Source: an uncultured Opitutia bacterium
Lineage (GTDB): Bacteria; Verrucomicrobiota; Verrucomicrobiia; Opitutales; Opitutaceae
Assembly (NCBI GenBank): GCA_903840415.1
Contig: CAIMFY010000017.1
Coordinates: 62,001 to 126,000, forward strand
Direction of reading: 5' to 3'
DNA: 64,000 nucleotides
Positions 1-64,000 of this stretch are shown here, piece by piece (within the stretch, counting starts at the first letter, position 1; every line of letters begins with the position of its first letter). Position numbers and translations under genes: made by a program. The notes beneath the pieces were generated by a model. That model made no database searches, was not told the origin of the DNA, and was given only the letters and a program-made list of their open reading frames with translations.

Positions 1-498
1 CTCCAGGGAAAGCCCACCCGCTGGTTGCGCCCGCGCACGATACTCTATGCCCTGCTTCTGCTGATCGGAGCCAGCGTCGCTTCGTGGGCGATCTCAACGA
101 TCAAGCCAGCGAACTTCGGCGTGACGCGCATGATCGGCGCGCCTTACATCATCGACCACGATTTTGTGCGGAACCAGTTTCTCGTTCGCCTTGTAAACAA
201 GCGCAATGTGCCCGCACGTTTTGTGCTCGCCGTGCAGCAGGCGCCCGATCATCTGCGGCAGGCCGGCTTCGATGGCGCGATCGAGGTGCCGGCCCTCGGC
301 GAAGTCGCGGCGCCGCTGATCCTGCAACAGGCCCGCCGCGCATACGTCGGACCGTTTGCCTTTGTGGTGCGCATCCAAGATGAGAGCGGCACTTTTCACC
401 TCGAACGGAAAGTCGAGTTTCTCGGACCCGAGGCGCGCCTCCTCCGCGATGACGAAGCCGAAGAAGATGCCGCGCATGAGCACCGAAAAGAAAAGTAA
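1..498 (+). CDS. ccoG: CcoG/FixG cbb3-oxidase accessory protein, C-terminal part
   Basis: The reading frame is open from base 1, so the gene starts before the window. What remains is about 165 residues: a short lead-in with a GKPTR segment, one membrane helix (ILYALLLLIGASVASW), then a periplasmic immunoglobulin-like domain ending in a charged tail. This matches the C-terminal end of CcoG/FixG; the polyferredoxin part would lie upstream. CcoG is known to act in copper handling for assembly of cbb3-type cytochrome c oxidase. The identity rests on the topology, the beta-rich tail and the downstream small membrane protein, TauE/SafE protein and CcoI ATPase, an arrangement typical of cco maturation operons. 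The following small gene overlaps its 3' end, so the genes are probably co-translated. Confidence 0.85.
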   Translation, partial: LQGKPTRWLRPRTILYALLLLIGASVASWAISTIKPANFGVTRMIGAPYIIDHDFVRNQFLVRLVNKRNVPARFVLAVQQAPDHLRQAGFDGAIEVPALGEVAAPLILQQARRAYVGPFAFVVRIQDESGTFHLERKVEFLGPEARLLRDDEAEEDAAHEHRKEK

Positions 499-613
499 GC
501 TCTGGCTGTTTTTTGTCGCTGCATTCGCACTGCAACTGGCGGCTTGGACGACGTGGTTTATCATCGCGTCGCGGCACCCGGTCCAGGAAGTGCCGCTGGC
601 CACGGCCCGTTGA
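476..613 (+). CDS. Small single-pass membrane protein of the cbb3 maturation operon
   Basis: A 45-residue protein begins MSTEKKSKLW, has one strongly hydrophobic helix (about residues 9-29) and a short polar tail. The start overlaps the end of ccoG by 23 bases, and the next gene begins 4 bases after its stop, so it is embedded in the operon. Two in-frame upstream ATGs (467 and 449) would add 3 or 9 residues; I chose 476 because it gives a lysine-rich N-terminus directly before the helix. Its position between ccoG and a TauE/SafE-like gene is where FixH/CcoH or other small assembly factors are often found. I cannot show homology to CcoH, and it is too short to be a full-length FixH. Base composition matches the neighbours. 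Confidence 0.6.
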   Translation: MSTEKKSKLWLFFVAAFALQLAAWTTWFIIASRHPVQEVPLATAR

Positions 614-617
614 ACGC

Positions 618-1313
618 ATGGAGTTCGCCGCCATCAACTCCCCGTCCGCCGCCTTCGTCGCTGGACTCATCACGAGCCTGCACTGCGCCGGCATGTGCGG
701 CCCGCTCGCGTGTTCGCTCATGCCAGTCCGCGGCGATCGGGCCGACGCCCAGACGGTGAGCACCGTCTATCATCTTGCCCGGCTCAGCAGCTACGCGACG
801 CTCGGCGCGCTCGCCGGCGGGCTCGGCGCGACTCCGCTCACCTGGATCTCACAGTCCGCCCTGCGCTGGCTGCCGTGGGTGCTGGTGCTTTTTTTCGTCG
901 CCCTCGCCCTCCGCTGGGATCGCTTCCTGCCGAAACTTCTTGCCGTCACACGCGTGACATGGCGACTGCAAGCGTGGCTGAGCAGGCGATCGCGTCTCGA
1001 AACCGCCGCCGCCATGGGGTTCGCCACGCCGCTGTTGCCATGTGGACCGCTCTATTTTTTGGTAGCGCTCGCGCTGCTCTCGGGCTCGGCGTTGCTCGGC
1101 GTGGAGTTCATGCTCGCATTCGGCCTCGGCACGGTGCCGTTGCTCTGGCTGGCACAGACTCAGTTTCACTGGGTGCGCCAAAAAATTTCCCCGTTGTGGC
1201 TAAATCGCGCGCGCCTCGCGCTCGCGCTCACTACCGCGTTGGCGCTGAGCTGGCGGCTGCGCAGCACGCTTGGGTTCGCAGGACCTGATCCGGTCTCGTT
1301 GATTTGCCACTGA
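618..1313 (+). CDS. Sulfite exporter TauE/SafE-like (UreH-domain) membrane protein
   Basis: A 231-residue polytopic protein with about six hydrophobic helices. Near the N-terminus it carries the LHCAGMCGP motif seen in the TauE/SafE/UreH-domain proteins that accompany cbb3 maturation and metal-handling genes. In such proteins the His/Cys/Met cluster at the first helix is thought to bind copper or another metal; that role is inferred here. A second proline-rich segment (residues about 136-144, FATPLLPCGP) lies at the start of a later helix and looks like the internal repeat of the fold. The ATG at 618 lies 4 bases after the preceding stop, and the stop is one base before the ccoI ATG, so this is one transcription unit. 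A copper-related role in oxidase assembly is likelier than sulfite export. Confidence 0.75.
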   Translation: MEFAAINSPSAAFVAGLITSLHCAGMCGPLACSLMPVRGDRADAQTVSTVYHLARLSSYATLGALAGGLGATPLTWISQSALRWLPWVLVLFFVALALRWDRFLPKLLAVTRVTWRLQAWLSRRSRLETAAAMGFATPLLPCGPLYFLVALALLSGSALLGVEFMLAFGLGTVPLLWLAQTQFHWVRQKISPLWLNRARLALALTTALALSWRLRSTLGFAGPDPVSLICH

Positions 1314-1314
1314 G

Positions 1315-3717
1315 ATGAGCTCGCGAACCAGTCCAAACGCGGCGGAACAGATTCCTAGTCCGCGCAAAAGTGAATGCGCGGCCACGGCGTGCCGCCACTG
1401 CGGAGCCCCGCTGCTCGATGCGCAGATGAAATCCTCAGGCTTCTGTTGCGCAGGTTGCGCCTACGTTTACCGCCTCGTGCACGAGCATGGACTCGCGAGT
1501 TATTATCGTTTGAAAGACGAAGTCACTGCACCGGCGGACGCCGCCGTTTTCCAGCCGCGTGACTACGGATGGCTTGAAACTGCCCAGCAAGACGCCGAAT
1601 CCATCGTGCCCGCGTCAGACCAGACGCGCCAAAATATCCCTGAACTCACCCTCGATGTTCAAGGCATCTCCTGCGTCGGCTGTGTGTGGTTGATCGAGCG
1701 GGTGTTCCAGCAACAGCCCGGCGCGCGCGACATCGTGGTCAACGCCCAATACGGCACCATGCGCCTACGCTGGACGCGGGGTGAATTCTCCACGGCCGGA
1801 TTCGCGCGCAAATTGCAAACCTTCGGTTACCTCGCCGGACCCACCGGCATCGCGGCGCCGGAACCCGAGAGCCGCGGCCTCGTGAAACGCATCGGTCTGT
1901 GTGCCGCCTTTGCGATGAACGTGATGCTCTTTGCATTCCCAGCTTATTTTGGCATGGAGCGCACCTACGAGTATGCGCGACTTTTCGGCCTGCTCACACT
2001 GATGTTCGGCACCCTGAGCTTTCTCGTCGGCGGGACGTATTTCCTCAATCGCGCGTTTCGCGCCCTGCGCGAGGGCGCGATGCACATCGACCTCCCCATC
2101 GCCATCGGGATCCTCGGAGCCTACCTCGGTTCGCTGTATGGCTGGCTCGCGGGCGAAGACCGTTTCGTCTACTTCGATTTTGTCGCCACCTTTATTCTGC
2201 TGATGCTCATCGGCCGCTGGGCCCAAGTCGCCGCCATTGAGCGCAACCAGCGCCGTCTGTTGAGCCAGCAGCCCAAACCCACCCGCATCCGTCTGCTCGA
2301 TGGCACCAACCTTGAGTCCGAGAAACTCTCCGCCGGTCAAGTCATGCTACTCGCACCGGGTCAGACCGTGCCCGTCGAGTCACGCTTGCTCGCCGAAGAA
2401 GCGTTGTTCTCCCTCGCCTCGATCAACGGTGAGGCGGAGCCCCGGACGTTTCGATCCGGACAACGCGTGCCAGCGGGCGCCGTCAGCCTGAGTCGGGGAG
2501 AGTTTCAACTCGTCGCCTTGCAAGGCTGGAGTGAATCGCTGCTCGCGCAGCTGCTCGCGCCGAGCGAACGAGGCAGTGAGCGACATCTCTTCCTCGAAAA
2601 AATTGTCCGCGGCTATCTGATCGGTATTCTGGCCATCGCACTGCTCGCCGGCCTCGGCTGGTGGTTCGCCACCGGTGAGGCGGTGCGCACTTTGGCAGTC
2701 GTCACTGCCGTCCTTGTCGTCTCGTGTCCGTGTGCAATCGGACTCGCTTTTCCGCTCGCCGACGAAATGGCCACCGTCGCGCTCCGGCGCCGCGGAGTCT
2801 TCGTCCGCGCCGCCGATCTATGGACGAAACTTTCCCGGGTGCGGAAACTCGTCTTCGACAAGACCGGCACGTTGACACTCGAAACGCCGGTGTTGCAAAA
2901 TCCCGAGGCAATTTCTGCGCTGGATGCTTCGGCCCGTGCTGCCCTGCTCGCTCTCGTGCACGACAACCCCCACCCGATCAGCCAGTGTCTGCTTGAACAT
3001 CTTTTGATGCTTGGCCGCGATGAGCCGCTCGCCGGCGACGTGACGGAAGTCATCGGCCAGGGCCTTGAGATTGGCGCTTGGTCGCTCGGTCGCGCAGGTT
3101 GGCGTGAGACTGAGCCAGCTGGCGCCGAAACCGTTTTGGCCCGCGACGGAGAAGTCGTCGCTCGCTTTCGCTTCGCCGATACCGCGCGTCCTGATGCCCG
3201 CATGGAACTTGCAGCCCTCCGTGCCCGTGGTCTCGACGCTTTTATTCTCAGCGGCGACGGTAACGCCAAAGTTAGCAAACTGGCTGCCGAACTCGCCCTG
3301 CCCGGCGACCACGCATGCGGTGAACTCACCCCACAAGCTAAGGCCGATTGGATCGCGATGCACGCAGCCAACGACGCATTGATGCTCGGCGACGGCGCGA
3401 ACGACAGCCTCGCATTTGACCGCGCCCTTTGTCGCGGCACACCGGTAATTCACCGGGGGGTCCTAGAGCGAAAGGCCGACTTTTATTATCTCGGTCGCGG
3501 CATCGGCGGACTGCGCGCCCTGTTCGAGATCGATTCGATTCGTCGCCGGACGCAGATCTCGATTCTGATTTTTTCCGTCGCCTACAATCTGCTCGCCGTG
3601 GGCCTCGCTATCGCAGGCCGGATGAACCCGCTCGTTGCGGCTGTGCTCATGCCCATCAACTCGCTGCTCACTCTGCTGCTGGTCACGAGCGGAATGCGTC
3701 GCGCATTTCACCGCTGA
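1315..3717 (+). CDS. ccoI: Copper-translocating P1B-type ATPase for cbb3 oxidase (CcoI/FixI)
   Basis: An 800-residue P-type ATPase. The N-terminus has a cysteine-rich ribbon (C26xxC29 and C44-C45xxC48), followed by a heavy-metal-associated domain with GISCVGC (C120, C123). Membrane helices come next, then the transmembrane metal site SCPC (CPC at 471-473), the phosphorylated aspartate in DKTGT (D515), the GDGAND hinge and two final helices. CcoI-type ATPases are known to export copper from the cytoplasm for delivery to the CuB centre of cbb3 oxidase. The extra N-terminal cysteine ribbon and the cco neighbourhood separate it from general CopA pumps. It follows the TauE/SafE gene without a gap. 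A CcoS-like gene, often found next, is not seen before the downstream terminator. Confidence 0.9.
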   Translation: MSSRTSPNAAEQIPSPRKSECAATACRHCGAPLLDAQMKSSGFCCAGCAYVYRLVHEHGLASYYRLKDEVTAPADAAVFQPRDYGWLETAQQDAESIVPASDQTRQNIPELTLDVQGISCVGCVWLIERVFQQQPGARDIVVNAQYGTMRLRWTRGEFSTAGFARKLQTFGYLAGPTGIAAPEPESRGLVKRIGLCAAFAMNVMLFAFPAYFGMERTYEYARLFGLLTLMFGTLSFLVGGTYFLNRAFRALREGAMHIDLPIAIGILGAYLGSLYGWLAGEDRFVYFDFVATFILLMLIGRWAQVAAIERNQRRLLSQQPKPTRIRLLDGTNLESEKLSAGQVMLLAPGQTVPVESRLLAEEALFSLASINGEAEPRTFRSGQRVPAGAVSLSRGEFQLVALQGWSESLLAQLLAPSERGSERHLFLEKIVRGYLIGILAIALLAGLGWWFATGEAVRTLAVVTAVLVVSCPCAIGLAFPLADEMATVALRRRGVFVRAADLWTKLSRVRKLVFDKTGTLTLETPVLQNPEAISALDASARAALLALVHDNPHPISQCLLEHLLMLGRDEPLAGDVTEVIGQGLEIGAWSLGRAGWRETEPAGAETVLARDGEVVARFRFADTARPDARMELAALRARGLDAFILSGDGNAKVSKLAAELALPGDHACGELTPQAKADWIAMHAANDALMLGDGANDSLAFDRALCRGTPVIHRGVLERKADFYYLGRGIGGLRALFEIDSIRRRTQISILIFSVAYNLLAVGLAIAGRMNPLVAAVLMPINSLLTLLLVTSGMRRAFHR

Positions 3718-3729
3718 TCCGTCGCCTGA

Positions 3730-3768
3730 AACGCAAAAGGGCCCGGGCTTGCGCCCGGGCCCTGCGTT
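3730..3768 (-). terminator. Intrinsic terminator between ccoI and the stress-protein gene
   Basis: A 10-bp perfect stem (GGGCCCGGGC at 3739-3748 with its complement at 3753-3762, loop TTGC) is flanked by a further AACGCA/TGCGTT pairing. Read on the minus strand the hairpin is followed by TTTTGCGTTT, so it would end transcripts of the universal stress protein gene. The symmetrical stem may also stop plus-strand transcripts from ccoI. Confidence 0.8.
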
Positions 3769-3785
3769 CCCACTGACCCAATTCT

Positions 3786-4244
3786 TTATTTCCGCGATGC
3801 GGATTTCTTCGACTGCGCCGGCACAATCACCACGGGGCAGTTCGCCCGCATGAGGACGCCATGTGTCGTGCTTCCGACGAGTAAATCGTAAAACGCCGTG
3901 TGCCCGTGCGAGCCCATCACGACGTAATCAGCGCCGATCTTTTGCGCCTGATCTGCAATTTGGGGCACGGGCGCGCCGTTAAGCTGGACCACCTCGACCG
4001 ACAACGATGACGCCTCCAGTTTTGCCTGAATTTCGGCCAGACGTTTCGCTGCCGCCTTCTCGCCTGCTGCCGTGATTTCCGCGATGTTTTCCATCAGCGG
4101 TGCATACTCATTGGTGATGACGGGGGGTTGGATGACAGTCATCAAGACCACCCGACCGTTCAAAGCCCGCGCAAGCGAAGTGGCTTCAGCAACCACCACA
4201 TCGCTTACGTCGGAGAAGTCGACTGGAGCGAGGATAGTTTTCAC
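3786..4244 (-). CDS. Universal stress protein, UspA family
   Basis: A single-domain Usp protein of 152 residues, a normal length for the family. It starts with a first beta strand MKTILAPVDFS and ends with the ATP-binding signature: GSHGH, then nine residues to GS (around residues 112-127), followed by the terminal strand CPVVIVP. ATP-binding Usp proteins are known to act in stress and energy-limitation responses; the specific partner here is unknown. The gene stands alone, with a hairpin terminator right after its stop and about 175 bases of featureless sequence before ndk. The pale basic tail (KKSASRK) is unremarkable. Confidence 0.9.
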   Translation of the reverse strand: MKTILAPVDFSDVSDVVVAEATSLARALNGRVVLMTVIQPPVITNEYAPLMENIAEITAAGEKAAAKRLAEIQAKLEASSLSVEVVQLNGAPVPQIADQAQKIGADYVVMGSHGHTAFYDLLVGSTTHGVLMRANCPVVIVPAQSKKSASRK

Positions 4245-4419
4245 AACGCCACAATACGCCCACCCACCGATCCCGACAACGCACGGGTTGCCAACTCATG
4301 CGCAATTCTTGCCGAAGCGCACAAATCTCACTTGAACCATGGCAATATGCTCAGCTATGCCACGATCCGTCACCGAATCGAACGGGTTGCCTGCTCTCGT
4401 CACAGGAAAAACCGGGATC

Positions 4420-4839
4420 TCAGACTGCGTGCAGTTCCTCCGGTTTGAAGAACCGGGCAAGTTCCGCCTTCGCGTTTTCGACGCTGTCGGACGCATGCAC
4501 CACATTCTTCATCATTTCAGTGCCAAAATCCCCTCGGATCGTGCCCTTGGCCGCTTTGCGTGAATCGGTTGGCCCAAGCAAATCGCGAACGCGCTGGACG
4601 ATCCCCTTCCCCTGCAATGCGATCATGATGACAGGCCGCGAGCTCATGAACGCCTCGATTTCCGGATAGAACGGCTTGTCCGCGACGTGGGCGTAATGTT
4701 CACGCAGCAAGGCGGGCGCGAGCCGCACCATCTTGCAACCGATCACATCGAAGCCTGCGGCTTCAAAGCGGCTGAGCACCGTCCCGACGAGACGTTTTTC
4801 CATGCAATCGGGCTTAAAGATAACGAAGGTCTTTTCCAT
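4420..4839 (-). CDS. ndk: Nucleoside diphosphate kinase
   Basis: A 139-residue enzyme that passes the gamma-phosphate of ATP to other nucleoside diphosphates through a phosphohistidine. The active-site signature NVVHASDS is present with the catalytic histidine at H115, along with the conserved N-terminal FVIFKPD strand and the nucleotide-binding GTIRGDFG segment. Length and all core motifs are normal for the bacterial hexameric or tetrameric enzyme. It is a single gene, divergent from the enolase-superfamily gene that starts at 4989; the 149 bases between hold both promoters, which I could not resolve. Confidence 0.95.
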   Translation of the reverse strand: MEKTFVIFKPDCMEKRLVGTVLSRFEAAGFDVIGCKMVRLAPALLREHYAHVADKPFYPEIEAFMSSRPVIMIALQGKGIVQRVRDLLGPTDSRKAAKGTIRGDFGTEMMKNVVHASDSVENAKAELARFFKPEELHAV

Positions 4840-4988
4840 ATGAACAGCCCAACGTAGAGGTAGTCACTCGTTTGAAAAGCCTAGATTTTTCTAGTGAGAT
4901 TTCGTCGGGGCATGCTTGCTCGCCCACAAGCGACTCTCCGTCATCCAGCAACCAATCTCCCCCTACTTCGTCAAACTCCAGCAATACC

Positions 4989-6290
4989 ATGTCCCTTACC
5001 CGACGCGATTGGATCAAACTCACCGGCGGCAGTGCGCTCGCTGTCTCACTGCCGCGTTCCTTTGCGGCCTCAGCCGATTTCGCTGCACCGTCCGATGTGC
5101 ATGCGCTCATCCGCGACGCCGAAAGTCCGATGTTCGACCTCGCAGGCCAGATCAAAGATCCGGTCATTGTGGAGTCGGTGGAAATGTTGAAAAATGGTGC
5201 CAACTTTTTCGTGCGCACGCGGGCCAGCAACGGCGCCATCGGCATTACTGGCACCAAGCAGGTCGAAGACTTTGTGCCGCTCTTTGAGCATCTCGTCGCC
5301 CCACATTTTATCGGCAAAGACGCCCGCGATATCGAGTCGCTTGTCGATTACGTCTACCGTCAAAACTACAAACTCGCGAGCATTTCGCTCCATTGCTGCA
5401 TCGCATACACCGAGCAAAGCATTCTCGACCTGCTTGGAAAAATTGCCGGCAAATCCGTCGGCGCCCTGCTCGGTGGCGTGATTGCCCCGGAAATTCCGAT
5501 CTATCTCTCCGGCTCCGAACGCGTGCTCAGTGCCGAGGAAGAAGTGGATGTTTACGTCCGCGGGTTAGCGGCGACGGGCGCGAAGGCAGTCAAGTTCCAC
5601 ATGGGCGGCCGGATGAGCCGGAACGTCGATACTTATCCCGGCCGGACTGAGAAGCTCCTCACGCTCGCCCGCGAAAAACTTGGTTCCGATACCATTCTCA
5701 TGGCCGATGCAAATGGCTCCTACGATGTGCCGAACGGCATCCGCATCGGCCGCCTCATGGAAGAACTTAACTACGCGTTTTATGAGGAACCGTGTCCGTT
5801 TGAGGAATTGTCTGAGACTCAGGCGGTGCGAAAAGCGCTGAAGATTCCGCTGGCTTTTGGGGAGCAGAATTACTCGCTGTGGCAATTTCACTGGATGCTC
5901 ACGAATGGTGTGATGGACATCGTCCAGCCTGACATGAATTATAACGGCGGCCTGATCCGTGCAAAACGCGTCGCTCGCATCGCGGAAAAGCTCGGCAAAA
6001 CGATCGTGCCGCACAACACGCAGACCGGCGCCACCTCGGTGAATATCCTCCAATTCGCCTCGTGCACCAAGAACGCCGGACCATTCATGGAATATCCTTG
6101 GCGCGTCCCGCAAAAAACACCGACATGGTATAAACCCGATTTCAAGATCACCAACGGCAAGATCACCGTGCCGACCGCCCCCGGCATGGGCCTCGAAATC
6201 GATCCTGACTTTTTGGCGAAGGCGACCGTCGTCTGTAAAATCGACAAGACCGGCAAGAGCGGCAGCAGCGGGTCGGGTTCGAGCTATTGA
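4989..6290 (+). CDS. Tat-exported enolase-superfamily (mandelate racemase/muconate lactonizing type) enzyme
   Basis: A 433-residue protein. The chosen ATG gives a Tat-type leader (TRRDWIKLTGG then a hydrophobic stretch to about residue 27); an upstream start at 4872 would bury this signal under 39 low-complexity residues. The mature part has an enolase N-terminal cap and a barrel. Metal ligands are D240 (with N242), E266 and E292, and D315 and H342 form the usual Asp-His base pair. On the second strand the motif is K202-F-H204, so the usual KxK of mandelate racemase relatives is KxH. Such enzymes abstract a proton alpha to a carboxylate, often in acid-sugar dehydration. The substrate cannot be read from the sequence. 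The Ser/Gly-rich tail (from about residue 421) is unusual. Its 3' end overlaps trmL by 7 bases, tail to tail. Confidence 0.8.
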   Translation: MSLTRRDWIKLTGGSALAVSLPRSFAASADFAAPSDVHALIRDAESPMFDLAGQIKDPVIVESVEMLKNGANFFVRTRASNGAIGITGTKQVEDFVPLFEHLVAPHFIGKDARDIESLVDYVYRQNYKLASISLHCCIAYTEQSILDLLGKIAGKSVGALLGGVIAPEIPIYLSGSERVLSAEEEVDVYVRGLAATGAKAVKFHMGGRMSRNVDTYPGRTEKLLTLAREKLGSDTILMADANGSYDVPNGIRIGRLMEELNYAFYEEPCPFEELSETQAVRKALKIPLAFGEQNYSLWQFHWMLTNGVMDIVQPDMNYNGGLIRAKRVARIAEKLGKTIVPHNTQTGATSVNILQFASCTKNAGPFMEYPWRVPQKTPTWYKPDFKITNGKITVPTAPGMGLEIDPDFLAKATVVCKIDKTGKSGSSGSGSSY

Positions 6291-6769
6291 ACGGACGCGC
6301 TTGGCCGGGCCACCGGCATCCCGATTTGCCGTAGCGCCTCATAGGCGGCGACCCCGGCGGCTGTGCTGAGATTCAGCGAACGCAGGTCGGGATTGGCGTG
6401 AGGGATCGTTACCCGCGTTGGGTAAAGTTCTGTGTGCATCCATTCGGGCGCACCGGAACCTTCGTTTCCAAAGACGAGCCCATCACCATCCACGAAATTT
6501 ACGTGCCAGAAAATTTTCTCTGCCTTCGTCGTGAACAACCACAGCCGCTGCGGCGCGTGCGGGCTCGCGCGAAACGTCGCCCAATCCGCGTGCTCATGCA
6601 CGTCGAGCGATTTCCAATAGTCCATCCCCGCGCGCCGCAAATTCCGATCGTTAATTTCGAAACCCAGCGGATGGATCAGATGCAGCCGCGAACAGGTTAG
6701 TGCACACATTCGGCCGACGTTACCGGTGTTTGGAGCAATCTCGGGTTGAAAGAGGACGACGTGCAGCAT
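6284..6769 (-). CDS. trmL: tRNA (cytidine(34)-2'-O)-methyltransferase
   Basis: A 161-residue SPOUT methyltransferase, the expected size for TrmL. It starts MLHVVLFQPEIAPNTGNVGR, contains the family's HLIHPLGF segment and ends with the SAM-knot motifs (FGNEGSGAPEW and IPHANPDLRSLNLSTA). TrmL is known to methylate the ribose of the wobble base of tRNA-Leu isoacceptors. I set the start at 6769 because this matches the family N-terminus; a start at 6832 would add 21 residues without homology. It is divergent from the response regulator gene that begins at 6863. Confidence 0.92.
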   Translation of the reverse strand: MLHVVLFQPEIAPNTGNVGRMCALTCSRLHLIHPLGFEINDRNLRRAGMDYWKSLDVHEHADWATFRASPHAPQRLWLFTTKAEKIFWHVNFVDGDGLVFGNEGSGAPEWMHTELYPTRVTIPHANPDLRSLNLSTAAGVAAYEALRQIGMPVARPSASVQ

Positions 6770-6862
6770 TTGCGCAGTCTCCCCTACGCAGCAGCCGCAG
6801 ATCAAGCGTGTGTTCGCCAATTGATTTCCCACGAGGCGGGTGCCAGTTTTCCCCGTTCCCCC

Positions 6863-7285
6863 GTGAGTCTCACGCCGCCCAAAACGATTGTGCTCGTCGA
6901 CGACGAACGCTCCTACACTGAGCTCATGACGCAGCTGCTGGCGGACAATCTAGACTGTCCCGTGCATGGCTTTACGCGGCCGGCAGATGCGATCCGGGAG
7001 ATTCCGCACCTCGATCCCGGTGTGATCGTCACCGACTACTTCATGCCGCAGATTGACGGACTGGAGTTTATCCGGCGGGCAGCAGCGCTCGCCCCTGTCG
7101 CCTCCTTCGTGCTGATTACCGGGCACAATCTTTCGGCCGAGCAGGAGACCATGGCGCGACTCCGGCCGTTGAAGGGCTTCTTGGCAAAGCCGTTCGGCTG
7201 GCGAAAACTCGCTGACGAGATTATCCGCGTTTGGCCAGAGCATCTCGCTGCGCCGATGCACCGGACGGACTCTGCATCACTCTAG
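6863..7285 (+). CDS. Single-domain response regulator receiver protein
   Basis: A 140-residue CheY-like receiver domain with no output domain. The acidic pair D13-D14, phosphoacceptor D58, T86 and K109 (in AKPFG) are all in place, so it should accept phosphate from a histidine kinase. I use the GTG at 6863 (MSLTPPKTIVLVDDE): it puts the first beta strand a few residues from the start, while longer starts read back into the trmL promoter region. No kinase gene is adjacent, so its partner lies elsewhere. The role is unknown. Confidence 0.85.
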   Translation: MSLTPPKTIVLVDDERSYTELMTQLLADNLDCPVHGFTRPADAIREIPHLDPGVIVTDYFMPQIDGLEFIRRAAALAPVASFVLITGHNLSAEQETMARLRPLKGFLAKPFGWRKLADEIIRVWPEHLAAPMHRTDSASL

Positions 7286-7350
7286 AGGCAAACCGCCGTT
7301 GTCCGCAGCGAGCACACCCACGACACAGGAGTGCCTTTCGCACCCCGCGT

Positions 7351-7827
7351 TCATCCGCGGCGAAACTTGATGGCCTTGTCGATTTCGCGATCGACGACGC
7401 GTTTCTTAAGATCCTCGCGCTTGTCGAAAAGTTTTTTACCGGTGGCGAGCGCGACTTCCACCTTCACTAGCGCATCCTTGAAATACATCCGCAGCGGCAC
7501 TAGCGCATGCCCTCCCGCCTCAAGCGCGACCCGGATTTTTTCAATGTGCCGCCGGTGCAGCAGCAGTTTGCGGATGCGTTTGGCGTCATGGTTGTAGATA
7601 TTGCCGAAGGCGTATTGCTCGATGTGGGCGCCATGGAGCCAGACTTCGCCTTTCTCGATCCGGGCAAACGCATCGCTAATCTGCGCCTTGCCGCCACGAA
7701 TCGACTTCACTTCGGTGCCGCGCAGTTGGATGCCTGCCTCGAAACGTTCATCGATGAAATAGTCGCGCAACGCCTTCGAGTTTCGAATCTCGGTGAAACG
7801 TTTGGCGTCTTTTTTGTGGGCGGCCAT
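7351..7827 (-). CDS. smpB: SsrA (tmRNA)-binding protein
   Basis: A 158-residue protein that binds tmRNA and delivers it to stalled ribosomes. It shows the SmpB signatures GIQLRGTEVKSIR, the NIYNHDAKRIRKLLLH region and the basic C-terminal tail (KKLFDKREDLKKR onward) that folds as a helix in the mRNA channel. Length is normal. It is the last gene of the minus-strand housekeeping run, 91 bases downstream of rpoZ. The tmRNA gene itself is not found in the window. Confidence 0.95.
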   Translation of the reverse strand: MAAHKKDAKRFTEIRNSKALRDYFIDERFEAGIQLRGTEVKSIRGGKAQISDAFARIEKGEVWLHGAHIEQYAFGNIYNHDAKRIRKLLLHRRHIEKIRVALEAGGHALVPLRMYFKDALVKVEVALATGKKLFDKREDLKKRVVDREIDKAIKFRRG

Positions 7828-7918
7828 GGCGACGGGGAGGGTTGCTACCGGAAACTATGCACAAAAAAGGCGGCGCCGACAATCGCGGGCCGCCCGAAAT
7901 TCAGCGATGCCGTGAGGC

Positions 7919-8119
7919 TCAGGCCTCGGCCAGTTCGTGGCTGATCTTGCCTTCGATGACCTCACGGAGCGCGGTGTCCTCGGGTGTCAGCTTTTCCAGC
8001 GACTCAACGAGCGGGCGATTGCCCCGTTTCAACTGCTTCACACGGCGTGAAACGACGTTGATCAGGATGTTCGGGTCCGGGATGGTTTTGAGGGCGTCCT
8101 TGATGTAATCGTCTCTCAT
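7919..8119 (-). CDS. rpoZ: RNA polymerase omega subunit
   Basis: A 66-residue protein beginning MRDDYIKDALKTIPDPNILINVVSRR. It contains the omega core in which the helix NVVSRRVKQL is followed by the stretch RPLVESLEKL and an acidic EDTALREVIEGKI segment. Omega helps fold and assemble the beta' subunit. The start at 8119 aligns with the usual short N-terminus; an upstream start at 8158 only adds unrelated residues. It lies between folC and smpB on the same strand. Confidence 0.85.
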   Translation of the reverse strand: MRDDYIKDALKTIPDPNILINVVSRRVKQLKRGNRPLVESLEKLTPEDTALREVIEGKISHELAEA

Positions 8120-8258
8120 AGTTGGGCGGATGGCAGTGGTGAAAAACGGTGACAGCACAGGGCGCGGCCCCGGGCGTCAAGGGCCAAAATCAAACAAAAA
8201 ATCGGCCGGCCGCCTCGCGCGCAACTCAGATTCAGGGCGTCTGGACTAGTCTGAGGAA

Positions 8259-9563
8259 CTAAAAATCCTGAAGCCGTCCCTCGCCCGGGCCGCGTTGCGG
8301 CTCAAGCCGGGCCATCACCTCACCAAGCAGATAGATCGAACCGGTCACGACAATGACATCGTTCGGCCCGCCCGCCGCGCACCTATCGGAAGTCGGAAAA
8401 AGCCCCTCCACGGTTGCCCGCACGACCCGCCCGGAGAAATTGGCCGGAAGCAGTGATTCCAATTCCGCGTGGCTGCACGCGCGCACTTGGCTCGGCACTG
8501 CGAAGTGGATTTCAGCCGCATGGCGTGCGATCGTCGCGAGCAACGGACGGGCACGAACCGCACCCAGCACGCCTACAATCACGATGGGCTTGCGCCCAAT
8601 TTCGGTGACCAGCCGAGAGAGATTAGCGTCGAGCACCTGCGCGCCTTCGGGATTGTGCGACGCATCGAGGATCGTCAGGCGCCCGCCCAAGCGGACCCGT
8701 TGCCAGCGGCCCGGCCAGTCGACATGCCGGAGCCCGTCCGCGATCGTCGCCGCGGTGATTTTCCACGGAACCCCCAGCATGCGCGCCACCAACGTGGCGG
8801 TCGCGGCATTCCACCGCTGATAATCGCATTCGAGATTCGTCGTCGGGTAGCGCGCGACGTCGCCGCCAAATTCCTCGGCGACAGAAATCACCGGCGCGGC
8901 GAGGTCGGCCGCCAGTGCCCGTATCACGCCTTCCGCCACCGCTGGCATCCGCCCCAGAACCACGGGCCTGCCGGGTTTGATTGTGCCTGCCTTTTCGGCG
9001 GCAATTTTTTCGATCGAATCGCCCAGAAACTCACAGTGATCCATGCTGATCGAGGTGATGACACTCACGAGCGGCGTAACGATGTTAGTTGCGTCGAGCC
9101 GCCCGCCGAGGCCCACCTCGATCACACTCAGGTCGCACCGCTGGCGCGCAAACTGGAGGAACGCCATCGCCGTCATGAACTCAAAAAAACTCGGATGATC
9201 GTCGGCATTCACGGTGCCAAGTCGCTCGGCGATCGGCTTGAGTTCGCGGGTGTAGGCCGTGATTTCACCTTCACTAAGGATGTGCCGGTCCACCTGCACG
9301 CGCTCACCGAGCTTCACCAAGTGTGGCGAGGTGTAGAGCCCAGTGTGCCAGCCCGCGGCGTGGAGGATGGCATCGAGCATCGCCGAAACCGAGCCCTTGC
9401 CGTTCGTGCCCGCGACGTGGACGCACGGCACCGCCCGCTCCGGATGCCCGATCTGAGCGGCGAGCAACGCCATGCGATCGATGCCGAACTTCGCCCCTCG
9501 GGCCTTCAGCCCGAAGAGGTAATCCGTCACCGCCGGGTAGTCGGTGGTGTCGCGGGTGGGCAT
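8259..9563 (-). CDS. folC: Bifunctional folylpolyglutamate synthase/dihydrofolate synthase
   Basis: A 434-residue Mur-ligase-type enzyme that adds glutamate to dihydropteroate or folates. The ATP loop HVAGTNGKGSVSAML lies at about residues 43-57, a Mur-ligase central segment (SVITSISMDHCEFLGDS) at about residues 168-184, and the DASHNPEGA motif of the C-terminal domain at about 297-305. Length is typical. It starts 17 bases after the accD stop, the accD-folC pairing seen in many bacteria, so the two are very probably co-transcribed. The gap to rpoZ (139 bases) contains a G/C-rich segment but no clear terminator. Confidence 0.93.
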   Translation of the reverse strand: MPTRDTTDYPAVTDYLFGLKARGAKFGIDRMALLAAQIGHPERAVPCVHVAGTNGKGSVSAMLDAILHAAGWHTGLYTSPHLVKLGERVQVDRHILSEGEITAYTRELKPIAERLGTVNADDHPSFFEFMTAMAFLQFARQRCDLSVIEVGLGGRLDATNIVTPLVSVITSISMDHCEFLGDSIEKIAAEKAGTIKPGRPVVLGRMPAVAEGVIRALAADLAAPVISVAEEFGGDVARYPTTNLECDYQRWNAATATLVARMLGVPWKITAATIADGLRHVDWPGRWQRVRLGGRLTILDASHNPEGAQVLDANLSRLVTEIGRKPIVIVGVLGAVRARPLLATIARHAAEIHFAVPSQVRACSHAELESLLPANFSGRVVRATVEGLFPTSDRCAAGGPNDVIVVTGSIYLLGEVMARLEPQRGPGEGRLQDF

Positions 9564-9580
9564 GGCGGGCGCCGGTGCGC

Positions 9581-10453
9581 TCAGGGTTTTGCAGCCGCCG
9601 GGGCGCCGGATTTTCGCCGCACGTGCAACGCGAGCAGCAGGTCGCGCAACCGATCCCGCATCTCCAGCCGGCTGACGATTTGATCGACCAGTCCGTGTTT
9701 CAGTAAAAATTCTGCCGTCTGAAAACCCGCCGGCAAGGTCTGCTTGGTGGTATCCTTGATGACGCGCGCTCCGGCAAATCCGATGAGTGCGCCCGGTTCC
9801 GCGATGATGATATCACCCAGCGTCGCGAAACTCGCCGTCACGCCGCCCATCGTCGGATGCGTCAGCACTGAGATGAAGGGCAGCCGCGCCTGCGCGAGGC
9901 GGCCGAGGGCGGCGCTGGTCTTCGCCATCTGCATGAGCGAATAAATACCCTCCTGCATACGGGCGCCGCCCGAGGCGCTGAAAATGATGCAGGGGATTTT
10001 TCTGGCCGCCGCCGTCTCGATCGCGCGGGTGAGTTTTTCGCCGGCCGCCGCCCCCATCGCGCCGCCACAAAACTTGAAATCCATCACCGCCACGGCCACC
10101 TCGATGCCGTGGATTTTACCGGTGCCATTGATCACGGCCTCGGGCAGGCCGCTTTCTTTTTCGTAGCGCTTGATCCGGTCGGGATACGGCTGCGAATCGA
10201 CAAACTTGAGCGGATCGCTCGACTTCACCGCGGCATCGGTCTCCATCCAAGTGCCCTCGTCGAAAAGCTTCGCAATCCGGGCGCGTGCGCCGATCGGGAA
10301 ATGGTGGCCACTCTTCGGGACGACCATCTGGTTGTCCTCGACTTCCTTGTTAAAGACGATTTCACCCGTCGCCGGATCCTTGGTGTAAACGCCTTTCGGG
10401 ATCTCCTTCTTGCGGGTCTTGCGGACGGTATAGGTGGGTTTGTCGAAATGCAT
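9581..10453 (-). CDS. accD: Acetyl-CoA carboxylase carboxyltransferase beta subunit with a cysteine-free zinc-ribbon region
   Basis: A 290-residue AccD, which with AccA moves the carboxyl group from biotin to acetyl-CoA to make malonyl-CoA. The crotonase-fold part is intact: the DFKFCGGAMGA oxyanion segment, SGGARMQEG, and a C-terminal LPAGFQTAEFLLKHGLVD. The N-terminal region aligns in length and spacing with the four-cysteine zinc ribbon of E. coli AccD (EGVWTKC onward against KGVYTKD onward). Here the four cysteine positions are D26, T29, V45 and S48, so no zinc can be bound. It lies between comF and folC on the same strand. Everything else argues for a functional enzyme. Confidence 0.93.
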   Translation of the reverse strand: MHFDKPTYTVRKTRKKEIPKGVYTKDPATGEIVFNKEVEDNQMVVPKSGHHFPIGARARIAKLFDEGTWMETDAAVKSSDPLKFVDSQPYPDRIKRYEKESGLPEAVINGTGKIHGIEVAVAVMDFKFCGGAMGAAAGEKLTRAIETAAARKIPCIIFSASGGARMQEGIYSLMQMAKTSAALGRLAQARLPFISVLTHPTMGGVTASFATLGDIIIAEPGALIGFAGARVIKDTTKQTLPAGFQTAEFLLKHGLVDQIVSRLEMRDRLRDLLLALHVRRKSGAPAAAKP

Positions 10454-10510
10454 GGCGGGAATGGATCAGCCGTGGCCGAAGGTGACGACGTCGAGATTCA
10501 GCGCGCCCGC

Positions 10511-11216
10511 TCAGCGCAGGGTGCGCGCGCAGCTGTTGAGCGTGGAGCCAGTAGTGAAAACGTCGTCAACGAAGATGTAATGATGGTCGGGATCTAGGTG
10601 CGCACCGGGGACGAGTGCAAAGGCATTTTTCAGATTCGCCATACTGGTGCGACGGTCAAACGCGGTCTGCGTCGCCGTGTCGGTGCTGCGCCGAAGCAAG
10701 CGCTCGACACGCGCGCCCGCCGCCCGCCGCCCGCGCCAGCCCCGCAGCGAGCAGCTCCGCTTGATTGTAGCCGCGATGCCGGGCCTTGCGCGAATGCAGC
10801 GGCACGGGCACGAGCGTCGCGCCGCGCACCAATGCGAGCACGTGCGGCGCCCGGCGAAATAATTGCTCCATGTCTTCCAGCACGTGCAGCCCATGGTGGT
10901 ATTTCAACTCGATCACCAGCGCGCGCACTGGTCCCTTGAACAGCACCGCCGTCCGACCTTCGCGAAACGCGGGATCAAGGCCCTCGCAGTGCGGGCACAT
11001 CCGTGCGCCCTCCATCTCACCATAGAACGGATGCCCGCAGGTCGAGCAATGCGGCTCCTGCACAAACTCGATCAGCGCGGCGCACTTCGCGCACACATGG
11101 CGGAATCCGCTCTCTGTCGCACCCGCCGTCTCGATCAATCCGCGGCAATGCACGCAAATGGGAGGAAACACGGCGTCGCTCAGACCGCGCGCCAGCCGCT
11201 CGATCGCCGCTTTCAT
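10511..11216 (-). pseudogene. ComF-family phosphoribosyltransferase-like protein, frameshifted
   Basis: Two overlapping frames together make a complete ComF protein of about 235 residues. The first part (from MKAAIERLARG) holds paired-cysteine ribbons (CVHC, CAKC, CSTC, CPHC) and runs to RGYNQAELLAAGLA. The second holds RVERLLRRSTDTATQTAF and the PRPP loop FVDDVFTTGSTLNSC. They are out of register by one base (706 bases in all). The switch falls in a GC repeat around 10711-10735 (gcccgccgcccgccgcccgcg), where the upstream frame has one base too many. This may be a real inactivation or an assembly or sequencing error in a hard tract. The start overlaps the truA stop as ATGA. ComF-like proteins are linked to DNA uptake or nucleotide salvage; the function is unproven here. 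Confidence 0.75.
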
Positions 11217-11974
11217 CGATAAAATACCTTCTCCAGAAACAGCCCCTGCGGCGGCGCCGTGAGCACGGCCGCCGTGCGCTGGCGCGACGCGAGAATCGTG
11301 CGCACGTCCTCCGGCGAGGCGCGTCCCTCGCCGACCGTCACGAGCGCCCCGGCGAGGCTTCGCACCATCTTGTAGAGAAAGCCGTCGCCCTCCGCGATGA
11401 TGCGGATGCGTTTCCCGCGGCGCACGACATCGAGCCGCCGCAGATGGCGCACCGTGTCCTCGCGCGCCGGGCCGTTGAGCGCGGTGAACGCCCGAAAATC
11501 CTGCCGCCCGACCAGCACCGCCGCTGCCGCGCGCATCGCCGCCAAGTCGAGCGGCCGGAACACCGTCCAGCAATACGGCCGCGTAAACGGATCCGCGTCG
11601 CCGAGGTGCACATGATAGACGTAGCGTTTGCCCTTCGCGCTGAACCGCGCGTGAAAGTCCGCCGCCGCCGGCCGCACCGAAATGATCTGGATCTCAGTGG
11701 GCAGGCAGGAACTCAGCGCCGCGAATAATTTCTCCGCGCCGTGCCGCCACTCGGCGTCGAAGTGAATGACCTGCGCCCGCGCATGCACACCTGCGTCGGT
11801 GCGTCCGCTCGCCTCGATGCGCACTTTTTTTCCGAGAATCTGAGCGAGCCGCGCCTCGATCATATCTTGAATGCCCTTGCCGTCCTCCTGGCACTGCCAG
11901 CCCGAAAACGCCGCGCCATCGTAGGCACAGACGCATTTCCAGCGACGGACTTCGGGCGGTTTGGCGGTGGACAT
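11213..11974 (-). CDS. truA: tRNA pseudouridine(38-40) synthase
   Basis: A 254-residue pseudouridine synthase that modifies positions 38-40 of the tRNA anticodon arm. Motifs are all present: CAYDGAAFSGWQ near the start, the catalytic aspartate in ASGRTDAGVHA, and the C-terminal FLYKMVRSLAGALVTVG. Two starts are possible: ATG at 11974 (MSTAKPPEVRRW) and ATG at 11995, 7 residues longer. I prefer the shorter because the first strand then begins near the terminus. It is the first gene of the minus-strand run, divergent from the HAD gene at 12026, and overlaps comF by 4 bases. Confidence 0.93.
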   Translation of the reverse strand: MSTAKPPEVRRWKCVCAYDGAAFSGWQCQEDGKGIQDMIEARLAQILGKKVRIEASGRTDAGVHARAQVIHFDAEWRHGAEKLFAALSSCLPTEIQIISVRPAAADFHARFSAKGKRYVYHVHLGDADPFTRPYCWTVFRPLDLAAMRAAAAVLVGRQDFRAFTALNGPAREDTVRHLRRLDVVRRGKRIRIIAEGDGFLYKMVRSLAGALVTVGEGRASPEDVRTILASRQRTAAVLTAPPQGLFLEKVFYR

Positions 11975-12025
11975 CAGGTGGAGATTGCGTGGCATGCGGG
12001 CCACTGTCCAAAGTGTTTTCACCGT

Positions 12026-12676
12026 ATGGCCCGCGCACGTTACCGCCACATCATCTGGGATTGGAACGGCACCCTCCTCGACGATCTCGACCTGAGCATC
12101 GAGGTGATGAACTCCCTCCTCGCACGCCGCGACCTGCCGCGGCTCGACCGTCCGCGCTATCATGCACTCTTCGATTTCCCGGTGCGCCGCTACTACGAAC
12201 GCCTCGGCTTCGATCCGGCGCACGACAGCTTTGAGCAACTCAGCGTGGAATTCATCGCCGGCTACGACGCCCAACGCCTCGGAGCTTCCCTGCACCACCA
12301 TACCACCAGCACGCTCGTCGCCGTTCGCGCCGCCGGGCTGGGACAGTCAATTCTGTCCGCCTATCGCCACGAAACGCTCCATGAGATCGTCGCGCACTTC
12401 AGGCTCACCGCACACTTCGACCACATCGTCGGCCTCGACAACATTCACGCCCACAGCAAGGTCGCGCTCGGCCGCGAACTCGTCGCGCGACTCGGCCTCG
12501 CGCCAGCCGAGATTCTCCTCGTGGGTGACACGCTGCACGATCTTGAGGTCGCCCGCGATCTCGGCGTCGCGTGCGCGCTCGTCGCGGCAGGCCACCATCC
12601 GGCCGCGCGACTGCGCGCAAGCGGCGCGCCGGTCTACGACGATCTCGCGGCGTTCGGTGCCGCGCAGGAGTTTTAG
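12026..12676 (+). CDS. HAD-superfamily hydrolase, phosphoglycolate-phosphatase-like
   Basis: A 216-residue HAD protein with a helical cap. Motif I reads DWNGTLLDD: the nucleophile D11 is present, but the +2 position that is Asp in most HAD phosphatases (DxDGT) is Asn here. The motif III lysine lies in HAHSKVALG, and the acidic motif IV is LLVGDTLHDLEVARDLG. The DWNGT variant recurs in a branch of Gph-like proteins, so it need not be inactive, but the substrate is uncertain. The start ATG at 12026 puts motif I at residues 11-19. Its stop overlaps the ruvX stop by 4 bases, tail to tail. Confidence 0.82.
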   Translation: MARARYRHIIWDWNGTLLDDLDLSIEVMNSLLARRDLPRLDRPRYHALFDFPVRRYYERLGFDPAHDSFEQLSVEFIAGYDAQRLGASLHHHTTSTLVAVRAAGLGQSILSAYRHETLHEIVAHFRLTAHFDHIVGLDNIHAHSKVALGRELVARLGLAPAEILLVGDTLHDLEVARDLGVACALVAAGHHPAARLRASGAPVYDDLAAFGAAQEF

Positions 12677-13104
12677 GGCATTTCCGCCTCGGGCGCTGGC
12701 AGAATCTGATCGAGGTAATCCTGGAGGATCAACGTAGCTGCGCGCGAATCAATGATGCCGCTCGCGCGCACGTCGCGCCGCTTCGATTTGGCGATGGTCG
12801 ATTCCGCCTCGTAGCTCGTTAGCCGTTCATCGATCAGATGCACTGGCAGGCCGAGCTCGGTGCGCAGTTTTTCGGCGGTCGCTTCTGCCTCCTTCGCCTT
12901 CGGCCCAGCGGTGTCGTCCATGTTGAGTGGGTGTCCAATCACGAGATCGGTGGCGCGGCGCTCGCGAGCGAGGGCCAGCAGCGCCGCCCAACGCTGGGCG
13001 CCATCCGCCTGCGTGAGCGCCGGCAGCGGCGTGGCCACGCCCAGCTCGTCGCCAAACGCAAGCCCGATGCGGCGGGTGCCGAGGTCAATGCCGATGCAAC
13101 GCAT
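12673..13104 (-). CDS. ruvX: Putative pre-16S rRNA nuclease / Holliday junction resolvase-like YqgF
   Basis: A 143-residue RNase-H-fold protein, normal length for the family. It begins MRCIGIDLGTRRIGLAFGDE with the first catalytic aspartate at D7. A second acidic site is in VHLIDERLTSYEAE, and the third aspartate lies in the C-terminal IIDSRAATLILQDYL helix. YqgF is known as the nuclease that completes the 5' end of 16S rRNA; resolvase activity was proposed earlier. I chose the start at 13104 because the first strand starts there. It is divergent from moeB (77 bases apart). Confidence 0.9.
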   Translation of the reverse strand: MRCIGIDLGTRRIGLAFGDELGVATPLPALTQADGAQRWAALLALARERRATDLVIGHPLNMDDTAGPKAKEAEATAEKLRTELGLPVHLIDERLTSYEAESTIAKSKRRDVRASGIIDSRAATLILQDYLDQILPAPEAEMP

Positions 13105-13181
13105 CCTGCAATTTCGGCGGCCGCGTGCCGCGAGTGCAATTTCATTTGCGGCCCGACCGCTTCCAGCTCTCTTTCGCGACG

Positions 13182-14354
13182 ATGTCCGAATCGCCTCCCC
13201 CACTTTCGCCAGCGGAGCTCGCGCGCTACAGCCGGCACATCCTGCTCGACGAGATCGGCGTCGCGGGCCAGGCGAAACTGGCGGCCGCACGCGTGCTCGT
13301 CGTCGGGGCCGGTGGACTCGGCAGTCCCGCTGCGCTTTATCTCGCCGCGGCCGGTATTGGCACCCTCGGCATCGCCGACTTCGACCGAGTGAGCGACCAC
13401 AATCTCCAGCGCCAACTCTTGCATGACGACGCTTCGGTTGGAGAACCCAAAGTGACCTCAGCCGCGCGCCGCCTGCGCACGACCAATCCGTTCATCCGCG
13501 TCATCGAACACGCTGACGGCGTCACGCCCGCCAACGCCGTCGCGCTGTTTTCAACCTACGACATCGTCGTCGACGGCACCGACAATTTCTCCGCGCGCTA
13601 TCTCAACAACGACGCCGCGTTCCTCGCTCGGAAGCCGCTCGTCTACGGCAGTGTGTATAAGTTCGAAGGCCAGGTGGCCGTCTTCGATCCCGACCATGGC
13701 GGGCCGTGCTATCGTTGTCTCTTCCCCGAACCACCGGCACCCGGTAGCGTGCCCGGCTGCGGCGAAGCTGGCGTGCTGGGTGCGCTCTGTGGCGTGATCG
13801 GCAGCCTACTGGCCCTCGAAGTCATCAAGCTCGTGACCGGTGCCGGCGAGTCCTTCCGCGGCCGGCTGCTCAACTACGACGCCCTTACCCAGTGTTTTCA
13901 AACGCTCAGATTGGCGCGCGATCCGCATTGCCCGCTTTGCGGCTCGACGCCGTCCATTCACGAACTGCGCACAGAAAATTACCCCGCCGTTTGCGCACCG
14001 GCTCCGTCGCCGGCCATGAACTCCGCCGATTATCCGCTCGAAATCTCCGTCCGCGAGGCGAAGCGCCTGCTCGACGAGCCGGCACACCCCGCCTTGCTCC
14101 TCGACGTGCGCGAGACCTACGAAACAGAAATCTGCCACGTCAAAGGATCCCAGTTAATCCCGATGCGACAGATCCCGGAGCGAATGCACGACCTGCCACG
14201 CGAAGCGCATTTGCTCATCCTTTGTCATTCCGGCGGACGCAGTCTGCGCATCACGGAGTTCCTCCGCGCGCAGGGTTTCACCGCCGTGAGCAACGTCGCC
14301 GGCGGCATCGCCGCGTGGACCGATCAGATCGATCCCACGCTGCGACGCTATTGA
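13182..14354 (+). CDS. moeB: ThiF/MoeB-type adenylyltransferase with C-terminal rhodanese domain
   Basis: A 390-residue two-domain protein. Residues about 1-250 form an E1-like adenylyltransferase: nucleotide loop VVGAGGLGSP, catalytic arginine segment DHNLQRQLLHD, and two zinc-binding CxxC pairs (CYRC and CPLC). Residues about 290-390 form a rhodanese domain with the persulfide loop LCHSGGRS. Such fusions activate the C-terminal glycine of a small sulfur carrier (MoaD, ThiS or a related protein) and can supply the sulfur themselves, as in MOCS3/Uba4-type proteins. Which carrier it serves (molybdopterin, thiamine or cysteine) cannot be told; no partner gene is adjacent. The start at 13182 places the helix LARYSRHILLDEIG in its usual place. 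Confidence 0.88.
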   Translation: MSESPPPLSPAELARYSRHILLDEIGVAGQAKLAAARVLVVGAGGLGSPAALYLAAAGIGTLGIADFDRVSDHNLQRQLLHDDASVGEPKVTSAARRLRTTNPFIRVIEHADGVTPANAVALFSTYDIVVDGTDNFSARYLNNDAAFLARKPLVYGSVYKFEGQVAVFDPDHGGPCYRCLFPEPPAPGSVPGCGEAGVLGALCGVIGSLLALEVIKLVTGAGESFRGRLLNYDALTQCFQTLRLARDPHCPLCGSTPSIHELRTENYPAVCAPAPSPAMNSADYPLEISVREAKRLLDEPAHPALLLDVRETYETEICHVKGSQLIPMRQIPERMHDLPREAHLLILCHSGGRSLRITEFLRAQGFTAVSNVAGGIAAWTDQIDPTLRRY

Positions 14355-14360
14355 GCACCG

Positions 14361-15275
14361 TCAAACACGCAGCTCGGGATGGGATGCAGCATAGTCGCGC
14401 ATATAGTCCGCAAATGCCGCTTTCAACCTCATCGTGATCGTGTCGGCGCCAACCTTGAACTTCGTCTGATCGATGGAGGCGACGGGGGCGATATCCTTCG
14501 TGGTGGAGAGCAGGCAGCACTCCTCCATCGTGGCGAATTCCTCTGGCCGGAGCGTCGACTCGCGCACCGGCACATCGGCCGCCGCCGCAATTCTTGTCAG
14601 CACGAGATCGCGCGTGATGCCACCGAGAATTCCGGCGGAAAGCGGTGGCGTGAACAGCGTGCCGGCGCGCACAAAGGCGATGTTCGACACCGCCGACTCG
14701 GTTACTTCACCCGCGAGATTGAGCATCACGACATCGTCGGCGCCGCGCGCGCGAGCCTCGCGGAGGCAAAGAACGTTGTTGAGATAGTTGCCGGTCTTCC
14801 AGGCGGGATTGAGTGCATCGATCGGATTGCGGCGCAGGCCCGTCGCGAGAGAGAGAGCCAAGCCATTGCGAATCACCTCGGCCGACAAATTCGGACACGA
14901 CTGCACGAGCAACACAAAGTCCGTCCGATCAGCGAGTGCGATATCGAGTCCAATCGAACCGGCCCCACGCGTGATTTGGATTCGAATGTAGAGTTCGCCG
15001 TCATCGCGAGTCTGCTCGCGATACGCGGCGACCGTGCGCCGAACCTCTGGGAGAATTTGCTCCGCCGTAAAGGGCAACTCCAAATAGAGCGAACGCGCCG
15101 AACGAAACAACCGCGCCCAGTGCTCCTCCCAAGTAAAAACGATCCCTTGATAGGTGCGCCACACTTCATAAATGGCATCGCCATAAAGAAAGCCGCGATT
15201 GAGCGGTGAAATCGAAGGCTCGGTAGCAGCGTGAAGGCGACCGTTGGTGTTGGCCTGAATGAAAGCAGCGGACAT
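14361..15275 (-). CDS. Class IV (branched-chain/D-amino-acid type) aminotransferase
   Basis: A 304-residue PLP enzyme of fold type IV. The lysine that binds PLP is K160 in NPAWKTGNYLNN, and the cofactor glutamate is E193 in GEVTESAVSN; the GDAIYE segment near residue 33 is the usual N-terminal signature. The family contains branched-chain aminotransferase, D-alanine aminotransferase and aminodeoxychorismate lyase. The TGNYLNN motif suggests a transaminase, but I would not choose between L-branched-chain and D-amino-acid substrates. It ends 6 bases from the moeB stop, tail to tail. Upstream is the terminator of the next minus-strand gene, so it has its own promoter. Confidence 0.87.
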   Translation of the reverse strand: MSAAFIQANTNGRLHAATEPSISPLNRGFLYGDAIYEVWRTYQGIVFTWEEHWARLFRSARSLYLELPFTAEQILPEVRRTVAAYREQTRDDGELYIRIQITRGAGSIGLDIALADRTDFVLLVQSCPNLSAEVIRNGLALSLATGLRRNPIDALNPAWKTGNYLNNVLCLREARARGADDVVMLNLAGEVTESAVSNIAFVRAGTLFTPPLSAGILGGITRDLVLTRIAAAADVPVRESTLRPEEFATMEECCLLSTTKDIAPVASIDQTKFKVGADTITMRLKAAFADYMRDYAASHPELRV

Positions 15276-15320
15276 GGAGGAAAATGAACCGTCACTCTCC
15301 GCTAATGCTCACGGCGGTCG

Positions 15321-15348
15321 CAAACAAAAAGCCCCGCCGCAGCGGGGC
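15321..15348 (-). terminator. Intrinsic terminator of the small HTH protein gene
   Basis: A 7-bp stem (GCCCCGC/GCGGGGC, 15331-15337 with 15342-15348, 4-base loop) is followed on the minus strand by TTTTTGTTTG. It lies 27 bases past the stop at 15376 and isolates that gene from the aminotransferase gene downstream. Confidence 0.85.
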
Positions 15349-15375
15349 CGAAACGAATGAGCACTACGTGACCGC

Positions 15376-15774
15376 CTATTTCTTCTGCACGAGCCCGAGC
15401 GCCTTCTTGATATTGTGCACGCTCGGCAAAGAAATTCCCACCTCTTTGGCAATCTGGGCACCCGTCTTGCCCGCCTCGACGAGCTTCTTAACCTGCGCGC
15501 GCGTGGCATCGGTGATAACGGCGCGGGCACGGCGTTTTTTCGTCCCGGCAGCGGGCTTGCCCTTCTTTCCAGCAGCACGTTTGCCCTTGGAGGCAGCCTG
15601 CACGGCCTTGAGGAAAGACTTCACGTCATCGAATCCAAACTGGCCCGGTAGAGCGGCGAGTTCCTTATTCAATTCGGAGGCGATGGCTTTTTCGAGGCCG
15701 GCGACTTTCGCCTTAGTGGCCGCAAGTTCTTGGATTTTTTTGATTATCATCAGAATCATATATTGATCAATCAT
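15376..15774 (-). CDS. Small basic coiled-coil/HTH protein, nucleoid-protein-like
   Basis: About 132 residues in three parts. An N-terminal helical, coiled-coil-like part (KIQELAATKAKVAGLEKAI) is followed by a stretch rich in Lys, Ala and Gly (about residues 67-90, including KGKRAAGKKGKPAAGTKKRR). The C-terminal domain resembles a resolvase/transposase-type helix-turn-helix (TRAQVKKLVEAGKTGAQIAKEVG, then SLPSVHNIKKALG). This oligomerisation-linker-DNA-binding plan is that of H-NS or histone-like proteins, but I recognise no named family. Start is uncertain: GTG 15780, or ATG 15774, 15759 or 15750. A TATAGT sequence lies about 5 bases before the 15774 ATG, which would favour a later start if it is the -10 box. 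It is a single-gene unit with its own terminator, which fits an abundant protein. Confidence 0.7.
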   Translation of the reverse strand: MIDQYMILMIIKKIQELAATKAKVAGLEKAIASELNKELAALPGQFGFDDVKSFLKAVQAASKGKRAAGKKGKPAAGTKKRRARAVITDATRAQVKKLVEAGKTGAQIAKEVGISLPSVHNIKKALGLVQKK

Positions 15775-15825
15775 GCCCACTATAGCAAGGGGCTGATAAA
15801 GATTTCAGACAACCTACAACCAATA

Positions 15826-16617
15826 TTAGATCGTCATCGCGTGGTAGCCGCCATCCACGACAATTTCCGCTCCCGTGATAAAGCTGCCGGCGCCATCGCT
15901 CGCGAGCAGCAAAGTCGCGCCCACCAACTCCCGCGCCTCGCCGAATCGCTTCGCCGGTGTGTGCGCCATGATCGACGCAACACGCTCGGGTGTAAGAACT
16001 TTACGATTCTGTTCGGCCGGAAAGAAGCCAGGAACGAGGAGGTTCACCCGCACACGCTTGGGCGCCCACTCACGCGCAAGATTCTTCGAGAGGTTATGCA
16101 CCGCCGCCTTACTCGCGGAATAAGTAAATACTCGCGACAATGGCACCAGTCCCGACATGGATCCGAGATTGATAATCGAACCGCCTTCCCCGCGATCGAC
16201 CAGATATTTGCCGAAAATCTGGCAGCCAAGAAACACGCCTTTGACATTGATGCGCATGATCCGGTCAAACTCGTCCTCTTGAATTTCGAGATACGGTGTC
16301 GCGGAATTCACGCCCGCTCCGTTCACCACCACATCCAACCGTCCCGATCGTTTGAGCACCGTCGCCAGCAATTGCTCGATGGCTGGCTTCTCGCTGGCCT
16401 CGGCCGAAACAAAATAGCCCTGTCCGCCAGCAGCCACGATGCGCTCCAACCGGGGCTTCGCCTTCTCCTCGTTGCGACCCACCAGCACGACCTCGGCACC
16501 CGCACCCGCCAGACCTTCGGCCATGGCGCCGCACAATTCACCGGTGCCACCGATGACGACCGCGACCTTGCCGCGCAGCGAAAAAAGGGACGACAGATAA
16601 TCAGAGGATGTGCTCAT
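15826..16617 (-). CDS. Short-chain dehydrogenase, D-mannonate/gluconate oxidoreductase type
   Basis: A 263-residue SDR. The cofactor loop is [16 protein letters not shown] (a TGxLxG variant of TGxxxGxG), with NGAG, the catalytic serine in INLGSMSG, and YSASK (catalytic Tyr and Lys). The ending [10 protein letters not shown] resembles SDRs annotated as D-mannonate or fructuronate oxidoreductases in hexuronate breakdown. That substrate is an inference. The RbsD-like mutarotase upstream (73 bases away, same strand) fits a sugar or sugar-acid role. The start at 16617 leaves a short lead before the first strand, as usual. Confidence 0.82.
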
Positions 16618-16690
16618 GGAAGACCGCTAAGAAGCGCGGCCCTCTCGTCGCTGGCAATGGCAAACCTCTTCACGCGCTCCGGTCCACGCA

Positions 16691-17080
16691 TCAACCTGAG
16701 ACAAGGATCATATTGGCGTAGGGCACCGTATCGCCCGTGCGAATGAGGCCCACCGCATCCGGCACGCGTCGCTTAAAATCCACATGCGGTTCTCGCGTTT
16801 GTTTCACTCCGTTCAAACCCGCCGCGAACCTCCGACGCACTGCGGCCGAGTTTCTCTCGCAAAACTCTGCGGCCATATAGACCTCAGCGACCACGAAATT
16901 TTTCCGCACCGCCGCCAAGACCTGAAGCACCGTCGGCACGCCGTCCACCAGCGACAAATCGATCGTTTCGATCGTGGGCCACGAGGGAAAGCCTCGATCG
17001 GCGATGATGATAGTGTTGGTGTGCCGCACTCGCGCCAGCAGCGACAGTAGGTGCGGATTCAAGATGCCGTGGACGAGCAT
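16691..17080 (-). CDS. RbsD/FucU-family sugar mutarotase
   Basis: A 129-residue protein matching the RbsD/FucU fold, which interconverts ring forms and anomers of ribose or fucose. Conserved elements are the catalytic-histidine region LARVRHTNTIIIADRGFP, IDLSLVDGVPTVLQVL, and the C-terminal IRTGDTVPYANMILVSG. RbsD (D-ribose pyranase) and FucU (L-fucose mutarotase) are both of this length, and I cannot distinguish them from sequence alone. It lies just upstream of the SDR, with which it may form a two-gene sugar operon. It is divergent from the HTH/MBL gene. Confidence 0.82.
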   Translation of the reverse strand: MLVHGILNPHLLSLLARVRHTNTIIIADRGFPSWPTIETIDLSLVDGVPTVLQVLAAVRKNFVVAEVYMAAEFCERNSAAVRRRFAAGLNGVKQTREPHVDFKRRVPDAVGLIRTGDTVPYANMILVSG

Positions 17081-17163
17081 GACAGTCGCGCACGCTAATG
17101 TCGGCGGACCTCGGAAATCCAGTTTTATCTCGGCGCCCCGGCCCCGCGCGCTATGCTGCCAGC

Positions 17164-17988
17164 ATGGCCCGCATCCCGCTGGAAGATAATTTCGACGACG
17201 TCATCAACAAGGCCCAGCGCGGTCTGAGAATCACCGACGCCGATCTTGCGCAGCGCGCGGAAGTGTCGGCCGAGGATCTCGCGGCGGTGAAGTCCGGCCA
17301 GCCGATCGATGCCGTGCTGCGCCGGGTCGCTCGCCATCTGCGGCTCTCGGCCACGGCGCTCGAAGCCCTGGCGCACAAGCGCTGGTATCCCCAACAGCCG
17401 ATTTTCCCGGCGGGTTTCGCGGCGTTTAACACGCCCTACGGTGACATCACGGTGAACAGCTATCTCATCTGGGATGCCCGCGCCCGCATTGCCGCCGCCT
17501 TCGACACCGGCGCGAACTGCGAGCCTATGCTCGATCTTTTGCGCGCCGAAAGACTTAAGCTCCAATATATTTTTCTCACCCACACCCACGAGGATCATGT
17601 CGCGGATTTGGCGCGGTTTGCCGCCGACACGAAGGCGGAGGTCTGGTCCCACCAATTGGAACCAGCGCCCATCGCGGACGCGAAGACGTTCTCCGAAAAT
17701 GCCCATTTTCACCTCGGTCCCATCGCGATTAAAACGCTGCTTACCTCCGGGCATTCGCCCGGCATGACAACTTATTACGTGACCGGCCTGAGCTGGCCGC
17801 TCGCGGTTGTCGGTGATGCCGTGTTTTCCAGTTCGATGGGCGGCAGCGCCACGCACTTCGCCGAGCAGTTCCAGAACAACCAGAAAAAAATCCTGACGCT
17901 GCCGCGCGACACCGTGCTGGCCTGTGGCCATGGCCCGCTCACGACGCTCGGACAGGAAAAGCAGCACAATCCTTTCTTTGCGCGCTGA
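17164..17988 (+). CDS. Metallo-beta-lactamase-fold hydrolase with N-terminal HTH domain
   Basis: A 274-residue protein. Residues about 10-70 look like a compact Xre-type helix-turn-helix (TDADLAQRAEVSAEDLAAVK, then a helix VLRRVARHLRLSATALEALA). Residues about 80-270 form a metallo-beta-lactamase domain with the metal motif H140-T-H142-E-D144-H145, GHSPGM, GDAVFS and the terminal GHGPLTT. MBL-fold hydrolases include glyoxalase II, RNases and persulfide dioxygenases; none fits clearly. The first domain raises the possibility that the enzyme binds DNA or acts as a ligand-linked regulator. The ATG at 17164 includes the whole HTH; a start at 17098 would add 22 low-complexity residues. Possible partners are the divergent rbsD-like/SDR genes. 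Confidence 0.8.
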   Translation: MARIPLEDNFDDVINKAQRGLRITDADLAQRAEVSAEDLAAVKSGQPIDAVLRRVARHLRLSATALEALAHKRWYPQQPIFPAGFAAFNTPYGDITVNSYLIWDARARIAAAFDTGANCEPMLDLLRAERLKLQYIFLTHTHEDHVADLARFAADTKAEVWSHQLEPAPIADAKTFSENAHFHLGPIAIKTLLTSGHSPGMTTYYVTGLSWPLAVVGDAVFSSSMGGSATHFAEQFQNNQKKILTLPRDTVLACGHGPLTTLGQEKQHNPFFAR

Positions 17989-18023
17989 AACTTTTCCAGC
18001 CGTCCGCGGTCGAAATTCCCGCC

Positions 18024-18944
18024 ATGCCCCTCCGCCGCCTTTTTCCCCGCGCGCTTGTGGTCGTCGCCTCCGCCGCCGCTGCGTTGCTCTCGTTAGGTCA
18101 AGCGCAAGTCGTCTCGACTGGTCGCGCCTATTTCTACACCGAGCCCGGTTTTCAGGGAGACGTCTTCGTCGTCAATGGCGGCAGCCAAATTGAGAATCTC
18201 GCTTTCATTCGGGATTCGCGGGGCCTGCCGTTCAACGACCGCATTCGCTCCGTGCAACTTGAGGGTCCCGTCCGCGTGCTCCTGTTCGAGCACGCCGATT
18301 TCGGTGGTGTGAGCATGTGGCTCAACGGCGACGTTCCTGATCTCGGCGGGTTTGCGATCGGTTTTACCTCGGCCAGCTCATGGGATCGAAATATTTCTGC
18401 GATCCAGGTGCAGCAGGTAGCGCCTGGCGTGGTCGTCTTCGCCCGTTGGGATCGTCGCGACGCCGACCGTGTCGTGCGCGCCGGTTACCGCGATCTCCTC
18501 GGCCGCGAACCGGATGGCCCCGGTCTGCGCCTTTATGTGAGCCGGCTCGTCGAAGCCGGATGGAGCGAGGAGCAGTTTCGCGAGGCACTGCGCCGCAGCG
18601 ATGAATTCAAGCACCGCGATCTCGATGCCATCATCCGCCGCGCCTTCCGCGACATTCTCGGCCGCGATCCCGACGCTTCTGGCCGCGCGACCTACCAACG
18701 CAGTCTCAGCCGGGGCATGACTGAAAACGAGATGCGCGACGATCTTCGCCGCAGCCGCGAGGGCGCGGAGAAGCAAACCACGCTCGCCATCACGCGAGCC
18801 TATCGCGAAATCCTCCGCCGCGATCCGGACCCGGCGGGATTGAAAAGCTACACGGAACTCATGCTGCACAAAGGCTGGACCGAGGCGAATATCCGCGACG
18901 ACCTGCGCCGAAGCGAAGAGTTTCGCAAGCTGCACAAGGGTTGA
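18024..18944 (+). CDS. Exported protein with beta/gamma-crystallin-like domain and DUF4214-like repeats
   Basis: A 306-residue secreted protein. A signal peptide (MPLRRLFPRALVVVASAAAA, cleaved near AQA at about 26-28) is followed by two Greek-key-like motifs (AYFYTEPGFQGDVFVV and VLLFEHADFGGVSMWL) at about residues 33-132. Each is followed by a polar D/N-rich turn (FNDRIRS, WDRNIS) like the calcium-site loops of microbial beta/gamma-crystallins. Residues about 145-306 are three repeats of roughly 50 residues with the pattern YRDLLGREPDGPGLRLY...GWSEEQFREALRRSDEF, which fits DUF4214. DUF4214 occurs mostly in large secreted or S-layer-type proteins and is thought to bind surfaces or calcium. 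No function is established. The gene follows the MBL gene by 35 bases, so it may share its transcript. Confidence 0.75.
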   Translation: MPLRRLFPRALVVVASAAAALLSLGQAQVVSTGRAYFYTEPGFQGDVFVVNGGSQIENLAFIRDSRGLPFNDRIRSVQLEGPVRVLLFEHADFGGVSMWLNGDVPDLGGFAIGFTSASSWDRNISAIQVQQVAPGVVVFARWDRRDADRVVRAGYRDLLGREPDGPGLRLYVSRLVEAGWSEEQFREALRRSDEFKHRDLDAIIRRAFRDILGRDPDASGRATYQRSLSRGMTENEMRDDLRRSREGAEKQTTLAITRAYREILRRDPDPAGLKSYTELMLHKGWTEANIRDDLRRSEEFRKLHKG

Positions 18945-19017
18945 GCGGGAGTCTTCTCCGGCACGTCGCCAAACCGCGTCGTTGCAGAGCGCAGCGCTCG
19001 CGCAGTCAACCGTGGTC

Positions 19018-20739
19018 CTACTCTGATTTCCGCCAGTCGATCAATCCGAGTTGCATCAGCTTCCGGCCGTTGAAGTGATTCCACTTCAGCTCCACCGCGA
19101 GATCGATCGGTGTGCCGGCCGGGGGCAGTCGATGGGCAAGTTTCCAAGCCACTCCGTGCAGCCGCCGGCCGAGACCATCGTCGAGGCTGAAACGAAAGTG
19201 CTGCTCCTTGAACACTTCCAGCCGCCCCGCCAGCACGACTCCGCGCACGCCAAACACCGGCTCGGGGTTGCCCTGGCCGAATGGATGCAGCGTTTCCAAT
19301 TCCTCCATCAGCCGCTCGTTGAGCTGCTCGGGCGTAAGCCAAGCGGCGATGTCGAGCCGTGCCTCCGCGACATCGCTGCCTGAGGCCGCGCGCACGGCCT
19401 CGGCGAACCGGGCGCGAAAATCTTCGACGTGAATCTTGGGCAAAGCGATTCCGACCGCCATCGGATGGCCGCCCCAACTCGAAAGATTTTCGCAACACGT
19501 GCCGAGCACCTCGACGAGATTCAATCCGTCCACACTGCGACCGGAGCCCTTCGCCATGGCGCCCTCGTTGCCGAGGACGACGCAAGGGCGGTTGTATTTC
19601 CGCGTCACCCGGCCCGCGACGATCCCGACGACCCCGGGATGCCAGTCTTCGTGAAACAGCACGATTCCCGGCAGCGCCGAGAACTGCGTCTCGACCATTT
19701 TTTCCGCCTGCTCGGTGATGCCCCGCTCGATGTCCTGCCGCTCGCGGTTGAACGTATCGAGCTGCCGCGCGGTCTCGGCGCAAAATTGTTCGTCGTCGCT
19801 AATTAGCAATTCGACCGACAGCGCAGCGTCGGCCAACCGGCCGCTGGCGTTGATCCGCGGCCCGAGGCGGAACGAAATATCGGTGGGCGTGATGCCCTGC
19901 GACGGCTTCACGCCGGCGACCTCCATCAGTGCGCGCAAGCCGGGCCGGTGGGTCGTCTCCAGAATCCGCAATCCATGCCGCGAGAGAATGCGATTCTCCC
20001 CCAGCAGTGGCACCAGATCGGCGATGGTGCCGAGCGCGACCAGATCGAGATGGTCGCGCAATTTGATGCGAAACGCGACCGGATGATTTTCCGCGCGCAG
20101 TTGCTTCAGCAAGCCGTGGCACAATTTGAACACGAGCCCGACCGTGCAGAGGTGGCGCCAAGCGGCATCGCCATTCGACGCGTCGGCTTCGACGTGCGGA
20201 TTGATCAGGATGCCGCCGGTCAGCGGTTGCTCCTTGGAGCGATGGTGATCCACGACGATCACGTCGATGCCCTGACCTCGCAGGTAGGCGGCTTCGGCAT
20301 GCGAATTCGTGCCGCAATCGAGCGCGATGAAGAGCCGCGGCTTCCCGCCCTCAAGCGCCCGATCGATCGCGCTGCGGGACAAACCGTAGCCGTCTTCAGA
20401 GCGGCGCGGCACCACGAAGCGCGGATTGAGCCCGAAGCGCCGCAGCATCATCACCAGCAGTGCTGTGCTGCTCACGCCGTCGACGTCGTAGTCGCCGAGG
20501 ATGACGATATCGTCACGCGCGATGATGGCCGTGCGCAACCGGGTGGCGGCGGCCTCGAGATTTTTCAATAAAAACGGGTCGCGCAACGCGGCGAGCGCCG
20601 GTTGCAAAAATTCGGTCGCGGTCGGTGCGTCGGTGAGTCCGGCTCGCAAGAGTAACTCCGCGAGCACCCGGCTCACGCCGGCGTGCTTGCTCAGCGTCTC
20701 AACCTCGGCGGCCGGCCGCGGCGTGTGGATCCAGTGCAT
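19018..20739 (-). CDS. recJ: Single-stranded-DNA-specific exonuclease RecJ
   Basis: A 573-residue DHH-family exonuclease that degrades ssDNA 5'-3' in recombination and mismatch repair. It has the nuclease motifs VILGDYDVDGVSSTALL (D-Y-D), VVDHHRSKEQ (DHH), and the DHHA1-type GSGRSVDGLNLVEVL with SSWGGHPMAVG. A C-terminal OB-fold domain (RGVVLAGRLEVFKEQHFRFSL) completes the core. Length is normal. It lies downstream of secDF on the same strand, separated by 112 bases holding a palindromic repeat. Co-transcription is possible. Confidence 0.95.
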   Translation of the reverse strand: MHWIHTPRPAAEVETLSKHAGVSRVLAELLLRAGLTDAPTATEFLQPALAALRDPFLLKNLEAAATRLRTAIIARDDIVILGDYDVDGVSSTALLVMMLRRFGLNPRFVVPRRSEDGYGLSRSAIDRALEGGKPRLFIALDCGTNSHAEAAYLRGQGIDVIVVDHHRSKEQPLTGGILINPHVEADASNGDAAWRHLCTVGLVFKLCHGLLKQLRAENHPVAFRIKLRDHLDLVALGTIADLVPLLGENRILSRHGLRILETTHRPGLRALMEVAGVKPSQGITPTDISFRLGPRINASGRLADAALSVELLISDDEQFCAETARQLDTFNRERQDIERGITEQAEKMVETQFSALPGIVLFHEDWHPGVVGIVAGRVTRKYNRPCVVLGNEGAMAKGSGRSVDGLNLVEVLGTCCENLSSWGGHPMAVGIALPKIHVEDFRARFAEAVRAASGSDVAEARLDIAAWLTPEQLNERLMEELETLHPFGQGNPEPVFGVRGVVLAGRLEVFKEQHFRFSLDDGLGRRLHGVAWKLAHRLPPAGTPIDLAVELKWNHFNGRKLMQLGLIDWRKSE

Positions 20740-20763
20740 GGAATAAGATCGGGCGTCTCACCT

Positions 20764-20844
20764 TGTCATTGTGAGGGAGGCGAAGCCGACCGCGGCAATC
20801 CAGCGAGCTGGATTGCTTCGTCGCTTATGCTCCTCGCAATGACA
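20764..20844. repeat. Palindromic REP-like repeat between secDF and recJ
   Basis: An imperfect inverted repeat of about 81 bases. The left arm starts TGTCATTGTGAGGGAG, the centre is the perfect GCAATCCAG-CGAG-CTGGATTGC hairpin (9-bp stem, 4-base loop), and the right arm ends CTCCTCGCAATGACA. Mismatches concentrate in the middle of each arm (positions 20779-20795 against 20814-20829). It has the look of widespread bacterial short interspersed palindromes with a CATTGCGAGGAGC-type terminus. It could attenuate secDF-recJ readthrough or stabilise the upstream mRNA. Confidence 0.8.
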
Positions 20845-20851
20845 TGGAGGA

Positions 20852-23407
<2,556 letters not shown>

Positions 23408-23486
23408 GGGTCTATTGGTTTATTGTTAAAAAAATCGGACAGCGCACGCGCAGCGCCTCACGCCACGGTCGAACACCGACACGGCA

Positions 23487-23858
23487 TTATTTCTTGGCGT
23501 CTTTCGCGGCGGCGATGGCCTGCGACTTCACAACAGTCTGCACGAAACCCTTGCCGATCTCGACCTTGGTGTTGTCGGCGATGCGGACCACAAAGCGATC
23601 GTCTTTCACGTTGGTGATTGTGCCGAAGATGCCGCCGGTCGTGACGATTTCATCACCCGACTGCAGGGCAGTGAGCATCTTCTCATGCTCCTTCTGCTTC
23701 TTGCGCTGGGGAGCGATAAACAGGAAATAAAAACCCGCCATCAGCAGGATCGCCGGGAGCATACCCGTGATCATTTGCACCGGTCCACTGGATTGCGCCG
23801 GAGCGGGGGCTTGGGCAAGAAACGAGGCGGCATCGATCAGTGAGGACATTTTCGGCAT
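23487..23858 (-). CDS. yajC: Preprotein translocase subunit YajC
   Basis: About 123 residues with a short alanine/proline-rich lead, one membrane helix (residues about 32-48, MLPAILLMAGFYFLFIAP) and the cytoplasmic YajC domain QRKKQKEHEKMLTALQSGDEIVTTGG. YajC joins SecDF in the holotranslocon. Two ATGs are possible: 23858 (MPKMSS...) and 23849 (MSS...); neither has a clear ribosome binding site, and a longer start at 23894 is unlikely. The gene is followed by secDF after about 79 bases. Confidence 0.88.
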   Translation of the reverse strand: MPKMSSLIDAASFLAQAPAPAQSSGPVQMITGMLPAILLMAGFYFLFIAPQRKKQKEHEKMLTALQSGDEIVTTGGIFGTITNVKDDRFVVRIADNTKVEIGKGFVQTVVKSQAIAAAKDAKK

Positions 23859-23950
23859 TGCGTGTTGAGGGATTTGGAAAAAGAAAACGCGCATCTAACT
23901 GATTCGTCGCCCGCAAAAGCAAGCCATAAGTCCCCTCCTCCCGCACCGCG

Positions 23951-25894
23951 TTGAAAACCAAACCCTCCGCCGCCTGGTCGGCCGCCAAGTCCGAAGAGCA
24001 TTACGGCTTCAAACGCTGGGGCTCCGGGCACCTCTCGGTCGATGACGAGGGATTCGTCGTCGTCCAGCCGCTGACCGACGGCCGCGGTATCAGAGTGCTC
24101 GATGTCGTCAACGAGGCCCTCGGCATGAGCCTCAAGGCGCCGATGGTCATTCGGTTTCAGGATTTGCTCCGCCATCGCGTGGTCCAGCTGAACCAAGTTT
24201 TCCTTCAGGCCATCAAGGAGGAAGGCTACAAGGGTGACTACCGCGGCGTTTTCCCAATCAAGGTCAACCAACTCCGTGAGGTCGTCGATGAAATCGTCGC
24301 GGCCGGCAAAGAGTTCAACTTCGGGCTTGAAGCCGGCTCCAAACCCGAGCTGATGATCGCCCTCGCGATGCACGAGGGCGCGCAGCGGCTCATCATCTGC
24401 AACGGTTACAAGGATCAAGATTACATCCGGCTCGCGCTCCTCGGTCGCAAGCTCGGCAAGAAAATCATCATCGTCGTCGAACAGCTCTCCGAACTCGACG
24501 ACATCATTCGCCTTTCCGCCGAAACGGGTGTGAAGCCGATGATCGGTTTTCGGGCGAAGCTCCAAACGCGCGGCGAGGGTCGCTGGGCGACGTCGACCGG
24601 CGACAATGCCAAGTTCGGCCTCAACACCGCGGAAATCCTCTTCGCCTGCGAAAAGCTCAAGGTTGCGAAGCTCACCTCAGCGCTGCGCCTCGTGCATTTC
24701 CACATCGGCTCGCAGGTGCCCAACATCCTCACGATCAAAAACGCCGTCGTCGAAGCCACGCGCTTCTACTGCCAGCTCGCGAAGATGGGTTTCCCGATGG
24801 GCTACCTCGATGTCGGCGGCGGCCTCGGCATCGATTACGACGGCTCGCGCACGAACTTCGAGAGCTCGATGAACTACTCGATGGAGGAATACGCCCGCGA
24901 CGTCGTCTTCAACATTCGCGAAATCTGCACCTCCTCAGGCGTGACCGTCCCCGATATCGTCAGCGAATCCGGCCGCGCCGTCGTCGCCCAGCACTCGATG
25001 CTCGTCGTCGAGGTGTTCGAGCGGATCAACAAGCGCGAATCGCTCGGCCAACAGCACGAGCCTAAAATCAAGCACAAGGTCGTCACCGACCTCGAGGTGA
25101 TGTTGAAAAACAAGACCAAGCTCGGCCTGCTCGAACGATTTCACGACGCCGTGCAAAAAAAGGAGGAGGCATTTTCACTCTTCAACCTCGGCTACCTCGA
25201 CCTCGAAAACCGCGCCGCCGCCGAGTCGCTCTTCTGGCAAATCTGCGAGCAGATCGCGAAGGAAGGGAAAAAAGTCGGCTACCAGCCCGAGGAACTCCAC
25301 GACCTCGACAAGCTTTTGGCCGACCAATACGTCTGCAATTTCTCCGTCTTCCAGTCGCTGCTCGATCACTGGGGCCTCGATCAACTGTTCCCCATTGCGC
25401 CGCTGCACCGCCTCCTCGAAAAACCCACCGTCAACGCCACACTCGTCGACATCACCTGTGATTCCGACGGCAAGATCGACCGCTTCATCGACCTGCAGGA
25501 TGTGCGCGACTACATCACGCTGCACCCGCTCAACGGGAAACCCTACTACCTCGGCATTTTTCTCACCGGCGCCTACCAAGACATCATGGGCGACCTCCAC
25601 AATCTCTTCGGCCGCGTGAACGAGGTCCACGTCTTCCTCGAGGATGACGAGCCCAACGGCTTCTACATCGAGGAAGCGCTCAGCGGCAGTCGCATCGCCG
25701 ACGTGATCGAAGGCGTGCAATACCAACAGGAAGATCTCTGCCGGAAAATGAAGGTGCAGATCGACGCCGCCACGAAGAAGGACATGGTGAAGCCGCGCGA
25801 AGGGGTCCGCCTCCTCGAACTCTACGAGAGCCAGATGCTCAACAAAACCTACCTGAACATCGAAGCAAAGGGCGGACGGAAGAAAAAGGCGTGA
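23951..25894 (+). CDS. speA: Biosynthetic arginine decarboxylase
   Basis: A 647-residue PLP-dependent decarboxylase of the SpeA family, which makes agmatine for polyamine synthesis. It contains YRGVFPIKVNQLREVVDEI (PLP lysine in VFPIKVNQ), the acidic LEAGSKPEL, HFHIGSQVPN with the PLP-site glycines, DVGGGLGIDY, and a SESGRAVVAQHS segment. Length is normal. The start is a TTG (MKTKPSAAWSAAKSEEHYG) at 23951: no ATG or GTG lies in frame upstream or before the conserved SEEHYGFKRWGSG segment. It is divergent from yajC (92 bases apart) and convergent with rlmN. Confidence 0.92.
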   Translation: MKTKPSAAWSAAKSEEHYGFKRWGSGHLSVDDEGFVVVQPLTDGRGIRVLDVVNEALGMSLKAPMVIRFQDLLRHRVVQLNQVFLQAIKEEGYKGDYRGVFPIKVNQLREVVDEIVAAGKEFNFGLEAGSKPELMIALAMHEGAQRLIICNGYKDQDYIRLALLGRKLGKKIIIVVEQLSELDDIIRLSAETGVKPMIGFRAKLQTRGEGRWATSTGDNAKFGLNTAEILFACEKLKVAKLTSALRLVHFHIGSQVPNILTIKNAVVEATRFYCQLAKMGFPMGYLDVGGGLGIDYDGSRTNFESSMNYSMEEYARDVVFNIREICTSSGVTVPDIVSESGRAVVAQHSMLVVEVFERINKRESLGQQHEPKIKHKVVTDLEVMLKNKTKLGLLERFHDAVQKKEEAFSLFNLGYLDLENRAAAESLFWQICEQIAKEGKKVGYQPEELHDLDKLLADQYVCNFSVFQSLLDHWGLDQLFPIAPLHRLLEKPTVNATLVDITCDSDGKIDRFIDLQDVRDYITLHPLNGKPYYLGIFLTGAYQDIMGDLHNLFGRVNEVHVFLEDDEPNGFYIEEALSGSRIADVIEGVQYQQEDLCRKMKVQIDAATKKDMVKPREGVRLLELYESQMLNKTYLNIEAKGGRKKKA

Positions 25895-25916
25895 GAACAA
25901 CACTCATGGGGCGCGA

Positions 25917-27029
25917 TTAGTGCGCACCGGCCGACTGTGCGATTGGGTCAGTAGGACGTCTCCGCAGTTGTCCGCACGCCGCGTCGATATCCGGGCCGCG
26001 GGAGCGGCGGAAATGCGCGACGACTCCGCGCGCGCGCAGTTCGGCGACGAACGTCTCGGCCGTCTCATCCGACGTCGGCTCGTAGGTAACGCCGCGGAGG
26101 CTTAAGCCGGTGGGATTATAGCGCAGCAAGTTGACGTGCATGCGGCGTGCGCCGAGGACGGTAGCGAGCATGCGCGCGTGCTCCACGGAATCGTTCACGC
26201 TCTTGAGTAGACAGTATTGGATCGTCACGGGCCGCCCGCGTTTGGCCTGAAATCGATCGGCGGCGGCGAGGATTTCCGCGATGGCGAAGCGTTTTCCTAC
26301 CGGAAGGAGTTGCTCCCGTGTCGCGTCGTCGGGCGCGTGGAGCGAGATAGCGAGGTTCACGTTCAGCCCGGCGGCGGCGAGCGCGTCGATGCCCGGCACG
26401 ATGCCGACCGTCGAGACCGTCACCTGCCGCCAGCCGAGCGCACCGAGCGAGTTGCCGGCGACGCGGCGCACGGCTTCGATCACGTTGTCAAGGTTGAGGA
26501 GCGGCTCGCCCATGCCCATGAACACGACCGTTTGCAGCCGGCGGTCCGCGGCACGCGCCTCGCGGCGGAGCGCGAGAAACTGAGCCACGATTTCGCCAGC
26601 GGTGAGGTTGCGTTCGAAGCCGGTCTTCGTCGTCGCGCAAAAATCGCAGCCCATCGCGCAGCCGACCTGCGAGGAGAGGCAGCCCGCCGCGCGGTCCGCG
26701 CGAAAATCCGGCATAAGCACCGACTCGACTGTGCGCCCGTCGCCGAGCCGCAGGAGAAGTTTCGTCGTGCCATCCACTGCGATCTGCCGCACCGCGAGCG
26801 TCTCGGCGGGGACAAACTCGGTGCGGAGCCGCGTAAGCAGATCAGCCGGGAGCGCAAAACCAGGACGCGCGGTAGCGGAGGCACACAGTATCGACTCAAG
26901 TTCAGACAGTTCGCCACCGCTCGCATAATAATTGCGCAGCACGCGCGCCGCGTGCGACGGCTTCGCGCCCCAGGCAGCGAATTGCTGCTGCAGTTCGGGC
27001 AAGCTGAAATCGGCGAGGGCACGCGGCAT
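25917..27029 (-). CDS. rlmN: 23S rRNA (adenine2503-C2)-methyltransferase RlmN
   Basis: A 370-residue radical-SAM methyltransferase for A2503 of 23S rRNA (and A37 in some tRNAs). It has the iron-sulfur motif CAMGCDFC with the following TTKTGFERNLTAGEI, the QTVVFMGMGEPLLN segment and the terminal cysteine in DAACGQLRR (near residue 353) used in catalysis. I set the start at 27029 (MPRALADFSLPELQQQF), where the family's usual N-terminus begins; the open frame continues to 27170 but with non-homologous residues. It is divergent from lexA and convergent with speA (22 bases apart). Confidence 0.95.
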   Translation of the reverse strand: MPRALADFSLPELQQQFAAWGAKPSHAARVLRNYYASGGELSELESILCASATARPGFALPADLLTRLRTEFVPAETLAVRQIAVDGTTKLLLRLGDGRTVESVLMPDFRADRAAGCLSSQVGCAMGCDFCATTKTGFERNLTAGEIVAQFLALRREARAADRRLQTVVFMGMGEPLLNLDNVIEAVRRVAGNSLGALGWRQVTVSTVGIVPGIDALAAAGLNVNLAISLHAPDDATREQLLPVGKRFAIAEILAAADRFQAKRGRPVTIQYCLLKSVNDSVEHARMLATVLGARRMHVNLLRYNPTGLSLRGVTYEPTSDETAETFVAELRARGVVAHFRRSRGPDIDAACGQLRRRPTDPIAQSAGAH

Positions 27030-27171
27030 ACCGCGCAGCCACGCAGGGAAAGCGCCCGATGCCAAGCGCGAGCGTGGTCCGAAACGTGGTGAGTTTCGAT
27101 GCGCACCTGAAAAGATTTTACCTTTGGAAAACAGTCGGGTCGCAGAACGAGATTGCATTTCGGCCCGCACC

Positions 27172-27185
27172 TGTTCACTTGCACA
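27172..27185 (+). promoter_or_regulatory. Candidate LexA operator (autoregulation)
   Basis: TGTTCACTTGCACA lies 2 bases before the lexA start. It matches TGTTC-N4-GAACA, which I recall as the LexA motif reported for Verrucomicrobia, at 9 of the 10 fixed bases (GCACA in place of GAACA). Sitting at the start codon it would block lexA transcription or initiation. Inference: the gene is self-repressed. Confidence 0.55.
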
Positions 27186-27187
27186 CT

Positions 27188-27811
27188 ATGGCCTACAATC
27201 CTTCCCTGACCACCCGCCAGCAGCAGGTGCTCGATTTCATCCATGCTCACCAACGCGATCAAGGCATGTCGCCGTCGCTGCGCGAGATTCAGGCGCATTT
27301 CGGTTTCGCCAGCCCTTTCGCCGTCCAGCGCCACGTCGATGCGCTCACTGCAAAAGGCGCGCTCCAGCGCCTCGCCGGCAAGGCCCGCGGCCTCCTTCAC
27401 CCCGCCCACCATCCGGGCAGCGCGCTCGTCAGTGTCCCACTCTACGGCGTGATTCCCGCCGGTCTGCCGTCCGATAACGAGCAACAGGCCGACGGTCACA
27501 TCTCGATCGATGCGACCTCGCTCGGCGTCAGCGCCAACACCAAACTCTTCGCTCTCCGCGTTCGTGGCGATTCCATGATCGGGGCCAACATCGTCGAAGA
27601 CGACGTCGTCTTCCTCACCCCACGCGAGCCGCGCTCGCGCGACATCGTCGCCGCTCTGATCGACGGCGAATCGACACTCAAGCGTTTCCTCCTCCAACGC
27701 GGCCACGCGTTCCTCCGCGCCGAAAACCCCCGCTACCCCAATCTTCTCCCGACCACCGAGTTGACGATTCAGGGCGTGATGGTCGGCCTGCTGCGCACCG
27801 GCGCGTGCTAA
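27188..27811 (+). CDS. lexA: LexA SOS-response repressor
   Basis: A 207-residue LexA, normal length. Residues about 1-65 are the winged HTH (LTTRQQQVLDFIHAH, then SPSLREIQAHFGF and VQRHVDALTAKGAL). The self-cleavage site is A91-G92, the catalytic serine S129 in RGDSM and the lysine K165 in STLKRFLL; all are present, so RecA-triggered autocleavage is expected. The start at 27188 begins MAYNPSLTTRQQ, the family N-terminus. It is a single gene, divergent from rlmN; the candidate operator overlaps its leader. Part of an SOS regulon that could include DNA repair genes elsewhere. Confidence 0.93.
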   Translation: MAYNPSLTTRQQQVLDFIHAHQRDQGMSPSLREIQAHFGFASPFAVQRHVDALTAKGALQRLAGKARGLLHPAHHPGSALVSVPLYGVIPAGLPSDNEQQADGHISIDATSLGVSANTKLFALRVRGDSMIGANIVEDDVVFLTPREPRSRDIVAALIDGESTLKRFLLQRGHAFLRAENPRYPNLLPTTELTIQGVMVGLLRTGAC

Positions 27812-27874
27812 TTTTCCTACCCATCGCCTGTTCCTTCGGTGATCAAAAAACTCTCTGCGCTCTCCCCACTAGTC

Positions 27875-28036
27875 ATGAAATATTTCACCAAACCCGCCCC
27901 GCGCCGTCCGCTCCGCTTCACGCTGCTTGCCCTGCATACTTCCGGCGTGATTCAGGTATTTCGCACGCATTCGTTCTTCCGCCTCTGGACGCCGCTCCGC
28001 GAAAACTTCGAAGCGGACGAAAACTTCATCGGCTGA
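27875..28036 (+). CDS. Possible small protein between lexA and the GH2 gene
   Basis: A 53-residue reading frame starts MKYFTKPAPRRPLRF. Its third codon positions are strongly C/G rich, as in the surrounding real genes, and it ends with a charged ENFEADENFIG tail. A GTG at 27839 would add 12 residues. I recognise no family and see no ribosome binding site that decides the start, so it may be chance coding-like sequence. The rest of the 393-base gap (27812-28204) shows nothing further I can name apart from a run of mixed sequence that must hold the GH2 promoter. Confidence 0.3.
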   Translation: MKYFTKPAPRRPLRFTLLALHTSGVIQVFRTHSFFRLWTPLRENFEADENFIG

Positions 28037-28204
28037 GCCCGCCGGCGCCACGTGGACTTTAGCACAAGCGCCTTATCCGGCGTCGTCTGATCGCTAGCTG
28101 CGGGCCTTTACCTGCCATACTTCCGTCCGTCACCAGCAGCCGGCCGTCGCGCCGCGACGTTTCTCGCTTTACCACCGCCACGCGCTCGCGACATGTTCGG
28201 CGGC

Positions 28205-30049
28205 ATGTCACCCCATGCGCGCCTCTTTGTTCTCCTCGCTCTGGCAATCGCGGCTGAAACCGGCCTCCGCGCCGACCCGGCACTCGCCAATGTTTACGCC
28301 CGCTCCTCCGTCAGTCTCAACGGCAAGTGGCACTACATCGTCGATCCATACGAGAACGGTTATTACGACTACCGTCGCCAGCCGTTCGATGCCGCCGCGA
28401 AACCCACCGGTGGTTATTTTCTCGATCACCAGCCATCCGACAAGACCGAGCTCATCGAATATAATTTCGACACCAGCCCGTCGCTCACCGTCCCCGGTGA
28501 CTGGAATTCCCAGGACGATCGCCTGCTCTACTACGAAGGCACGATCTGGTATCGTCGCCGGTTCGATTGCCAGAAAACGAACCCGACCGACCGCGTTTTC
28601 GTTTATTTCGGCGCCGCCAACTATCGCGCCGATGTCTATCTTAACGGCAAAAAGCTCGGCACGCACATCGGCGGTTTCACCCCGTTTTCCTACGAAGTCA
28701 CGGCCCTCGTAAAGGACAGCGGAAATTCCCTCGTCGTCCGCGTCGACAACAAGCGCTACGCCGACGCCGTCCCGACCGTGAACACCGACTGGTGGAACTA
28801 CGGCGGTCTCACCCGCGATGTGCTGCTGGTCCAAACTCCGGCGACTTTCATCGCGGCCCAATCCATCCAACTCAAACCCGGCACGACCGATCGGATCGTC
28901 GCCACGGTGCAACTCGACGGCCCGCAAAAACAGCAGAAGCTCAAGCTGACTTTGCCCGACGCCGGGATCGCGGCGGAGTTTTCCTCGGATGCCAGCGGTG
29001 CAGCGCGCGTCGAGATTCCGGTGACCAATCTCACGCTGTGGTCGACCGAAAAGCCCCAGCTCTACGCCGTCGCGCTGACGAGCGAGACCGACCGCACCAC
29101 CGACAAGATCGGCTTCCGCACGATCGCTGTGCGCGGCTCCGATATTTTGATCAACGGCCGCTCGGTCTTCCTCCGTGGCATCTGCCTCCACGAGGAGAAT
29201 CCGCAGCGCGGAGGCCGCGCCTACTCCGTCGAGGATGCCCGGTTGCTGCTCGGCTGGGCCAAGGAACTCGGCTGCAATTTCGTTCGACTCGCACATTATC
29301 CGCACAACGAAAACATGGCCCGCGTCGCCGACGAAATCGGTCTAATGCTGTGGGAGGAAGTGCCCGTTTACTGGACCATCGCATGGGAAAACGCCGACAC
29401 TCTCCGCAACGCCCGCACCCAACTCACCGACTTGATCGAGCGCGACCACAACCGCGCCAGTGTCATCGTCTGGTCAGTCGCCAACGAAACTCCCGTCAGC
29501 GAGCCCCGAACTCGTTTCCTCCGGACGCTGATCGAAACCGCCCGCTCGCTCGACGCCACGCGTCTTGTCTCCTCCGCGATGGAAGTGCGCACCGACCCAG
29601 CGGACTCGAACCATAAAATCATCGATGACCCACTCGGGGAGTTTACCGATCTCACCAGCTTCAACCAATATGTTGGCTGGTATGACGGCATCCCCGCAAA
29701 GACGGCTCAGATCCGCTGGACGATCAAGTCGGAGAAACCGGTCATGATCAGCGAATTTGGCGCCGACGCACTCCAAGGCTGGCACGCGGATGCACTCACC
29801 CGCTTCAGTGAGGAATATCAGGCTGACCTCTATCGCCAGACGCTCGTGATGCTGCAAAAAATCCCGCAGTGGCGCGGCGCGACACCGTGGATTTTGTGCG
29901 ACTTTCGTTCTCCCCGCCGCCCGCTGCCCAATGTGCAGGACGGCTGGAATCGCAAGGGGCTCATCGGCGAGAACGGCACAAAAAAATTGGCGTTCGGCGT
30001 GTTGAAGGAATTCTACGACCGCAAGGCCACCGAAGCGTCGAAGCCATAA
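28205..30049 (+). CDS. Exported glycoside hydrolase family 2 protein (beta-glucuronidase/galactosidase type)
   Basis: A 614-residue GH2 enzyme with a signal peptide (MSPHARLFVLLALAIAAETGLRA, residues about 1-23). The sugar-binding jelly-roll domain follows (YEGTIWYRRRF, FGAANYRADVYLNGKKLG), then the immunoglobulin-like domain, then a TIM barrel with acid/base E428 (SVANETP) and nucleophile E517 (MISEFGADALQG). The barrel ends with a WILCDFRSPRR segment typical of glucuronidases. GH2 enzymes cleave beta-glucuronides, galactosides or mannosides; the sugar is not determinable. Export suggests use of outside polysaccharide or glycosides. It stands alone, with its 3' end 52 bases from the hrpB stop. 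An ATG 12 bases earlier (28193) is possible. Confidence 0.88.
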   Translation: MSPHARLFVLLALAIAAETGLRADPALANVYARSSVSLNGKWHYIVDPYENGYYDYRRQPFDAAAKPTGGYFLDHQPSDKTELIEYNFDTSPSLTVPGDWNSQDDRLLYYEGTIWYRRRFDCQKTNPTDRVFVYFGAANYRADVYLNGKKLGTHIGGFTPFSYEVTALVKDSGNSLVVRVDNKRYADAVPTVNTDWWNYGGLTRDVLLVQTPATFIAAQSIQLKPGTTDRIVATVQLDGPQKQQKLKLTLPDAGIAAEFSSDASGAARVEIPVTNLTLWSTEKPQLYAVALTSETDRTTDKIGFRTIAVRGSDILINGRSVFLRGICLHEENPQRGGRAYSVEDARLLLGWAKELGCNFVRLAHYPHNENMARVADEIGLMLWEEVPVYWTIAWENADTLRNARTQLTDLIERDHNRASVIVWSVANETPVSEPRTRFLRTLIETARSLDATRLVSSAMEVRTDPADSNHKIIDDPLGEFTDLTSFNQYVGWYDGIPAKTAQIRWTIKSEKPVMISEFGADALQGWHADALTRFSEEYQADLYRQTLVMLQKIPQWRGATPWILCDFRSPRRPLPNVQDGWNRKGLIGENGTKKLAFGVLKEFYDRKATEASKP

Positions 30050-30101
30050 GCGACGACGCGCGCTGGTAGCATTCGCACCTCGCCACTCCCGAAATTCCAC
30101 C

Positions 30102-32651
30102 TCAACGCCACTCGTGGCGTGGATAACGGCGCGACAATTCAGCCTTCACTTTGGGATATTGCTCGCGCCAGAAATTGGTCAGGTCGTCCGTCACTTGGAT
30201 CGGACGCTGATTAGGCGCGAGGATTTCGAATTTCACCGGCACGCGGCCGTGACCGATCGTGAACTTTCCCTCGATGCCGTAGAGTTCTTGAATGCGCGCG
30301 CTTAGAACAGGCGGGCCCTCCTTGTTGTAGGTGAGGCGCGACTTCCGTCCATTGCCCATCACGAGCCGCTCGGGCAGGTAGTCGTCGATGACCGCGAGCT
30401 GTTCGGCAGTCAGCCAGTCGCGCAGGACCGGCATGACGGGCTTGTCCTTGATGTCACGGTAGCCGAGTTCACCGTAGCAGATCTGCTCGATGAGCGTCGC
30501 GCGGTCGGCGTCCGTGATCGGATTCACTTCCAGCTCGGGAAACCATTCGGCCATCCGGTTTACTCGCATGATCCACTGCTCGACCGAATCGTCCCACGCT
30601 TCGAGTTTCAGGCGGCCAGCGACGACTTCCGCGGTTAGCAGCGCCGCCGCCTCATTGAGTGGCGCTTCGTCGCTGCTCGACTTCGAGTCGAGCACGAGGT
30701 CGCGGAAGCGGCGCTCGCGTCGAGACACCACGCGCTTCATCGACTCGTCGTAAGTCACTCCACGGGTCTCGCGGTAATCGTCGGGAAAGATTTCCTTCAA
30801 CCACGATTCCTCGATCGCGGTCGCGATGGAAAGGAGGGTGCTCACCTCGCCATCGCCGCGGCCGATTTCGCTAATTTCGCCGGCCACGAGAAGTTTCGCC
30901 TGCTGAATACCGCTCTCCCGCGCGAGCACGCCGCGACGGTTGTGGACGAGTTCGCACCTCAGCGTGCCGGCATCGAGCCTCCGCGCGAGTTGATCGGAGA
31001 AACCAGCAAGCACGCATTTTCTCACTTCGACTCCATCGATGCGATTTTCCGCGATATCGAGTCCCTCCTTCGACGCAATCTCCAGAAATTGGTCAAACAG
31101 TGGTCCAACCTGCCGCGCGCCCTGCGCGTGGATGCCGAGTCGGCGGCAGGCAACGAGCGAGTAGTTCGCCTTGTCTGCGTAACGCCACGCGCGCATCAGC
31201 AGGAAAAAATCGCTCTCGTGCTCCTCTCCCAAGGTATCCTCACGCGCTCGCTCGACTTCCTTCGGCACGCCACGGAGGAGAAAGCTTCGGCCCTGCGTGA
31301 GCGCGGCCATCAGCGCGACTGGCCGCACGCAACCGCGATCCGCGGCGGCGAGAAACATCCGGGCGTAGCGGGGGTGCACGGGAAAGCGCAGCATCTTCCG
31401 GCCGACCTCGGTGATGGATTTCTTCTCACCACCGAGCGCGCCGAGATCGGCCAGCAGATTCTCCGCGCGCACGAGGCCAACGGCGTCGGGCTTTTCGAGC
31501 CACGGAAAATTCGCGACGTCGTCGATGCCACTCGCCTTAAGCGTCAACACGACCTCGGCCAAATCGAGCCGCTTCACCTCGGGCAATTCCTGCGGCGCGC
31601 GTTGCTCGTGCTCGCGTTCCGTCCAAAGCCGCACGCACACGCCGGGCGCCGTGCGACCCGCACGGCCGGCGCGTTGATCGGCGCTCGCGGCAGAAATCTT
31701 TTCGACGAGCAGCGTATTGATGCCACGGTGCGGATCGAAGCGGGCGATGCGCGCGAGCCCGCAATCGATCACGGCGGTCACGCCGTCGATGGTGAGCGAG
31801 GTTTCGGCGACGTTGGTCGAGACGATAATTTTGCGCGCGTCGTAGCGCGCGACGGCACGGTCCTGCTGCTCCGGCGGGAGTTCGCCGTGGAGCGGAAACG
31901 TCACAAAGTCTCGAAGCTCGCGCGACGCCTGAATCGCCTGCACGGTGCGGTTGATCTCGTAGGCGCCGGGCATGAACACCAAAAAATCGCCACCGGTCGC
32001 GGCCGCGACGCGCTCGCATTCGCGCGCAGCGACGTCCCACACCGGCTCCGCTTCGAAGTCCACGCGCTTCTCCAAATATTCGATCCGCACCGGGAAGCTG
32101 CGGCCCTGCGAGACCAGCACGTCGCAGGGCGCAAGGTAGCTTTTCAACAGTGCGGCATCGAGTGTCGCCGACATCACGATGAGCTTCAGGTCGGGCCGGA
32201 TCGTCTGCTGGATCTGCAGCGCCCGGGCGAGCGAGATGTCGCCGTAAAGGTGCCGCTCGTGAAACTCGTCGAAGACGATCACGCTCACACCGCGCAGCGT
32301 CGCGTCGAACGACATTTGCCGGAGCAGGATTCCCTCGGTCACGAAACGGATCCGCGTGCGCTCGCTCACGCGCGACTCAAGTCGGATTTGATAGCCGACA
32401 CCTTCGCCGAGGGTGGTGCCGGCCTCCTCGGCGACGCGTTTCGCCAGCATGCGGGCGGCGAGCCGGCGCGGTTGGAGGACGACGACTTCGCCTTTCTCCC
32501 CGAGCAGGCCGTGACGCCAAAGCATCTGCGGAATCTGCGTCGATTTGCCCGAACCAGTCGGCGCCTGCACGATAAGTCGGCCGGCGCCGCGCACGGCAGC
32601 GACGACGGCGGACTCGAGTTCGTAGATGGGCAGTTCGCGCGGGGACGGCAT
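30102..32651 (-). CDS. hrpB: ATP-dependent RNA helicase HrpB
   Basis: An 849-residue DEAH-type helicase. Motif I is APTGSGKSTQIP, motif II is DEFHERH (DEFH variant common to HrpB), motif III is SAT, motif V STNVAETSLTIDGV and motif VI QRAGRAGRT. The helicase-associated domain and the HrpB-specific C-terminus (PNQRPIQVTDDLTNFW, then a terminal RRYPRHEW) are complete, so the gene is intact. HrpB is a widespread bacterial helicase whose natural substrate remains poorly defined. Its promoter lies in the non-coding region 32652-32860. Confidence 0.92.
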   Translation of the reverse strand: MPSPRELPIYELESAVVAAVRGAGRLIVQAPTGSGKSTQIPQMLWRHGLLGEKGEVVVLQPRRLAARMLAKRVAEEAGTTLGEGVGYQIRLESRVSERTRIRFVTEGILLRQMSFDATLRGVSVIVFDEFHERHLYGDISLARALQIQQTIRPDLKLIVMSATLDAALLKSYLAPCDVLVSQGRSFPVRIEYLEKRVDFEAEPVWDVAARECERVAAATGGDFLVFMPGAYEINRTVQAIQASRELRDFVTFPLHGELPPEQQDRAVARYDARKIIVSTNVAETSLTIDGVTAVIDCGLARIARFDPHRGINTLLVEKISAASADQRAGRAGRTAPGVCVRLWTEREHEQRAPQELPEVKRLDLAEVVLTLKASGIDDVANFPWLEKPDAVGLVRAENLLADLGALGGEKKSITEVGRKMLRFPVHPRYARMFLAAADRGCVRPVALMAALTQGRSFLLRGVPKEVERAREDTLGEEHESDFFLLMRAWRYADKANYSLVACRRLGIHAQGARQVGPLFDQFLEIASKEGLDIAENRIDGVEVRKCVLAGFSDQLARRLDAGTLRCELVHNRRGVLARESGIQQAKLLVAGEISEIGRGDGEVSTLLSIATAIEESWLKEIFPDDYRETRGVTYDESMKRVVSRRERRFRDLVLDSKSSSDEAPLNEAAALLTAEVVAGRLKLEAWDDSVEQWIMRVNRMAEWFPELEVNPITDADRATLIEQICYGELGYRDIKDKPVMPVLRDWLTAEQLAVIDDYLPERLVMGNGRKSRLTYNKEGPPVLSARIQELYGIEGKFTIGHGRVPVKFEILAPNQRPIQVTDDLTNFWREQYPKVKAELSRRYPRHEWR

Positions 32652-32702
32652 TTTTTTCGACGGACGGAAGAGCGTCCGGTCATTTCTAGCGGTGGCAAGC
32701 CC

Positions 32703-32742
32703 GTGAATAACCGGTGAACCAGATTGCTCCCAAGTTATTCAC
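32703..32742. repeat. Inverted repeat upstream of hrpB
   Basis: GTGAATAAC (32703-32711) and its exact complement GTTATTCAC (32734-32742) are 22 bases apart, about 51 bases before the hrpB start. It could be a dyad operator or a hairpin in the hrpB leader. The rest of 32652-32850 shows no gene; a short hairpin (CGGACG/CGTCCG) lies near 32660-32676. Confidence 0.5.
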
Positions 32743-32854
32743 CGCTTTCGATGGTGCAGCGATTGTGAAGAAGATAGGCTTCATTTTCCTAATCCAGCGC
32801 ACACGTTCGATGACGTTCCTTGATAGAACAGTCGAAGCGCGGCGGTCTGAAATA

Positions 32855-33685
32855 AATCGCCGAGAGCACGGCTGGGATAATCCCGGGCGACCGGGGAAAG
32901 GTTGACGGCAGCTGGTGCCGGCTTCCCCTCCAGACCGCGTTAGCGGTGTTGGCAGGCATATCTCACCAGTTCCTCTGGCCGAAGTCGTGTTCGGTCAGGC
33001 AAGTCACGAATAAGTGAACTGAGCGGCGAGGCGCGATTAGAAACCGCGAGCGAGCCGAGTCAGGCCCACGGGGCGTTTCGACCCGTGCGCCGACGCAGTT
33101 ACCCAGAGGGTTTCGGTTGCTACTGCGCAGACCAGAACGCAGTCGCGTTGTCCGGCGGGCCCACCCCGCCAAAAGGCCCAGTCCGCTCACCCGGATCGGG
33201 CGCGTAAGGACGGCGCGGCGGCGGGGAGCGAGCGAACCTGGCAAAGTTCGTCAAACCTCCTCCATGGGGCGGCGTGCAAAAACACGTCACTCCGCTGCAA
33301 GAGCGAAAGCAACCTGAGAGGTAAGAGGTCAGACCCGTAACGCGGGGCCAACGGCCGGCCAAAAGCTGGCGCCGTCCCCGTGGCAAAGGTGAGGACGCGA
33401 AGATAGGTATTGCAGACGTGTCCACACCACGTCCGGCGCACCGCTCCCGGCAGGGAGCGATCGAACCGGGCGCAGAGGCCTCACTCGAAAGATTCGGATC
33501 GGAAACGGTCCGGACGGTCCCGCCATGAGACCGAGACATCCGCATGCCGCGGAGAGTGGCGTCGGGAAGCACACCGCCCGCGAAAGCGAGCGCGTCCAAG
33601 CGTGTGCCGCCGGGAAAGAGCGCGTGACGAACGCCCACCCCCAAATTTGGCCCCGGGACCGCAAGGTCTCGGGGCCTTATTTTTA
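32855..33685 (+). ncRNA. Candidate large structured non-coding RNA (~830 nt)
   Basis: No credible protein gene is present here (a 174-codon antisense frame is not protein-like). The sequence is a chain of hairpins. Examples: 32859-32872, 32872-32886 (UAA loop), 32893-32928 (GGGGAA/UUCCCC enclosing CGGCA-GCUGG-UGCCG), 32934-32947, 32977-32996, 33067-33087, 33094-33127, 33154-33170, 33271-33288, 33351-33375, 33442-33459 (perfect 7-bp), 33495-33512, 33569-33607 and the terminator at 33649-33685. A long-range pairing GGGCGUU (33071-33077) with AACGCCC (33630-33636) may close a domain, competing with the 33067-33087 hairpin. All seven wobble pairs I found are G-U only when read on the plus strand. 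RNase P RNA, tmRNA, SRP and 6S signatures are not convincingly present. The 5' end is an estimate. Confidence 0.65.
33649..33685 (+). terminator. Intrinsic terminator of the structured RNA, before typA
   Basis: A 12-bp stem (GGCCCCGGGACC with GGTCTCGGGGCC, one G-U pair) with a GCAA tetraloop is followed by TTATTTTTA. On the minus strand no T-tract follows, so it stops plus-strand transcription. It lies about 100 bases ahead of the typA start and separates the upstream RNA from typA. Confidence 0.88.
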
Positions 33686-33786
33686 TCGCAGGTGAAGGTA
33701 GCGCGACTGGCCGCCTTCGGCCTTGCTTTCAACTGGTCGCGTCTGCACGTTGGGCCTCTTTTTCCAACACACGCACGCGTCCGCCA

Positions 33787-35616
33787 ATGAACCAGAGCAT
33801 CCGCAATATCGCCATTATCGCCCACGTCGACCACGGTAAAACCACCCTCGTCGACAAACTCCTCAAGGAGGGTGGCGTCTTCCGCGCCAACGAGCGCGTC
33901 GAAGAGCGCGCCATGGACTCCATGGACCTCGAAAAGGAAAAGGGCATCACGATCAAGGCCAAGAACACGTCCGTCCACTGGAAGGACAAGATCGTCAATA
34001 TCGTCGACACCCCCGGTCACGCCGACTTCGGCGGCGAAGTCGAACGCGCCCTCCGCATGGTCGACGGCGTGCTCCTGGTCGTCGATGCCTATGACGGGCC
34101 GCAGGCGCAGACGCGCTTCGTGCTCCGCAAGGCCCTCGCGCACGGTCTCAAGGTCGTCATCGTCATCAACAAGATCGACCGCGACAACGCTGAGCCCGCC
34201 AAGATGTATGACAAGGTGCTCGAGCTCCTCATGGAACTCAACGCCACCGAGGAGCAATTCGATGCCCCCGTCGTCTATGGCTCCGGCCGCGACGGCTACA
34301 TGATGTATCACCTCGGCGAGGAAAAGAAGGACATGTCGCCCCTCTTCCAGACCATCCTCGATCACGTCCCGCCGCCCTTTGCCAAGCCGAACGAGCCCTT
34401 CCATATGCTCGTCTCCAACATCGACTGGTCCGACTACGTCGGCCGCATCGCCGTCGGCAAGATCCTCGGTGGAACTGCCAACATCGGTCAGACCGTGTTT
34501 GGCATCCGCCACGCCGACGGCAAGCGCGTCCGCGCCAAAATCACCAAGGTGTTTGAGTTCACCGGCCTCGGCACGCGCGAGACTGACTCCGCCGTCGCCG
34601 GTAACATCGTCGGTCTTTCCGGGTTCGAGGACGTCGATATCGGTGACACGCTCACCGCCGACGAGGCCGGCCATCCCCTGCCCTTCACCCAAATCGATCC
34701 GCCGACCCTGGAGATGCAATTCTGCGTCAACGACGGCCCGCTCGTCGGGCAAGAAGGCAAACTCGTCACCTCCCGACAGCTCCGCGAGCGTCTCTTCCGC
34801 GAGTTGAAGACGAACGTCTCTATCTACATCGATGACTCCGATAAGGCCGGTGTGTTCAACGTGAAGGCCCGCGGCGCCATGCAAGTTGCCGTGCTCGTCG
34901 AGACGATGCGCCGCGAAGGCTTCGAGCTCCTCGTCTCCCGACCCACCGTGATCGAACGGAAATCTGAGGACGGCAAACGCCTCGAGCCGTATGAAACCGT
35001 CTGGATCGAAGTGCCGGACGAATGCGTCGGCGCGATCATGCAAAATCTCGCCAACCGCAAGGGCCTGCTGACCAACATGGAGAAGCATCCACACTCCACC
35101 ATGATCGAGGCGACAATCACGACGCGCGGCCTCATTGGCATGGAAATCGACGTCGTCAACGCCACCAGCGGACGCGGCGTGTTGAGCCATCTCTTCAAGG
35201 AATACGGCCCCTACGCTGGCGAAGTGCTCACACGCATCACCGGCACGCTCATTGCCACCGAAGCTGGCGAAACCACCGCCTACGCCCTCGTCATGGTGCA
35301 GGAACGCGGCAAACTCTTCGTCAGCCCCGGCGAGCAGGTTTACGAAGGCATGATCGTCGGCGAGAATCCGCGCAATGAGGACATCGCATGCAACGCCGTC
35401 CGCGCGAAGAAGCTCACGAACTTTCGCTCCCAAGGCGAAGGCGTCGGCGTCGGTCTCACGCCCGCAACCAAGCTCTCGCTGGAGCGCGCGATCGAATACA
35501 TTGCCGCCGACGAGTTCGTCGAGGTCACGCCGAAGAGCCTGCGCCTGCGGAAGCGCATTCTGAACAACGGCCTTCGCCAAAAGACCGCGAAATCGCAGAA
35601 GCAGCAGAGCGAATAA
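33787..35616 (+). CDS. typA: Ribosome-binding GTPase TypA/BipA
   Basis: A 609-residue translational GTPase related to EF-G. The G1 loop is [12 protein letters not shown] at about residues 11-22, followed by the G3 motif [12 protein letters not shown] and the G4 motif VINKIDRD; domains II, III and V follow in normal order, with a C-terminal BipA-specific domain ([20 protein letters not shown] region near residue 460). TypA is known to act in 50S assembly and translation under stress. Length is normal. It follows the structured-RNA terminator, has a typA-like leader of about 100 bases with no clear start site, and ends at a strong terminator. Confidence 0.95.
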
Positions 35617-35640
35617 CTGCCGTTTCCGCGTCGCTCTTTC

Positions 35641-35667
35641 GGGCCGGTCTTCCGACCGGCCCTTTTT
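35641..35667 (+). terminator. Intrinsic terminator of typA
   Basis: A 9-bp perfect stem GGGCCGGTC/GACCGGCCC (35641-35662, loop TTCC) followed by TTTTT. It lies 24 bases after the typA stop. On the minus strand the hairpin is not followed by a T-tract, so it does not obviously end manC. Confidence 0.9.
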
Positions 35668-35693
35668 GTTGGCCCCCGAAAATCGCCGGCTAC

Positions 35694-36764
35694 TTACAAT
35701 AATTCCTTCGGCAGTTTTCCGGTCAGTTGTTTGATGTCGTGCACAGCGTCACGGTGACATACGAGCACCGCATCGGCCGTCTCGACCACGACCAGATCTT
35801 TCACCCCGCACAGGGCGATCATCCGGCCGTTGCTGATAACGATATTATTGGTCGCGCCCGCCACAAGCACGGGACCCTTCGCCGTGTTGCCTGATTCGTC
35901 AGTCGCCACGTGTTTTGGCAGCGCCGTCCATAGCCCAACGTCATCCCAATCAAATTCCGCCACCACGGTCTCCACCGCCCTCGCCTGCTCCATGATCGCA
36001 AAATCAAGCGAGGTTTTCGGTTCGAGCGTGGGGAATTTTTTCGCAATGTAGTCCGCCGGTTTGCGTGCGGGAAATCCGCGGATGAAGGCCGCCAGCGTCG
36101 GCGCGCTCCGGTCCGCCTCGGCGAGAAAAGCGTCGACGCTCCACGCAAACATGCCCGCATTCCAAAAAAATTTCCCGCTCGTCACATACCGTTTCGCCGT
36201 CGCTGCATCCGGTTTCTCGACAAACCGTTTCACCTTGCGGATCGCGCTGCCGTCCGCGCCCCGGGCGATTTGCTTCCCTAATTCGAGGTAACCAAACCCG
36301 GTCGCCGGAAAACTCGGGGGGATCCCCACGGTGAGCAGGGCGTCCGTCACCGCCGCCCGCGAGAGCGCCGCACTGATCTGTTGGCCGCAGCGTTTGCCGT
36401 CATGAATCATCGCGTCCGACGAGAGCAAGGCCATCACTCCGCGCGGATTGCGGGCCCGCACGAGGGCGGTCGCAAGCGCGGCGGCCGGCGCAGTATCGCG
36501 CTTCGCCGGTTCCGCCACCACTTGACCCGGGGCGAGCATCGGCAGCGCCGCCCGGGCTGCCGCAAGTTGCACTTCATTTGTTAGCACAAAGATATTTTTA
36601 CGCGGCACGACACCATCGAGTCGGTGCACCGTCGCCTCCAGCAGAGTCATGTCGCCAAACAGCTTGATGAGTTGCTTCGGCGCCCGCGCCCTGCTCATCG
36701 GCCAGAAACGTTCGCCGCTGCCACCGGCCATAATGCACGCAAAAAATCGGGAGTTGTCGGTCAT
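35694..36764 (-). CDS. manC: Mannose-1-phosphate guanylyltransferase
   Basis: A 356-residue nucleotidyltransferase that makes GDP-mannose for exopolysaccharide or glycoprotein sugars. The signature MAGGSGERFWPMSRARAPKQL is at about residues 12-32, and the sugar-phosphate region KRFVEKPDAATAKRYV, WNAGMFAW and EFDWDDVGLWTAL follow. There is no fused phosphomannose isomerase domain, which some ManC proteins have. It stands alone, convergent with typA; the divergent pseudouridine synthase gene begins at 36873. Confidence 0.93.
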   Translation of the reverse strand: MTDNSRFFACIMAGGSGERFWPMSRARAPKQLIKLFGDMTLLEATVHRLDGVVPRKNIFVLTNEVQLAAARAALPMLAPGQVVAEPAKRDTAPAAALATALVRARNPRGVMALLSSDAMIHDGKRCGQQISAALSRAAVTDALLTVGIPPSFPATGFGYLELGKQIARGADGSAIRKVKRFVEKPDAATAKRYVTSGKFFWNAGMFAWSVDAFLAEADRSAPTLAAFIRGFPARKPADYIAKKFPTLEPKTSLDFAIMEQARAVETVVAEFDWDDVGLWTALPKHVATDESGNTAKGPVLVAGATNNIVISNGRMIALCGVKDLVVVETADAVLVCHRDAVHDIKQLTGKLPKELL

Positions 36765-36872
36765 GCTTGAACTGCAGTTCTTCCAGCCGTCGCGGCTGAC
36801 GCCAAGCCCGAATGCGCCCCTGCCTGCATTTCCATGCTTCCGCTACGAGTATTTCGGTAATTAAGTTTCCCT

Positions 36873-37442
36873 GTGCTCCTCGCGTTTCACAAACCCTATG
36901 GCGTCCTTTCGCAGTTTACGACGGAGCAAGGCTCGCGCTGGCGCACGCTCGCCGACTTTAAACTACCGCGCTACGTCTATGCCCTCGGCCGACTCGACGC
37001 CGATTCCGAAGGATTGCTTTTGCTGAGCGACGAACCCGGCCTCAACTCCCGCCTGCTCGATCCGCGCCATGCCCACCGGCGCGTATACTGGGCGCAAGTC
37101 GAACGCCTCCCCGATCCCGGCGCGCTCAACCGGCTTTCCCGCGGTGGCCTCAAAATCGATGATCACCTTTCGCTCCCCTGTCAGGTGGGCCGGCTCGAAC
37201 CGGCTCCGGCGTTTGCACCGCGCGATCCGCCCATTCGCTATCGCAAAAACGTGCCCGATTGCTGGCTGGCACTCGAACTCATCGAGGGGAAAAATCGCCA
37301 AATTCGCCGCATGACCGCCGCTGTCGGCCACCCGACCTTGCGCTTGATGCGCGTGCGCATCGGTGATTTTTCCCTCGGCGATCTAGCTCCCGGAAAATGG
37401 CGGGAATTGACCGCCAGCGAACGCGCCGCTGTCGGCGTCTAA
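36873..37442 (+). CDS. RluE-type rRNA pseudouridine synthase
   Basis: A 189-residue RsuA/RluE-family enzyme without an S4 domain. The catalytic motif GRLDADSEGLLLLS (aspartate at position 42 of the protein) and the uridine-pocket segment EGKNRQIRRMTAAVGHPTLRLMRVRIGDF are conserved. The N-terminus MLLAFHKPYGVLSQFT is that of RluE, which modifies U2457 of 23S rRNA; RluF or RsuA relatives would carry an S4 domain. The start is a GTG at 36873. It overlaps the nitroreductase gene by 4 bases at its 3' end, tail to tail. Confidence 0.85.
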   Translation: MLLAFHKPYGVLSQFTTEQGSRWRTLADFKLPRYVYALGRLDADSEGLLLLSDEPGLNSRLLDPRHAHRRVYWAQVERLPDPGALNRLSRGGLKIDDHLSLPCQVGRLEPAPAFAPRDPPIRYRKNVPDCWLALELIEGKNRQIRRMTAAVGHPTLRLMRVRIGDFSLGDLAPGKWRELTASERAAVGV

Positions 37443-38092
37443 ATGCGCACGACGACATCGGCGGTGGTGAATCTCACCTTTTTCATCGTCGCATATTTGT
37501 CCGTTGGCAGCCGATAGCCAGCAGCGCACGCCACGATCGACGTGAGGCCGAATCCGGTCAGGCCCAAGATTTCATCGAACTTTTCCGGCTCGAAACCCTC
37601 CATCGGACACGTGTCGATCCCGAGCACAGCGGCACTGGTGATAAATTGGCCGAGCGCGATATAAAGTTGATGGGTCTGCCACGTGTCGAGCCGACCCGCC
37701 GCCCTCGCCTGGTCGAGATTGTCCACGGCCATCTGCCGAAAACGCGCGAGCGAGTCCGGCGCGACTCCCTGCACCTCCGCCATGCGCGCGACATGCCGGT
37801 CCACATGCTCGGCCCCAAGATCTTGGCGCACGGTAAAAACGACAAAGTGGGAGCAATCCGCGCACTGCGCCTGGTTCCATGCAGCAGGCACGAGCCGCGC
37901 CTTCACTGCCGCATCCGTCACGACGAAAAATTTCCACGGCTGCAACCCGATCGAGGAGGGCGCCAGCACTAGCGCCTGCTCGAGCGCCAGCCACGTGGCC
38001 TCGGCAATCTTGCGTGCCGGATCGAACTTGCGCGTGGCATAGCGCCAGTTCAGCGCCTCAAGGAGTTGCTGGGGAGAAAGTGCCATCGGCAT
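37439..38092 (-). CDS. Nitroreductase-family NAD(P)H-dependent flavoprotein
   Basis: A 217-residue nitroreductase-fold protein, about the usual length. It has the flavin-binding start LNWRYATRKFDPARKI and the conserved APSSIGLQPWKFFVVTD segment, and a C-terminal basic stretch (YRLPTDKYATMKKVRF) near the flavin pocket. Such enzymes bind FMN and use NAD(P)H to reduce nitro compounds, quinones or flavins. The natural substrate is unknown. It follows the old-yellow-enzyme gene by 27 bases on the same strand, so the two are probably a redox/detoxification pair. Confidence 0.87.
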   Translation of the reverse strand: MPMALSPQQLLEALNWRYATRKFDPARKIAEATWLALEQALVLAPSSIGLQPWKFFVVTDAAVKARLVPAAWNQAQCADCSHFVVFTVRQDLGAEHVDRHVARMAEVQGVAPDSLARFRQMAVDNLDQARAAGRLDTWQTHQLYIALGQFITSAAVLGIDTCPMEGFEPEKFDEILGLTGFGLTSIVACAAGYRLPTDKYATMKKVRFTTADVVVRI

Positions 38093-38119
38093 AAGCGTAA
38101 GAATTTAGCCAATTTCGAC

Positions 38120-39480
<1,361 letters not shown>

Positions 39481-40233
39481 ATGATTCCCCATACTTACCT
39501 TGAGCACAGTCTGTCGGTGCTCCACGCCCGTCTGAGTCATCCCAGCCGTTCGTTCTACTCCGCCCCCCACAGCGAGGCGGCTCCCTTCATCACCATTTCC
39601 CGTGAAACCGGCGCCGGTGCCACCAGTTTGGGCCGCAAACTGGTGCCGTTGCTCAATCAGGAACTCACCATCGGTAGCAACGGCTGGGTATTCCTCGACA
39701 AGGATCTGCTCACACAGGCGCTCCTGCATCACCAACTGCCGGCGCAACTCGCCGACTACCTGCCGGAAGATCGCGTCTCGGAAACGAAGGCGGTCATTGG
39801 CGAATTACTCGGCTTGCATCCCTCGCTGTGGCAACTCGAACAAAAAATTTCCGAGGCCATTCTCCAACTCGCGCACGTCGGGCATGTCGTGTTTGCCGGT
39901 CGCGCGGCCCACCTCATCACTCGCGCGCTGCCAGCCGGGCTGCACATCCGACTCGTGGCTTCGCTGACCTCCCGGATCGCGCGCATGGCCATCGAGCTTA
40001 ATTGTCCGCGCGACCAAGCCTTCGCGCACATCGAGAAAAGCGATCTCGCGCGCAAACGCTACGTCCGGGCGCACTTCGACCGCGATCTGGAAGATGCCCA
40101 TCAATACGACTTGGTGATCAACACCGACCAACTCTCGCCCGCCGCGGCCGCGCGCGTTGTCGTAACCGCGCTGCACGAACGCCTCAAGGCTCTGGCCGCG
40201 TCCGCGAAGGAGTCCACCGGCGCCACCGACTGA
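39481..40233 (+). CDS. Cytidylate-kinase-like protein
   Basis: A 250-residue protein of the cytidylate-kinase-like family (the class with a relaxed P-loop). The phosphate loop reads SRETGAGATSLGRKL at about residues 40-54 instead of a strict GxxxxGKS/T. The rest of the fold follows the Cmk pattern (GWVFLDKDLL, VVFAGRAAHLITR, RLVASLTSRIARMA). The family is common but uncharacterised; a role in nucleoside monophosphate or other small-molecule phosphorylation is inferred. The ATG is preceded by a good Shine-Dalgarno GGAGG and a short hairpin. Its stop is 5 bases from that of the BASS transporter gene. Confidence 0.78.
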   Translation: MIPHTYLEHSLSVLHARLSHPSRSFYSAPHSEAAPFITISRETGAGATSLGRKLVPLLNQELTIGSNGWVFLDKDLLTQALLHHQLPAQLADYLPEDRVSETKAVIGELLGLHPSLWQLEQKISEAILQLAHVGHVVFAGRAAHLITRALPAGLHIRLVASLTSRIARMAIELNCPRDQAFAHIEKSDLARKRYVRAHFDRDLEDAHQYDLVINTDQLSPAAAARVVVTALHERLKALAASAKESTGATD

Positions 40234-40237
40234 TCGC

Positions 40238-41206
40238 TTACTGCCGTCCCCAGCGTTCGGCGAGCACTCCGCAAATCACGAGTTGCAGGGGATGATAGAT
40301 CATGATCGGCAGCAAAATCAGGCCGAGGCCCGGATGCGCTCCGAAGATCAATTTCGCCATCGGCACACCTGACGCCAGCGTCTTCTTCGAGCCGCAAAAC
40401 ATCGCGGTGATCCGATCTTCGCGGGCGAAACCGAGCGCGCCGGACGCCAGCGACATCACGGTCATCGCGAGCGCAAAGAGCGCCAGCGCGAGGCCCAGCA
40501 CGACCCACAACTGAAATGAACCATGCCCTGACCAGACGTGCTGCCGAAACGAGTCACAGAACGACGTGTAAACCAGCACCAAGATGGTGCCGCGATCGAC
40601 GAGGTTGATGCGCGGCTTGTGGCGCAATGCGAAGGCCCCGAGCCAAGGATGACAGGCCTGCCCAAGCGCGAGCGGCAGCACGAGCCACCGGAGTAGATCC
40701 AGAATGACGGGACCGAGCGGCGGCATCTGCCCGCTCGTGCGCAACACCAAGGCAATCCACAGCGGCGTGAGAAACACGCCGATCAGGCTGGAGAGCGTGG
40801 CGTTGAAGACGGCACCGGCGACGTTACCGCGCGCCGTCGCCGTCATCGCCACCGACGAGGAGACTGTTGACGGCAATGCGCAGAGGAACATCAGGCCCAG
40901 CTTCAGCTCCGGTGCGACGCTGTCGCCGAGCGTCGCATAGAGTCCAATCCCGAGGAGCGGAAAAAAGAGAAACGTGCAGCCTTGCACGACCGCGTGCAGC
41001 CGCCAGTGGAGCGCGCCGGCGCGCATCGCGCCAAACGACAGGAGCACGCCGTGAAGAAAAAAAATCAGGGCGACGCCCGCCTTGGTGACCAGTTCTGGAT
41101 GCAGCCAGCCGCCTGCCGCACCCGGCGCGGGCCAGGCCCACGCGAGCGCCGTCGCCGCGATCATGCCGAGGAGGAACCAGTCGGGTTTCAGTTTCATGCG
41201 CGTCAT
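40238..41206 (-). CDS. Bile acid:sodium symporter family (BASS, YfeH-type) membrane transporter
   Basis: A 322-residue protein with about 10 hydrophobic helices, the usual topology of the BASS/arsenite-antiporter-like fold. Characteristic segments are FLHGVLLSFGAMRAGAL, CALPSTVSSSVAMTATARGNVAGAVFNATLSSL (the conserved second discontinuous helix region) and FCGSKKTLASGVPMAKLIF. These proteins co-transport organic anions with sodium; the substrate is not known. The start at 41206 overlaps the murJ stop as ATGA, so translation is probably coupled. An internal ATG at 41197 is possible. Confidence 0.83.
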   Translation of the reverse strand: MTRMKLKPDWFLLGMIAATALAWAWPAPGAAGGWLHPELVTKAGVALIFFLHGVLLSFGAMRAGALHWRLHAVVQGCTFLFFPLLGIGLYATLGDSVAPELKLGLMFLCALPSTVSSSVAMTATARGNVAGAVFNATLSSLIGVFLTPLWIALVLRTSGQMPPLGPVILDLLRWLVLPLALGQACHPWLGAFALRHKPRINLVDRGTILVLVYTSFCDSFRQHVWSGHGSFQLWVVLGLALALFALAMTVMSLASGALGFAREDRITAMFCGSKKTLASGVPMAKLIFGAHPGLGLILLPIMIYHPLQLVICGVLAERWGRQ

Positions 41207-42792
41207 GCAAACTTCGCCCGCACTTTCGCCAGCACCGCCGCGAGATCGTCGCGGCCTTCGATTTTGAGCGCCCACAGCATCCCAGCGTAGCTCGCCACGC
41301 CCGCGCCGATGAGCACTGCCAGACCACACATGTCCGCCAACTTGGACGCGGGCAGCGCGTGCGACCACAGCCACCAACCCGCGCCGACCAGCGCGCCCAT
41401 CGCCACGCTCGCTGCGATCACTTTCGCGAGATCGCGCACGAGATGCGTGAAGTGAAGTCCGGAATGCCCGCGCGCCAGTTGGCGTTGCAGATACCACGCC
41501 TGCACGACGATCGCCAGGTTGCTCGCAAGCGCGAGGCCGACGGTGCCGAGCGGTCGCATGAGGACGAGGCTGAGCCCGAGATTGATGACGAAGCTCAAAG
41601 CCGCTGCGCGCACGGGCGTGGCGGTGTCCTTCTGCGCGTAGAACGCGCGCAGCACGAGGTTCACAAATGAGAAAAACGGCAGCCCGAGTGCGAAAACCGC
41701 CAGCACCGGCTGCATCAACGCCGTGTCGGCGGCATGAAAGGCGCCGCGCTGAAACAGCACGCGCACGATCGGCACCGCGAGCACGACGAGTCCGACCGCG
41801 GCGGGAATGTTGATCACGAGGATGAGCCGCATGCCTTTGCGGTAGGCGCTGCCGAGATTATACCAGTCGCCCGCCGCGGCGTATTTTGAGATCAACGGGA
41901 AAATCACGGTGGAAATTGCGACGGCGAAAACACCAATGGGCAGCTCCATCAGCCGGGTGGCGAGGTTCAGCACCGTGACCGCCGAATCGTTGAGCGAGAG
42001 TCCGACGAATCGCGCCACCGCGATGTTGATGAGATAAATTGCCGAGCCGAAAACTGTCGGCCCCATCAGCCGGATGATTTGCCGCACGGGCTCGCCCGCC
42101 GACAAGTCGAGCCGTGGACGCCAGCCTTCGCGCATGAGGGCCGCAGCTGGCACCGCCATTTGAAAAAATCCTCCCACCAGCGCACCGCAGCACAACCACA
42201 GCACGCGGCCTTCGGACGTCGTGGACCAACCCGCGTAAGCCGCGCCACCAAGCGCCGCGATCATCGCGAGGTTCAGCCAAATTGGCGACAGTGCCGGCTC
42301 GAGAAAACGCTGCAGCGTCTGCAACGCAGCACTGAACGCTGCCGCGAGGCATACGCACACTAGGTAAGGAAACAAGATGACCGCCAGATTCGCGGCCTCA
42401 AGCCAGCGCCGAACGGTCTCATGCTCGACACCCCAGCCTCGCGCTACGCCCGCCAGGTGCCCCGCTCGCAATAGCAACGCCATCGCAAGCAACACGATCG
42501 CGCTGGTGATGACGAGCAGCCAACTCGCGACCTGGTTCACGAGTGCGAAAGCTCCCGTCCGTTCGCGCGCGCGCAGTTCGTCGTTTAGGGTCGGCACGAA
42601 CGCCGCGGTCAGCGCGCCTTCGCCGAGCAGCCGCCGAAAAAGATTCGGCAGCGTGAACGCTGTGTAAAACGCCGACGCCAGCGCCGACGTGCCGAACACC
42701 GCCGTCACTAGCATGTCGCGTCCGAGCCCGAGCACGCGCGACACCATCGTGAGCGAGGCCACGACGCTGATATTTTTGAAACTCTTCGACAC
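41203..42792 (-). CDS. murJ: Lipid II flippase MurJ
   Basis: A 529-residue MOP-superfamily protein with about 14 transmembrane helices. It begins MSKSFKNISVVASLTMVSRVLG and contains GTSALASAFYTAFTLPNLFRRLLGEGALTAAFVP, the conserved N-terminal MurJ stretch, and HAADTALMQPVLAVFALGLPFFSFVNLVLRAFYAQKDT. MurJ is the essential flippase moving lipid II for peptidoglycan synthesis, so the cell wall is of the usual kind. It follows an FmdB/membrane/exported-protein gene set (50-base gap) and is fused translationally to the BASS gene by ATGA overlap. Confidence 0.93.
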   Translation of the reverse strand: MSKSFKNISVVASLTMVSRVLGLGRDMLVTAVFGTSALASAFYTAFTLPNLFRRLLGEGALTAAFVPTLNDELRARERTGAFALVNQVASWLLVITSAIVLLAMALLLRAGHLAGVARGWGVEHETVRRWLEAANLAVILFPYLVCVCLAAAFSAALQTLQRFLEPALSPIWLNLAMIAALGGAAYAGWSTTSEGRVLWLCCGALVGGFFQMAVPAAALMREGWRPRLDLSAGEPVRQIIRLMGPTVFGSAIYLINIAVARFVGLSLNDSAVTVLNLATRLMELPIGVFAVAISTVIFPLISKYAAAGDWYNLGSAYRKGMRLILVINIPAAVGLVVLAVPIVRVLFQRGAFHAADTALMQPVLAVFALGLPFFSFVNLVLRAFYAQKDTATPVRAAALSFVINLGLSLVLMRPLGTVGLALASNLAIVVQAWYLQRQLARGHSGLHFTHLVRDLAKVIAASVAMGALVGAGWWLWSHALPASKLADMCGLAVLIGAGVASYAGMLWALKIEGRDDLAAVLAKVRAKFA

Positions 42793-42842
42793 GCGGGAAG
42801 TTTTCGGACGAGCGGCGGCGTGGGCAAGACCTTAACCCTCGC

Positions 42843-43988
42843 CTACGGCGCGAGGCCGCGCCGCTCAAGCTTATCGAGCGCGGCGTGGGTGGCCGCTTCG
42901 AGTTCACCGGCATCTCGCCAGTCGCGCTCGAAAGCCGCCACGAGCACGCCTCTTGCGCCGTCGGAGACCCCGCGCGAGCCGAGTGCCTCGCCGAGCGACA
43001 AGCCCGCGTTGCGATAAAACGGATGCAGGGTGCGCGACAGTCGGTTCAAATCCACCTCGCGCCGTCGCAATTCGGCATCGACCATGGGCTCGTGCGCATG
43101 CGCGAGGACAGTCGATAACGGTATCACCGCCTCGCGCCCGTCGACCGCGAAAACAAAGCGCGCGACGCTCGCAAGTTCGTCGCGCGACTCAGCGGCCTCG
43201 AGCGTCGGCAACGATCGAACCCGCCGCAAGTGGTGCCATCCCGTCTGCCACCACAACTCGCGATCGGCATCAGTCGCAAACCGCCCCGGAAAACTCGCCG
43301 CCAGCGTCTTGCTGCCTTCACCGCCGCCGAGCAAGCCGCGCAACATCCCCGGCCACTCGCTTGCGTTGCCTGACTCGGTCTGCAGCCACGCGAGCAGCCA
43401 CTCCGCGCCGACGGTCAGGCTTCGCGCCTCGACGTCACCGCGCCGCGCATCAAGCAGCTCCGAGAGTGCGGGCGGATCGAACCGGTCGCTCTCCTGTTTC
43501 AGCGCATCGAACGTCGCAGGCTCCGCGTGCGTCTGCCACCAGCCCACGCTCCCAAGTTCAAGCCACAGCGGCGCCGCAAGTTTATCGGTCACGCCATGCT
43601 GCGTGACCGCGAGGCGCAAGAGCAACGCCTGCACCAATCCGCGCCGCAGAAAATAATTCGGCGTCTGCTCGCTCCATCCCACGCGCACCGACACCACTCC
43701 ACCAACTTCGACGACGACGCGAAATGGCGCCATCTCGCGCCATTCGGCGATCGGCACAAGTCGCACGAACACTGGCGACGAAAATCGATCGGGCAATCCG
43801 AGCGGCACCGCCAGTGTCCGCCACGCGTCCTCTGCACTCGCCGCCACCGTTTCCGCCGAGGCGGCCTCCAACGCGGCAACCTCGAAGTGACCCGGCGCAC
43901 TTTGAAACACAACTGGTGCGGGTGCAGCCCGCGCCCATGCTACCGCCAGCAGTGCCAACCCTGCGAACCGCGCAGGCGTTCGGATCAC
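42843..43988 (-). CDS. Exported protein of unknown function
   Basis: A 381-residue protein with a signal peptide (MIRTPARFAGLALLAVAWARA, about 21 residues). The mature part is rich in Trp, Glu and Arg and contains no metal-binding HExxH. WHHLRRVRSLPTLE and the C-terminal half with FERDWRDAGELEAATHAALDKLERRGLAP may be helical. I recognise no family; the overall plan resembles secreted peptidase-like proteins lacking the motif. The start overlaps the stop of the preceding gene by 4 bases, so it is co-translated with that membrane protein, and it precedes murJ by 50 bases. An envelope role is a guess from that position. Confidence 0.65.
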   Translation of the reverse strand: MIRTPARFAGLALLAVAWARAAPAPVVFQSAPGHFEVAALEAASAETVAASAEDAWRTLAVPLGLPDRFSSPVFVRLVPIAEWREMAPFRVVVEVGGVVSVRVGWSEQTPNYFLRRGLVQALLLRLAVTQHGVTDKLAAPLWLELGSVGWWQTHAEPATFDALKQESDRFDPPALSELLDARRGDVEARSLTVGAEWLLAWLQTESGNASEWPGMLRGLLGGGEGSKTLAASFPGRFATDADRELWWQTGWHHLRRVRSLPTLEAAESRDELASVARFVFAVDGREAVIPLSTVLAHAHEPMVDAELRRREVDLNRLSRTLHPFYRNAGLSLGEALGSRGVSDGARGVLVAAFERDWRDAGELEAATHAALDKLERRGLAP

Positions 43989-44719
43989 GGCATTGTCAGC
44001 CGGAGCACGTTGCCATCAACGGCGACATCGGCAAGCTTCGGCCAAGCGGCCGCGACATCCTCCGGCACCGGGAGCGCGGCGATGAATTTTTGTGTCACGA
44101 TGCCCGCGGCGAACGGCACGCTCTGCAACGGACACGACCCGAGATAGAGCGTGTCTGCGGCAAAGGCGAAGCCCCCGCCTTTCTTCACAAACGCTCCGTC
44201 GGCAACCACCGTGACCACCTGTTCGAGCCCGAGCGCATTGAACGTCACGGGCACGGCGATTTGAATCTTGCCCTCGTGTAAACGGAAATTCGGACCGCCA
44301 AGCGCGATCATTTCACCCGTCGCAGCTGGCGCGCCGGACTTCGCTGTTTTCTCCGGGGCTTTCGCTTTTTCCGGCGCCTTGGCCTTGTCGCCAGTTTTCG
44401 GTTTCGCAGTCGAAAGTGGCTGCGGTGGCGGCAGGAACGAATTGATTTCGTCCTCCGTAACCGTGGTCGATGCGCCTTGGGTAAACTGCTTCCGTTTCGC
44501 CGCGGCCGCCTTGGCTTTGGCGCTGTCGCGCGAACCCTGCACGTAGTAAACGGTGCCGGCCGTTGGCTCCTTCGGCATTTCCTTCACTGCTGCAATCGGC
44601 TTAATCGCCAGCAAGATCACACCGAGGAAGATTCCGAGGGCGACGCTCAGCGCGGCACCAAAGATGACTTCCGCCCAACTTGGCTCGTGGGTTGATCGAT
44701 CAGCTGTTTTTGCGCTCAT
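43985..44719 (-). CDS. Single-pass membrane protein of unknown function
   Basis: A 244-residue protein with one N-terminal membrane helix (EVIFGAALSVALGIFLGVILLAI, about residues 17-39) and an outside part in two pieces. First comes a Lys/Ala/Pro-rich low-complexity linker (residues about 65-130), and then a compact beta-rich domain (GLEQVVTVVADGAFVKKGGGFAFAADTLYLGSCPLQSVPFAA region, about residues 166-208). The domain repeats strand-turn-strand patterns of a possible lipid- or protein-binding fold, but I recognise no family. Gene order FmdB, this protein, exported protein, murJ is tightly packed, so all probably form one operon. Confidence 0.65.
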   Translation of the reverse strand: MSAKTADRSTHEPSWAEVIFGAALSVALGIFLGVILLAIKPIAAVKEMPKEPTAGTVYYVQGSRDSAKAKAAAAKRKQFTQGASTTVTEDEINSFLPPPQPLSTAKPKTGDKAKAPEKAKAPEKTAKSGAPAATGEMIALGGPNFRLHEGKIQIAVPVTFNALGLEQVVTVVADGAFVKKGGGFAFAADTLYLGSCPLQSVPFAAGIVTQKFIAALPVPEDVAAAWPKLADVAVDGNVLRLTMP

Positions 44720-44739
44720 GGGATTTCTTGGAGAGTAAA

Positions 44740-45060
44740 TTACTTCGTCGCTACGGCACCTTTACTTGAAGCCGGGGTGGCCGCCGTCGTCGCCGCTGGC
44801 TTGGCTTCGACGGGTTTCGTTTCGGCCGGCTTAGCGTCACCACCGGCTTTCCGCTTTTCCTTCGCCGCTGAATCCTTGTTCCGGTAGTCCGTGATGTAGA
44901 AACCGGAGCCTTTGAAAATCAACCCGGCCCCACCACCGACGAGGCGTTTCACTCCGGACTTTTTGCACTTCGGGCATTTTTTTAACGGCTCGTCGCGCAT
45001 CGACTGAACTAGTTCGAAGGCGTGGTGGCATTTCGGGCACTCATACTCGTAAGTTGGCAT
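44740..45060 (-). CDS. FmdB-family zinc ribbon protein
   Basis: A 106-residue protein. Its first 45 residues form a zinc ribbon of the FmdB type: MPTYEYECPKCHHAFELVQS, then two further cysteines in CPKC with GVKRLVGGGAGLIFKGSGFYITDY. The tail is a Lys/Ala/Pro-rich low-complexity stretch. FmdB was named for putative regulation of formamide or formate metabolism, but most homologues, including this one, are of unknown role. It is the first gene of the operon leading to murJ and is divergent from the prenyl synthase. Confidence 0.85.
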   Translation of the reverse strand: MPTYEYECPKCHHAFELVQSMRDEPLKKCPKCKKSGVKRLVGGGAGLIFKGSGFYITDYRNKDSAAKEKRKAGGDAKPAETKPVEAKPAATTAATPASSKGAVATK

Positions 45061-45181
45061 GGTTGGGAACGCGGCTGTTATGGGTGGCCCGCTGGACGTT
45101 GGCGAGTGCGGAGTGGTGCGGGGCTCGCGGTTGGCAATTTTGTTTGATGGCCAGCCGGAAGCCGGTGCTACTTCACCGCCG

Positions 45182-46084
45182 ATGGATTTCACCGCTGAAC
45201 TCAAACGCCACGTGGCCCGAGTCGAGCGCGGACTCGATCAATTCGTGCCCCGCGCCGACACGCGACCCTCGCGCCTGCACACCGCGATGCGCTACTCGCT
45301 CGAAGCGGGCGGCAAGCGCCTCCGCCCTGTGCTTCTGGTCGCCACAGCAGAACTCTTCGGCACGCGCGACGACTCCCCGCTGGCCGCGGGCAAGGCTGAC
45401 GCACTTGCCGCCGCCGTCGCCCTCGAGTGTGTTCACACCTACTCGCTCATCCACGACGACCTGCCGTGCATGGACAACGACGACCTCCGCCGCGGCCGCC
45501 CCACCGCGCACAAGCAGTTCGACGAGGCGACCGCTCTCCTCGCTGGCGATGCACTCCTCACGCACGCCTTCGCCCTGCTCGGAGAAAATTATCCCGATCC
45601 CCTCGCCGCCACGCTCGTCCGCGAACTCGCCAACGCCGCCGGCAGTCGCCACCTCATCGGGGGCCAAATGGAAGATCTGCTGGCCGAGAAAAAGTCCGAC
45701 GCCACGCCCGACGAACTCGAATTCATTCACCTCAATAAAACCGCCGCGATGATCGAAGCTGCGCTCGTGATGGGCGGCCTGATCGGCCAAGCCAACGAAG
45801 ACGCGATCACCACGCTCCGCCGCGCCGGCCGGCACCTCGGATTGGCGTTTCAAATCGTCGATGACATCCTCGATGCCACTTCGGACACCGCCACTCTCGG
45901 CAAGACCGCCGGCAAGGATCTGAAAGCCGGCAAGACCACCTTCGTAAAACTCCACGGACTCGACGCCTCCCGGCGTTTCGCCCAGACCAACACCCAGAGC
46001 GCGGCCGAGGCCCTTCGCACCTTGCCCGGCGACGCCAGTTTTCTCACGTGGCTGGGAACGTCGCTGGGATCGCGCCCCAAATAG
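45182..46084 (+). CDS. ispA: Polyprenyl (farnesyl/geranylgeranyl) diphosphate synthase
   Basis: A 300-residue trans-prenyltransferase. The first aspartate-rich motif is IHDDLPCMDNDDLRRG (DDxxxxD form), GGKRLRP lies at about residues 42-48, and the second motif is QIVDDILDA. Chain length is governed by the residues before the first motif (CVHTYSL, residues about 81-87), which I would read as farnesyl or geranylgeranyl, not long-chain, but cannot settle. It supplies prenyl diphosphates for undecaprenol, quinone or carotenoid synthesis. A start at 45182 gives MDFTAELKRHVARVE; the in-frame region upstream reads through the FmdB promoter. Confidence 0.87.
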   Translation: MDFTAELKRHVARVERGLDQFVPRADTRPSRLHTAMRYSLEAGGKRLRPVLLVATAELFGTRDDSPLAAGKADALAAAVALECVHTYSLIHDDLPCMDNDDLRRGRPTAHKQFDEATALLAGDALLTHAFALLGENYPDPLAATLVRELANAAGSRHLIGGQMEDLLAEKKSDATPDELEFIHLNKTAAMIEAALVMGGLIGQANEDAITTLRRAGRHLGLAFQIVDDILDATSDTATLGKTAGKDLKAGKTTFVKLHGLDASRRFAQTNTQSAAEALRTLPGDASFLTWLGTSLGSRPK

Positions 46085-46128
46085 GCAATTGGTCGGAACT
46101 TCCGGGTTCCGTTCCTCGTCACACTCGC

Positions 46129-46746
46129 ATGGCTGCGGGCCACTCCCAGTCCCACATGCAAACCGGTTTTTTCACCAAGCGTGCGGTGCTCGCCGCTGCC
46201 GTTCCCAGCGGACTGATCGTGATTGGTCTGATCGATTTTGCGACGGGTTTCGATCTGCTGATGTCGTTTTTCTATCTGCTGCCCGTGGCCCTGTGTGCGT
46301 GGCATTTCGACCGGCCCGCCGTGATTGCCGCCGGGCTTTTCGCGGGCTGCGTCTGGTTTGCCGCCGATCTGGCGTCCAATCCCGTTTACGAAAACACCTG
46401 GGTCCGCTTCTGGAATGCCGCGATGTGCACTGCCTCCACCCTCGGAATCGGCATCCTGCTGAACTATCTGCGCCGGACCCTCCGCGAGCGGGAAGAGGCC
46501 AACGCAGCGTTGCAGGCGGCCCTGACAAAGTTGGAAGCGTCCACCAAGGAAGCCCGCGCGTTGACAGACCAACTCCAAGTCGTCTGCGCGTGGACCCAGC
46601 GGATCCGGATCGATGGCAAATGGATGAATCTGGACGAGTTTCTGTCCAATCACCTCAAGCTGAAACTCACCCATGGGATGTCGCCGGAAGCGATGGCCAA
46701 GATGCTCGCTGAACTGGAGCAAGTCACAAATCAAGCCGTCGAGTGA
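46129..46746 (+). CDS. Membrane protein with coiled coil and degenerate cysteine-motif C-terminus
   Basis: A 205-residue protein. It has about four hydrophobic segments (residues about 19-110, GLIVIGLIDFATGFDLLMS and others), a coiled coil (residues about 118-145, RREREEANAALQAALTKLE-type) and a C-terminal domain VVCAWTQRIRIDGKWMNLDEFLSNHLKLKLTHGMSPEAMAK. That last part resembles the ICAWCKKIRDD...SHGICPEC segment found at the end of many histidine kinases and PAS proteins, where the two Cys pairs are likely to bind a metal; here one Cys remains and the others are replaced. No catalytic histidine or PAS core is seen. A sensory role is an inference. Confidence 0.6.
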   Translation: MAAGHSQSHMQTGFFTKRAVLAAAVPSGLIVIGLIDFATGFDLLMSFFYLLPVALCAWHFDRPAVIAAGLFAGCVWFAADLASNPVYENTWVRFWNAAMCTASTLGIGILLNYLRRTLREREEANAALQAALTKLEASTKEARALTDQLQVVCAWTQRIRIDGKWMNLDEFLSNHLKLKLTHGMSPEAMAKMLAELEQVTNQAVE

Positions 46747-46787
46747 TCGCACCCAAACGGCGGTGCCAGGTGTGCAGGCGACGCGGC

Positions 46788-48353
46788 TCAGCCCAGCGAC
46801 AGCTTGAACTCCACGGACTCGCGCAGGGCTTCCCAACTGGCGTCGATGATGTTGTCGCTCACGCCCACGGTGCCCCAGATGGTCTTGCCATCGCCACTCT
46901 CGATAAGCACGCGGGTGCGCGAACTCGCGCTCTGGTTGCCTTCGAGAATGCGGACTTTGTAGTCGCGCAGCGTCATCGCCCGGAGTTGCGGGTAGGTCTT
47001 TTCGAGCGCGAGCCGGAGGGCCTTATCTAGCGCGCCAACGGGGCCGGTCTCCTCAGCGACGGTGTGGACGGATTCGCCGTTGACCGTGAGTTTTACAGTC
47101 GCCTCGGCCCACAGTTCGGCGCCGTGCCGCTCGATGATCACGCGGTAGCCCTCGATCGCGAAAAATGTTTTCCGCTGCGCGAGGTGCTTTGCCACGAGCA
47201 GTTTGAACGACGCATCGGCGGCCTCGTATTCGTAGCCACGGAATTCGCGCTCCTTCAGCTCCTCGATCAGGTCTTTCATCGCCGGGTGCTTTTCGTCGAG
47301 CGCCACGCCCATCTCCTTTGCCTTGAGGGCGAGGCTGCTGCGGCCGGCCATGTCGGAGACGAGGACACGCGTGCGGTTGCCGACCAGCGCGGGGTCGATG
47401 TGCTCGTAGCTGCGCGCCAGTTTCTGGGCGGCGTTGGCGTGGAGACCGCCCTTGTGGGCAAAGGCCGATTGGCCGACGAACGGTGCCTTCGGATCGGGCC
47501 GGAGGTTTGCGAGTTCGTCGAAAAACAGCGAGAGGTCGCGGAGCTGCGCGAGTTGGGGAGCGCAATGCGCGGTGCGGTCCATCTTCAACAGTAGATTCGG
47601 GAGAATGGTGACGAGGTTGGCGTTGCCGACGCGTTCACCGTAGCCGTTCATCGTGCCCTGCACGAGGGTCGCGCCGGCGGCGATGCCACCGAGGGAAAGT
47701 GCCACGCCGAGGCCGGAATCGTTGTGACAATGCACGCCGATCTTGTCGGCGCCGAACTCTTTCACGGCGCGCGCGACGATGGTCTTGAACTCATCGACAA
47801 GGGTGCCGCCGTTGGTGTCGCAGAGCGTGAGGTTGCTCGCACCGCCGCGGACGGCCGCCGCGAGTGTCTTCAGCGCATAGTCGGCATCGGCTTTGAAGCC
47901 GTCGAAGAAGTGCTCGGCGTCGTAGATAACTTCACGGCCTTGCGCGACGAGATGCCGCGTGGAGTCTTCGATCATCGCTAGGTTTTCCTCAAGTGTGGTC
48001 TTGAGGATTTCGGTGACGTGGAGGGTCCACGTCTTGCCGACGATGGTGAGGACGGGCATCTCGCTGTCGAGGAGTGTGCGGAGTTGGGCGTCGTCAGACG
48101 GCTTGACGCCGGCGCGTCGCGTCGCGCCAAACGCGGCGAGGCGCGCGTGCTTGAGCTTCAGGTTCTTGGCCTCGGCAAAAAAGGTGATGTCGCGCGGGTT
48201 GGAGCCCGGGAAACCGCCCTCGATGTAATCCACGCCAAACTGATCGAGCCGCTCCGCGATGAGCAGCTTGTCGGTGACGGAAAAGCTGATGCCCTCGCCC
48301 TGCGTGCCGTCGCGGAGCGTGGTATCGTAGATTTTGACGTTGGAGTTTTTCAT
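46788..48353 (-). CDS. cimA: Citramalate synthase
   Basis: A 521-residue LeuA-family enzyme that condenses pyruvate with acetyl-CoA to give citramalate, the threonine-independent entry to isoleucine. It begins VKIYDTTLRDGTQGEG; the metal and pyruvate sites are DTTLRD, HCHNDSGLGVALSLGGIAAGATLVQGTMNGYGERVGNANL, and the C-terminal LeuA dimerisation/regulatory domain (residues about 400-521) is complete. The YIEGGFPGSNPRD stretch and domain order fit the CimA branch better than 2-isopropylmalate or homocitrate synthase. The gene sits behind an Ile-rich leader peptide and an intrinsic terminator, which suits this pathway. Confidence 0.92.
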   Translation of the reverse strand: MKNSNVKIYDTTLRDGTQGEGISFSVTDKLLIAERLDQFGVDYIEGGFPGSNPRDITFFAEAKNLKLKHARLAAFGATRRAGVKPSDDAQLRTLLDSEMPVLTIVGKTWTLHVTEILKTTLEENLAMIEDSTRHLVAQGREVIYDAEHFFDGFKADADYALKTLAAAVRGGASNLTLCDTNGGTLVDEFKTIVARAVKEFGADKIGVHCHNDSGLGVALSLGGIAAGATLVQGTMNGYGERVGNANLVTILPNLLLKMDRTAHCAPQLAQLRDLSLFFDELANLRPDPKAPFVGQSAFAHKGGLHANAAQKLARSYEHIDPALVGNRTRVLVSDMAGRSSLALKAKEMGVALDEKHPAMKDLIEELKEREFRGYEYEAADASFKLLVAKHLAQRKTFFAIEGYRVIIERHGAELWAEATVKLTVNGESVHTVAEETGPVGALDKALRLALEKTYPQLRAMTLRDYKVRILEGNQSASSRTRVLIESGDGKTIWGTVGVSDNIIDASWEALRESVEFKLSLG

Positions 48354-48360
48354 AGTTGGA

Positions 48361-48392
48361 AAAACAAAACCCCGGACGGTGAGGCCCGGGGT
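48361..48392 (-). terminator. Attenuator terminator in the cimA leader
   Basis: A 7-bp stem ACCCCGG/CCGGGGT (48369-48375 with 48386-48392, 10-base loop), followed on the minus strand by TTTGTTTT, lies 8 bases before the cimA ATG at 48353. It follows the leader peptide stop and can pair alternatively with an upstream CCCGGG (48434-48447 palindrome). Reading through it is needed for cimA expression. Confidence 0.8.
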
Positions 48393-48419
48393 CAGAGAGA
48401 ATCGCGTTTAGTCAGGAAC

Positions 48420-48500
48420 TCACGCCATTTCTCCGCGCCCGGGCGCGCAGCCAATAATAATGCTGCTAATCACGCTAAAGATGGCGGGGGCGGTGGACAT
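48420..48500 (-). CDS. Isoleucine-rich attenuation leader peptide of cimA
   Basis: A 26-codon frame reads MSTAPAIFSVISSIIIGC, then APGRGEMA and stop. It has six hydrophobic codons of the kind that sense Ile/Val charging, including three consecutive ATT codons. It ends 28 bases before the terminator hairpin. The composition, the tail GRGEMA (E. coli ilv leader ends GRGKA) and the terminator are those of ilv-type attenuation: lack of Ile-tRNA would stall a ribosome on the Ile codons and let an antiterminator form. No Shine-Dalgarno is obvious. The peptide has no function of its own. Confidence 0.75.
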   Translation of the reverse strand: MSTAPAIFSVISSIIIGCAPGRGEMA

Positions 48501-48622
48501 GAAGAAGGGTGCGCAGAAAAAGCAACCGTCACGCCGCTGTCCATCCTGTTTTTCCCGGCCGCAGCTTTGGTAGAACATTTCCGGCGGCGCGGCGTCACAC
48601 TGGACGTTCCACCTTTCACTTC

Positions 48623-49342
48623 ATGTCCATCCTTTCTCTTCCCCTCGCCTGTGCGCTTTCCCTTTTCGCGTTAGCGGGTTGCCAAAGTGAAAACTCGCGC
48701 ACGGTGCGCGCCGGCAGCGGCACGGGCGGCGCCCCGATGACTGCCAGCGGCGAGCTCGCCATCGCCAATCCCAAACCGATGGATGCGCAAACCACGTTCT
48801 TCAACGCCACGCTGGGCGTCGAAGCCATGCTCGCGAAGTCCGATGCGGTTTGGAAAACTGCTAATCCCGCCGACCTTGGCGGCCGCAGCGGTGGAGGCGG
48901 GCACGGCGGATTTGGCGGTGGTCTCGGAGGCGGCGGTGGTGGGAGGCGTGGCGGTCGTGGTGGTGGCGGAGGAGGCGACGCGCCCGCAGCAACCGCCAGC
49001 GACATTCTGCCACGCACCCCAACGATTCGCACCAGCAACGCCCCGCCAATTCAACTGCGGCTGCGGCTCACCAACCACGGCGAACAACCAGTCGACATCG
49101 AAGTGCTCGATTTCAATTCCGAGCTGGGCAACTTCGCCGTGCAACCTGAGAAAATCACCGTGCCGTCTCACGAATCTCTCGAAGCCGATCCGATGATTTC
49201 TCGGTTGGGCGTGCCAGCGGTCGAGGAAATCCCGATCACTGTGCGCATTCGGATCGGCGGAAAAACCGGACGGACAGAATCGCAGATATTAAAACTGCGC
49301 CCGCGCGACGAACCACCGACCACAGCTCCGATCGCGAAATAA
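48623..49342 (+). CDS. Lipoprotein with glycine-rich linker, unknown function
   Basis: A 239-residue lipoprotein. The signal peptide ends in the lipobox LAGC (Cys at residue 20). The mature part has a short polar stretch, then a Gly/Arg-rich low-complexity stretch at about residues 88-120 (GGGGHGGFGGGLGGGGGGRR, GGRGGGGGGDAPAA), then a beta-rich domain (residues about 137-215, IQLRLRLTNHGEQPVDIEVLDFNSELGNFAV) that looks like an immunoglobulin-like or DUF-type repeat domain. Base composition matches the region. It faces cimA divergently, with the 269-base gap holding both leaders. No family recognised. Confidence 0.7.
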   Translation: MSILSLPLACALSLFALAGCQSENSRTVRAGSGTGGAPMTASGELAIANPKPMDAQTTFFNATLGVEAMLAKSDAVWKTANPADLGGRSGGGGHGGFGGGLGGGGGGRRGGRGGGGGGDAPAATASDILPRTPTIRTSNAPPIQLRLRLTNHGEQPVDIEVLDFNSELGNFAVQPEKITVPSHESLEADPMISRLGVPAVEEIPITVRIRIGGKTGRTESQILKLRPRDEPPTTAPIAK

Positions 49343-49382
49343 CGATGTGGGTGAGCTGCCGAGTCGTGCACTATCGTCCCGC

Positions 49383-50027
49383 TCAGCTTAGTGCTTTCAC
49401 GGCGGCGGCATAGTTCTCGACCGCTTCGGTCGGATTGCTGGCCAGAAAATTCAAGTCGCGCAGCAGACCATCGCGCAATCCGTAGATCCAACTGTGCACG
49501 TTGAGCTCCTGACCGCGTTCCCATGCATCGCGCACGATCGTCGTCGAACACACGTTGGCTGCCTGCTCGACCACGTTGAGTTCGCAAAGTCGCGCACTGC
49601 GCGCCGTTTCATCGGCCAGCCGGCACAGACATCCGTCGTGCTTTTCACGCACGTCCTGCACGTGCCGCAGCCAGTTGTCGGCGAGACCAACTCGCTCGCA
49701 GCGCAATGCGGCGCGCACACCGCCGCAGCCGTAGTGACCGACGACCATGATGTGTTTCACTTTCAAGACATCGACCGCGAACTGAATTACCGAGAGGCAG
49801 TTCAGGTCCGTGTGCACGACGACGTTTGCAATGTTGCGATGCACGAACACTTCGCCGGGCAGTAGCCCGATGATCTCGTTCGCCGGCACGCGACTGTCCG
49901 AACAGCCAATCCACAGATACTCGGGCGACTGCTGTCGCGCGAGCTTCAGGAAAAATTCCGGATCGCGCTGGCTGATCGCTTTCGCCCAGGCTGCGTTCTG
50001 GTCGAAGAGGTGGCGGAGTGCGTCCAT
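49383..50027 (-). CDS. can: Beta-class carbonic anhydrase
   Basis: A 214-residue zinc enzyme interconverting CO2 and bicarbonate. The zinc ligands are C42 (in IGCSDSRVP), H98 and C101 (in VVGHYGCGGV); D44 and R46 form the catalytic dyad. The length and the LFDQNAAWAKAI start fit the CynT/Can group. I set the start at 50027 (MDALRHLFDQN); an earlier start at 50066 adds 13 residues. It lies alone, with its stop 41 bases from that of the lipoprotein gene, tail to tail. Confidence 0.93.
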   Translation of the reverse strand: MDALRHLFDQNAAWAKAISQRDPEFFLKLARQQSPEYLWIGCSDSRVPANEIIGLLPGEVFVHRNIANVVVHTDLNCLSVIQFAVDVLKVKHIMVVGHYGCGGVRAALRCERVGLADNWLRHVQDVREKHDGCLCRLADETARSARLCELNVVEQAANVCSTTIVRDAWERGQELNVHSWIYGLRDGLLRDLNFLASNPTEAVENYAAAVKALS

Positions 50028-50231
50028 GCTAGCGGGTATCGTTTTCGGCGGCTGGCGAGTGTCCACCCCAAACCATTCCGCGTCGAAGCGCGATCACATT
50101 GTCCGCCGAGCCGTGATTCACTCGCCGCTGCGGCAAACAAGGATTTTGCCTTGCACTTGAAAATTTACTGACTCGCGCCGCGCAACATGTCGGACTTGCC
50201 CGCGTTTTCCCCGCATTTGTTAGTTCCCACT

Positions 50232-52178
50232 ATGAACCTACGCTCTCGCCCGTCCCTCCTGCGTCGTTTCGGTTTGTTCGTCGCGCTCGCGGCCACAGTG
50301 CTGGCCCAACCGCCCGCGACCCCTCCGTCCGCTGCGCCCGCCGCCTCGACCGAGGACTACGTAAAGGCACACTACACGAAATACGAATATCGCATCCCGA
50401 TGCGCGACGGGAAACGACTCTTCACTTCCGTTTACGTGCCAAAGGACACCGCACAACCGTGGCCGATCCTGATGGATCGCACGCCCTACAGCGTCGGCCC
50501 CTACGGCGAGGACCAATACAAAAAAAACCTCGGCCCGTCGGATGAGTTTGAAAAGGCCGGCTACATCTTCGCCTACCAGGACGTGCGCGGCCGCTACCTG
50601 AGCGAGGGTGACTTCGTCGAAATGCGCCCGCACCTCGACGTGAAGAAATCTCCGCAGGACACCGACGACAGCTCCGACACCTACGACACGATCGAGTTTC
50701 TCCTCAAACACGTGCCGAACCACAACGGCAAGGTCGGCATCTGGGGCATCTCCTACCCCGGCTTCTACACCTCCGCGAGCATCATCGACTCCCACCCGGC
50801 TTTGAAAGCCGCCTCACCGCAGGCACCGATGACCGACCTGTTTAAGGGCGACGATGCCTACCACAATGGTGCGTTCAAACTCGCCGCGAATTTCGGCTTC
50901 TACACCGGCTTCAAGCCGATGATCGAACCGTCGACGCCACCGAAAGTCACCGTGCCCTTCGACATGGGCACGCCCAACGGCTACGAGTTTTATCTTAACA
51001 CCGGCGCGACCATCAACCTCGACAAAAATTATCTCAAAGACGGCAACTGGCTCTTCCATGACCAGCTCACGCACACGACCTATGACGATTACTGGAAGGC
51101 CCGCGACCTCTCCGCCCACCTGAACAAAATCACCTGCGCCGTCCTCACCGTTGGTGGCTGGTTCGACGCCGAGGATCTCGCGGGACCGTTCCGCACGTTT
51201 CACTCAATCGCGGAAAAAAATCCCGGCACCGTGAACCAAATCGCTCTCGGCCCGTGGGTCCACGGCGGCTGGGCGCGCAGCGACGGCGATCGGCTTGGCG
51301 ATATTTCCTTCAATGCGAAGACCGCCGAGCATTTCCGCAAAGACATCCAGTTCCCGTTCTTCGAGTTTCACCTCAAGGGCAAAGGCAAGGGCCTCGCCAC
51401 CGCCACCGTCTTTGAGACCGGCACCAACGTCTGGCGCAGCTACGAGACGTGGCCGCCCGCCGCCGCCAAACCGCAGACCCTCTACCTCCGCGCTGGCGGC
51501 AAGCTCTCCTTCGAGGCTCCCGCCGACTCCGAAGCCGCCGACGCCTACGTGAGCGACCCTGCGCACCCGGTGCCGTTCACCAGCTACATCACCGACACGG
51601 TCCCGCAACGCTACATGATCGACGACCAGCGCTTCGCCGCCCAACGCGCCGACTTGCTCGTCTTCCAAACCGATCCGCTCGAAGAAAGCCTCACCATCGC
51701 CGGCCCAATTTCGCCAAAGCTCTTCGTCGCCACCAGCGGCACCGACTCCGACTTCGTCGTGAAGCTCATCGACGTCTACCCAAACGATTATCCCGATCCG
51801 CCGCCAGCCGTCGCCGCCGACGGCAAACGCGTGCTCGGCCCGCCGCCGATCCGCATGGGCGGCTACCAGCAACTTCTCCGCGCCGAGCCGTTTCGCGCGA
51901 AGTTCCGCAGCAGCTGGGAAAGGCCCGAGCCGATGACGCCGGGCAAAATGGAAAAGATTTCCTTCGAAATGCCCGACGTAAACCACACCTTTCGCCGCGG
52001 GCACCGCATCATGGTGCAGGTGCAAAGCTCGTGGTTCCCACTCGTGGATCGGAATCCGCAGACGTTCACTGACATTCCGAATGCGAAGCCGGAGGACTTC
52101 AAAAATGCCACCGAGCAAGTCTTCCGGTCGAAGACCGCCGCGTCGGGAGTCGAGGTGCTCGTCTTGCCGCAGCCGTAG
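50232..52178 (+). CDS. Exported CocE/NonD-family alpha/beta hydrolase
   Basis: A 648-residue serine hydrolase. It has a signal peptide (MNLRSRPSLLRRFGLFVALAATVLA, residues about 1-25) and an X-Pro-dipeptidyl-peptidase-like core. The nucleophile is in GIWGISYPGFYT (GxSYxG), and a WFDAEDLAGPF segment holds the Asp of the triad. A C-terminal jelly-roll domain (residues about 450-645) ends with HRIMVQVQSSWFPLVDRNPQTF. CocE-type enzymes include cocaine esterase, glutaryl-7-ACA acylase and alpha-amino acid ester hydrolase; the substrate is unknown. The ATG at 50232 gives the best signal peptide; 50187 would add 15 residues. Confidence 0.87.
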   Translation: MNLRSRPSLLRRFGLFVALAATVLAQPPATPPSAAPAASTEDYVKAHYTKYEYRIPMRDGKRLFTSVYVPKDTAQPWPILMDRTPYSVGPYGEDQYKKNLGPSDEFEKAGYIFAYQDVRGRYLSEGDFVEMRPHLDVKKSPQDTDDSSDTYDTIEFLLKHVPNHNGKVGIWGISYPGFYTSASIIDSHPALKAASPQAPMTDLFKGDDAYHNGAFKLAANFGFYTGFKPMIEPSTPPKVTVPFDMGTPNGYEFYLNTGATINLDKNYLKDGNWLFHDQLTHTTYDDYWKARDLSAHLNKITCAVLTVGGWFDAEDLAGPFRTFHSIAEKNPGTVNQIALGPWVHGGWARSDGDRLGDISFNAKTAEHFRKDIQFPFFEFHLKGKGKGLATATVFETGTNVWRSYETWPPAAAKPQTLYLRAGGKLSFEAPADSEAADAYVSDPAHPVPFTSYITDTVPQRYMIDDQRFAAQRADLLVFQTDPLEESLTIAGPISPKLFVATSGTDSDFVVKLIDVYPNDYPDPPPAVAADGKRVLGPPPIRMGGYQQLLRAEPFRAKFRSSWERPEPMTPGKMEKISFEMPDVNHTFRRGHRIMVQVQSSWFPLVDRNPQTFTDIPNAKPEDFKNATEQVFRSKTAASGVEVLVLPQP

Positions 52179-52279
52179 GAGCAGAATGTCCCTCAGTCGG
52201 TCGGTGCCCAAAGCGCACTCCTTTGAAATATCCCCGACGCAGTTGCTACTCTGCCTGCGTTTGTTAGCGGTTGCGTTCC

Positions 52280-53758
52280 ATGAACGACGCCGACGCGACT
52301 ACCCTCATTGCCTCCTCTGAGGCTGAGGTGCTCGCGCGCACCAAGCGCTACATGCCGTGGCTCGTGGCCGTCGCGCTGTTCATGGAGAACCTCGACGCGA
52401 CCATCGTAAACACCGCGGTGCCAACGATGGCGCTGAGCCTTCACGTCGCACCACTCAGTCTGAAAGGCGTGCTCACGAGCTACACGCTGAGCCTCGCCGT
52501 CTTCATCCCGATCAGCGGTTGGATGGCGGATCGCTTCGGCACGCGGCAGGTGTTCAAGCTCGCGATCGCGTTGTTCATGCTCGGCTCGCTGCTGTGTGGC
52601 ATCGCGCCCAACGTCCCCATTCTCGTCGCATCGCGCATCCTCCAGGGCATGGGTGGCGCGATGATGACGCCCGTCGGCCGCCTCGCGCTCGTGCGGACCT
52701 TTCCGCGCTCGGAACTTCTGACGGCAATGAACTATGTCATCATCCCGGCGCTCATTGGGCCGCTGCTCGGGCCATTCGTCGGCGGACTGATCGTTCACTG
52801 GCTCCACTGGCGAGTGATCTTTTTTCTCAACCTGCCATTCGGTCTCGCTGGACTTTGGCTTGTGCGGCGCTACATGCCCGACTTTCGCGACGAAGACGCG
52901 CCGCCGCTCGATCGACTTGGTTTCCTCCTCTTCGGCACAGGCATCGCGCTGCTCTCCTATGTGCTCGAAGTGTTCGGCGCACACACGATGCAGCTGACCG
53001 ACATCGGTTTCATGCTCGCCGGAGCGATCGTGTTGCTCGCGGTTTACGGCTGGCACGCCCAGCAAATCGCGGCGCCCGTTCTCTCACTCGGGATGTTTCG
53101 CATCCGGACGTTTTTCATTTCCGTCGCCGGTGGTTTTTTCACGCGGCTCGGCATCGGCGGCATGCCGTTTCTGCTCCCATTGCTTTACCAACTCGGCCTC
53201 GGCTATCCGGCTTGGCAGGCCGGCCTCGTCATGATGCCTCAGGCCGCTGCCGCTATCACCATGAAGGTGTGCAGCAAGTGGATCCTTGCACGCTTCGGGC
53301 ACCGTCTCGTCCTGATCGCGAACACCGTGCTCCTCGGCGGCAACATCATGCTCTTCACCCAAATCGGCCCCGGCTCGCCCATCGCGGCGATTCTCGCGCT
53401 GAGTTTTTCTCAGGGTTTCTTCGCGTCGCTCCAGTTCACCAGCATGAACACGCTCACGTTCGCCGACGTTGCCGATCGCGACGCGTCGAAGGCCAGCAGC
53501 CTCTCCAGCACTTCGATGCAGATGTCGCTCAGCTTCGGCGTCGCGACAGCCTCGCTCCTCGCCGGCTGGTTCCTCGGCAACGTTGACCAGCACGACCCGG
53601 CCCAGACGGTTCCGGCGCTGCACAAGGCGTTTCTCGCGATGGGCGCGTTCACGATTCTGTCGTCGTTCATGTTCTGGCGGCTCACCGCCACCGACGGCGA
53701 CAATGTCAGCAACCGCCGCCGCACCCCCGAATCCGCCGAGGCCGAAGCCGAGGCGTGA
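52280..53758 (+). CDS. DHA2-family major facilitator transporter (EmrB/QacA type)
   Basis: A 492-residue protein with 14 expected transmembrane helices, the DHA2 topology. It carries the family's MENLDATIVNTAVPTMA motif near helix 1 (motif D1), GWMADRFGTRQVFK (motif A) in the first loop and ASRILQGMGGAMMTPVGR. It is a proton-driven drug or metabolite exporter of the EmrB/QacA/Lfr group; the substrate is unknown. No EmrA-like membrane fusion protein is next to it. The ATG at 52280 follows an in-frame TTG 9 bases earlier. Confidence 0.9.
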   Translation: MNDADATTLIASSEAEVLARTKRYMPWLVAVALFMENLDATIVNTAVPTMALSLHVAPLSLKGVLTSYTLSLAVFIPISGWMADRFGTRQVFKLAIALFMLGSLLCGIAPNVPILVASRILQGMGGAMMTPVGRLALVRTFPRSELLTAMNYVIIPALIGPLLGPFVGGLIVHWLHWRVIFFLNLPFGLAGLWLVRRYMPDFRDEDAPPLDRLGFLLFGTGIALLSYVLEVFGAHTMQLTDIGFMLAGAIVLLAVYGWHAQQIAAPVLSLGMFRIRTFFISVAGGFFTRLGIGGMPFLLPLLYQLGLGYPAWQAGLVMMPQAAAAITMKVCSKWILARFGHRLVLIANTVLLGGNIMLFTQIGPGSPIAAILALSFSQGFFASLQFTSMNTLTFADVADRDASKASSLSSTSMQMSLSFGVATASLLAGWFLGNVDQHDPAQTVPALHKAFLAMGAFTILSSFMFWRLTATDGDNVSNRRRTPESAEAEAEA

Positions 53759-53781
53759 GTGCCGAGGCGGCCACCGGCGGA

Positions 53782-55368
53782 TCACTTCGTCCGCCAGTTG
53801 GTCACGAGGAAATAGTGGTTCCGCCAACTGTGATAGACCACCAGCGTGGAGGTCGGCACCGTGGCGAACGAACCGAGCTGCTCTCCGACCAGCCGCACAT
53901 CGCCGCGGGAGGCCAGTTCCCGAAGGCCGGACGCCGACCATTCGTCGCCATAATCGACGGCGCCCAATAGTAGCGGAGCTTTGCTCGACCGGAAGTGCGC
54001 CGCGATTGGTTCCAATTGCGAGGAGACAAGCAACTCCGACTGGAGCCAGATCGCCGGATACTGCGCGCGCAACGCCGCCTCGAAGACGAGGCGCTGCTTG
54101 CTGGCGCGTCCGGAAAATTCGAGCCCGACCAGTCGCCCGGTCAGAACCGCCGGTCGCACCACGAGCAGCGCGACCAACCCCGCGAAAAGCACCGGCGCCA
54201 CCACCCGCCCGCGAGCGACGATCGGCTCAATAATTGCTGCGACGCCGAGCGCAGCCAGAATGAGCCCCAGCGGCAGCACGTGGCTCAGGTTGCGCTCGAA
54301 GAACACGCCCTTGGTCGCGAAGTAACTGGCGAATACCACGACGGGGCCGGCGAGCAGAGCCAGTTCCGCCCAGCGCCGTCGCCACGCAAGCGCGACCGTC
54401 CCCACCATCCCGCCCGCGATCACCGGCCAGCCGAGAGTCGCGATAAAAAAACCCGCCATCATGTCCGCGACGGGTCTGCCGTCGATGTGGCTGTGCGGCG
54501 GGTGCATGCTGCCGTATTGTGCCATCAGGTGCCGCACACCGCTGATGAACTGCGCCGGATGCGCCACAGCCCCAGGGGCACCGGCCGCAAAACCGGCCGC
54601 GAGCGCGACAGGCAAAACCGCCACGGCGACCCACCTCGTCCGCGTGTCCGTCCGACTCCACGCCGTCGCGAGCGGCACCAGCGGCAGCCACACGATCAGC
54701 AGCATGGACACTTTGCACGCCAGGAGCAGCCCGATGAGAAACGCCGCCGCGCCCAGTCCGGCCCGCCAATTCTCGCGCGGCCAGCACAAGGCGACCACCG
54801 CGAGTGTCAGCACCGTGGTGAACGCCTCCGGCCGCATGAAATGCGCTTCCTGCACGAGCTGGGTGGCAACGACCACCAGGGCACCCGCCCCGAGCGCGAC
54901 CGCCCCGCCACCCGCGCGCCGCCCCAGCAGCATCGTCTGCCCCACCACGAGTGTTCCGAGAAGCACGGAAAAGAACCGGTAAACCCACAACCCTTCTCCC
55001 TCCGAGCGCCACGCCAGCGTGCCCGGGACGAGTTCCGCCAACCGGTAGAAAATATACGTCGCGTAGAGATGCGACGAAAAGTTGTATTGGTCGTAGCGCA
55101 GGTCGGACGTGAGGTCGGCTCGGGCCCAGTTGGTGTCCCAGTCGCCCGAGTGCCGCAAATGGCCGACGACTTGCATGGTGATATTTTCGTCGGGGACGAA
55201 ATACGGCCCGTGATAATAAGCGACCCGCAACGCGAAGCCGGCGAGCAGGAGCACGCCAAACGCCAACAGCCACCCGCACACGGCGCCGCGCGAGCGCCCA
55301 ACCTCGTGCGACGGGAGCGTCACTTGTGATCCCACGGGAGATGCACGTCCATCCGCGGGTGTTTCCAA
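53782..55368 (-). CDS. GT39/ArnT-like membrane glycosyltransferase
   Basis: A 528-residue integral membrane protein of the glycosyltransferase 39 (dolichyl-phosphate-mannose or ArnT-like) type. It has about 12 hydrophobic helices. The first outside loop contains the acidic pair in YYHGPYFVPDENITMQ, a position typical of the catalytic Asp of this fold, and SDLRYDQYNFSSHLYATYIFY follows. Such enzymes transfer a sugar from a polyprenyl phosphate to lipid or protein; the donor and acceptor are unknown. The start at 55368 overlaps the 3' end of the GlcD gene by 49 bases; an internal start is possible. Translation may be coupled. Confidence 0.75.
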   Translation of the reverse strand: METPADGRASPVGSQVTLPSHEVGRSRGAVCGWLLAFGVLLLAGFALRVAYYHGPYFVPDENITMQVVGHLRHSGDWDTNWARADLTSDLRYDQYNFSSHLYATYIFYRLAELVPGTLAWRSEGEGLWVYRFFSVLLGTLVVGQTMLLGRRAGGGAVALGAGALVVVATQLVQEAHFMRPEAFTTVLTLAVVALCWPRENWRAGLGAAAFLIGLLLACKVSMLLIVWLPLVPLATAWSRTDTRTRWVAVAVLPVALAAGFAAGAPGAVAHPAQFISGVRHLMAQYGSMHPPHSHIDGRPVADMMAGFFIATLGWPVIAGGMVGTVALAWRRRWAELALLAGPVVVFASYFATKGVFFERNLSHVLPLGLILAALGVAAIIEPIVARGRVVAPVLFAGLVALLVVRPAVLTGRLVGLEFSGRASKQRLVFEAALRAQYPAIWLQSELLVSSQLEPIAAHFRSSKAPLLLGAVDYGDEWSASGLRELASRGDVRLVGEQLGSFATVPTSTLVVYHSWRNHYFLVTNWRTK

Positions 55369-56756
55369 ACGTGGAAGACGTCGAACATTTTTCCCGGGTT
55401 CAGCACGCCGCGCGGATCGAGCGCGTGCTTCACCGCCTGCATCGCGCGGATTTGCGCCGGTGAATGCTGAATGCGCAGGAAGGGTGTCTTCGCCAGCCCG
55501 ATGCCGTGTTCGCCGGAGATCGCTCCACCGAGTGCCACGACGGTTTCCATGAGGCGTTGCACCGCTTGCTCCGCCGCTCGGGTTTCCTTCGGATCGGCGC
55601 GGTGATACATGATGTTCACGTGGAGATTGCCGTCGGCGAGATGGCCAAAAGTCGGCACGTGCAGGCCCGACTCACGCTTCAACTGGCCAAGAAACTGCGC
55701 GAACTTTACGTAGCTGCGCATCGGCAGGACGACGTCCTCGTTGAGCTTAGCGTCGCCGAGTTCGAACATCGCGCCGGAGCACTTGCGCCGCACCGCCCAA
55801 AGTTGTTCCGCCTCCGCGCGAGTGCGGGCCACACGATGGCCCACGGCATGGGCGGCCGCCCACGCCAACAACCCGGCCCGCTGCTCCCGCACCTCTGACT
55901 TCGATCCGGCGAGTTCCAACAAAATCACCGGCCGGCCCGCTTGCCCCGGAAAAATCGTCGTCTGCATCGCGCGCTCGGCGCATAGCACACTCTCGCGATC
56001 GAGAAACTCACAGATCGCCGGTTGCACCCGGGCGCGGAACAGCGCGAGCGCCGCGCGCAGGGCCGCCGGCTCATCGCAAAACGAAGTGAGCAGCGTCCAC
56101 CGTTCCGCCGGCTGCGGAATGAGTTTTAACACCGCGCCCGTCACCACGCCGAGCATCCCTTCGCTGCCGATCCACAGGTCGCGCATGTTGAAACCGGCGG
56201 AAAATTTTTTCGTCGCCGTGCCCCACTCCACATATTCTCCCGTCGGCAAAAATCCGCGCAGCGCCACGACGAAGTCGCGCGTCACGCCATATTTGCCGCC
56301 GTGCATGCCGCCGGCGTTGCAAGCAATGTTGCCACCGATAGTGCAGTATTCCTTCGACGACGGATCGGGCGGATAGAACCAACCTTTCGCCTCCGCTGCG
56401 CGCTGAAGATCGCCGACCTTCGCGCCGGATTGCACGTGGGCCATACCGGCGTCCTCGTCGATGGTGATCTTGTCCAGTGCCAACATGTCGAGCACCCAAC
56501 CGCCCTGCACTGGCGCCGCGCCGCCAGTGAGCGTCGTGCCGCGGCCGCGGGTCGTCACTGGCACTCGAAACCGATTCGCGAGCACGAGCACCACGCCAAC
56601 GTCCGCTTCCGTGCGCGGGCAGATGACCGCTTCGGTGGAAAATAAAATTTTGCTGCTGTCGAACGATGCCTCGCGGCGAGCTGCCGCATCGGTGCGCACG
56701 ACACGAGCGCCGAGTTTACGTTTCAGGAGAGCGGTGGCCTTGACGAAGGTCTTCAT
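55320..56756 (-). CDS. FAD-linked oxidase of the glycolate oxidase / D-lactate dehydrogenase (GlcD) type
   Basis: A 478-residue flavoenzyme of the PCMH/VAO family. The FAD-binding PCMH domain contains VICPRTEADVGVVLVLANRF, TTRGRGTTLTGGAAP, YPPDPSSKEYCTIGGNIACNAGGMHGGKYG. The cap domain ends in a conserved HLADGNLHVNIM and the C-terminal GAISGEHGIGLAK, which supplies the substrate pocket histidines. GlcD oxidises glycolate or D-2-hydroxy acids (lactate); no GlcE or GlcF gene is nearby. I set the start at 56756 (MKTFVKATALLKRKLG). It is followed by the GT39 gene. Confidence 0.88.
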   Translation of the reverse strand: MKTFVKATALLKRKLGARVVRTDAAARREASFDSSKILFSTEAVICPRTEADVGVVLVLANRFRVPVTTRGRGTTLTGGAAPVQGGWVLDMLALDKITIDEDAGMAHVQSGAKVGDLQRAAEAKGWFYPPDPSSKEYCTIGGNIACNAGGMHGGKYGVTRDFVVALRGFLPTGEYVEWGTATKKFSAGFNMRDLWIGSEGMLGVVTGAVLKLIPQPAERWTLLTSFCDEPAALRAALALFRARVQPAICEFLDRESVLCAERAMQTTIFPGQAGRPVILLELAGSKSEVREQRAGLLAWAAAHAVGHRVARTRAEAEQLWAVRRKCSGAMFELGDAKLNEDVVLPMRSYVKFAQFLGQLKRESGLHVPTFGHLADGNLHVNIMYHRADPKETRAAEQAVQRLMETVVALGGAISGEHGIGLAKTPFLRIQHSPAQIRAMQAVKHALDPRGVLNPGKMFDVFHVWKHPRMDVHLPWDHK

Positions 56757-56799
56757 CGGCCGCCAAGCGAACGCACTCCGCGCCGCGCCGCAACGCGAT

Positions 56800-57723
56800 T
56801 TACTTCGCCACCGACAACGGCTTTGCGAACACCCCGAGGTTGTTGCCATTTGACCGCTGCTGACGTTCGCCGCCGGACTTGCCAGCGTTGTCGCTCGAGC
56901 CCAACGCGACACCGCTCGGCTGGTTGAGCACCACGACGTTGGCGCCGTCCGCCCGCACCAGCGTCGTCGAACCGCCGCCATCGAGATTCAGACCATCCTC
57001 CGCGCCAAACCGGCGGAGCCAGGCTGCGACTTCGTCCATCGTCGCACCTTCGCTGAAGCCGGGTTGACGTCCATCGATAGTAAGTAGAATCAAGAACCGC
57101 GCACCCTTCGACAAACCAACTGCAGTGCGGGGATGTGGCGTGCGATTGAATGCGGCCTCGGCGAACGCCGGCGTCACCCCGCGCACGAGCACGATTTCGG
57201 AACCGGCCACCGCCGTCCAAATATTCTCCGTGATAAATCCTGCGCCGGTTTTCGTGATCGTCGCGTGATGGTCCCGCGTGATGATCAAAGCCGCTGCACC
57301 TGTGCCATGGGTGACGGGCGGTGAAACTACGACTCCCCGCGACACTGCCAGCCCAATCAAATCCTTGTCGCCCGGGGTGCAGCACGGCGTGTAGAAGTTG
57401 GCGTTGATCGCGACCTGGAGGCGGTAGTGCGTGAGAAACTCACCCGTGGTTTCGCTCGTGGTTTGTTTCGGAGCGTCGCCGTTATCGGGCGTCGTGAACA
57501 GTTCAACGCCCGGCGCATCTAATTCGATCCGCACAGCAGAAACCTGCTGGAGTCTCGGCTCCGCAGCATCGGCGTCACCGCGCGCAAGCTCGACGCCTTG
57601 AAAAATCGCGACCCATGGCCCGACTGTTACCGCCGCCCGCAGCCGACATTCTAGCGAACCAAGTAGACCCATCATCACCGTCGTCCGCAGGGAGAACTGA
57701 AAAAAGACGGAACGCATAGTCAT
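56800..57723 (-). CDS. Exported phosphodiester-glycosidase-like (NAGPA/DUF2233) protein
   Basis: A 307-residue protein with a hydrophobic start (FFQFSLRTTVMMGLLGSLECRLRA, residues about 7-30) suggesting export. The rest has the NAGPA-like fold: VAINANFYTPCCTPGDK near residue 112, then PRTAVGLSKGARFLILLTIDGRQPGFSEGAT, and the conserved LNLDGGGSTTLV motif at about residues 245-256. The mammalian founder uncovers mannose-6-phosphate by cleaving a phosphodiester-linked N-acetylglucosamine; bacterial proteins are linked to polysaccharide or teichoic-type phosphodiester sugars. The substrate is inferred. Start: ATG at 57723 or, six bases later, 57717. Confidence 0.8.
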   Translation of the reverse strand: MTMRSVFFQFSLRTTVMMGLLGSLECRLRAAVTVGPWVAIFQGVELARGDADAAEPRLQQVSAVRIELDAPGVELFTTPDNGDAPKQTTSETTGEFLTHYRLQVAINANFYTPCCTPGDKDLIGLAVSRGVVVSPPVTHGTGAAALIITRDHHATITKTGAGFITENIWTAVAGSEIVLVRGVTPAFAEAAFNRTPHPRTAVGLSKGARFLILLTIDGRQPGFSEGATMDEVAAWLRRFGAEDGLNLDGGGSTTLVRADGANVVVLNQPSGVALGSSDNAGKSGGERQQRSNGNNLGVFAKPLSVAK

Positions 57724-57818
57724 GAACCCACGCCAGCGAATACTACCCACGCAAGCAAATCGATTAGCCCCGGCAGGCTGGACGGAATGAACCACCGCGC
57801 ATCCTCGAAAGGAAGTAG

Positions 57819-58979
57819 TCAGCGGTTCAGCAGCGCGGTGACGCGGGCACGACCAGGGATCCCGAGCTTGGAAAATATCGCGGCGAGCTGCGTCTTTATC
57901 GTCAGCGGGCTGCGGCCGAGTTCGGCTGCAATCTCGGCGGTGCGCAGGCCTTCGCGCATCCGCATCGCCACCTCGCGTTCGCGCGCGGAGAGCCGGGCGA
58001 GCAGCGCCACCGCACCGGGCGAAAGCGGGCGGTTGCGATCGCCGCGGGGTCGGCGGTAATCGAGTTGAATTTGAAACGTCGGTCGCAGTTGCGCGCTCGA
58101 TCCTGCCGCGCGCAGGACGACCTGAGCGTGCAGCCCCAGATCGTGTTCGCTGACGGCGCGGGACTTGACGAGTGAAGCCCGCTGGCCGCGATCCGAGTTT
58201 TCCCATTGCGCGCGCAGTTCGGCACATGCCTGAGCGATAGGCGCCGGTACACGGAACGCGCGGCGCGCCTTCAGCGCCGCCGCCCCGCGCTCGCCGTAGT
58301 TCCAGACTGCGCAGCCGTGGGCCGCCTCGCCGTTGCGCCAGAGCAACCGCGACTCCCAATCGAGCAACAGCAGCCCGACCGGCACTTCCTCAAGCATCGC
58401 GGCAAACTGCTCTGCCTGAAAAATTTCCTCCTCGTGCGCCAACACGCGATCGAGGGCGACGTGGAAGTGCGCCTGCAGCGCGGCCGCGAACCGCTCCTCG
58501 CGTGCCGTGAAGTCCGGCTCGCCGCTCCGCCGATAGAGATGCACGACCCCCTGGATCGTGCCTTCGTGCCACGAGACCAGAGAGAGAAATTTATCCCAAC
58601 CCTCGCGCTTCATCCCGCGCTGATAGAAAAAGGTCTCCTGCAATTCACCGCGAGTGATGACATCGGACAGCCGGCAAACCGGAGCGCGCGGGTGCCGCGC
58701 AAACCAAACCTCCGCCGGGTGCAGCCGACGCCAGTCGCGCGGCATGTAGGGATGGGCATGGCGGTAGATTTTATTTCCGTCGCCATCGCTGCCGCGGCCG
58801 ATCTCAAAGGTGAAGGAGTCGCTTGGCAGCCCGTCCCGCACGAGCAATTGCAGGCTGTGCCACAAATCGCGTGCCCGGAGCGTCGCGTGCATCCGCAGCA
58901 AGTGCTCCGCGAACCACGGCGCCGCCAGCTCAGTCGCGGACGCAGCGGGGACACGGGGATTGGTCACGATGTCGGCCAT
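57819..58979 (-). CDS. LuxR-family transcriptional regulator with N-terminal sensory region
   Basis: A 386-residue regulator. The C-terminal 60 residues form the LuxR/FixJ HTH (LSAREREVAMRMREGLRTAEIAAELGRSPLTIKTQL). Residues about 150-250 look like a PAS-type fold (EEVPVGLLLLDWESRLLWRNGEAAHG), and the first 150 residues contain a GAF-like or unnamed sensory part (FEIGRGSDGDGNKIYRH). No phosphoacceptor receiver is present, so it probably binds a small ligand. It is divergent from the thiolase gene (171 bases apart), so control of the acyl-CoA operon is a reasonable guess. Start at 58979 (MADIVTNP); an earlier ATG at 59018 is possible. Confidence 0.75.
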   Translation of the reverse strand: MADIVTNPRVPAASATELAAPWFAEHLLRMHATLRARDLWHSLQLLVRDGLPSDSFTFEIGRGSDGDGNKIYRHAHPYMPRDWRRLHPAEVWFARHPRAPVCRLSDVITRGELQETFFYQRGMKREGWDKFLSLVSWHEGTIQGVVHLYRRSGEPDFTAREERFAAALQAHFHVALDRVLAHEEEIFQAEQFAAMLEEVPVGLLLLDWESRLLWRNGEAAHGCAVWNYGERGAAALKARRAFRVPAPIAQACAELRAQWENSDRGQRASLVKSRAVSEHDLGLHAQVVLRAAGSSAQLRPTFQIQLDYRRPRGDRNRPLSPGAVALLARLSAREREVAMRMREGLRTAEIAAELGRSPLTIKTQLAAIFSKLGIPGRARVTALLNR

Positions 58980-59150
58980 GTCTCCACTGCAACCGCCGGC
59001 GGGGTGCGGTGCAACCACGCAGGTAACGAATTACACCGTTCGGCGTATGGCGGCAAAACCGGAGCGCGGCTACTGTAGTCACGTTCCTCCGCAGCCTCCC
59101 CTCGGCCGTGCTTCTTTGGATTTTGGTGCTAGGCACTCGGAATTCTAACT

Positions 59151-60326
59151 ATGTCCATCGTCATCGTCTCCGCGACCCGCACACCGCTCGGCGCGTTTCA
59201 AGGCGCACTGGCCGCCGTGCCCGCACCGCGTCTCGGTGCGACTGCGATTCGCAGTGCGATTTCGGCGGCGAACATTCCGCCCTCCGCGGTCACCGACGTT
59301 TTGATGGGCTGCGTCCTCCAAGCCGGCCAGGGCCAGGCACCCGCGCGGCAGGCGGCGATCCACGCCGGCCTGCTGGCGTCCGCGCGCTGCGTGACGATTC
59401 ACAAAGTCTGCGGTTCCGGCCTCCAAGCCGTGATGCAGGGCGCGCACGCGCTCGCCGCCGGCGATGCCACCATCGTAGTCGCGGGCGGCATGGAGAACAT
59501 GAGCGCCGCGCCCTACCTGCTTCTCAAAGCGCGCGACGGATTCCGCCTCGGCCATCAGCAAGCCCTCGACTCTATCGTCCACGACGGCCTCTGGGACCCC
59601 TACAGCAATCTGCATATGGGCAACTGTGCCGAGCAGTGCGCGAAAAAATTCGCGTTCACCCGCGAGCAGCAGGACGCCTACGCCGCTGAGAGTTTCCGTC
59701 GCGCCAACGCCGCGCAGCAGGCCGGCCGGCTTGCCGAGGAAATCACGCCGGTCGAAATCACTGATGCAAAGGGCGTCGTCACTCACGTCGCGCACGACGA
59801 GGGACCAAAGAAAGTGAATTACGAAAAGATTCCGACTCTCCGCCCGTCGTTCGACAAATCCGGCACGATCACACCGGCCAACGCATCTTCGATCAACGAT
59901 GGCGCAGCCGCACTCGTGCTCTCGACCCGTGAGACGGCGACAAAACTGGGAGCGCATCCGCTGGCTCGCATCGTTTCGTTCGGCGCGCACGCGCAGGAAC
60001 CGGTGTGGTTCACGACCGCACCAATAACCGCCGCGCGGCATGCGCTGGATCGCGCTGGTTGGTCCGTTGCCGAGGTCGATTTGTGGGAGGTGAACGAGGC
60101 GTTCTCCGTCGTGCCGCTCGTGTTCATGCGCGAACTCGGCGTGCCGCACGAAAAGCTCAACGTCCGCGGTGGCGCGATTTCGCTCGGCCATCCGATTGGC
60201 GCGAGCGGCGCGCGCATTCTCGTCACGCTGCTGGCCGCCCTGCGCGAGCGCGGTGCTCGCCGCGGCGTCGCCGCGATCTGCATCGGCGGGGGCGAGGCTC
60301 TCGCCGTGTGCGTCGAGCGGATCTGA
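59151..60326 (+). CDS. Acetyl-CoA acetyltransferase (thiolase)
   Basis: A 391-residue thiolase, normal length. The acylated cysteine lies in VCGSGLQAVMQG, the catalytic histidine in GGAISLGHPIGASGAR and the second cysteine in CIGGGEALAV. Biosynthetic (PhaA/AtoB) and degradative (FadA) thiolases cannot be told apart here, but the FadJ-like gene 13 bases downstream points to a beta-oxidation or branched-chain acyl-CoA role. The start at 59151 follows an AT-rich spacer; it faces the LuxR gene divergently. Confidence 0.92.
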   Translation: MSIVIVSATRTPLGAFQGALAAVPAPRLGATAIRSAISAANIPPSAVTDVLMGCVLQAGQGQAPARQAAIHAGLLASARCVTIHKVCGSGLQAVMQGAHALAAGDATIVVAGGMENMSAAPYLLLKARDGFRLGHQQALDSIVHDGLWDPYSNLHMGNCAEQCAKKFAFTREQQDAYAAESFRRANAAQQAGRLAEEITPVEITDAKGVVTHVAHDEGPKKVNYEKIPTLRPSFDKSGTITPANASSINDGAAALVLSTRETATKLGAHPLARIVSFGAHAQEPVWFTTAPITAARHALDRAGWSVAEVDLWEVNEAFSVVPLVFMRELGVPHEKLNVRGGAISLGHPIGASGARILVTLLAALRERGARRGVAAICIGGGEALAVCVERI

Positions 60327-60339
60327 ACGCGGTGCCACC

Positions 60340-62394
60340 ATGAATGTCCCAGCGGCTGCAACCTTCTCCCTCGATGCCGATCACGTTGGCTGGGTCACGT
60401 TCGACGACCCGGCGGCCCGGGCCAACGTCCTCAATACCGTTATGCTCGACGCGCTCAACGCTGCGCTCGACGCCGCGACCAATGCGCGCCCCTCGGCACT
60501 CATCATCGTCAGTGGCAAAGCAACCACCTTTCTCGCGGGCGCCGATCTGAAGCAAGTCGACGCCTTACCCGATGCTGCGGGCGCCAGAGCGTTCTCGCGC
60601 GCCGGTCAGAAATCTTTCGCCCGCCTCGAGAATTTTCCCGCGCCAGTGGTCTGCGCGATTCACGGTGCTTGCGCGGGCGGCGGCTTCGAACTCGCCCTCG
60701 CGTGTCACTGGCGGATCGCGAGCGATACGGCCGTCACGCGCATCGGTTTGCCTGAAACGGGCCTCGGCACGATTCCCGGTTGGGGCGGCGGCGTTCGCCT
60801 CTCCCGGCTAGTCGGCGCGCCCGTTGCGCTGGCGCACATCTTGCACGCGCAACTGCTGCCGGTGCGTGCAGCGCTGCACGACGGTCTGATCGACGCGGTC
60901 GTCGCAGAGCCGGAATTGCGCGAAACGGCCCAGGTCGCGGCGATGAGATTTGCCCGCGCGGGCCTGCCGGCTCGCGTAAATCCGCCGCCACCACCGCCGG
61001 ATTTTTTCACCCACTTGCGGGCCCAGACTCTCTCGAAATCTCGGGGCCAACAACCCGCGCTCCTCGCGGCGATCGCGGTCGTGGAGCAGGCAACCGCGCT
61101 CGAGGTGGCGCCTGCGCAGGAAGCTGAGGCGCGCGCCTTCGGCGATGTGACAGCCGGACCGGTGTGCAAGAATTTGCTGCACGTTTTCTTTCTGCGCGAA
61201 GCGGCGAGAAAGCAGACGTTGGCCGGGTGGTTCGCTGTCGCCGCATCGCGCCCCCTCGCTCCGATTGCCCGCGTTGGCGTGGTCGGCGCCGGCGTGATGG
61301 GCTCTGGCATCGCCCACTGGCTCGCGGTCCACGGCTGTGAAGTCGTGTTGCGCGATGTGCAGCCTGATTTTGTGGCACGCGGGCTTGGCGTAATCCGCGG
61401 CCTGTTCGATGATGCCGTGAAACGCGGGAAGCTGCTGCCCCACGATGCCGACACGGCGTTTGCCCACATCACGTCCACGACGGACTGGGACGGCTTTGAG
61501 GCATGCGATCTAGTGATCGAGGCGATCGTCGAGAACGCCGCGGCGAAGCAAAGTCTGTTCAGCGAACTCGCCCGCATCGTGCGGCCCGACACTCTACTCG
61601 CCTCCAACACCTCCGCTCTCCCAATCGATGAAATTGCCGGGCACGTGCCGCATCCGGAGCGCACACTGGGAATGCATTTTTTTAATCCTGTGAGCCGCAT
61701 GCCGCTCGTGGAGCTGGTCCTCAGCCGTCAGACGAGCGCCGCCACCGCGGAGCGCGCGCTGGCGCTGGTTAAGTCGCTCGGCAATGCGCCCATCATCTGC
61801 CGGTCGTCACCCGGGTTTCTGGTCACGCGCGTCCTGTTTTTTTATCTCAACGAGGCCGTGCGACTCTGGGAAACGGGTGTGGCGACGGACGAGCTGGACA
61901 CCGCGCTGCGCGACTTCGGCTGGCCGATGGGCCCGCTGCGGCTCATCGACGAAGTCGGGATAGACGTGACAGATTTTATTTTTGGCGAGATGGCGCACTA
62001 TTTCCCCGAACGCTTTGCTCCGGCGACCGCGTGCCGCCAGTTGCTCGCCGCCGGCCTGAAGGGCCGCAAGAACGGCGCCAGCGCCGGCTTTTATCGTTAC
62101 GAGGGGCGAGTCGAGTCCACCAACGACGCCGCCACGCGCGCTCTCGTCGCCGCTCCGGCCCTACGACACCGCGCTCCCACTGAAATCGCCAGTCACCTCA
62201 TGCACGTGATGATCGACGAGGCGCGCCGTTGCCTCGCCGAAGGCGTGGTGCGCTCCCCCGACGACGTTGATTTCGCGTTGCTGAGCGGCACCGGATTTCC
62301 GGCGTTTCGCGGCGGCCTCCTGCGTTTCGCGGCGACGCAGCCGCCTTCGATTTTCCCATGCCCACCCTCACCTCCGATCTCTCCACCGAATTAA
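60340..62394 (+). CDS. Bifunctional enoyl-CoA hydratase/3-hydroxyacyl-CoA dehydrogenase (FadJ/FadB-type)
   Basis: A 684-residue alpha-chain. Residues about 1-200 form an enoyl-CoA hydratase with both catalytic glutamates (GGGFELALAC and LPETGLGTIPGWGG). Residues about 310-660 form an NAD-dependent 3-hydroxyacyl-CoA dehydrogenase: GVVGAGVMGSGIAHW, SNTSALPIDEI, and the catalytic histidine in LGMHFFNPVSRMPLVE. A second C-terminal domain with FRGGLLRFA ends the chain. It catalyses two steps of beta-oxidation and pairs with the adjacent thiolase. The start ATG at 60340 is the first before the hydratase domain. The end overlaps the next gene by 37 bases. Confidence 0.9.
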   Translation: MNVPAAATFSLDADHVGWVTFDDPAARANVLNTVMLDALNAALDAATNARPSALIIVSGKATTFLAGADLKQVDALPDAAGARAFSRAGQKSFARLENFPAPVVCAIHGACAGGGFELALACHWRIASDTAVTRIGLPETGLGTIPGWGGGVRLSRLVGAPVALAHILHAQLLPVRAALHDGLIDAVVAEPELRETAQVAAMRFARAGLPARVNPPPPPPDFFTHLRAQTLSKSRGQQPALLAAIAVVEQATALEVAPAQEAEARAFGDVTAGPVCKNLLHVFFLREAARKQTLAGWFAVAASRPLAPIARVGVVGAGVMGSGIAHWLAVHGCEVVLRDVQPDFVARGLGVIRGLFDDAVKRGKLLPHDADTAFAHITSTTDWDGFEACDLVIEAIVENAAAKQSLFSELARIVRPDTLLASNTSALPIDEIAGHVPHPERTLGMHFFNPVSRMPLVELVLSRQTSAATAERALALVKSLGNAPIICRSSPGFLVTRVLFFYLNEAVRLWETGVATDELDTALRDFGWPMGPLRLIDEVGIDVTDFIFGEMAHYFPERFAPATACRQLLAAGLKGRKNGASAGFYRYEGRVESTNDAATRALVAAPALRHRAPTEIASHLMHVMIDEARRCLAEGVVRSPDDVDFALLSGTGFPAFRGGLLRFAATQPPSIFPCPPSPPISPPN

Positions 62395-64000
62395 AACGCA
62401 AACTCCTCCTCACGATCCTTGAGAGCCGCCACGGCGATTTGCGCGAAGAAAGTTTGAACCGCCAAGGAAAGGGACATTTCCACGTCTCCGGCCAGGGGCA
62501 CGAGGCGATGGCCGCCGTCGGGATGCTACTGGAGCCGGACGATTATGCGTGTCCATATTACCGTGACCGCGGCTTCGTGCTCGGGCGCGGCGTGACGACG
62601 CGACAGCTCGCGCTCGACTACATGGCGAAACGCGAATCGTCATCGCACGGCCGCCAGATGCCGTCGCATTATAGTTATCCGGAATTTCACATCTGGAGCG
62701 TGCCGACTCCGACCGCGTCGCAGCTCCTACCCGCCTGCGGCATGGCGTGGGGCATGCAGCTCGACGAAAAAAAGTCGCTCACCGTGGCGATGGTCGGCGA
62801 TGCCGCGACGCGTCAGGGCGATTACTACGAATCGGTCGCCTTCGCGAAGGAGCGCAAACTGCCGTTGCTGCTGGTCGTCGAGGACAACGGCTACGGCATT
62901 TCCAGCCCCACGCGACGCACGAACCCGCTCGCGTTGAACGTCCTCGCCGCCGAGGAGTGGGTGCGCGTCGATGGCTGGGACGTCGAGCGCGTCCATCACG
63001 TCGCCGCGGAAGCGATGGCTAAAATCCGCGCGGGCGGCGGCCCGGTCTTCATCTGGATGACGCTCGAAAGGCTTTCCAGCCACACCAGCTCCGACGACCA
63101 GAAAATTTATCGCTCGGCCGAGGAACTCGCCACGCTCAGCGATCGCGATCCGCTCAACGTCCTAAAATACCAACTCGTCGCCGAGGACGCGCTCACGCTG
63201 GAAGAGTTTGAGCAACTCGACGGCGAAATGAAGGAGCGCGTCCGCGCCGACTATCTCGCCGCCGAGAAGGCCGAGAATCCCCTCCCCGGCGAACTCGAGG
63301 CCAACGTCGTCCACTCGGCGCCCGACCTCGATGAGACGATGTTCGGCCCCGGCAAATATCGGATGGGCGACTTGATCAACCTCACCCTGCGCGCCGGCCT
63401 CGCCGCCAATCCGCGCCGCGTGATCTTTGGCGAGGACGTCGAGGATCCAAAAGGCGGCGTCTTCACACTCACGAAAAAACTCTCGACCACGTTTCCCGCG
63501 CAGGTGTTCAACTCCCCGCTCGCCGAGTCCACCATTCTCGGCGTGGCGTGCGGACTCGCGAGCTACGGGCGGCTACCGGTGTTCGAGATGCAGTTCATCG
63601 ACTTCATCTATCCCGGCTGGAACCAGCTCGTCACGAATCTCGCCACACTGCGCTGGCGCACCTTCGGCAAATGGACTTGCCCCGCCGTGATCTACGCGCC
63701 CTACGGCGCCTATCTGCCCGGCGGCTCGCTCTGGCACTCGCAGGCCAACGAGGCGGCCATCGCGCATTTCCCCGGCCTCAACGTCGTGATCCCAAGCACA
63801 CCGGAGGACGCCGCCGGCCTACTCTGGTCTGCGATGCACGGCGACGATCCGACGATTGTTCTGATTCCAAAACACATGCTCTGGGCCGAGCGCGAAGTGC
63901 CGACTTCGATCGTGGCCGTGCCGATCGGTCAGGCTCGCGTCGTCAGCTCCGGCAGCGACGTCACCGTCGTCGCCTGGGGCAACACCGTCGAAAAATCCCT
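62358..64000 (+). CDS. Fused alpha/beta E1 component of a 2-oxoacid dehydrogenase, partial
   Basis: At least 547 residues, running off the window end. Residues about 1-310 are an E1-alpha-like domain; the thiamine motif reads VGDAATRQGD...VEDNGYGIS, whereas E1-alpha usually has GDG...NN. Residues about 325-547 are an E1-beta-like domain (KYRMGDLINLTLRAGLAANPRR, GEDVEDPKGGVF, NSPLAESTILGVACGLAS, QFIDFIYPGWNQLV). Fused alpha/beta E1 proteins act in branched-chain 2-oxoacid or pyruvate oxidation with lipoyl E2. The position after thiolase and FadJ favours branched-chain or other acyl-CoA production, but this is inferred. The ATG at 62358 overlaps the FadJ 3' end. Confidence 0.8.
   Translation, partial: MPTLTSDLSTELKRKLLLTILESRHGDLREESLNRQGKGHFHVSGQGHEAMAAVGMLLEPDDYACPYYRDRGFVLGRGVTTRQLALDYMAKRESSSHGRQMPSHYSYPEFHIWSVPTPTASQLLPACGMAWGMQLDEKKSLTVAMVGDAATRQGDYYESVAFAKERKLPLLLVVEDNGYGISSPTRRTNPLALNVLAAEEWVRVDGWDVERVHHVAAEAMAKIRAGGGPVFIWMTLERLSSHTSSDDQKIYRSAEELATLSDRDPLNVLKYQLVAEDALTLEEFEQLDGEMKERVRADYLAAEKAENPLPGELEANVVHSAPDLDETMFGPGKYRMGDLINLTLRAGLAANPRRVIFGEDVEDPKGGVFTLTKKLSTTFPAQVFNSPLAESTILGVACGLASYGRLPVFEMQFIDFIYPGWNQLVTNLATLRWRTFGKWTCPAVIYAPYGAYLPGGSLWHSQANEAAIAHFPGLNVVIPSTPEDAAGLLWSAMHGDDPTIVLIPKHMLWAEREVPTSIVAVPIGQARVVSSGSDVTVVAWGNTVEKS

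Follow-up and report, generated by a model that had tools for sequence, protein, structure and literature searches.

Identity and gene neighbourhood of the RNA upstream of typA

Upstream of typA, the window (the whole stretch of 64,000 nucleotides that was analysed, from an uncultured Opitutia bacterium) carries on its plus strand, at positions 32875-33635, a match to the Rfam family RF03079, known as MISL. In a scan of the whole window with Rfam 15, the match covered the model at full length (1-751) and scored 497.7 bits (gathering score 274.6; E-value 5.9e-150); it was the single match above gathering in the window. A permissive scan of 32650-33800 (E up to 10) returned three further hits to different families at 13.9-16.1 bits, which lie far under their cut-offs and are chance-level; that scan gave no match to the models of RNase P, tmRNA, SRP, 6S or introns, nor to those of OLE, GOLLD or ROOL. 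Elsewhere in the genome of the window there is one copy of the RNase P RNA. Two above-cut-off matches to 6S RNA were also observed elsewhere in that genome (G000:C105:504-685 and G000:C51:71351-71531).

A preliminary description of the region had held that the large known classes (RNase P, tmRNA, SRP, 6S, introns) do not fit, and the permissive scan agrees. It had also put the RNA down as unnamed, a new class or a very divergent known one, and had proposed a search with the Rfam models as a check; the search found the strong match to RF03079, and since the candidate belongs to a known family, the claim of a new class fails on the test that the description had set for itself. Judged by this match, the structured region of 830 bases is clearly a copy of MISL, which has already been catalogued as a large RNA of bacteria. 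In the literature covered, which took in few subscription papers and in part only the matches listed, a Ribonanza preprint was the sole work naming the MISL RNA; the accessible text of the preprint states no function, and describes the chemical mapping of a MISL window taken from Rfam (PMC10925082).

The window's own family (f1) comprises 46 loci; hrpB lies divergently upstream of MISL in 37 of them, and typA lies downstream in 38. Beyond f1, hrpB or typA was found in 0 of 100 loci (fetched flanks, shortened where contigs end). In family f43, a gene resembling M23 peptidases is found upstream in 6 of 8 loci and one resembling rho downstream in 8 of 8, and the other families have their own recurring neighbours beside MISL; the assignments of hrpB, typA, the M23 peptidase and rho were made by reading the translated sequences, not by family scans. 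The position upstream of typA given in the preliminary description therefore holds here and in most f1 loci but not outside f1, and it is not a position conserved across relatives.

The same neighbourhood was examined in twelve MISL-negative f1 genomes, drawn from the twenty without a match that were listed in the order search. In five of the twelve, hrpB and typA are adjacent, none with MISL; three of these five sites have gaps of about 143-169 nt and two have about 1 kb of other sequence. Scanning eight of the twelve typA regions with cmscan, both 1-kb gaps included, found no MISL. A diverged MISL was considered for the hrpB-typA gaps of G329 and G005 (1000 and 1104 nt), and none was found. 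Since hrpB and typA can be adjacent without MISL, the MISL gene is a unit of its own and not always present, and since typA lies downstream only in the window's family, MISL is a stand-alone gene. On this comparison of loci, MISL is a stand-alone non-coding gene that is missing as a unit from many relatives.

The pattern of change among 44 f1 relatives shows the region to be non-coding. Compared with the window copy, 501 of 517 indels have lengths that three does not divide (an indel shared by several relatives being counted each time), and the six frames tested in the window are open in only 4 to 27 of the 44 relatives. On these two counts a protein-coding region was rejected, and the earlier statement that there is no protein-like frame is borne out: no frame is conserved.

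Secondary structure, strand and long-range pairings

Projection of the Rfam structure on the window copy gave 172 pairs, of which 160 are standard, 9 are G-U and 3 are A-C, so the consensus helices of MISL are formed in the window copy; grouping the pairs ourselves, we counted 24 helices. Covariation was measured with a G-test against alignments simulated along a FastTree tree, in which kinship is kept and pairing is broken, using our own script modelled on R-scape. MISL matches of at most 640 nt were excluded, which kept 141 of 146 records. From genomes outside the order, 60 of the 67 places found in the class search were fetched; the missing ones lie in G555, G559, G598, G649 and G657, with two of the three pieces in G652. 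For the Rfam pairs, G averaged 58.25 in the 141 sequences versus 0.34 in the null (sd 1.03), 30.45 in 82 sequences versus 0.00 (sd 0.70), and 11.96 in 45 f1 sequences versus -0.03 (sd 0.36). Sliding the Rfam pairs by 1 to 3 positions removed most of the signal. Single pairs at E<=0.05 numbered 28 in the 141 sequences, 23 of them within the Rfam structure, 4 in the 82 sequences, and 4 or 3 in f1 (two runs). Individually significant pairs are few, and are less decisive than the mean G.

The pairs also carry information on the strand. Among 23274 cells in the 141 sequences, 2177 are G-U and 983 are A-C, and the excess of G-U therefore points to the plus strand. The plus strand folds better than all 20 of its dinucleotide shuffles (z -4.33), and the minus strand likewise beats all 20 (z -2.42). 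The preliminary description had claimed that every wobble is G-U only on the plus strand; the choice of strand stands, but "every" does not, given the 3 A-C pairs in the window copy. Its picture of more than a dozen hairpins in a structured RNA is well matched by the Rfam helices and by covariation in relatives, which it had suggested measuring, far above the tree-aware null. Of the helices that it drew, those at 32977-32996, 33271-33288, 33351-33375 and 33495-33512 agree with Rfam helices within a few bases. The first of these exceeds the Rfam helix in length, and the covariation agrees with the longer form through the stack 32976-32979/32994-32997. This stack and 33266-33269/33290-33293 (141 sequences, above the null) lengthen known hairpins. 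On the other hand, the helix drawn at 32872-32886 is missing from the Rfam structure, where 32882-32886 is paired with 32891-32895 (a helix that covaries across families) and GGAUAAUC stays unpaired.

Beyond the Rfam helices, seven pseudoknot or kissing helices (PK1-PK7; Table 1) are missing from the structure line of cmscan, which omits the pseudoknot lines of Rfam, so that Rfam or the original description of MISL may already draw some of them. Six of the seven covary above the null. The search for stacks (four covarying pairs outside the cmscan line) in the 141 sequences was compared with every stack of 20 null alignments, and the pairing counts of PK1-PK7 were taken from an extended alignment of 136 sequences, with the four of 140 loci lacking the 5' element described below excluded. 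The stack of PK6 reached E 0.08 in smaller sets and is not among the stacks at E<=0.1 in the 141 sequences; the stacks of PK7 were found in the 141 sequences and are absent from the smaller sets. Two other stacks were not recovered in the 141 sequences: 33147-33152/33209-33214, seen in f1 only, and 33077-33080/33467-33470, with E 0.12 in 82 sequences. The covariation indicates that several extra long-range pairings tie the MISL RNA together. Conservation is also high outside the helices: positions conserved at 90% or more make up 91 of 347 unpaired columns versus 56 of 344 paired columns.

Table 1. Positions in the window of the predicted transcript, its flanking signals and its long-range helices
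Feature	Position	Strand	Basis
Possible -10 box CACGTT (weak)	32802-32807	+	TAnnnT position in other families
Predicted MISL transcript, about 870 nt	32815-33685	+	5' conservation edge; terminator with U-rich tail
Conserved 5' element GTTCCTTGATAGAAC (GUUCNUUGAWAGAAC)	32815-32829	+	Outside the Rfam model; 136 of 140 loci
PK0	Element loop 32821-32824 / conserved UCA region 32962-32965 inside the model	+	Stack exceeds every stack in 12 null alignments
P1	32829-32833 / 32870-32874	+	RNAalifold of f1; stack 32831-32833/32870-32872 above all null stacks
PK1	Hairpin loop 32912-32916 / 33131-33135	+	Stacks E 0; fully paired in 126 of 134; 24 helix sequences
PK5	Hairpin loop 32985-32989 / 33005-33009	+	Stacks E 0; fully paired in 74 of 83; 8 helix sequences
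PK7 (possible loop kissing)	33040-33044 / 33075-33079	+	Stacks E 0 (33041-33044/33075-33078) and 0.05 (neighbour register); fully paired in 115 of 133; 12 helix sequences
PK2	GGUUGC 33115-33120 / GCAACC 33309-33314	+	Stacks E 0; fully paired in 109 of 136; 15 helix sequences
PK3	CUGCAA 33295-33300 / loop 33410-33415	+	Stacks E 0; fully paired in 91 of 112; 24 helix sequences
Long-range Rfam helix	33318-33328 (33318-33320 and 33325-33328) / 33479-33486	+	Rfam alignment; pairs 96 to 100% standard over two alignments
PK4	Hairpin loop 33521-33525 / 33557-33561	+	Stacks E 0, 0 and 0.1, including 33522-33526/33556-33560; fully paired in 135 of 136; 13 helix sequences
PK6 (weak)	33593-33596 / 33626-33629	+	Fully paired in 135 of 136, nearly invariant; 5 helix sequences
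Intrinsic terminator stem-loop	33649-33676	+	Followed by the U-rich tail TTATTTTTAT

Ends of the predicted transcript

The Rfam model does not appear to cover the whole RNA. Conservation among f1 loci jumps at 32815, 60 nt upstream of the model, from a mean of 0.55 over the ten bases before to 0.99 after, and this edge coincides with the conserved 5' element. In the form GTTCNTTGAWAGAAC, with at most 3 mismatches of 13, the element is present in 136 of 140 loci, no more than 130 nt upstream of the point where the model begins. Under a stricter test (at most 4 mismatches of 17, within 260 nt), it was found in 0 of 1 loci of f9, 0 of 6 of f11 and 0 of 1 of f22, and in 6 of 8 of f2, 4 of 5 of f20 and 1 of 2 of f30. 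The element was also found in 71 of 71 testable loci among the 80 named contigs listed. Of these 71, 51 are further loci whose first 300 bases are not exactly shared with a locus used before, and they are close relatives that by descent are not independent of the first set.

The loop of the element would contact the body of the RNA through PK0. In 136 sequences, the pair 32824/32962 is AU in 58, UA in 36, CG in 16, UG in 8 and GC in 2, that is, five pair types, and is unpaired in 16; the other three pairs of PK0 are nearly invariant. The window copy has three pairs of PK0 and a U-C mismatch at the covarying 32824/32962. The second helix at this end, P1, is poorly aligned outside f1.

A promoter is less distinct. 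Counting from GTTC, TAnnnT is present at -13 to -8 in 32 of 91 non-f1 loci. Among f1 loci, the T at -8 is the one strong position upstream of the element (91% of 45), with no clear TAnnnT, and a consensus scan gave no sigma-70 site. At the other end, 38 of 44 f1 loci and 84 of 95 other loci have a terminator-like hairpin with a U run no more than 120 nt from the end of the model; for control stretches situated another 400 nt along, the counts are 4 of 44 and 11 of 91. With the conservation edge and element on the 5' side and the terminator on the 3' side, we infer the transcript listed in Table 1. Transcription would start at or adjoining the 5' element, and the MISL RNA appears to begin about 60 nt earlier than the Rfam model. 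The start at 32855 in the preliminary description would accordingly be too late by the f1 conservation edge, and its strong intrinsic terminator was found as described. The observation as a whole, a large plus-strand non-coding structured RNA that ends in a strong terminator, is confirmed.

Distribution and possible role of MISL

RF03079 had matches in 84 of the 372 genomes sampled from the order, in 94 of 384 from the class and in 31 of 387 from the phylum; the samples overlap, and they were searched with stricter filters which lose weak matches. Two of the 31 matching genomes in the phylum sample lie outside the class, and 0 of 14 control genomes had a match. When the core pattern was compared with 84,980 species genomes, 83 stretches matched, and among the 80 matches listed all titles are Opitutae/Opitutales/Opitutaceae, Opitutus, Opitutia, Cephaloticoccus or Verrucomicrobia-type. 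Twenty families have at least two members in the tree of the RNA; 16 of them are clades and four are not. Judged by this tree, which mostly follows the carrier families, the inheritance of MISL is largely vertical.

Two genomes, G210 and G275, have two MISL genes each (L084/L102 and L085/L088); the copies are merely about 74% identical, and are therefore old or were acquired separately. A mobile or phage element was also considered and rejected, as blastn of the window MISL against the phage and plasmid collections gave no match. A partial MISL, 85-89% identical to the f1 copies, was observed in L141, a 2347-base contig of a viral collection. The match is below the MISL gathering score and the contig has no hrpB or typA match; L141 is probably a misfiled cellular contig.

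Taken as a whole, the data are in our view quite probably best explained by a stand-alone gene at about 32815-33685 whose product, the MISL RNA, acts in trans. By sequence comparison, the RNA is held together by some two dozen helices and by six or more pseudoknots that covary. Its transcript would fold into a single compact body and would most likely serve as a ribozyme or as the RNA at the core of a ribonucleoprotein (RNP) machine. The near-invariant unpaired AGGCA at 32954-32958, AGACCCGU at 33331-33338 and UCGGG at 33562-33566 are the candidate working surface, and neither antisense pairing nor control of typA would be its mode of action. The support for such a trans-acting role is indirect, from the unpaired conservation and from the absence of a recognisable Hfq (PF17209) in all 57 of the 57 relatives searched. 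A Ro60-like TROVE domain was recognised in 3 of the 57 (G003, G009 and G015), none with a MISL match; a Ro60-like partner, which does not track MISL, and an Hfq partner are both unsupported. It is also conceivable, if rather doubtful, that MISL is a natural ribozyme or RNA-based machine of Verrucomicrobiota in which a pseudoknot locks the 5' end, a part that the public model lacks, into a conserved active or binding core.

Usual leaders are far smaller than 870 nt. A cis-acting leader or riboswitch-like element controlling typA would account for the location of MISL on the same strand upstream of typA in most f1 loci, but it is extremely improbable: a strong terminator stands before typA, typA is found in none of the 100 non-f1 loci within the flanks fetched, hrpB and typA occur together without MISL, and the length is well beyond that of such elements. 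On the neighbourhood outside f1 and the empty hrpB-typA sites, we rejected the typA leader. That MISL is a regulatory RNA pairing antisense with mRNAs is very unlikely; although conserved unpaired stretches are present, the structure and the long-range contacts would far exceed the needs of such a role, and the lack of a recognisable Hfq in the 57 relatives speaks against an Hfq-type antisense role.

The remaining alternative, that MISL assembles with itself into a dimer or cage, draws on other large RNAs. OLE, like MISL, is a large, ornate bacterial RNA whose biochemical function is described as unresolved in the available part of the source; according to the same text, it acts as an RNP, and a ribozyme function has been proposed for it (PMC11332333). 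GOLLD and ROOL are likewise large, ornate bacterial RNAs, and all three are described in the accessible part of a second source as forming homo-oligomers (PMC12286853). MISL is similar to them in size class and ornateness, and some of its presumed pseudoknots could be intermolecular, a difference to which covariation is blind. On the other hand, no model links the window RNA to OLE, GOLLD or ROOL, the other Rfam hits being chance-level; OLE comes from Gram-positive bacteria and has known protein partners (PMC11332333, in the part available), and GOLLD and ROOL differ also in that the window MISL has no blastn match among phages or plasmids. Self-assembly of the MISL RNA is unlikely in our judgement. 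By likeness to these RNAs, a role as homo-oligomer, RNP or ribozyme is conceivable for MISL.

Next to nothing on MISL was found in print in the literature covered. Compared with the Rfam model, the predicted transcript of the window MISL would reach about 60 nt further in the 5' direction, and the RNA has helices beyond the cmscan structure line. The corrected 5' end, the predicted boundaries and the covarying pseudoknots would provide a construct for biochemical and cryo-EM work, whereas a construct made from the 751-position model would miss the 5' element and its contact. The presence and absence of MISL at one locus within one family would make deletion tests and phylogenetic profiling direct.
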